Below, in pieces: positions 1 through 33,189 of a DNA stretch of 33,189 nt (within the stretch, counting starts at the first letter, position 1; every line of letters begins with the position of its first letter). The notes under the pieces were generated by a model that did no database searches, had not been told where the DNA came from, and saw only the letters and a program-made list of their open reading frames with translations. Position numbers and translations under genes: made by a program. The stretch covers positions 1 through 33,189 of the forward strand of contig QIFB01000035.1 of assembly GCA_003230545.1 (NCBI GenBank). Direction: 5' to 3'. This stretch comes from Gammaproteobacteria bacterium (GTDB lineage Bacteria > Pseudomonadota > Gammaproteobacteria > UBA9214).

Positions 1-934
1 CATCGTGAGGGTGGCGTCACTGCTGAGCGCCATCTGTTTCGCCGGGGTCCTGCTTGACAGCGGGTTCTGGTGGCTGGCGCTGGTTATCACCCTGTTCAGC
101 TTTTTCTGGAACGCCTCACTGCCACAGTTCGAGGCGACCACCATGAACCACCTCGGCAGCGAGACCGGTCGCTACAGCAGCATTCGCCTGTGGGGCTCAG
201 TCGGCTTCATCATCACGGTCGCCGGGCTCGGTCCGCTGTTTGATGCCTATGGGCCGGGACTGCTGCCGGTCATCGTGCTGGCCCTGTTTGCGGGGATCTG
301 GTTGAGCAGCCTCAGTGTCCCGGAATCCGAGGCCGGTCACCTGCAGCTGGACCAGCAGCCGCTGCGCAAGGTAATCGGACGGCCGATTGTCGTGGCGTTG
401 CTCGGTGTGTGTTTCCTGATGCAGGCCAGCCACGGTCCGTATTACGCATTTTTCACCCTCTATCTCGAGGATTTCGGATACTCGCGCTCGCAGATCGGAC
501 AGCTCTGGGCGCTGGGGGTGCTTGCAGAAATCGGGGTTTTCCTGTTGATGCCGCGCCTGTTGCCCCGGTTCGGCGCGCGTCGCCTGATGCTGGTCGCCAC
601 GGGACTGACGTCATTGCGCTGGGTATTGATTGCACAGTTTGCCGACAGTACACCAGTGATTATCCTTGCCCAGACCCTGCATGCCGCGAGTTTTGGGCTG
701 TATCACGCAGTTGCCATCTACCTCATTCACAGCCTGTTCACAGGCACGCACCAGGGCCGGGGGCAGGCGCTATACAGCAGTATCAGCTTCGGCGCTGGTG
801 GCGCCCTCGGCAGCCTGGTCAGCGGCTACCTGTGGACCGGCATCAACCCGGAAGCCATGTTCCTGCTGGCCGCCGTGGCCAGCCTGTGTGCCTTGTGGCT
901 AACCTGGCGTGGCATCAAGATGGAAGAGTACTGA
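1..934 (+). CDS. MFS transporter, 3-phenylpropionate transporter (HcaT)/MFS_1-like, truncated at the 5' window edge
   Basis: Multi-TM protein containing SLPQFEATTMNHLGSETGRYSSIRLWGSVGFI, typical of HcaT-like MFS proteins. The frame is open to the window start, so the N-terminus is probably missing. Confidence 0.75.
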   Translation, partial: IVRVASLLSAICFAGVLLDSGFWWLALVITLFSFFWNASLPQFEATTMNHLGSETGRYSSIRLWGSVGFIITVAGLGPLFDAYGPGLLPVIVLALFAGIWLSSLSVPESEAGHLQLDQQPLRKVIGRPIVVALLGVCFLMQASHGPYYAFFTLYLEDFGYSRSQIGQLWALGVLAEIGVFLLMPRLLPRFGARRLMLVATGLTSLRWVLIAQFADSTPVIILAQTLHAASFGLYHAVAIYLIHSLFTGTHQGRGQALYSSISFGAGGALGSLVSGYLWTGINPEAMFLLAAVASLCALWLTWRGIKMEEY

Positions 935-1017
935 GGTGTATGGGTGTATGCCTGTACCCGGTTCCCCCAACCTATATATAATGAGTCGTTTATATAACGG
1001 GAACAGCAGTCTCCGTA

Positions 1018-2430
1018 ATGTCCGGCAAGACCCTGTATGACAAGCTCTGGCAGTCCCACCTCATCCGGGAAGATGAGGCGGGCACGGCGTTACTGTATAT
1101 CGACCGCCACCTGGTGCATGAAGTCACCTCGCCGCAGGCATTCGAAGGCTTGCGGCTGGCCGGCCGCACACCGTGGCGCACGCACTCGATCCTGGCCGTC
1201 CCGGACCACAATGTCCCGACGACTAACCGCGCGGCGGGGATCGCAGATCCGATATCCCGCATCCAGGTAGAGACCCTCGACCGGAACTGCACGGACTTCG
1301 GAATTACCGAGTTCTCCATGCTCGATGAGCGCCAGGGCATTGTGCATGTCATCGGCCCCGAGCAGGGCGCCACACTGCCTGGTATGACCGTAGTGTGCGG
1401 TGACTCGCATACCTCCACTCATGGTGCATTCGGTGCACTCGCATTCGGCATCGGTACCTCCGAGGTGGAACACGTGCTCGCAACGCAGTGCCTGATCCAG
1501 AAGAAATCCAGCAACATGCAGATCCGCGTGTATGGCAAACTGGCAACCGGCGTGTCGGCCAAGGACGTGGTGCTGGCGATTATCGGTGAAATCGGTACCG
1601 CCGGTGGCACCGGCTATGCCATCGAATTCGCCGGCCCGGTCATCGAGGCACTCACCATGGAAGGGCGCATGACAGTCTGCAACATGACGATCGAGGCAGG
1701 AGCGCGTGCCGGCATGATCGGCGTCGATGACACCACGATTGACTACCTGTCCGGCAGACCATATGCACCCGGGGCTGATCACTGGGAACAGGCGGTGGCC
1801 GCCTGGCATGAACTGGTCAGCGATGCCGATGCCGGATTCGACCGGGAGGTGATCCTGGATGGCGGTGCGCTGGCACCCCAGGTTACCTGGGGAACGTCAC
1901 CCGAGATGGTAACGCCGGTCGATGGCCTGGTACCGGACCCGGACGCGGAGCAGGACCTGGTGAAACGTGACGGCATGCACAAAGCACTGGAATACATGGA
2001 TCTGCAACCTGGCACACCCATGACTGCCATCAGGCCGGACCACGTGTTTATCGGTTCGTGCACCAATGCGCGCATCGAGGACCTGCGCGAGGCCGCTGCC
2101 GAGATTCGCGGACAGATGGTTGCGCCCGGCATCCGGCAGGCACTGGTCGTTCCCGGGTCCGGACTCGTCAAGCAGCAGGCGGAAGCGGAAGGTCTGGACC
2201 GGGTATTTACAGCGGCCGGTTTTGAATGGCGGGAACCCGGTTGTTCCATGTGCCTTGCCATGAACGCCGATCGCCTTGAACCCGGTGATCGCTGTGCATC
2301 GACCTCGAACCGGAATTTCGAAGGACGCCAGGGGCCGGGCGGGAGAACCCATCTGGTCAGCCCGGCAATGGCAGCGGCGGCGGCGGTTGCCGGTCACTTT
2401 GTAGATATACGCAAGACGGCAGGCGGGTAA
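1018..2430 (+). CDS. leuC: 3-isopropylmalate dehydratase large subunit
   Basis: [43 protein letters not shown] and [14 protein letters not shown] aconitase-family motifs; followed by leuD and leuB. Confidence 0.97.
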
Positions 2431-2437
2431 GGGATCA

Positions 2438-3088
2438 ATGGAAAAGTTCACTACCCTGGATGGCATCGTGGCGCCACTGGACCGGCCGAATGTCGACACC
2501 GATGCCATCATTCCGAAACAGTTTCTCAAGTCGATCCACCGCACCGGCTTCGGGCCCAACCTGTTCGACGAATGGCGTTATCTCGACCGCGGTGAGCCGG
2601 GAATGGATAACCGCACGCGCCAGCCGAACCCTGAATTTGTACTGAACCTGTCACGTTATCAGGATGCCGGCATCCTGCTCGGCCGGGAGAACTTCGGCTG
2701 CGGCTCGTCGCGTGAACATGCTGTATGGGCGCTGCTCGATTACGGCTTCCGCGCAGTCATTGCCCCGAGCTTTGCTGATATCTTTTTCAATAACTGCTTC
2801 AAGAACGGTGTGCTGCCACTGGTTCTCGAAGCAGGCGCCATCAACAAACTGTTTGCTGCGGTCGAGGCCACTCCCGGGTTCCGTATGACGATCGATCTGC
2901 CGGCGCAGGAAATTCACACCCCGGAGCAGGAAATCATCCCGTTTGAGGTTGATGCGTTTCGCAAGGACTGCCTGATCCGCGGGCTCGATGACATCGCCCT
3001 GACCCTGGAACATGCCGCTGCGATCCGTGCCTTTGAGGCGCAGCGCCGCCTGGATGCCCCGTGGTTGTACGATAATTCAACTGAATAA
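2438..3088 (+). CDS. leuD: 3-isopropylmalate dehydratase small subunit
   Basis: [16 protein letters not shown] and [18 protein letters not shown] motifs. Confidence 0.97.
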
Positions 3089-3107
3089 AGTATTATAGTT
3101 AACTGAT

Positions 3108-4190
3108 ATGTCACATATAATAACCATACTTCCAGGCGATGGCATTGGCCCGGAAATCATCAATGAGGCGGAAAAGGTGCTTGCCTGCCTGCAGTCCGAG
3201 CACGGTCTGGCAGTCACCCTTGAGCATGCCCCCGTCGGTGGCGCCGGTTACGAGGACTCCGGCAAACCGTTGCCCGACGCCACGCTGGCACTGGCACAGG
3301 CGGCGGACGCCGTACTGCTCGGGTCCGTTGGCGGCCCGCAGTGGGAACACCTGGACCGCGCACTGCGTCCGGAACAGGGGCTGCTTGGCCTGCGCGCCGG
3401 CATGCAGCTGTTTGCCAACCTGCGGCCGGCGATCCTGTACCCGCAGCTGGCCGACGCCTCGACCCTGAAACCGGACGTTGTCAGCGGGCTGGACCTGATG
3501 ATCGTGCGCGAACTGACCGGCGGTATCTACTTCGGCCAGCCACGCGGCATACGTACCCGTGATGACGGACAGCTCGAAGGCTATAACACACTGGTCTACA
3601 GTGAAGGTGAAATCGACCGTATCGGTCGCTCGGCCTTTGACATCGCACGCAACCGCGGGCGCCGCCTGTGTTCGGTAGACAAGGCCAATGTACTGGAATG
3701 TACTGAACTGTGGCGCCAGGTAATGACACAGCTCGGGACTGAGTACCCGGACGTGGAGCTGACGCACATGTACGTCGATAACGCGGCGATGCAACTGGTG
3801 CGGGCACCGCGCCAGTTCGATGTCATGGTGACCACCAACCTGTTTGGCGATATCCTTTCGGATGCCGCCGCGATGCTGACCGGGTCCATCGGCATGCTGC
3901 CATCGGCATCGCTGGACAGCAGCGGCAAGGGCATGTACGAACCCATCCACGGGTCAGCTCCCGATATTGCCGGCCAGGGCGTCGCCAACCCGCTGGCAAC
4001 GATACTGTCTGTTGCCATGATGCTGCGTTACAGTCTCGACGAACCGGCGCTGGCAGATCGCATTGAACAGGCCGTCGGCACGGTCCTCGACCGGGGGCTG
4101 CGGACACCGGATATTGCCGCGGCCGGTACGGACCCCGTCGGTACCCGTGAAATGGGCGACGCCGTGGTTGCGGCACTGCGTAATAATTGA
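3108..4190 (+). CDS. leuB: 3-isopropylmalate dehydrogenase
   Basis: [22 protein letters not shown] and [29 protein letters not shown]. Confidence 0.97.
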
Positions 4191-4206
4191 ATCAGGTAAT
4201 CCAGAC

Positions 4207-5229
4207 ATGACACGTAAATTTGATGTAGCAGTAGTTGGTGCCACCGGAGCCGTTGGCGAGACCATGCTGGAAATCCTGGCCGCGCGCGACTTCCCGGTCA
4301 ACAACGTCTATCCGCTCGCCAGTGCCCGCTCTGCCGGCAAGAGGATCCCGTTCGGGAACACATATCTAACGGTCGGGGATCTCGACAAATTCGATTTCTC
4401 CAGGGTACAGATCGGGCTGTTTTCGGCCGGGGCCTCGATATCGGAGAAATATGCGCCAATTGCCGCCGCCGCTGGCTGTGTCGTGATCGACAACACCTCG
4501 CAGTTTCGCTACGACGACGAAATTCCGCTGGTCGTACCGGAAGTCAATCCGGGCGCCATCAAGGACTACACCCGGCACGGTATTATCGCGAACCCGAACT
4601 GCTCGACCATCCAGATGCTGGTAGCACTCAAGCCGATCCAGGATGCGGCCGGCATCGAGCGCATCAATGTATGTACCTACCAGGCCGTTTCCGGCACCGG
4701 GAAGGAAGCCATCAAGGAACTCGCCGGACAGACGGCACAATTGCTGAATGGCAATGCGGCCGAAGCCAAGGTCTATCCCAAGCAGATTGCCTTCAATGTG
4801 TTACCGCACATCGATGTCTTCCAGGACAATGGCTACACCAGGGAAGAAATGAAAATGGTGTGGGAGACCCGCAAGATCATGGAGGATGACTCCATCCAGG
4901 TGAACCCGACGGCCGTCCGGGTACCCGTGTTCTTCGGCCACTCCGAGGCCGTGCATATCGAGACACGTGACAAGCTTTCGGCCGAACGTGCACGGGAACT
5001 GCTCGCCAGCGCGCCCGGGGTTGTGGTTCTGGATGAGCGCCGCGATGGCGGCTATCCGACCGCCGTCACCGAAGGGGCCGGTCAGGATCCGGTCTATGTT
5101 GGCCGTATCCGGGAGGACATCTCCCATCCCCGGGGCCTGGACCTCTGGGTCGTGGCAGACAACGTTCGCAAGGGGGCCGCGCTGAACAGCGTACAGATTG
5201 CTGAAATCTTGGTGAAAGATTACTTGTAA
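4207..5229 (+). CDS. asd: Aspartate-semialdehyde dehydrogenase
   Basis: VAVVGATGAVGETMLEIL and NPNCSTIQM motifs. Start placed at ATG 4207, within the longer ORF 4063..5229. Confidence 0.96.
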   Translation: MTRKFDVAVVGATGAVGETMLEILAARDFPVNNVYPLASARSAGKRIPFGNTYLTVGDLDKFDFSRVQIGLFSAGASISEKYAPIAAAAGCVVIDNTSQFRYDDEIPLVVPEVNPGAIKDYTRHGIIANPNCSTIQMLVALKPIQDAAGIERINVCTYQAVSGTGKEAIKELAGQTAQLLNGNAAEAKVYPKQIAFNVLPHIDVFQDNGYTREEMKMVWETRKIMEDDSIQVNPTAVRVPVFFGHSEAVHIETRDKLSAERARELLASAPGVVVLDERRDGGYPTAVTEGAGQDPVYVGRIREDISHPRGLDLWVVADNVRKGAALNSVQIAEILVKDYL

Positions 5230-5316
5230 GTTATAGTTCGCAGGCTTGAATTGGCCTGTCGACCGCACACAGCGGGAGGACGGTCACCCACCGTCAGGGA
5301 ACGGGAAGGAAAGGGA

Positions 5317-7503
5317 ATGTTTATGAGCCGGAAATTCGCTGTCATTGCAACGATCCTGTGGCTTGCCACAACCTCCCGGGTATTTGCCCTCGGACTCGGG
5401 AACATCGAGGTCCAGTCGGCCCTGGGCGACCCGTTCAAGGCCGTCATCGAACTGACGTCAGCGACCGATAATGAACTGGAGGAACTGAAGGTCAGTGTCG
5501 CGTCACCGAAGTCCTTCCAGGAAGCCAGCATCCCCAGGCCACTGATACTGAGCTCATTCAAGTTCAAGGCAGAACGGACCAGCACCGGCAAGCCGGTCAT
5601 ACGAATATCAACCCACGATGCGATCCGTGAGCCGTTTCTCGAATTCCTGATTGAGGCCGTGTGGGCAAAGGGACGCATGGTGCGCCACTACACAATACTG
5701 ATTGATCCACCGTACACCATGCCGGCCATACCTGCAGCTCCGGCCACGCCGGTTACCCGGGCACAGCCTGCAGTGGCCCCGGTAGCCGTTCCTGCGGCGC
5801 CGCCGGTAGCTACGCCTGCACCCGTGCAGGCTGCGTCGGTTGCCAGGGCACCTGCTGCAGACAGCTACGGTCCGATACGCAGAAGCGAAACCCTCTGGAA
5901 CATCGCAAAACGACTGCGCCCTGACAGCAGTATATCCATGGACCAGATGATGCTGGCGCTACAACGCGCCAATCCGAATGCCTTCATTAATAACAACATC
6001 AACAATCTCAAGGCAGGGGCCGTCCTTGCGATACCGGACCGGGATGAAATCCTGGCAATCCATACCTCAGAGGCCACCCGTGAAACCAGCCGCCAATATT
6101 CTGAATGGAAATCGGCACGTGCGGAAAGCGAGGCGACTGCAGATGAACCGGAAAGTACTGCCGGTTCTGCGGATGCAGTCACTGAAACGCGGCTGCAGCT
6201 GGTAGCCCCTGAAGCCGATGCAGTTGAGACCGCAGCCGTCACCGGTACCCGGGGCGATGAGTCGCAACCCGGGGATGCCGGTAGCAATGAACTCGAACAG
6301 CAGCTGGCGATGGCGGCAGAAGAAGCCGAGGCCAACCGTGCCCAGTCCGGCGAGCTACAGACGCGCGTCACCGAACTGGAAGACCAGGTAGCCGGTATGC
6401 AACGACTGCTTGAGCTCAAGGACGCACAGCTCGCGAGCATGCAGAACCGGCAGACTGGCGCAGATAACGCCCTGCAAACCGGGGCCGATGCTGCTGAATC
6501 CGCCGAACCGACTGCAACTGCAGACGCAGCGGTTGCAGATGCCGAACCGGTTGTCGATCGCACTGTGATGGAGGGGCCTAACGGCCTCGTTGACCGGCTG
6601 CTGGATAACCCGATACTGACTGTGCTGGGTGTCGTGGTCGCCATGGTGCTGGGAGGCTTCCTGTGGGCATCAACACGACAACGCAAGCACGATGACCTGT
6701 TCAGTGAAGAACCGAGCGTGGCAAGCCGCCTTTCGGAATCAAGGAAGGCAGCTGAACCCGTAATCGAGCCCGAGTCCCGTGCCCTCGGGGAAGCCCTTGG
6801 TCTGGACGCCGAAGAGATTGGTCCGCTGGAATCCGATGCCGAGGGAGACCCATTGACAGAGGCCGATGTATTCATCGCCTATGGCAGGGTACAACAGGCA
6901 GAAGATGTCATACAGGATGCATTAAGGAAGAGTCCGGAAGACGGAGAACTCAAGATCAAACTGCTCGAAATCTATCATGCGGCCGGCAATGCCGCTGCAT
7001 TTGATACCCACGCCGATGGCTTTCGCAGGAACATTGGTGCCGATGGCCCGGTCTGGAACAAAATAGCGGTTATGGGGCATCAGCTGTCACCGGATAATCC
7101 CGCCTATGCATCGGCGTCGGCAAATGACAGCGGCCCCGATGCTGACGTCGATTTCGACATGGACCTGTCGGGAATGGAAGATGAGACACACGCAGGCGAC
7201 GCAACTGTCGATGAAGACCTTGGTCTCGATTATGCAGACACCGGCGTTTCTGCAAACGAGTTGCCGGAAAGTATCGAGTTCAGTCTTGACGACCAGGATG
7301 AGAAGCCTGATGCACTCGCAGCGGATGAAGACGAAGGGCTGCTCGACAGCAGTGACGAAGTCAGCACCAAGCTTGACCTTGCCCGGGCCTATATCGATAT
7401 GGGGGACCCGGACAGTGCACGCAACATACTCGAGGAAGTGCTCGAGGAAGGCAATGAAGAGCAGAAAAACGAGGCAGAAAACCTCTTCTCGAAAGTATCC
7501 TGA
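5317..7503 (+). CDS. fimV: FimV-like polar/pilus assembly protein (N-terminal FimV domain, LysM, TM, C-terminal FimV/TPR motif)
   Basis: LGLGNIEVQSALGDPFKAVIEL N-terminus; PIRRSETLWNIAKRLRPD LysM-like; C-terminal KLDLARAYIDMGDPDSARNILEEVLEEGN. Start at ATG 5317 preceded by GGAAAGGGA. Confidence 0.92.
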   Translation: MFMSRKFAVIATILWLATTSRVFALGLGNIEVQSALGDPFKAVIELTSATDNELEELKVSVASPKSFQEASIPRPLILSSFKFKAERTSTGKPVIRISTHDAIREPFLEFLIEAVWAKGRMVRHYTILIDPPYTMPAIPAAPATPVTRAQPAVAPVAVPAAPPVATPAPVQAASVARAPAADSYGPIRRSETLWNIAKRLRPDSSISMDQMMLALQRANPNAFINNNINNLKAGAVLAIPDRDEILAIHTSEATRETSRQYSEWKSARAESEATADEPESTAGSADAVTETRLQLVAPEADAVETAAVTGTRGDESQPGDAGSNELEQQLAMAAEEAEANRAQSGELQTRVTELEDQVAGMQRLLELKDAQLASMQNRQTGADNALQTGADAAESAEPTATADAAVADAEPVVDRTVMEGPNGLVDRLLDNPILTVLGVVVAMVLGGFLWASTRQRKHDDLFSEEPSVASRLSESRKAAEPVIEPESRALGEALGLDAEEIGPLESDAEGDPLTEADVFIAYGRVQQAEDVIQDALRKSPEDGELKIKLLEIYHAAGNAAAFDTHADGFRRNIGADGPVWNKIAVMGHQLSPDNPAYASASANDSGPDADVDFDMDLSGMEDETHAGDATVDEDLGLDYADTGVSANELPESIEFSLDDQDEKPDALAADEDEGLLDSSDEVSTKLDLARAYIDMGDPDSARNILEEVLEEGNEEQKNEAENLFSKVS

Positions 7504-7557
7504 TTACCTGACGTCCGGTACCACGCGCCGGGCCAAAACCGGCAATCACCTGCACGG

Positions 7558-8247
7558 ATGAATGCATTCAGCCCGCATCCGGTTATCCGCGTGGTCACCC
7601 TGATCGTATTTATTGCCGGTATGTCGGCCGCGAGTCCCGCCGCGATGCTGACTGGCACGTTACTGCTGGCAATGTCCTATGCGCGTGCAGGATTTCCCGG
7701 TATGGACAGCCTCGCGCGAATGATCATGCGGCTGCGCTGGCTGTATCTTGCGATACTGATTGTCTACGGCTGGTGGACACCGGGTGTACCGCTGATACCG
7801 GGGCTGGATACACTGTCACCGTCGCAGCAGGGACTGGCCTACGGCCTGCAACGCGTTGCGGTGCTGGTGCTGATTGTCGGCGCCGTTCACCTGCTCACCC
7901 GGACAACAGAACGCAGCCGGCTGCTGGCTGCGATCATGGTAACAACCAGCCCGTTCCTCGGCAGGGAGTTGCGTGAACGCTTCGCCGTCCGCTTGTTGCT
8001 GACAATGGATGCCGTCGCCCCGACCCGGGATATCCTGGGCACGGCCCTGCAAACCATACAGGGTTCCGGCAGGGGACTGACCGTGACCGCCGGGAAGGTC
8101 AGGGCCATCTACCAGGGAATGCTGGAGCAAGCTGCCAGGGCCGCAGGTCAGCCGGTTGAAGTACAGGAGCCGGAATCACCGCCGCCGCTTCAATGGTCGA
8201 TCCCACTGTCTCTGGCCGCCGGTTTCTGGCTGGTATATTCATTGTAA
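7558..8247 (+). CDS. Membrane protein, possibly CbiQ/EcfT-like transmembrane component
   Basis: Hydrophobic ORF between fimV and truA. Spaced TM helices and a basic REL(R)ERFAVRLLLTMDAV stretch are compatible with CbiQ/EcfT; no diagnostic motif confirmed. Confidence 0.5.
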   Translation: MNAFSPHPVIRVVTLIVFIAGMSAASPAAMLTGTLLLAMSYARAGFPGMDSLARMIMRLRWLYLAILIVYGWWTPGVPLIPGLDTLSPSQQGLAYGLQRVAVLVLIVGAVHLLTRTTERSRLLAAIMVTTSPFLGRELRERFAVRLLLTMDAVAPTRDILGTALQTIQGSGRGLTVTAGKVRAIYQGMLEQAARAAGQPVEVQEPESPPPLQWSIPLSLAAGFWLVYSL

Positions 8248-8254
8248 GCCCGGC

Positions 8255-9037
8255 ATGCGCATCGCCCTCGGTATCGAATATGACGGCACCGCTTACTATG
8301 GCTGGCAACAGCAGCGGTCCGGCAATACGGTCCAGCAATCCCTGGAAGCAGCACTTTCGCAAGTCGCAAACCAGCCGGTGAAAACCACCTGCGCGGGACG
8401 CACCGATACCGGCGTACATGCCACCGGCCAGGTAGTCCACTTCGACACCGGCGTATACCGCGAACCCAGGGCATGGATCATGGGCGTCAACAGCAACCTG
8501 CCCGCCGACATCCGGGTGACCTGGACCTGTGAGCCGGGTGATGATTTTCATGCCCGCTTTTCCGCCCGGCGCCGGCATTACCGTTATGTCATCCTGAACG
8601 AGCAACACGGGAGCGCGTTGCTGGACAAGCGGGTCTGCCGGGAGCATGCCGAACTTGATGTCTGCCGCATGCGCGAGGCGGCCGGGCACCTGCTGGGTGA
8701 ACATGATTTCACCAGTTTCAGGGCTGTTGCCTGCCAGGCCAGGCACCCCGTCAGGACGATCTACACACTGGATATCACCCGCACTGGCCGCTTCATCTAT
8801 CTGGATATTGAAGCCAATGCCTTTCTGCATCACATGGTTCGATGCATTGCCGGTGTGTTGCTGCGCATCGGCCGTGATGATGCGAACCCGGACTGGGCCA
8901 GGGATTTGCTGGAGGTCCGCGATCGAACTGCCGGTGGCGTGACGGCTCCGGCCGCGGGGTTATACCTGGTCGCTATCCGCTACCCGTCCCGTTATGAACT
9001 CCCGGTGTCCGGGTGGCTGCCGGAATACGGTCAATAA
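8255..9037 (+). CDS. truA: tRNA pseudouridine(38-40) synthase
   Basis: MRIALGIEYDGTAYYGWQQQ and CAGRTDTGVHATGQVVHFDT (catalytic Asp). Start at ATG 8255. Confidence 0.96.
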   Translation: MRIALGIEYDGTAYYGWQQQRSGNTVQQSLEAALSQVANQPVKTTCAGRTDTGVHATGQVVHFDTGVYREPRAWIMGVNSNLPADIRVTWTCEPGDDFHARFSARRRHYRYVILNEQHGSALLDKRVCREHAELDVCRMREAAGHLLGEHDFTSFRAVACQARHPVRTIYTLDITRTGRFIYLDIEANAFLHHMVRCIAGVLLRIGRDDANPDWARDLLEVRDRTAGGVTAPAAGLYLVAIRYPSRYELPVSGWLPEYGQ

Positions 9038-9108
9038 GTCCTGTTTCTGTTACGCTAGCCATCTTCGTCTTCGTATTCATATAATCTCGTATATTCCAGG
9101 CAGAACCC

Positions 9109-9747
9109 ATGTTCCGAACCCGGGTTAAGATTTGCGGTATCACCCGGCCCGAAGACGGTCGTTGTGCAACAGCACACGGTGCCGATGCCATCGGGCTGGT
9201 ATTTTTCAGCGACAGTCCCCGCCATGTCACGGTTGCAACGGCCATGGAGATCACCGCTGCCATTGACCCGTTCGTCACCATTGTCGGCCTGTTCGTCAAT
9301 GCCAGGGCAAGCGAAATCGAGCAGGTACTCGGACAAGTACCACTGGATTTGTTACAGTTTCACGGTCAGGAGCGTAATGCAGACTGCAACCGCTTCGGGG
9401 TGCCGTTCATCAAGTCAATCGCCATGCGCCCGGACATACCGGTTCCCGGGATCATGTCCAGCTATCCGGATGCGCGCGGTTTTCTGCTGGATACCTGGCA
9501 GCCGCAAACCCATGGCGGTGGCGGGCAAGCGTTCGACTGGCAACAGATCCCGGCAGACCTGGAGTCACCGTTTATCCTGGCGGGCGGTCTGGATCCGGAG
9601 AATGTCGCCGCCGCCATTCGCCAGGTGCGGCCGTATGCTGTTGACGTCAGCAGTGGCGTCGAGAGTGCCCCCGGTATCAAATCAGCTGATAAAATATCGG
9701 CCTTCATGAATGGAGTAAGCAGCAGTGGAACCGACACAGGCAATTGA
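9109..9747 (+). CDS. trpF: Phosphoribosylanthranilate isomerase
   Basis: [46 protein letters not shown]. Confidence 0.96.
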
Positions 9748-10954
9748 CCCGGAACGGTCGGCCGGGACATTACCGGATGAACACGGGCATTTCGGGCCGT
9801 GGGGCGGGCGCTATGTCGCCGAAACCCTCATGTTGCCACTGGATGAGCTGACCGAAGCCTACAACCACTACATCAAGGACCCGGAATTCGTGGCCGAGCT
9901 GGATGCCGACCTTGCGGACTTCGTCGGCAGGCCGTCCCCCCTGTATTTCGCCGAGCGCTGGAGCACCAGACTGGGTGGTGCCCGGATCTATCTAAAGCGG
10001 GAGGACCTGAATCACACCGGTGCGCACAAGGTAAACAACACCGTCGGCCAGGCATTGCTGGCGCAGCGCATGGGGAAGACCCGGATCATCGCCGAAACCG
10101 GTGCCGGCCAGCATGGCGTTGCGACCGCCACCGTGGCAGCACGACTGGGCATGGAATGCGTTATCTACATGGGGTCCGAGGACATCAAGCGACAGGCCAT
10201 CAATGTCTATCGCATGCGCCTGCTGGGCGCCGATGTCATGGCGGTTGAATCGGGATCAAAGACCCTCAAGGATGCACTCAATGAAGCCATGCGTGACTGG
10301 GTCACCAACGTGGACAACACCTTCTACATCATCGGTACCGTCGCCGGGCCACACCCGTACCCCGCGATGGTGCGTGACTTCCAGACGGTGATCGGTCGCG
10401 AGGCCCGGGACCAGATACAGCAACAGGCGGGTCGGCTGCCCGATGCCCTGGTGGCCTGTGTCGGTGGTGGCTCGAATGCCATCGGGTTGTTTTACCCGTT
10501 CCTCGCAGACAGCGAGGTTGCCATGTTCGGTGTCGAGGCCGGTGGAGACGGACTGGAAACCGGTCGGCATGCCGCGCCACTGTGTGACGGCAAGGCCGGC
10601 GTATTGCACGGCAACCGCACCTACCTGATGGAAGATCCCGATGGCCAGATTATCGAGACCCATTCGGTATCCGCGGGGCTCGACTACCCGGGTGTCGGTC
10701 CGGAACATGCGTGGCTCAAGGATACCGGGCGAGTGACCTATGACTCGGTCACAGACAAGGAAGCGCTCACGGCGTTTCACGAGGTAACCTGCGTCGAGGG
10801 CATTATGCCGGCACTCGAGTCCAGCCATGCACTGTCCTACACGGCAAGAATTGCACCTGCTATGGACCGGGACCGCATTATCGTGGTGAACCTCTCGGGC
10901 CGGGGCGACAAGGACGTACATACCATCGCGGCCATGGAAGGAATCACCATATGA
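9725..10954 (+). CDS. trpB: Tryptophan synthase beta subunit (GTG start, overlaps the trpF 3' end)
   Basis: [59 protein letters not shown]. Confidence 0.97.
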
Positions 10955-11769
10955 GCCGTATCGCAGGCTGTTTCAGCAAGCTGTCCGACCAGCAACGCAC
11001 CGCCCTGATCCCGTACGTCACCGCGGGCGACCCGCAACCGGGTGTGACCGTGCCCCTGATGCATGCGCTGGTACAGGCCGGTGCTGACCTGATTGAGGTC
11101 GGGGTACCGTTTTCAGATCCCATGGCAGACGGCCCGGTCATCCAGGCTGCCTGCGAGCGCGCCCTGGTGCACCACACCAGCCTGCACGACGTGCTGGAAA
11201 TGGTCCGGGAATTTCGCACTGAAGATACTGAAACCCCGGTCATCCTGATGGGTTACCTTAATCCTGTCGAGGTCTGGGGTTACGCGGAATTTGCCAGTGC
11301 CGCGGCCGCGGCCGGTGTGGATGGCGTGCTCACCGTGGACATGCCGCCGGAAGAAGCGGCGGAGCTGATCAGCGCATTCCGTGACCATGGCATCGATGCG
11401 ATTTTCCTGCTGGCACCGACCAGCAGCGAGGAACGCATGGATATCATCAACCGCTCCGCCAGCGGTTTTATCTACTATGTTTCGTTCAAGGGCGTGACCG
11501 GTGCCAACCGGCTGGACGTGGATGCCGTCTCCAGCAAGCTCATGGAAGTCAGAAAACATACCGATCTGCCGATCGGTGTGGGCTTCGGTATCCGGGACCC
11601 GGAGTCCGCAGCGAGTGTTGCCAGGATTGCCGATGCTGTAGTGGTCGGCAGTGCACTGGTCGGCAGGATTCCCGACCTTGCAGACCGGCCGGAAGCGATC
11701 CCTGCGGCACTCGCGGAAACCCTGTCAGGCATGCGCAGTGCGATTGACGCGGTAGCTGGCAGCCGTTAA
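10951..11769 (+). CDS. trpA: Tryptophan synthase alpha subunit
   Basis: [33 protein letters not shown] overlap with trpB. Confidence 0.97.
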
Positions 11770-11809
11770 CAGCTGCCAACCACTCCAGACAACCATGTAC
11801 AATTGAGCT

Positions 11810-12685
11810 ATGAGCTGGTTCCGTAAATTAATGCCCTCCAAGATCCGCACGCCGGGCGGAAACAAGCGTTCCATTCCGGAGGGCCTGTGGATCAAGTGCA
11901 ACGGCTGCAGCGCTGTCCTGTACCGCTCCGAGCTCGAGCGCAACTGCGATGTATGCCCGAAGTGCAGTCACCATATGCGTATCGGCGCACGCCGGCGCCT
12001 GGAAATGTTTTTTGACGATGACAGCACCGAGGAGATTGGTGCCGGACTTGAGCCGGTCGATGTTCTCAAGTTCAGGGACAGCAAGAAATACCGGGACCGG
12101 CTGACGGCTGCACAGAAGGACACGGGTGAAACCGATGCACTGGTCGCCATGCGCGGCACGGTCAAGGACGTGCCGCTGGTCGCGGCCGCCTTCGAATTCA
12201 GGTTTATGGGTGGTTCCATGGGCGCTGTCGTCGGCGAACGATTTGTCCGTGCCATTAACATCTCCATTGAAGCCAGGATCCCGTATATCTGTTTCTCGGC
12301 CAGCGGCGGGGCGCGTATGCAGGAGGCCCTGTTTTCGCTGATGCAAATGGCCAAGACCAGTGCCGCACTGACGCGCCTGGCGGACGCCGGCATTCCCTAC
12401 ATCTCGGTACTCACCGATCCGACCATGGGTGGGGTGTCGGCCAGTTTCGCCATGCTGGGTGATATCAATATTGCTGAACCGAAAGCGCTGATCGGTTTTG
12501 CCGGGCCACGCGTAATCGAGCAGACCGTTCGCGAAACCCTGCCGGAAGGATTCCAGAGGAGCGAGTTTCTGCTGGATCACGGGGTCATCGACATGATTAT
12601 CGATCGTCGAGAAATGCGCGATAACATGCTGAGCTTGATAGGGATATTGACAGATAATTCTGCTTCCCCGGCCGCCGAAAAATAA
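11810..12685 (+). CDS. accD: Acetyl-CoA carboxylase carboxyltransferase subunit beta
   Basis: Zn-ribbon [57 protein letters not shown]. Confidence 0.97.
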
Positions 12686-12710
12686 GCCGAACCCGCAGTC
12701 CCTCCCGATC

Positions 12711-13976
12711 ATGCCGCGTTTCAACCGACTCGCTGAGTGGCTGCAATGGCAGGAATCCCTGCACCCCCGCAGCATCGACCTGGGCCTGGATCGGGTGGCC
12801 AGGGTCGCGCAGCGCATGGAACTGCGCCAGCCAGGTCCATTCACCATTACCGTCGCCGGGACCAATGGCAAGGGTTCCAGTATCGCAATGCTGGAAGCCA
12901 TGCTGTTGCGGGCGGGGTACAGTGTCTGTAGTTATACCTCACCACACCTGCTGCGTTACAACGAACGCATCAGGATTAACGGGACCGAGGTCAGCGATAC
13001 CGAATTGTGTAGCGCCTTCGATGCAGTGGATACCCGGCGCCATCAGGACTCACTCACCTGTTTCGAATTCGGCACACTGGCCGCACTCGGGATCATCCAG
13101 GACAGGGCGCCCGATATCCGCTTGCTCGAGGTTGGCCTGGGCGGGCGGCTGGATGCCGTGAATATCATCGACCCCGACATCGCACTGGTCACGGCCATTG
13201 GCATCGATCACGTTGTGTGGCTGGGGAACAGCCGTGCAGCGATCGCGCGGGAGAAGGCAGGTATTTTCCGCAGCAGCGTGCCGGCTGTCAGCAGCGACCC
13301 TGACCCGGTCGACAGCCTCGGTGAAGCTGCCAGGAAAACAGGCGCCCGCTGGTACGGGCTCAACGAGCAGTATCACTATGTGATCAACACCAAAGGCTGG
13401 AACTGGACCGGGCCGTGCACGCAACACGGTTCGTTACCCGTTCCTGTGCTGCCGGGTGACTACCAGTTCGACAATGCGGCCGGTGTGCTGATGGTGCTTG
13501 AACTCATCAGGGAACGCTACCCTGTTGACAGGGGCTCCATTGACAGCGGACTGCAGGAGGTACGACTGCCGGGCCGCTGCCAGTTCACGGGAGGAACCCC
13601 CGAAACAGTACTTGACGTTGCCCATAACCCCCAGGGTGCCCGGGGTCTTGCAGCAGTTCTGCGGAAACGTCCTGTTACCGGCAACACCTGGGTTGTGCTC
13701 GGCATGCTGGAGGACAAGGATGTTGCCGGATTCACAGAGTACCTGGCCCCGGTGGCGGACCACTGGTGCCTGGCAGGGCTGGAGGCCGAGCGCGGGCTGA
13801 CAGCTGCCGCGCTCGGGGCACGGGTGAGCGATGCAATCAATCCTGCGGTTATTGCGTGTTTTCCGGACGTCACTGCGGCACTCGGGCACGCAAGCCGTGC
13901 TGCCGGGACCGGTGACCGGGTCGTGGTCTGCGGTTCATTTCATACCGTGGCGGAAGCCATGGCGGGTACGGTATAG
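12711..13976 (+). CDS. folC: Bifunctional folylpolyglutamate synthase/dihydrofolate synthase
   Basis: FTITVAGTNGKGSSIAMLEAML; SYTSPHLLRYNERIRING; LEVGLGGRLDAVNIID. Confidence 0.96.
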   Translation: MPRFNRLAEWLQWQESLHPRSIDLGLDRVARVAQRMELRQPGPFTITVAGTNGKGSSIAMLEAMLLRAGYSVCSYTSPHLLRYNERIRINGTEVSDTELCSAFDAVDTRRHQDSLTCFEFGTLAALGIIQDRAPDIRLLEVGLGGRLDAVNIIDPDIALVTAIGIDHVVWLGNSRAAIAREKAGIFRSSVPAVSSDPDPVDSLGEAARKTGARWYGLNEQYHYVINTKGWNWTGPCTQHGSLPVPVLPGDYQFDNAAGVLMVLELIRERYPVDRGSIDSGLQEVRLPGRCQFTGGTPETVLDVAHNPQGARGLAAVLRKRPVTGNTWVVLGMLEDKDVAGFTEYLAPVADHWCLAGLEAERGLTAAALGARVSDAINPAVIACFPDVTAALGHASRAAGTGDRVVVCGSFHTVAEAMAGTV

Positions 13977-14024
13977 TCTCGCCTGCAAATCGCCGACGCG
14001 GCACCAGCATCTCAACAAGGGACC

Positions 14025-14600
14025 ATGATGGATCAAAGACTCAAACAACGACTGGTTGGGGCGATTGTCCTGATATCTCTGGCAGTCATTTTTATACCGG
14101 TCATCCTTGAGGGCCCTGATGATGACTGGACACCACGTGTCCAGGAAATTCCGGTACCCCCGCAGATTGAATACCAGGCCGAAGTAGACCTGCCGGTTCC
14201 GGCCGAATCGCCGGCACCCGTTCCGAAGGTAACCACACCGGCAGAACTTCCGGTCACCGAGGCACCAGCCGCTGATGTCACGCCTCCACCGGCAGCGGAA
14301 CCGGTCCCGGCCAAGGCAAAGCCGGTAGCGGAGAAACCGGCTCCCAAACCGGAAGTCCGGGCTGGGTCATGGGTCATTCAGGTCGGCAGTTTCTCCCAGC
14401 AACTGAACGCCAGTGGGTTGCGTGACCGGCTGCAGAAGACCGGCTACAACAGTCGCCTGCAGGAAATCGACGCGGGAAAGGGCAAGGCCTGGCGGGTCCT
14501 GGTCGGACCCTTCGACACGCGGGTCGCAGCAGAGCAGCAGCGTGACCGGATCACCGGCCAGCACCACATGAAAGGGATTGTTACCCGGTTCAAGGAATAA
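14025..14600 (+). CDS. dedD: SPOR domain protein, DedD-like
   Basis: N-terminal TM, Pro/Ala-rich linker, C-terminal SPOR domain (SWVIQVGSFSQQLNASGLRDRLQKTGYNSRL); folC-dedD-cvpA-purF order. Confidence 0.85.
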   Translation: MMDQRLKQRLVGAIVLISLAVIFIPVILEGPDDDWTPRVQEIPVPPQIEYQAEVDLPVPAESPAPVPKVTTPAELPVTEAPAADVTPPPAAEPVPAKAKPVAEKPAPKPEVRAGSWVIQVGSFSQQLNASGLRDRLQKTGYNSRLQEIDAGKGKAWRVLVGPFDTRVAAEQQRDRITGQHHMKGIVTRFKE

Positions 14601-14728
14601 CCCGTGAGCCTGCCCCGGATTTCAATGGCAGGGGAAACACCGTATCTGCTAGAATATTCCTGACGTTGAAATTTATTTAAAGTCAACGGGCTGTAGAACC
14701 CCGGCCCGCCAACGAGGAAGACGTATCA

Positions 14729-15220
14729 ATGGTCTGGATCGATATTGCAATCATTGCGCTGGTAGTTCTGTCAGCCGTGTTAAGCCTGTTCCGCGGTTTC
14801 GTCAAGGAAGCACTGGCGCTGGCTTCCTGGCTGGTGGCACTCTGGGTCACGATGATCTTTTACGAAGACCTCGCGGTCGTCCTGTCAGAGTGGATTGCCG
14901 AACCTTCTATCCGGAATATCGCGGCCTTCAGCATCCTCTTTATCGGTATCCTGTTAATCGGTGCACTGATTAACTACCTTGCCAGCAAGCTCGTTGTGAA
15001 AACCGGTCTGGCAATGACAGACCGTATGCTCGGTGTGGTCTTCGGGGTCGCCCGTGGCGTTGTCATCGTGGCCATCCTGGTATTGTTTGCAGGACTCACA
15101 CCCTTGCCACAGGATTCCTGGTGGCAGAGTTCACAGTTGATCGGCTACTTCCAGGACTTCGCCCTGTGGATGCGTGAGTATCTGCCCACGGACATCTCCG
15201 AGAATATTACCTACGTATAG
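14729..15220 (+). CDS. cvpA: CvpA family protein
   Basis: Four-TM protein ([32 protein letters not shown]) directly upstream of purF. Confidence 0.93.
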
Positions 15221-15245
15221 GTTCAGGATATCTGACAACCGGATT

Positions 15246-16757
15246 ATGTGTGGCATTATCGGCATTGTGGCCAACGGGCCAGCCAACCAGGCGATCTATG
15301 ACGGCCTGACGGTATTGCAGCACCGCGGCCAGGATGCAGCAGGCATCATGACCTGCGATGGCAGTCATCTGCACCTGCGCAAGAGCAACGGCCTGGTGCG
15401 TGATACCTTCCACACACGGCACATGCTGCGCCTGCTTGGCAGTATGGGTATCGGTCATGTGCGCTATCCAACCGCAGGCTGCGAGAGCTCGGCCGAGGCA
15501 CAGCCGTTCTACGTAAATTCTCCCTACGGAATCAGCCTTGCACACAACGGCAACCTGACCAATGCAAATACCCTGAAGCAGGAACTGTTCCAGGAAGACC
15601 TGCGCCAGATCAACACGGAATCCGATTCCGAAATCCTGCTCAACGTATTTGCCCACGAGCTGCAGCGACAGGGCAAGTTACGCATGGAAGTCAGTGATGT
15701 CTTCAGTGCCGTTACCGGGGTACACCGACGCTGCGAGGGCGCCTATGCCGCGATTGCCATGATTACCGGGTACGGTATTCTGGGCTTCCGCGATCCCTGC
15801 GGCATTCGCCCGGTCGTTTATGGAAAACGTGAAACGCCCGCTGGTACGGATTACATCATTGCTTCCGAAAGTGTTGCACTGGATGTGCTGGGCTTCGAGC
15901 TGATAAGGGACATCGCACCGGGTGAAGCCGTTTTCATCGGGCTTGACGGCCAGGTGCATACCCGGCAATGCGCCGCCAAGGTAATACATTCACCCTGTAT
16001 CTTTGAATTTGTCTATCTCGCCAGACCGGACTCGATCATTGACAATATCTCGGTCTACAAGGCACGCCTGCGCATGGGCGACCGCCTGGCGGAGAAAATA
16101 CGCAGGGTGCGCCCTGATCACGATTTCGACGTCGTGATCCCGATACCGGATACCAGTCGCACCTCCGCGCTGCAGCTGGCCTACAGGCTGGGCCTGAAAT
16201 ACCGGGAAGGTTTCATGAAGAACCGCTACATCGGCAGGACCTTTATCATGCCGGGCCAGCAACAGCGCAAGAAATCCGTACGCCAGAAGCTCAACGCCAT
16301 TGACCTCGAATTCAGCGGCAAGAACGTCCTGCTGGTAGACGACTCTATCGTGCGTGGCACCACTTCATCCCAGATCATCCAGATGGCACGCGATGCGGGC
16401 GCAAACAAGGTCTACTTCGCCTCGGCGGCACCCCCGGTACGGTTTCCGAACGTCTATGGAATCGACATGCCCGCCGTGGATGAACTGATTGCACACGGCC
16501 GCACCGAGGAGGAAGTGCAACAGGAGATCGGTGCGGACTGGCTTGTTTACCAGGATCTCGATGACCTGATTGAAGCAGTCAGCAAGGGGAATCCGGATAT
16601 CGAACGGTTTGACAGCTCGGTATTTACCGGTGAGTACATCACCGGCAATGTTGGATCTGATTACCTGAACGGCCTGCGGGCAGCTCGCAATGATTCAGCC
16701 AAGAGCGACCGGCGCAGCAGCGATGACGAGGCCATTGACCTGCACAACACGGCGTAA
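15246..16757 (+). CDS. purF: Amidophosphoribosyltransferase
   Basis: [56 protein letters not shown]. Start at ATG 15246. Confidence 0.97.
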
Positions 16758-16770
16758 GCCAGCGCCTGTA

Positions 16771-16799
16771 TTGACAGACTTGACGGCCTGAACTAGTCT
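16771..16799 (+). promoter_or_regulatory. Predicted sigma-70 promoter of the metZ leader (TTGACA-N17-TAGTCT)
   Basis: TTGACA 16771-16776, 17-nt spacer, TAGTCT 16794-16799, with the expected start just ahead of the aptamer-like element. Confidence 0.6.
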
Positions 16800-16807
16800 G
16801 GCCGGAT

Positions 16808-16860
16808 ATGCGCCGATTTGATTTTAGCTTGCGGGCGCCCTACAAATACAGCTAAGCGAC
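16808..16860 (+). ncRNA. SAM-II (SAM-alpha)-like riboswitch aptamer
   Basis: GCGCC-GATTTGATTTTAGCTTGC-gGGCGC-cctACAAATACAGCTAAGCG. P1 GCGCC/GGCGC (16810-14/16834-38); pseudoknot TTAGC/GCTAA (16824-28/16851-55). The GATTTG, GCTTGC and ACAA..GCTAA blocks match the SAM-II motif as recalled; sits upstream of metZ. Confidence 0.85.
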
Positions 16861-16863
16861 GGC

Positions 16864-16897
16864 ACCTGCTTTCGCCTGGCTGAGAGCGGGTTTTTTT
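16864..16897 (+). terminator. Intrinsic terminator in the metZ 5' leader, probable riboswitch expression platform
   Basis: ACCTGCTTTC-gcctggct-GAGAGCGGGT (10-bp stem with two G-U pairs) followed by a T7 run (16891-16897). Confidence 0.85.
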
Positions 16898-16931
16898 ATG
16901 CCCTGTTTTTTTCACCCTCTGGAGAAGACCG

Positions 16932-18125
16932 ATGGCAGACACGCACGATGGTCCGGATTTCGAGACACTCGCAATCCGTGCCGGCCAGTCAAGGACCGGC
17001 GAGGGGGAGCACGCCGAACCGATCTTCCCGACATCCAGCTATGTCTTCGAGAGCGCGGCGGCGGCCGCAGCCCGTTTTTCCGGGGATGAGCCGGGTAATA
17101 TCTATTCACGGTTTACCAATCCGACCGTACGCACCTTTGAACAACGACTGGCCGCCCTCGAAGGCGGGGAGTGCTGCGTCGCCACGTCATCCGGTATGGC
17201 TGCGATCCTGTCAACCTGCGCAGGGCTGCTCAAGGCCGGTGACCACGTGGTATGTTCACGCAGTGTGTTCGGGACCACCACGGTACTGTTCTCGACCTAC
17301 CTCGCCAGGTTCGGCATCGGGACGACCTTTGTGCCACTCGCAGACCTCGATGCCTGGGAACAGGCCATCCGGCCGGAAACGCAATTACTGTTCCTGGAAA
17401 CACCGTCCAACCCCCTGACCGAACTGGTCGATATCCGGGCACTGGCCGCGCTGGCAAAGGCGCACGACGGTATTCTCGCGGTGGATAATGTCTTATGCAC
17501 GCCCGCCCTCCAGAGGCCACTCGAACTGGGCGCGGATATCGTCATCCACTCGGCCACCAAGTACATCGACGGCCAGGGCCGCTGCGTCGGCGGGGCCGTC
17601 GTCGGGGATGCGGAGCGCGTCGGCAAGGAGATCTATGGTTTCCTGCGCACTGCAGGTCCGACCATGAGTCCCTTTAATGCCTGGGTCTTTCTCAAGGGGC
17701 TCGAAACCCTGGCGCTGCGCATGCGCGCGCACTGCGACCATGCGCTCGAGATTGCCCGCTGGCTGGAACAACAGCCACAGGTTGCACGCGTGTTTTACCC
17801 CGGACTTGAATCGCATCCCCAGCATGCACTGGCCGGCAGCCAGCAGCAGGGCTACGGGGGCATCGTGTCCTTCGAGGTTGCCGGTGGCAAGGACCCGGCC
17901 TGGTCATTGATTGACGCGATGCGGGTGTTTTCCATTACGGCAAACCTGGGCGATACCAAGAGCACCATCACACATCCGGCGACGACGACGCACGGCCGCC
18001 TGACTCCGGAACAGCGCACCGATACCGGAATTTCCGATGGCCTGGTCCGCCTGGCCGTGGGACTCGAATCCGTGAACGACCTGAGGTCTGATCTTGAGCG
18101 GGGACTCGCAGCCGCCAGTCGCTGA
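16932..18125 (+). CDS. metZ: O-succinylhomoserine sulfhydrylase (PLP-dependent trans-sulfuration family)
   Basis: FETLAIRAGQSRTGEGEHAEPIFPTSSYVFESA; SATKYIDGQGRCVGGAVVG; TTHGRLTPEQR. Confidence 0.93.
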   Translation: MADTHDGPDFETLAIRAGQSRTGEGEHAEPIFPTSSYVFESAAAAAARFSGDEPGNIYSRFTNPTVRTFEQRLAALEGGECCVATSSGMAAILSTCAGLLKAGDHVVCSRSVFGTTTVLFSTYLARFGIGTTFVPLADLDAWEQAIRPETQLLFLETPSNPLTELVDIRALAALAKAHDGILAVDNVLCTPALQRPLELGADIVIHSATKYIDGQGRCVGGAVVGDAERVGKEIYGFLRTAGPTMSPFNAWVFLKGLETLALRMRAHCDHALEIARWLEQQPQVARVFYPGLESHPQHALAGSQQQGYGGIVSFEVAGGKDPAWSLIDAMRVFSITANLGDTKSTITHPATTTHGRLTPEQRTDTGISDGLVRLAVGLESVNDLRSDLERGLAAASR

Positions 18126-19383
18126 CATCCGTGCAGACCTGCTGGCCATCTATCAGGCCGGCCTGGAGGCGGTCGACGGTCACGACACTGTCAGCCGTTA
18201 CCTGAATCACAACCGGCCGTCAGGACCAGTCGCGGTCGTGGCAATTGGCAAGGCCGCCAGCGCCATGGTCACTGGTGCCAGCGAGGCACTGGGTGAACAG
18301 CTCGGAAAGGGGCTGGTGATCACGAAGACCGGTCACCTGGACCTGGCATTGCAGACGGATCCACGGTTTGTCTGCAGGGAGACGGGGCACCCGGTCCCGG
18401 ATGCCGCCAGCCTGGCGGCCGGACAGATCCTGCTCCGGTTTTTGCAAGCGCTCCCGGAGGGAGTGGAATTACTGGTACTGCTCTCGGGCGGCACCTCGAG
18501 CCTGGTCGAGGTACTCCCGGAGGCGGTCGATCTGGAGCAGCTACAGGCACTGAACCGCTGGTTACTGGCAAGTGGCCTGCCGGTACAGGCCATCAACCGG
18601 GTCCGCAGCGCGGTTTCGTGTATTAAGGGCGGCCGGCTGGCGCAGTGGCTGGATTCCCGGCCGGCAACCGTTTTACTGGTGTCCGATGTCGCCGGCGATG
18701 ACCTGGCTGCCATCGGCTCCGGCCTGCTGTACGCGGCACCCGCCGGGCCACCGGACACCAGCCAGCTACCGGGCTGGGTGGTTACCATGATCAAGGCGTG
18801 TCACAACGAACCGGCGCCTGTCAGCAACGCGCCCGGCATTGAGCACCACGTGGTGGCCCGGCTGGAGGATGCACTTGCTGCTGCCCGCCGGCATGCCCGG
18901 TCAATCGGGTACCCTGCCAGCGTGGTAACTGCGGAGCTGAGCGGGGATGCACTGCAGGCCGGGCAGGAGATCGTCGCTACACTGGCTGACAAGCCAGCCG
19001 GGGTCTGGCTCTGGGGTGGCGAGACGACGGTCGAGCTGCCACCAGTGGCCGGGCAGGGCGGGCGCTGCCAAAGCCTGGCACTGTCCGCGGCCTGCGTCCT
19101 GGCCGGGCAGGAGCATCTCCTGTTGCTGGCCGCCGGGACGGACGGGTCTGACGGGCCCGGTACCGCGGCAGGCGCCCTGGTGGACGGCGAAACCCTGGCA
19201 CGCGGGACGGCAAGCGGTCTCGATGCAGCGCATTGTCTGCAGCAGGCGGATGCCGGCAGCTTTCTGGAAGCGAGTGGCGACCTGGTAATCACCGGGCCAA
19301 CCGGCACCAACGTCACGGACCTGGTGATTGCCATCAAGACCGCATCAGCAGATGGCTTGCATTACCTGGGAAACTTTGATTAA
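18094..19383 (+). CDS. Glycerate 2-kinase (GckA/TtuD, MOFRL family)
   Basis: VVAIGKAASAMVTGA; LLSGGTSSLVE; C-terminal AAGTDGSDGPGTAAGALVDG and GPTGTNVTDLVIAIK. Confidence 0.9.
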   Translation: MSGDSQPPVADIRADLLAIYQAGLEAVDGHDTVSRYLNHNRPSGPVAVVAIGKAASAMVTGASEALGEQLGKGLVITKTGHLDLALQTDPRFVCRETGHPVPDAASLAAGQILLRFLQALPEGVELLVLLSGGTSSLVEVLPEAVDLEQLQALNRWLLASGLPVQAINRVRSAVSCIKGGRLAQWLDSRPATVLLVSDVAGDDLAAIGSGLLYAAPAGPPDTSQLPGWVVTMIKACHNEPAPVSNAPGIEHHVVARLEDALAAARRHARSIGYPASVVTAELSGDALQAGQEIVATLADKPAGVWLWGGETTVELPPVAGQGGRCQSLALSAACVLAGQEHLLLLAAGTDGSDGPGTAAGALVDGETLARGTASGLDAAHCLQQADAGSFLEASGDLVITGPTGTNVTDLVIAIKTASADGLHYLGNFD

Positions 19384-19395
19384 TTGAAGCGCCCC

Positions 19396-19423
19396 CGTCA
19401 TTCGAGCACAGCGAAGCAATCTC
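19396..19423 (+). repeat. Partial copy resembling a dispersed CGTCATTGCGAGC..AGCGAAGCAATCTC-type bacterial repeat
   Basis: cgtcattcgagcacagcgaagcaatctc resembles, from memory, this widely dispersed intergenic repeat family; only one copy is in the window. Confidence 0.5.
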
Positions 19424-19428
19424 ACGCC

Positions 19429-19610
19429 ATGAAATCAGTCGGCTGCTTGCTGCTGACAGCAATATTTTCAATGCTGGTTTCTTCGATCAGTATGGCAGGA
19501 ACACCGCAGGCACAGGCTGGTAGCTGAGCGATTTCCGGGACAACGTACCGGTTGACCCGAAACTCTTTGAACTGCCTTCAGGGTATGACCGGCACACGCT
19601 CGGTCGCTAG
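19429..19610 (+). pseudogene. Remnant of a small secreted/exported protein gene, apparently frameshifted
   Basis: ATG 19429 encodes signal-peptide-like MKSVGCLLLTAIFSMLVSSISMAGTPQAQAGS* (stop 19525-19527). Another frame continues as LSDFRDNVPVDPKLFELPSGYDRHTLGR* up to TAG 19608-19610. Confidence 0.5.
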
Positions 19611-20338
19611 CCCGCGGCCACCAGCTTTTCGAAGCAGTATCCTTTCGGGGTAAATTCAAGCATGGTAGCGCCGGTATCCCAGCTACCCAGGGCTATGCGG
19701 GTTGCGGCCTGACCATCGATGGTCAGACGGTGCACTCCCTGCCGGTGCGTATGCCCGTGGATCAGCAGGTGCACCCCGTGTGCCTGCATCGCATGGCTGA
19801 CCGCGTCCGGGTTGGCATCCATTGCGCCCGCGCTCTTCAGCCTGCCGGCATGGATACTGGCATCCCGCAGTTCGCCGGCAATCCGGCGGCGTTCCCCTGC
19901 TGGTTTGGCAAGAAAATCCTGCTGCCAGCCGGGTTCCCGGACCTGGTTGCGAAACGCGAAATACTCCGCATCGCCGGTGCACAGGGTGTCACCATGCAGC
20001 AGCAGAGCGGCCTGTCCGAACAGTTCGATCCGGACCGGATCATCGAGCAGGGTACAGGTACTCGCCCCGGCAAACCGGTCTCCCAGCAGAAAGTCCCGGT
20101 TGCCGCGCAGCACGAACACGGTTGTTCCCGTGTCAGCGCAGGCCTTCAGTCCAGCGGTGATTTCCTGCGAGTGCGGTGTCTCGTCATCGTCCCCGATCCA
20201 TGCCTCGAACAGGTCGCCGAGGATATAGATCGCCCCGGCATCCCTGGCACGGCCCCCGAGGTAGTGCAGGAAACGGCGCGTGGTATCCGGGTGGCCGGCG
20301 TCCAGGTGCAGATCAGAGATAAACTGGACCGCCGGCAT
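19607..20338 (-). CDS. lpxH: UDP-2,3-diacylglucosamine diphosphatase
   Basis: MPAVQFISDLHLDAGHPD; YILGDLFEAWIGDDD; LRGNRDFLLGDRFA; LIHGHTHRQGVH. Start chosen at 20338, within the longer ORF. Confidence 0.94.
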   Translation of the reverse strand: MPAVQFISDLHLDAGHPDTTRRFLHYLGGRARDAGAIYILGDLFEAWIGDDDETPHSQEITAGLKACADTGTTVFVLRGNRDFLLGDRFAGASTCTLLDDPVRIELFGQAALLLHGDTLCTGDAEYFAFRNQVREPGWQQDFLAKPAGERRRIAGELRDASIHAGRLKSAGAMDANPDAVSHAMQAHGVHLLIHGHTHRQGVHRLTIDGQAATRIALGSWDTGATMLEFTPKGYCFEKLVAAG

Positions 20339-20348
20339 GAACGGGTGG

Positions 20349-20945
20349 TCAGCCTTCCTCGACAGTGACCTTGTTGATGACCACGGCCTCGAGGGGAACA
20401 TCCTGGTGCCCGCCCTGGTTGCCGGTACTGACCTTCTCGATACTGTGTACGGCATCCATCCCGTCGATAACTTTACCAAAGACCGTGTAACCCCAGCCTT
20501 GCGGTGTCGGTGCGGTATGGTTCAGGAAGGTATTATCCTTGAGGTTGATGAAGAACTGCGCGGTTGCCGAATTCGGGTCATTCGTGCGCGCCATGGCAAT
20601 GGTCCCGGTGTCATTCTTCAGGCCGTTGTTGGCCTCGTTTTTAATTTGTGCGTTGGTCTTTTTTTGCTGCATGTCCGGCATAAATCCGCCGCCCTGGATC
20701 ATGAACCCGGGAATGACCCGGTGGAATATGGTGCCATCGAAAAAACCGGCCTTCGCGTAGGCCACGAAATTGGCCACGGTATCCGGTGCCTTGTTCCCGT
20801 CGAGTTCGAGTACGATGGTGCCACTGGTTGTTTCCATGTTTACAGTAACCATTCCGGCTCCTTTGGTTTCTTTGTCAGTTGAAAAGCCGGTAGCCGGTAT
20901 AAAGCCGAGCGTGGCGGCAAGCAATATTCCCATAAATCGCTTCAT
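20349..20945 (-). CDS. Peptidyl-prolyl cis-trans isomerase, cyclophilin type, with N-terminal signal peptide
   Basis: MKRFMGILLAATLGFIPATGFS signal; FFDGTIFHRVIPGFMIQGGGF; NDPNSATAQFFINLKDN; YTVFGKVIDGMD. Confidence 0.93.
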   Translation of the reverse strand: MKRFMGILLAATLGFIPATGFSTDKETKGAGMVTVNMETTSGTIVLELDGNKAPDTVANFVAYAKAGFFDGTIFHRVIPGFMIQGGGFMPDMQQKKTNAQIKNEANNGLKNDTGTIAMARTNDPNSATAQFFINLKDNTFLNHTAPTPQGWGYTVFGKVIDGMDAVHSIEKVSTGNQGGHQDVPLEAVVINKVTVEEG

Positions 20946-21091
20946 CTGGATCTCCATGAATGAACAAGTGACGCCAATCATATAAGCTTGCGCCGCAGTT
21001 ACAAGCCCGGATAACGGTTATCTGCCCGGCACGGATGTTCCCCGGCAGCGTTTCCGTTACCATGCTGGCGCAAAATACGGGGATTCACGGA

Positions 21092-22495
21092 ATGCAGGAA
21101 CTGAGAATTCACAACAGCCAGACCGGCCGCAAGGAGCCTTTCGTACCCCTGGAAGCGGGCAAGGTGCGCATGTATGTCTGCGGCATGACGGTCTACGACT
21201 ACTGCCACCTCGGGCATGCCCGGGTGATGATCGTGTTCGACATCGTCACCCGTTACCTGCGCCACATCGACTATGACGTGACCTACGTGCGCAATATCAC
21301 CGATATCGATGACAAGATTATCCAGCGCGCCAACGACAACGGCGAAGATATCAATGAACTCACCGGGCGGTTTATCCGGATCATGCACGAGGATGCCGCC
21401 GCACTCGGTGTGCTCGAACCGGACCTGGAGCCACGCGCTACCACCTCGATGGACAACATCATCGCGATGATCGGTACCCTGGTGGACAAGGGTTATGCCT
21501 ACCCGGGCGACAACGGCGATGTCTATTACGCCGTCAGCCGTTTCGAAAACTACGGGCAACTCTCCGGCAAGAAAATTGACGAGCTGCGTGCCGGGGAACG
21601 CGTGGAAGTCGATACGGCCAAGCAGGACCCGCTGGATTTCGTACTCTGGAAAGCGGCCAAGCCGGGCGAACCCAGCTGGAAATCCCCCTGGGGCAACGGG
21701 CGACCGGGCTGGCACATCGAATGCTCTGCCATGTCGACACAATGCCTCGGTAATCATTTCGACATTCACGGCGGCGGCATGGACCTGATATTCCCGCACC
21801 ACGAAAACGAGATTGCCCAGTCGGAGGCGGCCACCGGCGAACCCTTCGTCAACCTGTGGATGCACAATGGTTTCGTCAAGGTCGACGAGGAAAAAATGTC
21901 CAAGTCACTCGGTAATTTCTTCACCGTGCGGGAAATACTGAAAAACTACCGGGCAGAAGAGGTGCGCTATTTCATTCTCGCCAGCCATTACCGCAGTCCA
22001 CTGAACTATTCGCAGGAAAACCTCGACAACAGCAAGGCGGCACTGACCCGGCTTTATACTGCGCTGCGCGGCCTGTCGCCGGAACCCGGTGCGGTTGACA
22101 ATCAATACACGCAGGCCTTCCACGCGGCGATGAGTGATGACTTCAATACGCCGGAGGCCATCGCGGTGCTGTTCGAAATCACGCGCGAGATCAACCGCAG
22201 TCGGGAAAGCGACAGCCGCCGTGCAAACGGTCTGGCAAGCGCCCTGGTTACCCTTGGTGGCATCCTCGGTCTGTTGCAGGACGACCCGGAGACTTACCTG
22301 CGTGGCAGCAGTGCAATACAGCAGGAGTCCGTCGATGACCTGTCCGATACAGAAATCGAGAAAATGATCCGGCAGCGCATCCAGGCACGCGCGGACAAGG
22401 ACTGGGCCGAGGCCGACCGGATCCGGGATGCGCTCGAGTCCCGGGGGGTTATCCTGGAAGATGCGGCCTCAGAGACCAGCTGGCGCAGAAAATAG
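21092..22495 (+). CDS. cysS: Cysteinyl-tRNA synthetase
   Basis: [49 protein letters not shown]. Confidence 0.97.
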
Positions 22496-22503
22496 CCCCG
22501 CGG

Positions 22504-23358
22504 TCAGGCGTGTAATTCCTCGGCGGCAAACAGCGTATTTTCCAGCAGGGTGGCCACCGTCATCGGCCCGACGCCACCCGGTACCGGGGTTATCCAGGCA
22601 GCACGCTCGAGGGCCGCCGGGTAACCGATGTCGCCGACCAGGCTGCCGTCATCCAGCCGATTGATGCCGACGTCGATCACCGTCGCACCGGGCTTGACCC
22701 ACTCACCTGGAACCAGCCCGGGTTTCCCGACCGCCACCACCAGCACGTCGGCACGACCCGCATGGAATTCGAGGTCCCGGGTAAAGCGGTGACAGATGGT
22801 CACCGTACACCCTGCCAGTAACAGTTCCAGCATCATCGGGCGGCCGACATTGTTCGATGCGCCCACCACGACCGCCTCGCGGCCGTGAAAGGTCTCCCCG
22901 GTTTTCTCCAGCAGGGTAATCACGCCCTTGGGTGTGCAGGAACGGAGCAGGGGACGCCGCATTGCCAGCCGTCCGGTGTTGTAGGGATGAAATCCGTCCA
23001 CATCCTTGTCCGGGCGGATGGATTCGGTCACCTTGTCGGCATTGATCCCGTCCGGTAGCGGGAACTGCACCAGGATCCCGTCAATACCATCATCATGGTT
23101 CAGATCCGCAATGAGTGCCAGCAGGTCTGCCTCACTGGTGGTATCCGGCAGGTCATAATCACGTGACAGCACACCGGCCTCGTCGCAGGCCCGGCGCTTG
23201 TTGCGCACATAGATCTCGGAAGCCGGGTCCTGCCCGACCAGGATGACTGCCAGACCGGGCGGGCGCAACCCGGCCTTGATACGTGCCGAGATGCGGTTTT
23301 TGACAGTCTGCCGGACTTCGGCAGCAATGGCCTTGCCATCAATCAGCTGTGCGGTCAT
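22504..23358 (-). CDS. folD: Methylenetetrahydrofolate dehydrogenase/methenyltetrahydrofolate cyclohydrolase
   Basis: [49 protein letters not shown]. Confidence 0.96.
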
Positions 23359-23486
23359 GGGATGTCCGGATCGGGGTGCTTGAGCAAGCTCGCGATTCTC
23401 GCACGGGGCATCAGAGACGCACAACACGACACGGCAAAAATATCCGGGAAGCTCTGCAGTTAGGGCCTGCTGCCTGACCACTGTAT

Positions 23487-23515
23487 TTGACCGTTTTCAG
23501 GCCAGCACGTATCAT
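23487..23515 (+). promoter_or_regulatory. Predicted sigma-70 promoter for the tRNA cluster (TTGACC-N17-TATCAT)
   Basis: TTGACC 23487-23492, 17-nt spacer, TATCAT 23510-23515, about 60 nt upstream of tRNA-Pro. Confidence 0.55.
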
Positions 23516-23573
23516 TGCGTGGCTCAGCAAGGACGATACACTACTGAATCGCCTCGTGAATGCACAGTAATAA

Positions 23574-23650
23574 CGGGGTATAGCGCAGCCTGGTAGCGCG
23601 CCTGCTTTGGGAGCAGGATGTCGGGGGTTCAAATCCCTCTACCCCGACCA
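23574..23650 (+). tRNA. tRNA-Pro(UGG)
   Basis: CGGGGTA...TACCCCG-A-CCA acceptor; anticodon arm CCTGC-TTTGGGA-GCAGG; GGTTCAAATCC T-arm. Confidence 0.95.
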
Positions 23651-23715
23651 ATATGTGGTAGTAATCTGGCAGAAATATTTGCGCCCGTAGCTCAGTTGGA
23701 TAGAGCATCGGCCTT

Positions 23716-24377
23716 TAAGCGCACACTGGCATGTGTGCAGATAGGAGCCTTTATGGGGAAAGGGAACCCATAAAGTGGATCGCACTGTATCGGGGAAACC
23801 TTAACAGGTCATGCTGATGGCAATCCCGAGGAAACCGTTGGTTGACCCGTCCATTGGTTTGTGGCTAGCATTATGCAGGTATGCATCACACCAAAGACAA
23901 AGGCGACCTGGGTGTTTTGAAGGCTCAACTCGATTTATTCGAGCAAGGATATGTAATATTAAATCCGGTGACTGAGCACGCGCCATTTGATTTAGTGGCT
24001 TACAGGGACGGGGTGTTCAAACGGGTACAGGTTAAATACAAATCTGTTGACAGGACAGGCAGCATAACCGTCCATTTCCGTTCTTGCTGGACGGACAAGC
24101 ATGGTACACATATGCGGCATGTCAATAAGGATGAAATTGATCTTTATTGTATTTACTGTCCGGACACAGAGTCTTGTTATTACCTTGATCCAAGCGACTA
24201 TGGAAAATCAGTCACATTGAGGGTAGAAACACCAAGAAATAATCAGCAAAGAAATGTAAGACTTGCAGACGATTATCGCCGGGTTCCGTAGAGACTATAC
24301 GTGCGACACCTGAGATGGTGAAGAGATAGTCCAGACCACAAACCCTTCGAGGGGCGTCGAAAGACGTAGTTGGTAAG
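23716..24377 (+). ncRNA. Group I intron ribozyme (IC3-like) within tRNA-Arg(UCU)
   Basis: P1 exon CTT with IGS GAG (terminal U-G); P2 CTTTATGGG/CCCATAAAG; P3 TCGCAC (23780-85)/GTGCGA (24301-06); P4 TCGGG (23790-94)/CCCGA (23825-29); GGAAACC..GGCAATCC P4-P5 core; P6 AACC (23833-36)/GGTT (24282-85); P7 GACTA (24293-97)/TAGTC (24327-31); P8 CACC/GGTG; P9 with cGTC-GAAA-GACg; terminal omega-G at 24377. Confidence 0.93.
23881..24291 (+). CDS. Intron-encoded PD-(D/E)XK-type homing endonuclease-like protein (I-Ssp6803I/PDDEXK_5-like)
   Basis: 136 aa; KDKGDLGVLKAQLDLFEQGYVILNPVTEHAPFDLVAYRDGVFKRVQVKYKS matches an E..D-X(n)-QXK nuclease core; located inside the intron, P6 side. Confidence 0.85.
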   Translation: MHHTKDKGDLGVLKAQLDLFEQGYVILNPVTEHAPFDLVAYRDGVFKRVQVKYKSVDRTGSITVHFRSCWTDKHGTHMRHVNKDEIDLYCIYCPDTESCYYLDPSDYGKSVTLRVETPRNNQQRNVRLADDYRRVP

Positions 24378-24453
24378 CTAAGCCGAGGGTCGCAGGTTCG
24401 AATCCTGCCGGGCGCGCCATCTTTGGATGGCAAACAGATGTTAGCAGTTTAAT

Positions 24454-24530
24454 GGTGGGCGTAGCTCAGTTGGTAGAGCCCTGGATTGTGATTCCAGTCG
24501 TCGTGGGTTCGAGTCCCATCGTCCACCCCA
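24454..24530 (+). tRNA. tRNA-His(GUG)
   Basis: G-1 plus GTGGGCG/CGTCCAC acceptor, discriminator C, anticodon loop TTGTGAT; CCA encoded. Confidence 0.95.
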
Positions 24531-24534
24531 ATCG

Positions 24535-24611
24535 GGGCCGTTAGCTCAATCAGGCAGAGCAGTGGACTCTTAATCCATTGGTTGAAGGTTCGATTCCTTC
24601 ACGGCCCACCA
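24535..24611 (+). tRNA. tRNA-Lys(CUU)
   Basis: GGGCCGT/ACGGCCC acceptor; anticodon arm GTGGA-CTCTTAA-TCCAT gives CTT; CCA encoded. Confidence 0.93.
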
Positions 24612-24617
24612 TATCCG

Positions 24618-24643
24618 GCGCCCGTTTCACAGCGGGCTTTTTT
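24618..24643 (+). terminator. Intrinsic terminator after the tRNA-Pro/Arg/His/Lys cluster
   Basis: GCCCG-tttcacag-CGGGC followed by TTTTTT. Confidence 0.85.
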
Positions 24644-24712
24644 GTGTGCAACAGGATGAAACAGACGGTAGCCAGCCATTTGCCACCCGGGCTGGATAGC
24701 ATAATTCAGGGG

Positions 24713-24763
24713 TACGCTGACCGAAGATAAGCCGTTATAATTGCTGTGATATCGGTCAGCGTA
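24713..24763 (+). repeat. 12-bp perfect inverted repeat (TACGCTGACCGA / TCGGTCAGCGTA) with 27-nt spacer containing TATAAT
   Basis: Left arm 24713-24724, right arm 24752-24763; TATAAT at 24736-24741 between the arms. Confidence 0.85.
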
Positions 24764-24785
24764 TCACTCATGAGCCGCGGGCTTT

Positions 24786-24870
24786 GCGAAAGTGGCGGAA
24801 TTGGCAGACGCGCTGGCTTTAGGTGCCAGTGGGGCAACCCGTGAGAGTTCGAGTCTCTCCTTTCGCACCA
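24786..24870 (+). tRNA. tRNA-Leu(UAG)
   Basis: GCGAAAG/CTTTCGC acceptor; CTGGC-TTTAGGT-GCCAG anticodon arm; long variable arm; CCA encoded. Confidence 0.95.
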
Positions 24871-24962
24871 ATATACTAGATAAAACAAATAGTTAACAAA
24901 ACAGCAACAACGCACGGGATCGGGATAACTGCTCCGCCTGCGATTACATTTGAGGTGAATAC

Positions 24963-26252
24963 ATGCAAGTATCGGTTGAAAACACAGGTGGACTGGAGCG
25001 CCGGATGACAGTGCAGGTCCCTGCCGAACGCATTGACCAGGAAGTAACCTCTCGTCTGCAATCAATGAAGTCGTCGATTCGTCTGGATGGTTTCCGGCCG
25101 GGCAAGGTTCCGCTGCAGGTGGTCGAGAGCAAATATGGTGTCCAGGTACGCCAGGAAGTTATCGAGCAGGTAATCAACTCGACCCTGCATGAGGCACTGA
25201 CCCAGGAAAATATCCGGCCGGCCGGTGAACCCTCGATTTCCCCAAAGGAAACCAATCCCGGTGAGGAACTGGAATTTGTTGCAACCTTTGAGGTATTCCC
25301 GGAGATCGACGGCGATATCAAATACAGTTTCAGCATCACCCGCCCGGCCGTGGAAGTTGGCGAGGCCGATATCAAATCCATGCTGGAGAAACTCCGCAAA
25401 CAACGCGCCACCAGCAGCGTGGTTGACCGGAAAGCACAAACCGGTGACCAGGTCGTTGTCGATTTTGAAGGCACCATCGATGGCAATCCGTTTACCGGCA
25501 ACCGGGGAGAACAGGCCCCTGTGGTACTGGGGTCAAACTCCATGATACCCGGCTTCGAAGAGCAACTCGCTGGTTTGTCGGCAGGGGAGGAGGCCACCAT
25601 CAGTGTTACCTTTCCTGATGACTACCCGGCCGGAGATGTCGCCGGCAAGGCGGCAGAATTCAGGGTCAAGATCCATTCCGTCTCCGAAATGGTCCTGCCG
25701 GAGCTCGATGACGAGTTTGCGCGTGCCTTCGGCATGGAAGACAAGGGACTGGAAGGACTCAGGGCAGAAGTCACCAGCAACATGCAGCGGGAACTGAAAT
25801 CGATCATTTCAACCAGCATGAAAGACCAGGTTTTTACCGGACTGCTGGAGAACAATCCCGTTGAGGTGCCACGCAACCTGATCGACAACGAACTGGCACA
25901 GTTGCAATCACAACAGGAATACCAGGATATCGATAGCACACAACTCGAAGCCAGCGCCGAACGCCGGGTCAAGCTGGGCGTGCTGGTCTCGGAGGTCGTC
26001 AAGCAGAATCAGTTGCAGGTTGATCCAGACCGGGTGCGTGAAGCTATCGAAACAATTGCCGCTTCCTATGAAAAACCGGAAGAAGTCATCCAGTACTATT
26101 ATGGCAACCAGGAAACCCTGGCCAATGTGCAATCCGCTGTCATGGAGGATCAGGTGGTTGACTGGGTCCTGGAGAACGCGGGACTCGAGGTACAGGATGA
26201 TCAGACCACGTTTGACGCACTGGTCGAAGCGGCCAGGCAACCTAAAGGATAG
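24963..26252 (+). CDS. tig: Trigger factor
   Basis: MQVSVENTGGLERRMTVQVPAERI; FRPGKVP; GDQVVVDFEGTIDGNPF; tig-clpP-clpX-lon order. Confidence 0.97.
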   Translation: MQVSVENTGGLERRMTVQVPAERIDQEVTSRLQSMKSSIRLDGFRPGKVPLQVVESKYGVQVRQEVIEQVINSTLHEALTQENIRPAGEPSISPKETNPGEELEFVATFEVFPEIDGDIKYSFSITRPAVEVGEADIKSMLEKLRKQRATSSVVDRKAQTGDQVVVDFEGTIDGNPFTGNRGEQAPVVLGSNSMIPGFEEQLAGLSAGEEATISVTFPDDYPAGDVAGKAAEFRVKIHSVSEMVLPELDDEFARAFGMEDKGLEGLRAEVTSNMQRELKSIISTSMKDQVFTGLLENNPVEVPRNLIDNELAQLQSQQEYQDIDSTQLEASAERRVKLGVLVSEVVKQNQLQVDPDRVREAIETIAASYEKPEEVIQYYYGNQETLANVQSAVMEDQVVDWVLENAGLEVQDDQTTFDALVEAARQPKG

Positions 26253-26258
26253 CAGTCG

Positions 26259-26906
26259 ATGACCGATAAAAATCCCATGAATGGTGCGATGGATACACAG
26301 GCCCTGAACCTTGTCCCGATAGTCATCGAACAGACTGCCAGGGGCGAGCGTTCCTACGATATTTATTCACGGCTCCTCAAAGAGCGCGTGATTTTTATTG
26401 TCGGACCGGTGGAAGACTACATGGCAAACGTCGTCGTTGCCCAGTTGCTGTTTCTGGAATCTGAAAATCCGGACAAGGACATCCACCTGTATATCAATTC
26501 TCCGGGTGGTTCGGTAACCGCCGGACTCGCGGTCTACGACACCATGCAATTCATCAAGTCCGAGATAAGCACCATGTGTATCGGGCAGGCCGCGAGCATG
26601 GGTGCATTGCTGCTAGCCGGCGGTACCAAGGGTAAACGCGTTTGCCTGCCGCACTCACGCATGATGATTCACCAGCCCCTGGGCGGCTTCCAGGGCCAGG
26701 CAACGGATATCGATATCCACGCGCGCGAGATTCTCCTTATCCGGGAGAAACTCAGCCTGATCCTTGCCCGGCATACCGGCCAAACGCTGGAGCGCATCCA
26801 GCAGGACACGGAACGTGACAACTTCATGGGCGCTGAAGATGCCCGGGAGTATGGGCTAATCGACCAGATTCTCGAGCAGCGCGAGACCGGGAAGGCAGCG
26901 CAGTAA
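26259..26906 (+). CDS. clpP: ATP-dependent Clp protease proteolytic subunit
   Basis: [62 protein letters not shown]. Confidence 0.97.
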
Positions 26907-27063
26907 CCTGAAGGGAACAAGACAGGAACCCCGGCGGTCAGAGTTACCGGGAGCCGAAATACCGGAAATCCGGGCCAGATGAGAACAGAAGGGGTTGATT
27001 TATAATAACAATCAGTGTTAAAACCGAAGCTGTAGTTATATTTAGCAGGCCTGAGGATTGAGT

Positions 27064-28335
27064 ATGAGCAACGATAGAGACGGTAAGGGTGACGACGGCA
27101 AACTGCTCTACTGCTCTTTTTGTGGCAAGAGTCAGCACGAGGTACGCAAGCTGATTGCGGGACCTTCCGTTTTTGTATGTGACGAGTGCGTTGAACTCTG
27201 TAATGACATCATCCGCGAGGAAATGCAGGAGAAAACCACCGGTGATGGCGACAAGCTGCCCAAACCCCAGGAAATCAATGACGTCCTCAATGAATACGTA
27301 ATTGGCCAGGACCGGGCCAAGAAAGTCCTCGCGGTTGCGGTCTACAACCACTACAAGCGACTGGATGCGAGCCTCAAGAAAGACGATGTTGAGCTATCCA
27401 AGAGTAACATCCTGCTGATCGGGCCAACCGGCTCGGGCAAGACCTTGCTGGCTGAAACCCTGGCCCGCCTGCTCAACGTACCCTTTACCATCGCTGACGC
27501 CACCACGCTGACAGAAGCAGGCTATGTAGGCGAGGATGTAGAGAATATCATTCAGAAACTGCTGCAGAAATGCGACTACGACGTTGACAAGGCGCAAACC
27601 GGAATTGTCTATATCGATGAAATCGACAAGATCTCGCGCAAGTCAGACAATCCCTCGATAACCCGGGATGTATCGGGTGAGGGTGTCCAGCAGGCCCTGC
27701 TAAAGCTGATCGAGGGTACGGTCGCATCGGTACCGCCACAGGGTGGCCGCAAGCACCCGCAGCAGGAATTCCTGCAGGTCGACACTTCCAATATCCTGTT
27801 CATTGTCGGCGGTGCATTTTCCGGTCTCGACAAGATTATCCGCAGCCGTTCCGAAACCGGCGGTATCGGGTTCTCGGCTGAGGTCCGCAGCAAGGATGAA
27901 GAGTCGCGGCTGGGAGAAATACTCTATAATGTGGAACCCGAGGACCTGATCAAATACGGCCTGATCCCCGAATTTGTCGGCCGGCTCCCGGTGGTGGCAA
28001 CCCTTGAAGAACTCGATGAAGGCGCCCTGGTGCAGATTCTTACCGAACCGAAGAATGCACTGACCAAGCAATATGCCAAGCTGTTTGACATGGAAGGGTG
28101 CGAGATCGAATTCCGTGAAGACGCTCTCCAGTCCATTGCCCGCAAGGCCATGGACCGCAAGACCGGCGCACGCGGTCTGCGCACGATCCTCGAGCAGGTA
28201 CTGCTCGATACCATGTACGACCTTCCCTCGCTTGAAAACGTCAGAAAAGTGGTCATTGATGACGGTGTAATCGAGGGCAATTCCCAGCCGTACATGATTT
28301 TTGACGCTCCGGAGCCCATTGCGGTTTCCGAGTAG
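27064..28335 (+). CDS. clpX: ATP-dependent Clp protease ATP-binding subunit ClpX
   Basis: Zn-finger [48 protein letters not shown]; start at ATG 27064. Confidence 0.97.
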
Positions 28336-28393
28336 TCAACATATTCTTATAGTTAACAACTACATATGTTTATCAGTACGTCACCCGGTGAGG

Positions 28394-28409
28394 TGGCACG
28401 CTCCTTGCT
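28394..28409 (+). promoter_or_regulatory. Candidate sigma-54 (-24/-12) promoter upstream of lon
   Basis: TGGCACG-ctcc-TTGCT, an exact match to the TGGCACG-N4-TTGCW consensus. Confidence 0.6.
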
Positions 28410-28437
28410 GTAGTTTAATTGCCCGTCAAGAAAAATG

Positions 28438-28466
28438 GTTGAAGTGTGTTTAACTGCACCCCATAT
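28438..28466 (+). promoter_or_regulatory. Candidate sigma-32 heat-shock promoter of lon
   Basis: GTTGAAG-N14-CCCCATAT; close to the CTTGAAA-N(13-15)-CCCCATNT consensus. Confidence 0.75.
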
Positions 28467-28610
28467 TCACAGTTCGGGATGCAAGGCGAAACACGGTTAT
28501 TCTGACAGGCAGGTCACCGGGGATATCCGGATCTGGACTGACGGTATTTTGACAGCCAGCCACGGAGACCCGGTTTACAAGCAATCAATCAGCAATGGAT
28601 GGAGACTGAA

Positions 28611-31037
28611 ATGACCGAAGAAACCACGAGCGCTGTACCAGTCTTGCCGTTAAGGGACGTCGTCGTATATCCCCACATGGTCATCCCGTTATTCGTCGGC
28701 CGCGAGAAATCCATTAATGCCCTCGATTCCGCGATGCAGCAGGACAAAAAGATTCTGCTGGTTGCCCAGAAGAATGCCGAAATCGATGACCCGTCTGCAG
28801 ATGACATCCATGAAATTGGGACACTGTCCACGATTCTGCAACTGCTGAAGCTGCCGGATGGAACCGTCAAGGTTCTCGTGGAAGGCGCCGAACGCGCACG
28901 CATCGATTCCTTCGAATCACTTGACACGTTTTTTACAGCCAATATTGACATCCTGCTGTCCCAGGACGAGGAAGAGGAAAAGGAACTCGAAGTCATGACC
29001 CGTTCGTTACTGGCCATGTTTGACCAGTACGTCAAGCTGAACAAGAAAGTACCGCCGGAAATCCTTACATCACTTTCCGGGATCGACGAACCGGGACGGC
29101 TGGCGGACACCATTGCCGCACACATGTCACTCAAGCTGGACGAAAAACAGAAGATCCTCGAAATAGAAAGTTGTCGTGAGCGCATCGAACGCCTGATGGG
29201 CCTGATCGAGGGTGAAATCGATATCATGCAGATCGAGAAACGCATTCGCGGTCGCGTGAAACAGCAAATGGAAAAAAGTCAGCGCGAGTACTACCTGAAT
29301 GAACAAATGAAGGCCATCCAGAAGGAACTGGGTGACATGGAAGACGCTCCGAATGAACTCGAGGAGCTGCAACAGAAAATTGACAAGGCCGGAATGAGCA
29401 AGGAGGCCATGGAGAAGGCCACGTCCGAGATCAACAAGCTGAAGATGATGTCGCCAATGTCAGCGGAAGCCACGGTTGTCAGAAACTATATTGACTGGCT
29501 TGTCAGTGTTCCCTGGAAAAAACGTTCCAAGACACGCAACAACCTGGCTGCTGCCGAGGACGTACTTGAGGAAGATCACTATGGGCTCGAGAAAGTAAAG
29601 GAACGGATCCTCGAATACCTCGCTGTCCAGCAACGAGTCAGGAAGCTCAAGGGGCCTATCCTTTGCCTGGTCGGGCCTCCGGGTGTCGGCAAGACCTCCC
29701 TGGGCCGTTCCATTGCCCGGGCCACGAACCGAAAATTCACCCGCATGTCACTCGGTGGTGTGCGCGATGAAGCTGAAATTCGCGGCCATCGGCGCACCTA
29801 TATTGGTTCGTTACCGGGGAAAATCGTACAAAATCTCTCCAAGGTAGCTGTTCGTAATCCGCTGTTCCTGCTGGATGAGCTCGATAAAATGTCCATGGAT
29901 TTTCGCGGTGATCCGTCATCGGCGTTGCTCGAAGTGCTCGATCCCGAGCAGAACAATGTTTTCAACGATCACTACCTGGAAGTGGATTTTGACCTTTCCG
30001 ATGTTATGTTCGTCGCCACGGCCAATACGCTGAATATTCCGGCGCCCTTGCTGGATCGCATGGAAGTCATCCGCATTCCTGGATACACGGAAGACGAAAA
30101 GATCAATATCGCGATGCGCTACCTGGTGCCTAAACAGATAAAGGACAACGGGCTCAAGGACAAGGAAATATCGATCAGCCAGAATGCAATTCGCGACATT
30201 ATCCGTTACTACACCCGTGAAGCCGGGGTCCGTAACCTGGAACGCGAAATTTCCAAGATCTGCCGCAAGGTGGTCAAGGAACTGGTACTCAAGGAGCGGG
30301 ACCAGAAAATATCGGTTACCCCCCGTAATATTGACAAGTACCTTGGCGTCAGGCGCTTTCGCTACGGTCTCGCGGAAGACCGTGACCAGGTCGGCCAGGT
30401 CACCGGTCTGGCCTGGACCGAGGTTGGTGGTGAACTGCTGACCATTGAATCAACCATCGTGCCCGGCAAGGGCAAGATGATCCACACCGGCCAGCTGGGC
30501 GATGTGATGAAGGAATCCATTCAGGCGGCAACCACAGTGGTGCGCAGCCGCTCCGCGATGCTTGGCATCGATCCGGAGTTCTACCATAAATACGATATCC
30601 ACATTCATGTGCCGGAGGGTGCAACACCCAAGGACGGTCCGAGTGCCGGTGTCGGTATGTGTACGGCTCTGGTGTCCGCACTGACGAATATCCCGGTGCG
30701 CGCCGACGTCGCGATGACTGGCGAAATCACCCTGCGCGGCGAGGTTCTGCCGATCGGCGGCCTGAAAGAGAAACTGCTTGCAGCACATCGCGGCGGCATT
30801 ACCACCGTCCTGATCCCCGAGGAGAACCGCAAGGATCTCGTGGAGATACCGAAAAATGTGAAGGATAAGCTGGATATACGTCCGGTCAAATGGATCGACC
30901 AGGTGCTCCAGGAGGCACTGACACATCAACCGGTACCGTTGCCTGACGAGGCAGGCAAGGCACAGGAAGGGAAAGCCGTCAAGGACAAGGACAAGGAGAA
31001 AGCCGGGGCCAAGCAGAAACCGATCCGGGCACACTAG
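28611..31037 (+). CDS. lon: Lon protease
   Basis: [57 protein letters not shown] catalytic region. ATG 28611 preferred over 28599 because GGAGA lies at SD distance. Confidence 0.97.
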
Positions 31038-31060
31038 AAATCCCTGCTGAGTGATCCACT

Positions 31061-31106
31061 AAAAACCCGCTGGTACAGGCCCCAAAGGCCGGCCAGCGGG
31101 TTTTTT
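31061..31106 (+). terminator. Intrinsic terminator downstream of lon
   Basis: AAAAACCCGCTGG...CCAGCGGGTTTTTT inverted repeat with T-run. Confidence 0.9.
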
Positions 31107-31203
31107 GTGCCGGTTTTCTATGTTCTAATAGCAATGCTTGCAGGGCAGGGGGCATGCGAGTGATTAATCTGATTAACCACATTATCATTTCGAGGATACC
31201 TAC

Positions 31204-31476
31204 ATGAACAAAGCTGAATTGATCGAAGCTGTCACTGATGCGGCCGAGCTGTCCAAGGCCGACGCAACACGTGCTACGGATGCCGTCCTGGATACCATCA
31301 CCGCATCGGTAAGCAAGGGCGAGCAGGTCACGCTGGTTGGTTTCGGGACATTTTCGCGAAGGGAGCGTGCCGCACGGGCCGGACGAAACCCGCAAACCGG
31401 TGAAACAATTCAGATCAAGGCGTCCAAATCCGTCGGGTTCAAAGCTGGCAAAGCCCTGAAGGATGCCGTAAACTAG
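31204..31476 (+). CDS. hupB: DNA-binding protein HU (beta-type)
   Basis: [54 protein letters not shown]. Confidence 0.96.
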
Positions 31477-31485
31477 CGCGCCTTC

Positions 31486-31560
31486 GGGTGCTTAGCTCAG
31501 CTGGGAGAGCGTCGCCCTTACAAGGCGAATGTCGGGGGTTCGATCCCCTAGCACCCACCA
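31486..31560 (+). tRNA. tRNA-Val(UAC)
   Basis: GGGTGCT/AGCACCC acceptor; TCGCC-CTTACAA-GGCGA anticodon arm; CCA encoded. Confidence 0.94.
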
Positions 31561-31567
31561 TGGTTCA

Positions 31568-31644
31568 GGAGTGGTAGTTCAGCTGGTTAGAATACCGGCC
31601 TGTCACGCCGGGGGTCGCGGGTTCGAGTCCCGTCCACTCCGCCA
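31568..31644 (+). tRNA. tRNA-Asp(GUC)
   Basis: GGAGTGG/CCACTCC acceptor; CCGGC-CTGTCAC-GCCGG anticodon arm; CCA encoded. Confidence 0.95.
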
Positions 31645-31654
31645 CTAGAAAACG

Positions 31655-31680
31655 AAAGGGCGCCAACCGGTGCCCTTTCT
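31655..31680 (+). terminator. Probable terminator after tRNA-Val/tRNA-Asp
   Basis: AAAGGGC-gccaaccggt-GCCCTTT; short T-run only. Confidence 0.6.
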
Positions 31681-31727
31681 ACTGCCTGCAAGCGATCAAT
31701 ATTCAGCAATAATTCCGGGAAATAACC

Positions 31728-33189
31728 ATGTTACTGGCAATTCGTGAACGCGTAATGGGGATAGTCGGCTGGGTCCTGCTCGGGCTGCTGGCAGTGGCTT
31801 TTTCATTTTTCGGTCTGAATTCCTACCTGGGAGATTCAACCCGCACGTATGCCGCATCTGTCAATGACGTTGAAATCTCACTGGCAGCGCTGCGCAGCAC
31901 TTATCAGCAGATGCGCACCCGCCTGCAGTCACAACTGGGAGATTCCTACGATCCGGCGATGCTCGACGAGCATATGATCAGGAAGAGTGCGCTCCAGAAA
32001 CTCATTCGTGAACAACTGTTGTTACAGGCAGCAGAAGCGGACGGTTTTGCGGTCAGCAAGGAACGACTTGCGGCGGAGATCAGTTCCATTGGTGCTTTCA
32101 GGGATGGTGATGCATTCTCAAGCCAGAAGTACGAAAACATCCTGCGTAACCAGGGAATGAGCTCCAGCCAGTTCGAGAGACGTCTTTCCAGGGAACTTCT
32201 CACGCAACAGTTATTGACCGGTATCACCGGGACTGCTGCATCCACCCCTGGCATAGTAACTGACCTGTACCGGTTGCAGGCCCAGCAACGCCGTTTCAGG
32301 TACGTGACCGTGCCGGTTTCAGCATATGCTGGCAAGGAGGTCGCTGATGCGACCGAAATAGAAAAGTATTACCAGGAAAACGGCAAGGAGTTCATGTCGC
32401 CCGAGCGCATAAGGGTAAATTATATCGAGCTGGTTGCAGATAACCTTGAGGTGAATACTGAAGTCAATGACAAGGCACTGAAAGCGCTCTACGACGAACA
32501 ATCTGAAAAGTACGTCATAGAGGAACAGCGCCAGGCACGACATATTCTGCTCAGGCTACCGCCTGATTCTGATGTGAAAGCTGTTGCAGATTCGCGCATC
32601 AAGGCGCAATTACTGCTGGAACGACTTGAAAATGGTGAAGACTTTGCAGAACTCGCCCGCGCAGAATCGGATGACCCCGGGTCGGCAGCCAACGGGGGCG
32701 ATCTCGGTTTCTTTGGCAAGGGTGTAATGGCGCCGATATTCGAGGCGGCAGTATTTGCACTCGAGGAGGGTGAGCGCAGTGACGTTGTCCAGACAACATT
32801 TGGCTTTCATATTATCGAGGTCACCGGCATAAAACCCGAGATTGCCACGCCCTTTGAGGATGTCAGGGATAAGCTGGTTCATGAATACCTTGCCGAGGCG
32901 CGCAACGACCTGTTTTATGAATACTCCGAGAATCTGGCTAATGCTGCCTTCGAGAATCCGGACAGCCTGGACAGCGCTGCCAGTGAACTCAACGTCGAGA
33001 TCATGACCAGTGACTGGCTTACCCGCGATGGCGGCCCCGGGATTGGTGAGTACCCGGAGATTGTCGAGGCGGCATTTCAGCGGGATGTCCTGGAGTCCGG
33101 TAATAACAGTGAACCCATCGAGGTTGCCGACAATCACCAGGTGGTTATCAGGCTGCTTGACCATGAACCGGCGGAAGCACAGCCACTGG
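31728..33189 (+). CDS. ppiD: Peptidyl-prolyl isomerase PpiD/SurA-like periplasmic chaperone, truncated at the 3' window edge
   Basis: ATG 31728: MLLAIRERVMGIVGWVLLGLLAVAFSFFGLNSYLGDS N-terminal anchor; rotamase-type EEQRQARHILLRLPPD...FAELARAESDDPGSAANGGDLGFFGKGVM...VVQTTFGFHIIEVTGI; downstream of hup. Confidence 0.93.
   Translation, partial: MLLAIRERVMGIVGWVLLGLLAVAFSFFGLNSYLGDSTRTYAASVNDVEISLAALRSTYQQMRTRLQSQLGDSYDPAMLDEHMIRKSALQKLIREQLLLQAAEADGFAVSKERLAAEISSIGAFRDGDAFSSQKYENILRNQGMSSSQFERRLSRELLTQQLLTGITGTAASTPGIVTDLYRLQAQQRRFRYVTVPVSAYAGKEVADATEIEKYYQENGKEFMSPERIRVNYIELVADNLEVNTEVNDKALKALYDEQSEKYVIEEQRQARHILLRLPPDSDVKAVADSRIKAQLLLERLENGEDFAELARAESDDPGSAANGGDLGFFGKGVMAPIFEAAVFALEEGERSDVVQTTFGFHIIEVTGIKPEIATPFEDVRDKLVHEYLAEARNDLFYEYSENLANAAFENPDSLDSAASELNVEIMTSDWLTRDGGPGIGEYPEIVEAAFQRDVLESGNNSEPIEVADNHQVVIRLLDHEPAEAQPL

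Follow-up and report, generated by a model that had tools for sequence, protein, structure and literature searches.

A probably mobile group I intron with a putative homing endonuclease gene in a gammaproteobacterial tRNA-Arg(UCU), and its relatives in bacteria and phages

The tRNA-fMet gene of Synechocystis PCC 6803 is interrupted by a group I intron that encodes the homing endonuclease I-Ssp6803I (PMC1995217), and cyanobacterial and plastid tRNA-Leu(UAA) genes carry group IC3 introns inserted after U34. Putative group I introns in tRNA-Arg-TCT genes of Beggiatoa and Thiomargarita have been reported as interrupted genes only, with no study of subtype or mobility (PMC4853749). For phages, collaborative homing has been described in protein genes (PMC3984707, PMC2988022): an endonuclease that stands free targets the same conserved site at which an ORF-less intron inserts, and the two can give rise to a composite (PMC3984707). 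This two-parts-at-one-site model rests on two phage systems, both in protein genes, and a 2014 review placed every phage intron then known in protein genes (PMC3984707).

We analyzed a 33,189-nt stretch of gammaproteobacterial DNA (the window), in which a tRNA-Arg(UCU) gene is split by an intron. Like that of Synechocystis tRNA-fMet, it is a tRNA group I intron encoding a predicted PD-(D/E)XK endonuclease with the same fold and sequence kinship to I-Ssp6803I, but the host is tRNA-Arg(UCU) and the two endonucleases are ~27% identical by structural alignment. With the tRNA-Leu(UAA) introns it shares the insertion after U34, the core type, and the guide type (GAGCC), whereas those seen here are ORF-less and sit in another host tRNA. 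The Beggiatoa and Thiomargarita cases concern the same interrupted tRNA in related gammaproteobacteria; the Thiomargarita gene spans ~320 bp (PMC4853749) and thus has no room for an ORF such as the one in loop L6 of the window intron. A sequence-only reading of the window had regarded a UCU host tRNA as much less documented, a novelty that lapses because earlier work had reported Beggiatoaceae in which this gene is interrupted. In contrast to the known cases of collaborative homing, the target here is a tRNA gene, and the parts occur in several bacterial phyla as well as in phages. As far as we searched, what is new is this wider family of endonuclease and intron arrangements: in the literature, with subscription journals mostly out of reach, we found no description of the tRNA-Arg(UCU) endonuclease, its free relatives, or phage tRNA-Arg introns.

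The split tRNA gene and its intron RNA

With introns disallowed, ARAGORN found no tRNA at 23681-24419, while tRNA-Pro, -His, -Lys, and -Leu were found around the site. With introns allowed, it returned a single gene, tRNA-Arg(tct), at 23681-24419, with a 662-nt intron after gene position 35 (that is, after U34), exactly where the sequence-only reading had placed both gene and intron. Removal of the intron leaves 23681-23715 and 24378-24419 as a complete tRNA-Arg(UCU). Once joined, the exons match the intact tRNA-Arg(UCU) of a relative (G029) with the same Pro-Arg-His-Lys array at 99% identity over 77 nt, so the join that restores the UCU anticodon is real. Many relatives, including the same-genus genome G002, have an intronless tRNA-Arg(tct) in this array, and a survey of related loci of the kind proposed earlier found both intron-plus and intronless alleles. 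The array is flanked by folD and tig-clpP-clpX-lon-hupB. A direct palindrome test was centered on the splice junction, whereas the inverted repeat that the anticodon stem forms has its center at position 35.

The features of the locus are as follows.

23574..23650, + strand: tRNA-Pro(UGG), array neighbor (ARAGORN; array conserved)
23681..23715, + strand: 5′ exon of tRNA-Arg(UCU), through U34 (ARAGORN with intron option; intact homologues in relatives)
23716..24377, + strand: group I (IC3-type) intron, 662 nt, ending in G (ARAGORN, alignment, covariation, model R1)
23721..23738, + strand: extra P1-loop hairpin, GCACAC/GTGTGC (alignment and folds of relatives; Bacillales members lack it)
23744..23749, + strand: internal guide GGAGCC, pairing with the 5′ exon end as P1 (sequence; conserved in alignment; fold)
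23749..23775, + strand: P2 hairpin, CTTTATGGG/CCCATAAAG (alignment; compensatory changes by eye)
23780..23836, + strand: 5′ half of the core, with P3 5′ strand (23780-23785), P4, P5, P5a, and P6 5′ strand (23830-23836) (covariation; model R1 match, 57 bits)
23881..24291, + strand: predicted homing endonuclease ORF in loop L6, 136 aa, I-Ssp6803I type (PF11645; 2ost; fold; dN/dS)
24282..24331, + strand: 3′ half of the core, with P6 3′, P7, P3 3′ (24301-24306), P8, and P7 3′ (24327-24331) (covariation; model R1 match, 63 bits)
24332..24377, + strand: P9 region and 3′ splice site, the latter between ..GGTAAG and CTAAG (alignment)
24378..24419, + strand: 3′ exon of tRNA-Arg(UCU), CCA encoded (ARAGORN; 100% identical in G018)
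24455..24530, + strand: tRNA-His(GUG), array neighbor (ARAGORN; array conserved)

The window's genome (G000) is a 1.9-Mb draft, 85% complete, whose tRNAs were inventoried through Rfam hits. The sequence-only reading had named another intact tRNA-Arg(UCU), together with evidence that the window copy is never spliced, as a finding that would count against it; no such second gene appeared among the recognizable tRNAs of this draft. G000 also carries another tRNA group I intron, of 239 nt, in tRNA-Leu(UAA) (L146 373-698; G000:C10:19872-20197), which passes RF00028 at 51.1 bits. The same interrupted pair, tRNA-Arg-TCT and tRNA-Leu(UAA), is reported for Beggiatoa and Thiomargarita.

Introns at the tRNA-Arg(UCU) site were collected and 33 of them aligned. 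Covariation was assessed in 16 diverse cores against a structure comprising P3, P4, P5, P5a, P6, P7, and P8 with the P3/P7 pseudoknot. Across 29 core pairs, 98.3% of cells were paired, vs. 86.3% in shuffles (0 of 500 shuffles as high), and 16 of the 29 pairs changed on both sides, which places the proposed P3-P8 helices far above chance. The pattern of the 3′ splice site had 0 chance matches in 100 shuffles. The last exon base (T23715) and last intron base (G24377) are kept in nearly all relatives, as the early description of an exon-terminal U and a terminal G would have it, but the guide base said to face that U depends on register: P1 has two possible pairings, one of which bulges an A. The extra P1-loop hairpin likewise held up, its strands (23721-23726 and 23733-23738) showing compensatory changes in relatives; it covaries in Gammaproteobacteria, while Bacillales lack it.

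RF00028 is a general model, and a match to it is no defining property of the group I tRNA (IC3) class. The Rfam check that had been proposed for the intron came back negative: at strict and relaxed thresholds no group I model matched the window, RF00028 giving nothing at E ≤ 1, and a close ORF-less relative (L047) reached 26 bits with RF00028, below the cut-off of 50. Since the ORF splits the core and L047 scores so low, homology was shown with a purpose-built covariance model, R1, made from the window intron's relatives. R1 matched the tRNA-Leu(UAA) intron of G000 at 73 bits (E = 2e-18) and two cyanobacterial tRNA-Leu introns at 34 and 23 bits (E = 2e-7 and 2e-4), and nhmmer linked the window intron to the G000 tRNA-Leu intron at E = 3.5e-17. 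Because a model built from its relatives matches tRNA-Leu(UAA) group I introns, the window intron belongs by homology to the tRNA (IC3) type; the IC3 label is supported by this kinship and by established knowledge of tRNA-Leu introns rather than by a subtype model. Covariation and the intronless relatives also favor the sequence-only reading of an IC3-type intron at the tRNA-Leu(UAA) intron site.

The reading frame in loop L6

The sequence-only reading described the intron well but overlooked the ORF that it contains. The product of this ORF matches PF11645 with 143 bits (E = 6.4e-42; cut-off 26.1), and its sole PDB relative by sequence is I-Ssp6803I (2ost, E = 1.6e-6). The predicted structure (pLDDT 89.6) also has 2ost as its best PDB match (E = 6.8e-11, TM 0.79). 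The catalytic D...QxK residues (D37, Q50, and K52) do not vary among 19-21 diverse relatives, and dN/dS between the window ORF and intronic relatives is 0.05-0.15. By homology and predicted fold, the L6 ORF encodes an I-Ssp6803I-type homing endonuclease of the PD-(D/E)XK kind, and selection on it is purifying; this argues that the intron is mobile.

The ORF and the ribozyme are interlocked, since the end of the reading frame, TAG stop included, doubles as the P6 3′ strand and reaches as far as P7 (GGGTTCCGTAG followed by AGACTA). This overlap is conserved in the alignment. A search of plasmids with the endonuclease gave no match.

Arrangements in bacteria and phages

A scan of bacterial genomes with the endonuclease yielded 70 loci. 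The ORF lies within an intron that interrupts tRNA-Arg(UCU) at the position seen in the window in 33 of them, from Gammaproteobacteria, Bacillales, Saprospiraceae, Ignavibacteriota, Rhodothermales, Acidobacteriota, and, at one locus, Campylobacterota; these taxon names are as in the records, several of which are metagenome-assembled genomes that may be mis-binned. Five Bacillales loci have an ORF-less intron of 286-292 nt with the endonuclease gene just outside the tRNA, 3′ of it. At 18 more, the gene adjoins an intronless tRNA-Arg(UCU), mostly at most 80 bp away (13 cyanobacteria, Nostocales included, 3 mycobacteria, Nocardioides, and 1 gammaproteobacterium, L026). ARAGORN intron calls for other tRNAs at these loci (Ser, Phe, SeC, etc.) were rejected, as the same UCU join could be read directly. 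The free cyanobacterial endonuclease (L056-L070) has a longer C terminus, with a total of ~212-239 aa.

Sister endonucleases adjoin tRNA-Thr or tRNA-Ala in other phyla. Related endonucleases directly adjoin other tRNA genes at L066, L071, L074-L076, L078, L209, L210, L212, L213, and L215, and the tRNAs so accompanied are Thr, Ala, Gly, Met/Lys, Ser, and Asn. This pattern suggests a larger group of free endonucleases targeting tRNAs.

Among 369 gammaproteobacterial genomes, drawn evenly, 7 had the endonuclease and 10 the intron 3′ end, several of them ORF-less. Within the window's own family, the window, G006, G010, and G020 have an intact endonuclease, those of G018, G008, G012, and G009 are broken, and other members have none; intact, decayed, and absent endonucleases in one family fit a homing cycle. 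Frameshifts or stops interrupt the endonuclease ORFs of L083/L166 (G018), L055, and L057, decaying copies whose introns are otherwise readable. At L009 and L010 (G006 and G010), an intron with an intact endonuclease is accompanied by tRNA exons that have lost part of their sequence, with GGTTCGAA repeats adjoining; among the hits checked, these two genomes showed no other tRNA-Arg(UCU), and the deletions may reflect true rearrangement or misassembly.

The viral contigs are metagenome-derived, and phage genes were checked in part of them. In a profile search, the endonuclease stood free beside an intronless tRNA-Arg(UCU) in 25 of 37 contigs; Synechococcus phage Sf-FR1 and Acinetobacter phage Herod have this arrangement. 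A separate pattern scan found the intron 3′ end in 56 viral contigs. The split tRNA-Arg(UCU) was readable in 49 of these, and 47 of the 49 introns measure 197-231 nt, too short for the ORF. These ORF-less phage introns fall into two sequence types, some being closer, by eye, to tRNA-Leu introns than to the window type. The endonuclease lies inside the intron in L195 and L276, the latter of which may be host DNA.

In one phage lineage, with flanks 76-93% identical up to the tRNA, both elements alternate at one locus: L093 has the endonuclease without the intron, L284 and L252 have the intron without the endonuclease, and L092/L248, a single contig, has both: its intron is ORF-less, the endonuclease lies beside it, and a terminase is close by. 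A free endonuclease and ORF-less introns thus occupy the same site within one lineage, as in collaborative homing. The same exchange of intron and endonuclease is seen between L200 and L250 in another phage lineage.

Phage tRNA genes hold further introns. The tRNA-Leu(UAA) of Agrobacterium phage Atu_ph07 is split by a 278-nt group I-like intron (L300 653-1014), and that of a 735-kb huge phage by one of 205 nt (L298 620-910). The tRNA-Arg deposited for Microcoleus phage My-WqHQDG is 286 nt long and includes an intron of 213 nt; ARAGORN gives its anticodon as CCU (L297 502-787). A 484-kb huge phage (LR756508) carries a tRNA-Arg(UCU) with a 175-nt intron (L304 1074-1325) and a relative of the endonuclease elsewhere in its genome.

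Proposed mechanism, history, and meaning

The best explanation of the locus, to which we give a probability of about 0.88, is a mobile, self-splicing group I intron of tRNA (IC3) type with a homing endonuclease, a composite that probably originated by collaborative homing. That the intron splices and homes, that the enzyme cuts, and in what order the parts came together, we infer from sequence comparisons. The intron RNA would fold into P1-P9 and excise itself from precursor tRNA-Arg(UCU): attack by an external G after U34 would be followed by attack of the freed exon after the terminal G, restoring the UCU anticodon. The L6 product would cut an intronless tRNA-Arg(UCU) through its anticodon arm, whose sequence is by nature an inverted repeat, and the intron would be copied into the intronless gene when the break is repaired. 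Judged by its position and homology, the free endonuclease would cut at the intron insertion site as well. A free, phage-borne endonuclease and an ORF-less intron would thus have used the same tRNA site, the endonuclease gene being taken into the intron later, and more than once.

Endonuclease trees were rooted on the endonucleases at other tRNAs. The tRNA-Arg(UCU) endonucleases form a clade with support of 100/99, within which the state of lying inside the intron changes 5-7 times, 3-4 of these changes being forced by well-supported branches. Because the arrangement changes this often within the clade, target choice seems to predate association with the intron, and the parts appear to have joined or parted several times. 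With 141 columns and long branches, the trees support their deep branches poorly, which leaves the direction of change uncertain. The outside genes of Bacillales and L026 nest among intronic ones, which indicates that movement out of introns also occurs.

That nesting would also suit a different origin, itself compatible with a working mobile intron, in which endonuclease and intron were always one element and the free and ORF-less forms are breakdown products; ORF-less introns such as L171, which retain the ORF-ending sequence GGGTTCCGTAG, point the same way. We nevertheless think this origin unlikely. Cyanobacterial, actinobacterial, and many phage endonucleases at intronless tRNA-Arg(UCU) genes fall outside the main groups of intronic ones, free-standing genes also make up the outgroup at other tRNAs, and one of the two types of ORF-less phage introns is close to tRNA-Leu introns.

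It is considerably less probable that the intron is fixed and vertically inherited, as many cyanobacterial tRNA-Leu introns are, with the ORF a relic or a splicing helper. ORF-less introns do persist in Gammaproteobacteria, Bacillales, and phages, and fusion of the ORF's 3′ end to P6/P7 means that ORF and core are constrained together. However, a fixed intron does not sit well with a distribution so patchy (3′ end in 10 and endonuclease in 7 of 369 genomes, with a same-genus genome intronless), nor a relic with invariant catalytic residues, nor a helper with the same protein standing free beside intronless tRNA-Arg(UCU) genes, where there is no splicing to help. A dead copy, with the tRNA unspliced and AGA read by another tRNA, might be suggested by the decayed copies in the same family (G018, G008, G012, G009) and the damaged exons around the G006/G010 introns, but is highly improbable given the window's intact exons, core, and ORF, the purifying selection on its endonuclease, and a G000 draft (85% complete) in which no other tRNA-Arg(UCU) was found.

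A mobile intron probably assembled by collaborative homing bears on the old question of how group I introns acquired endonucleases. The two-part assembly model becomes testable because phages and bacteria hold parts, pairs, and composites, all at a single tRNA site, and some carriers are cultured (Bacillales, Nostocales, cyanophage Sf-FR1, and Acinetobacter phage Herod). Group I introns do occur in phage tRNA genes, contrary to the 2014 review (PMC3984707), and a tRNA-Arg(UCU) can seem absent from genome annotations. We lean toward a broader reading in which the tRNA-Arg(UCU) anticodon is a common homing site, where phage-borne endonucleases and ORF-less introns spread independently and were repeatedly fused and separated, across phages and at least five bacterial phyla. 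If this is true, the family would offer a natural series of all the steps of mobile-intron formation, in tRNA genes.
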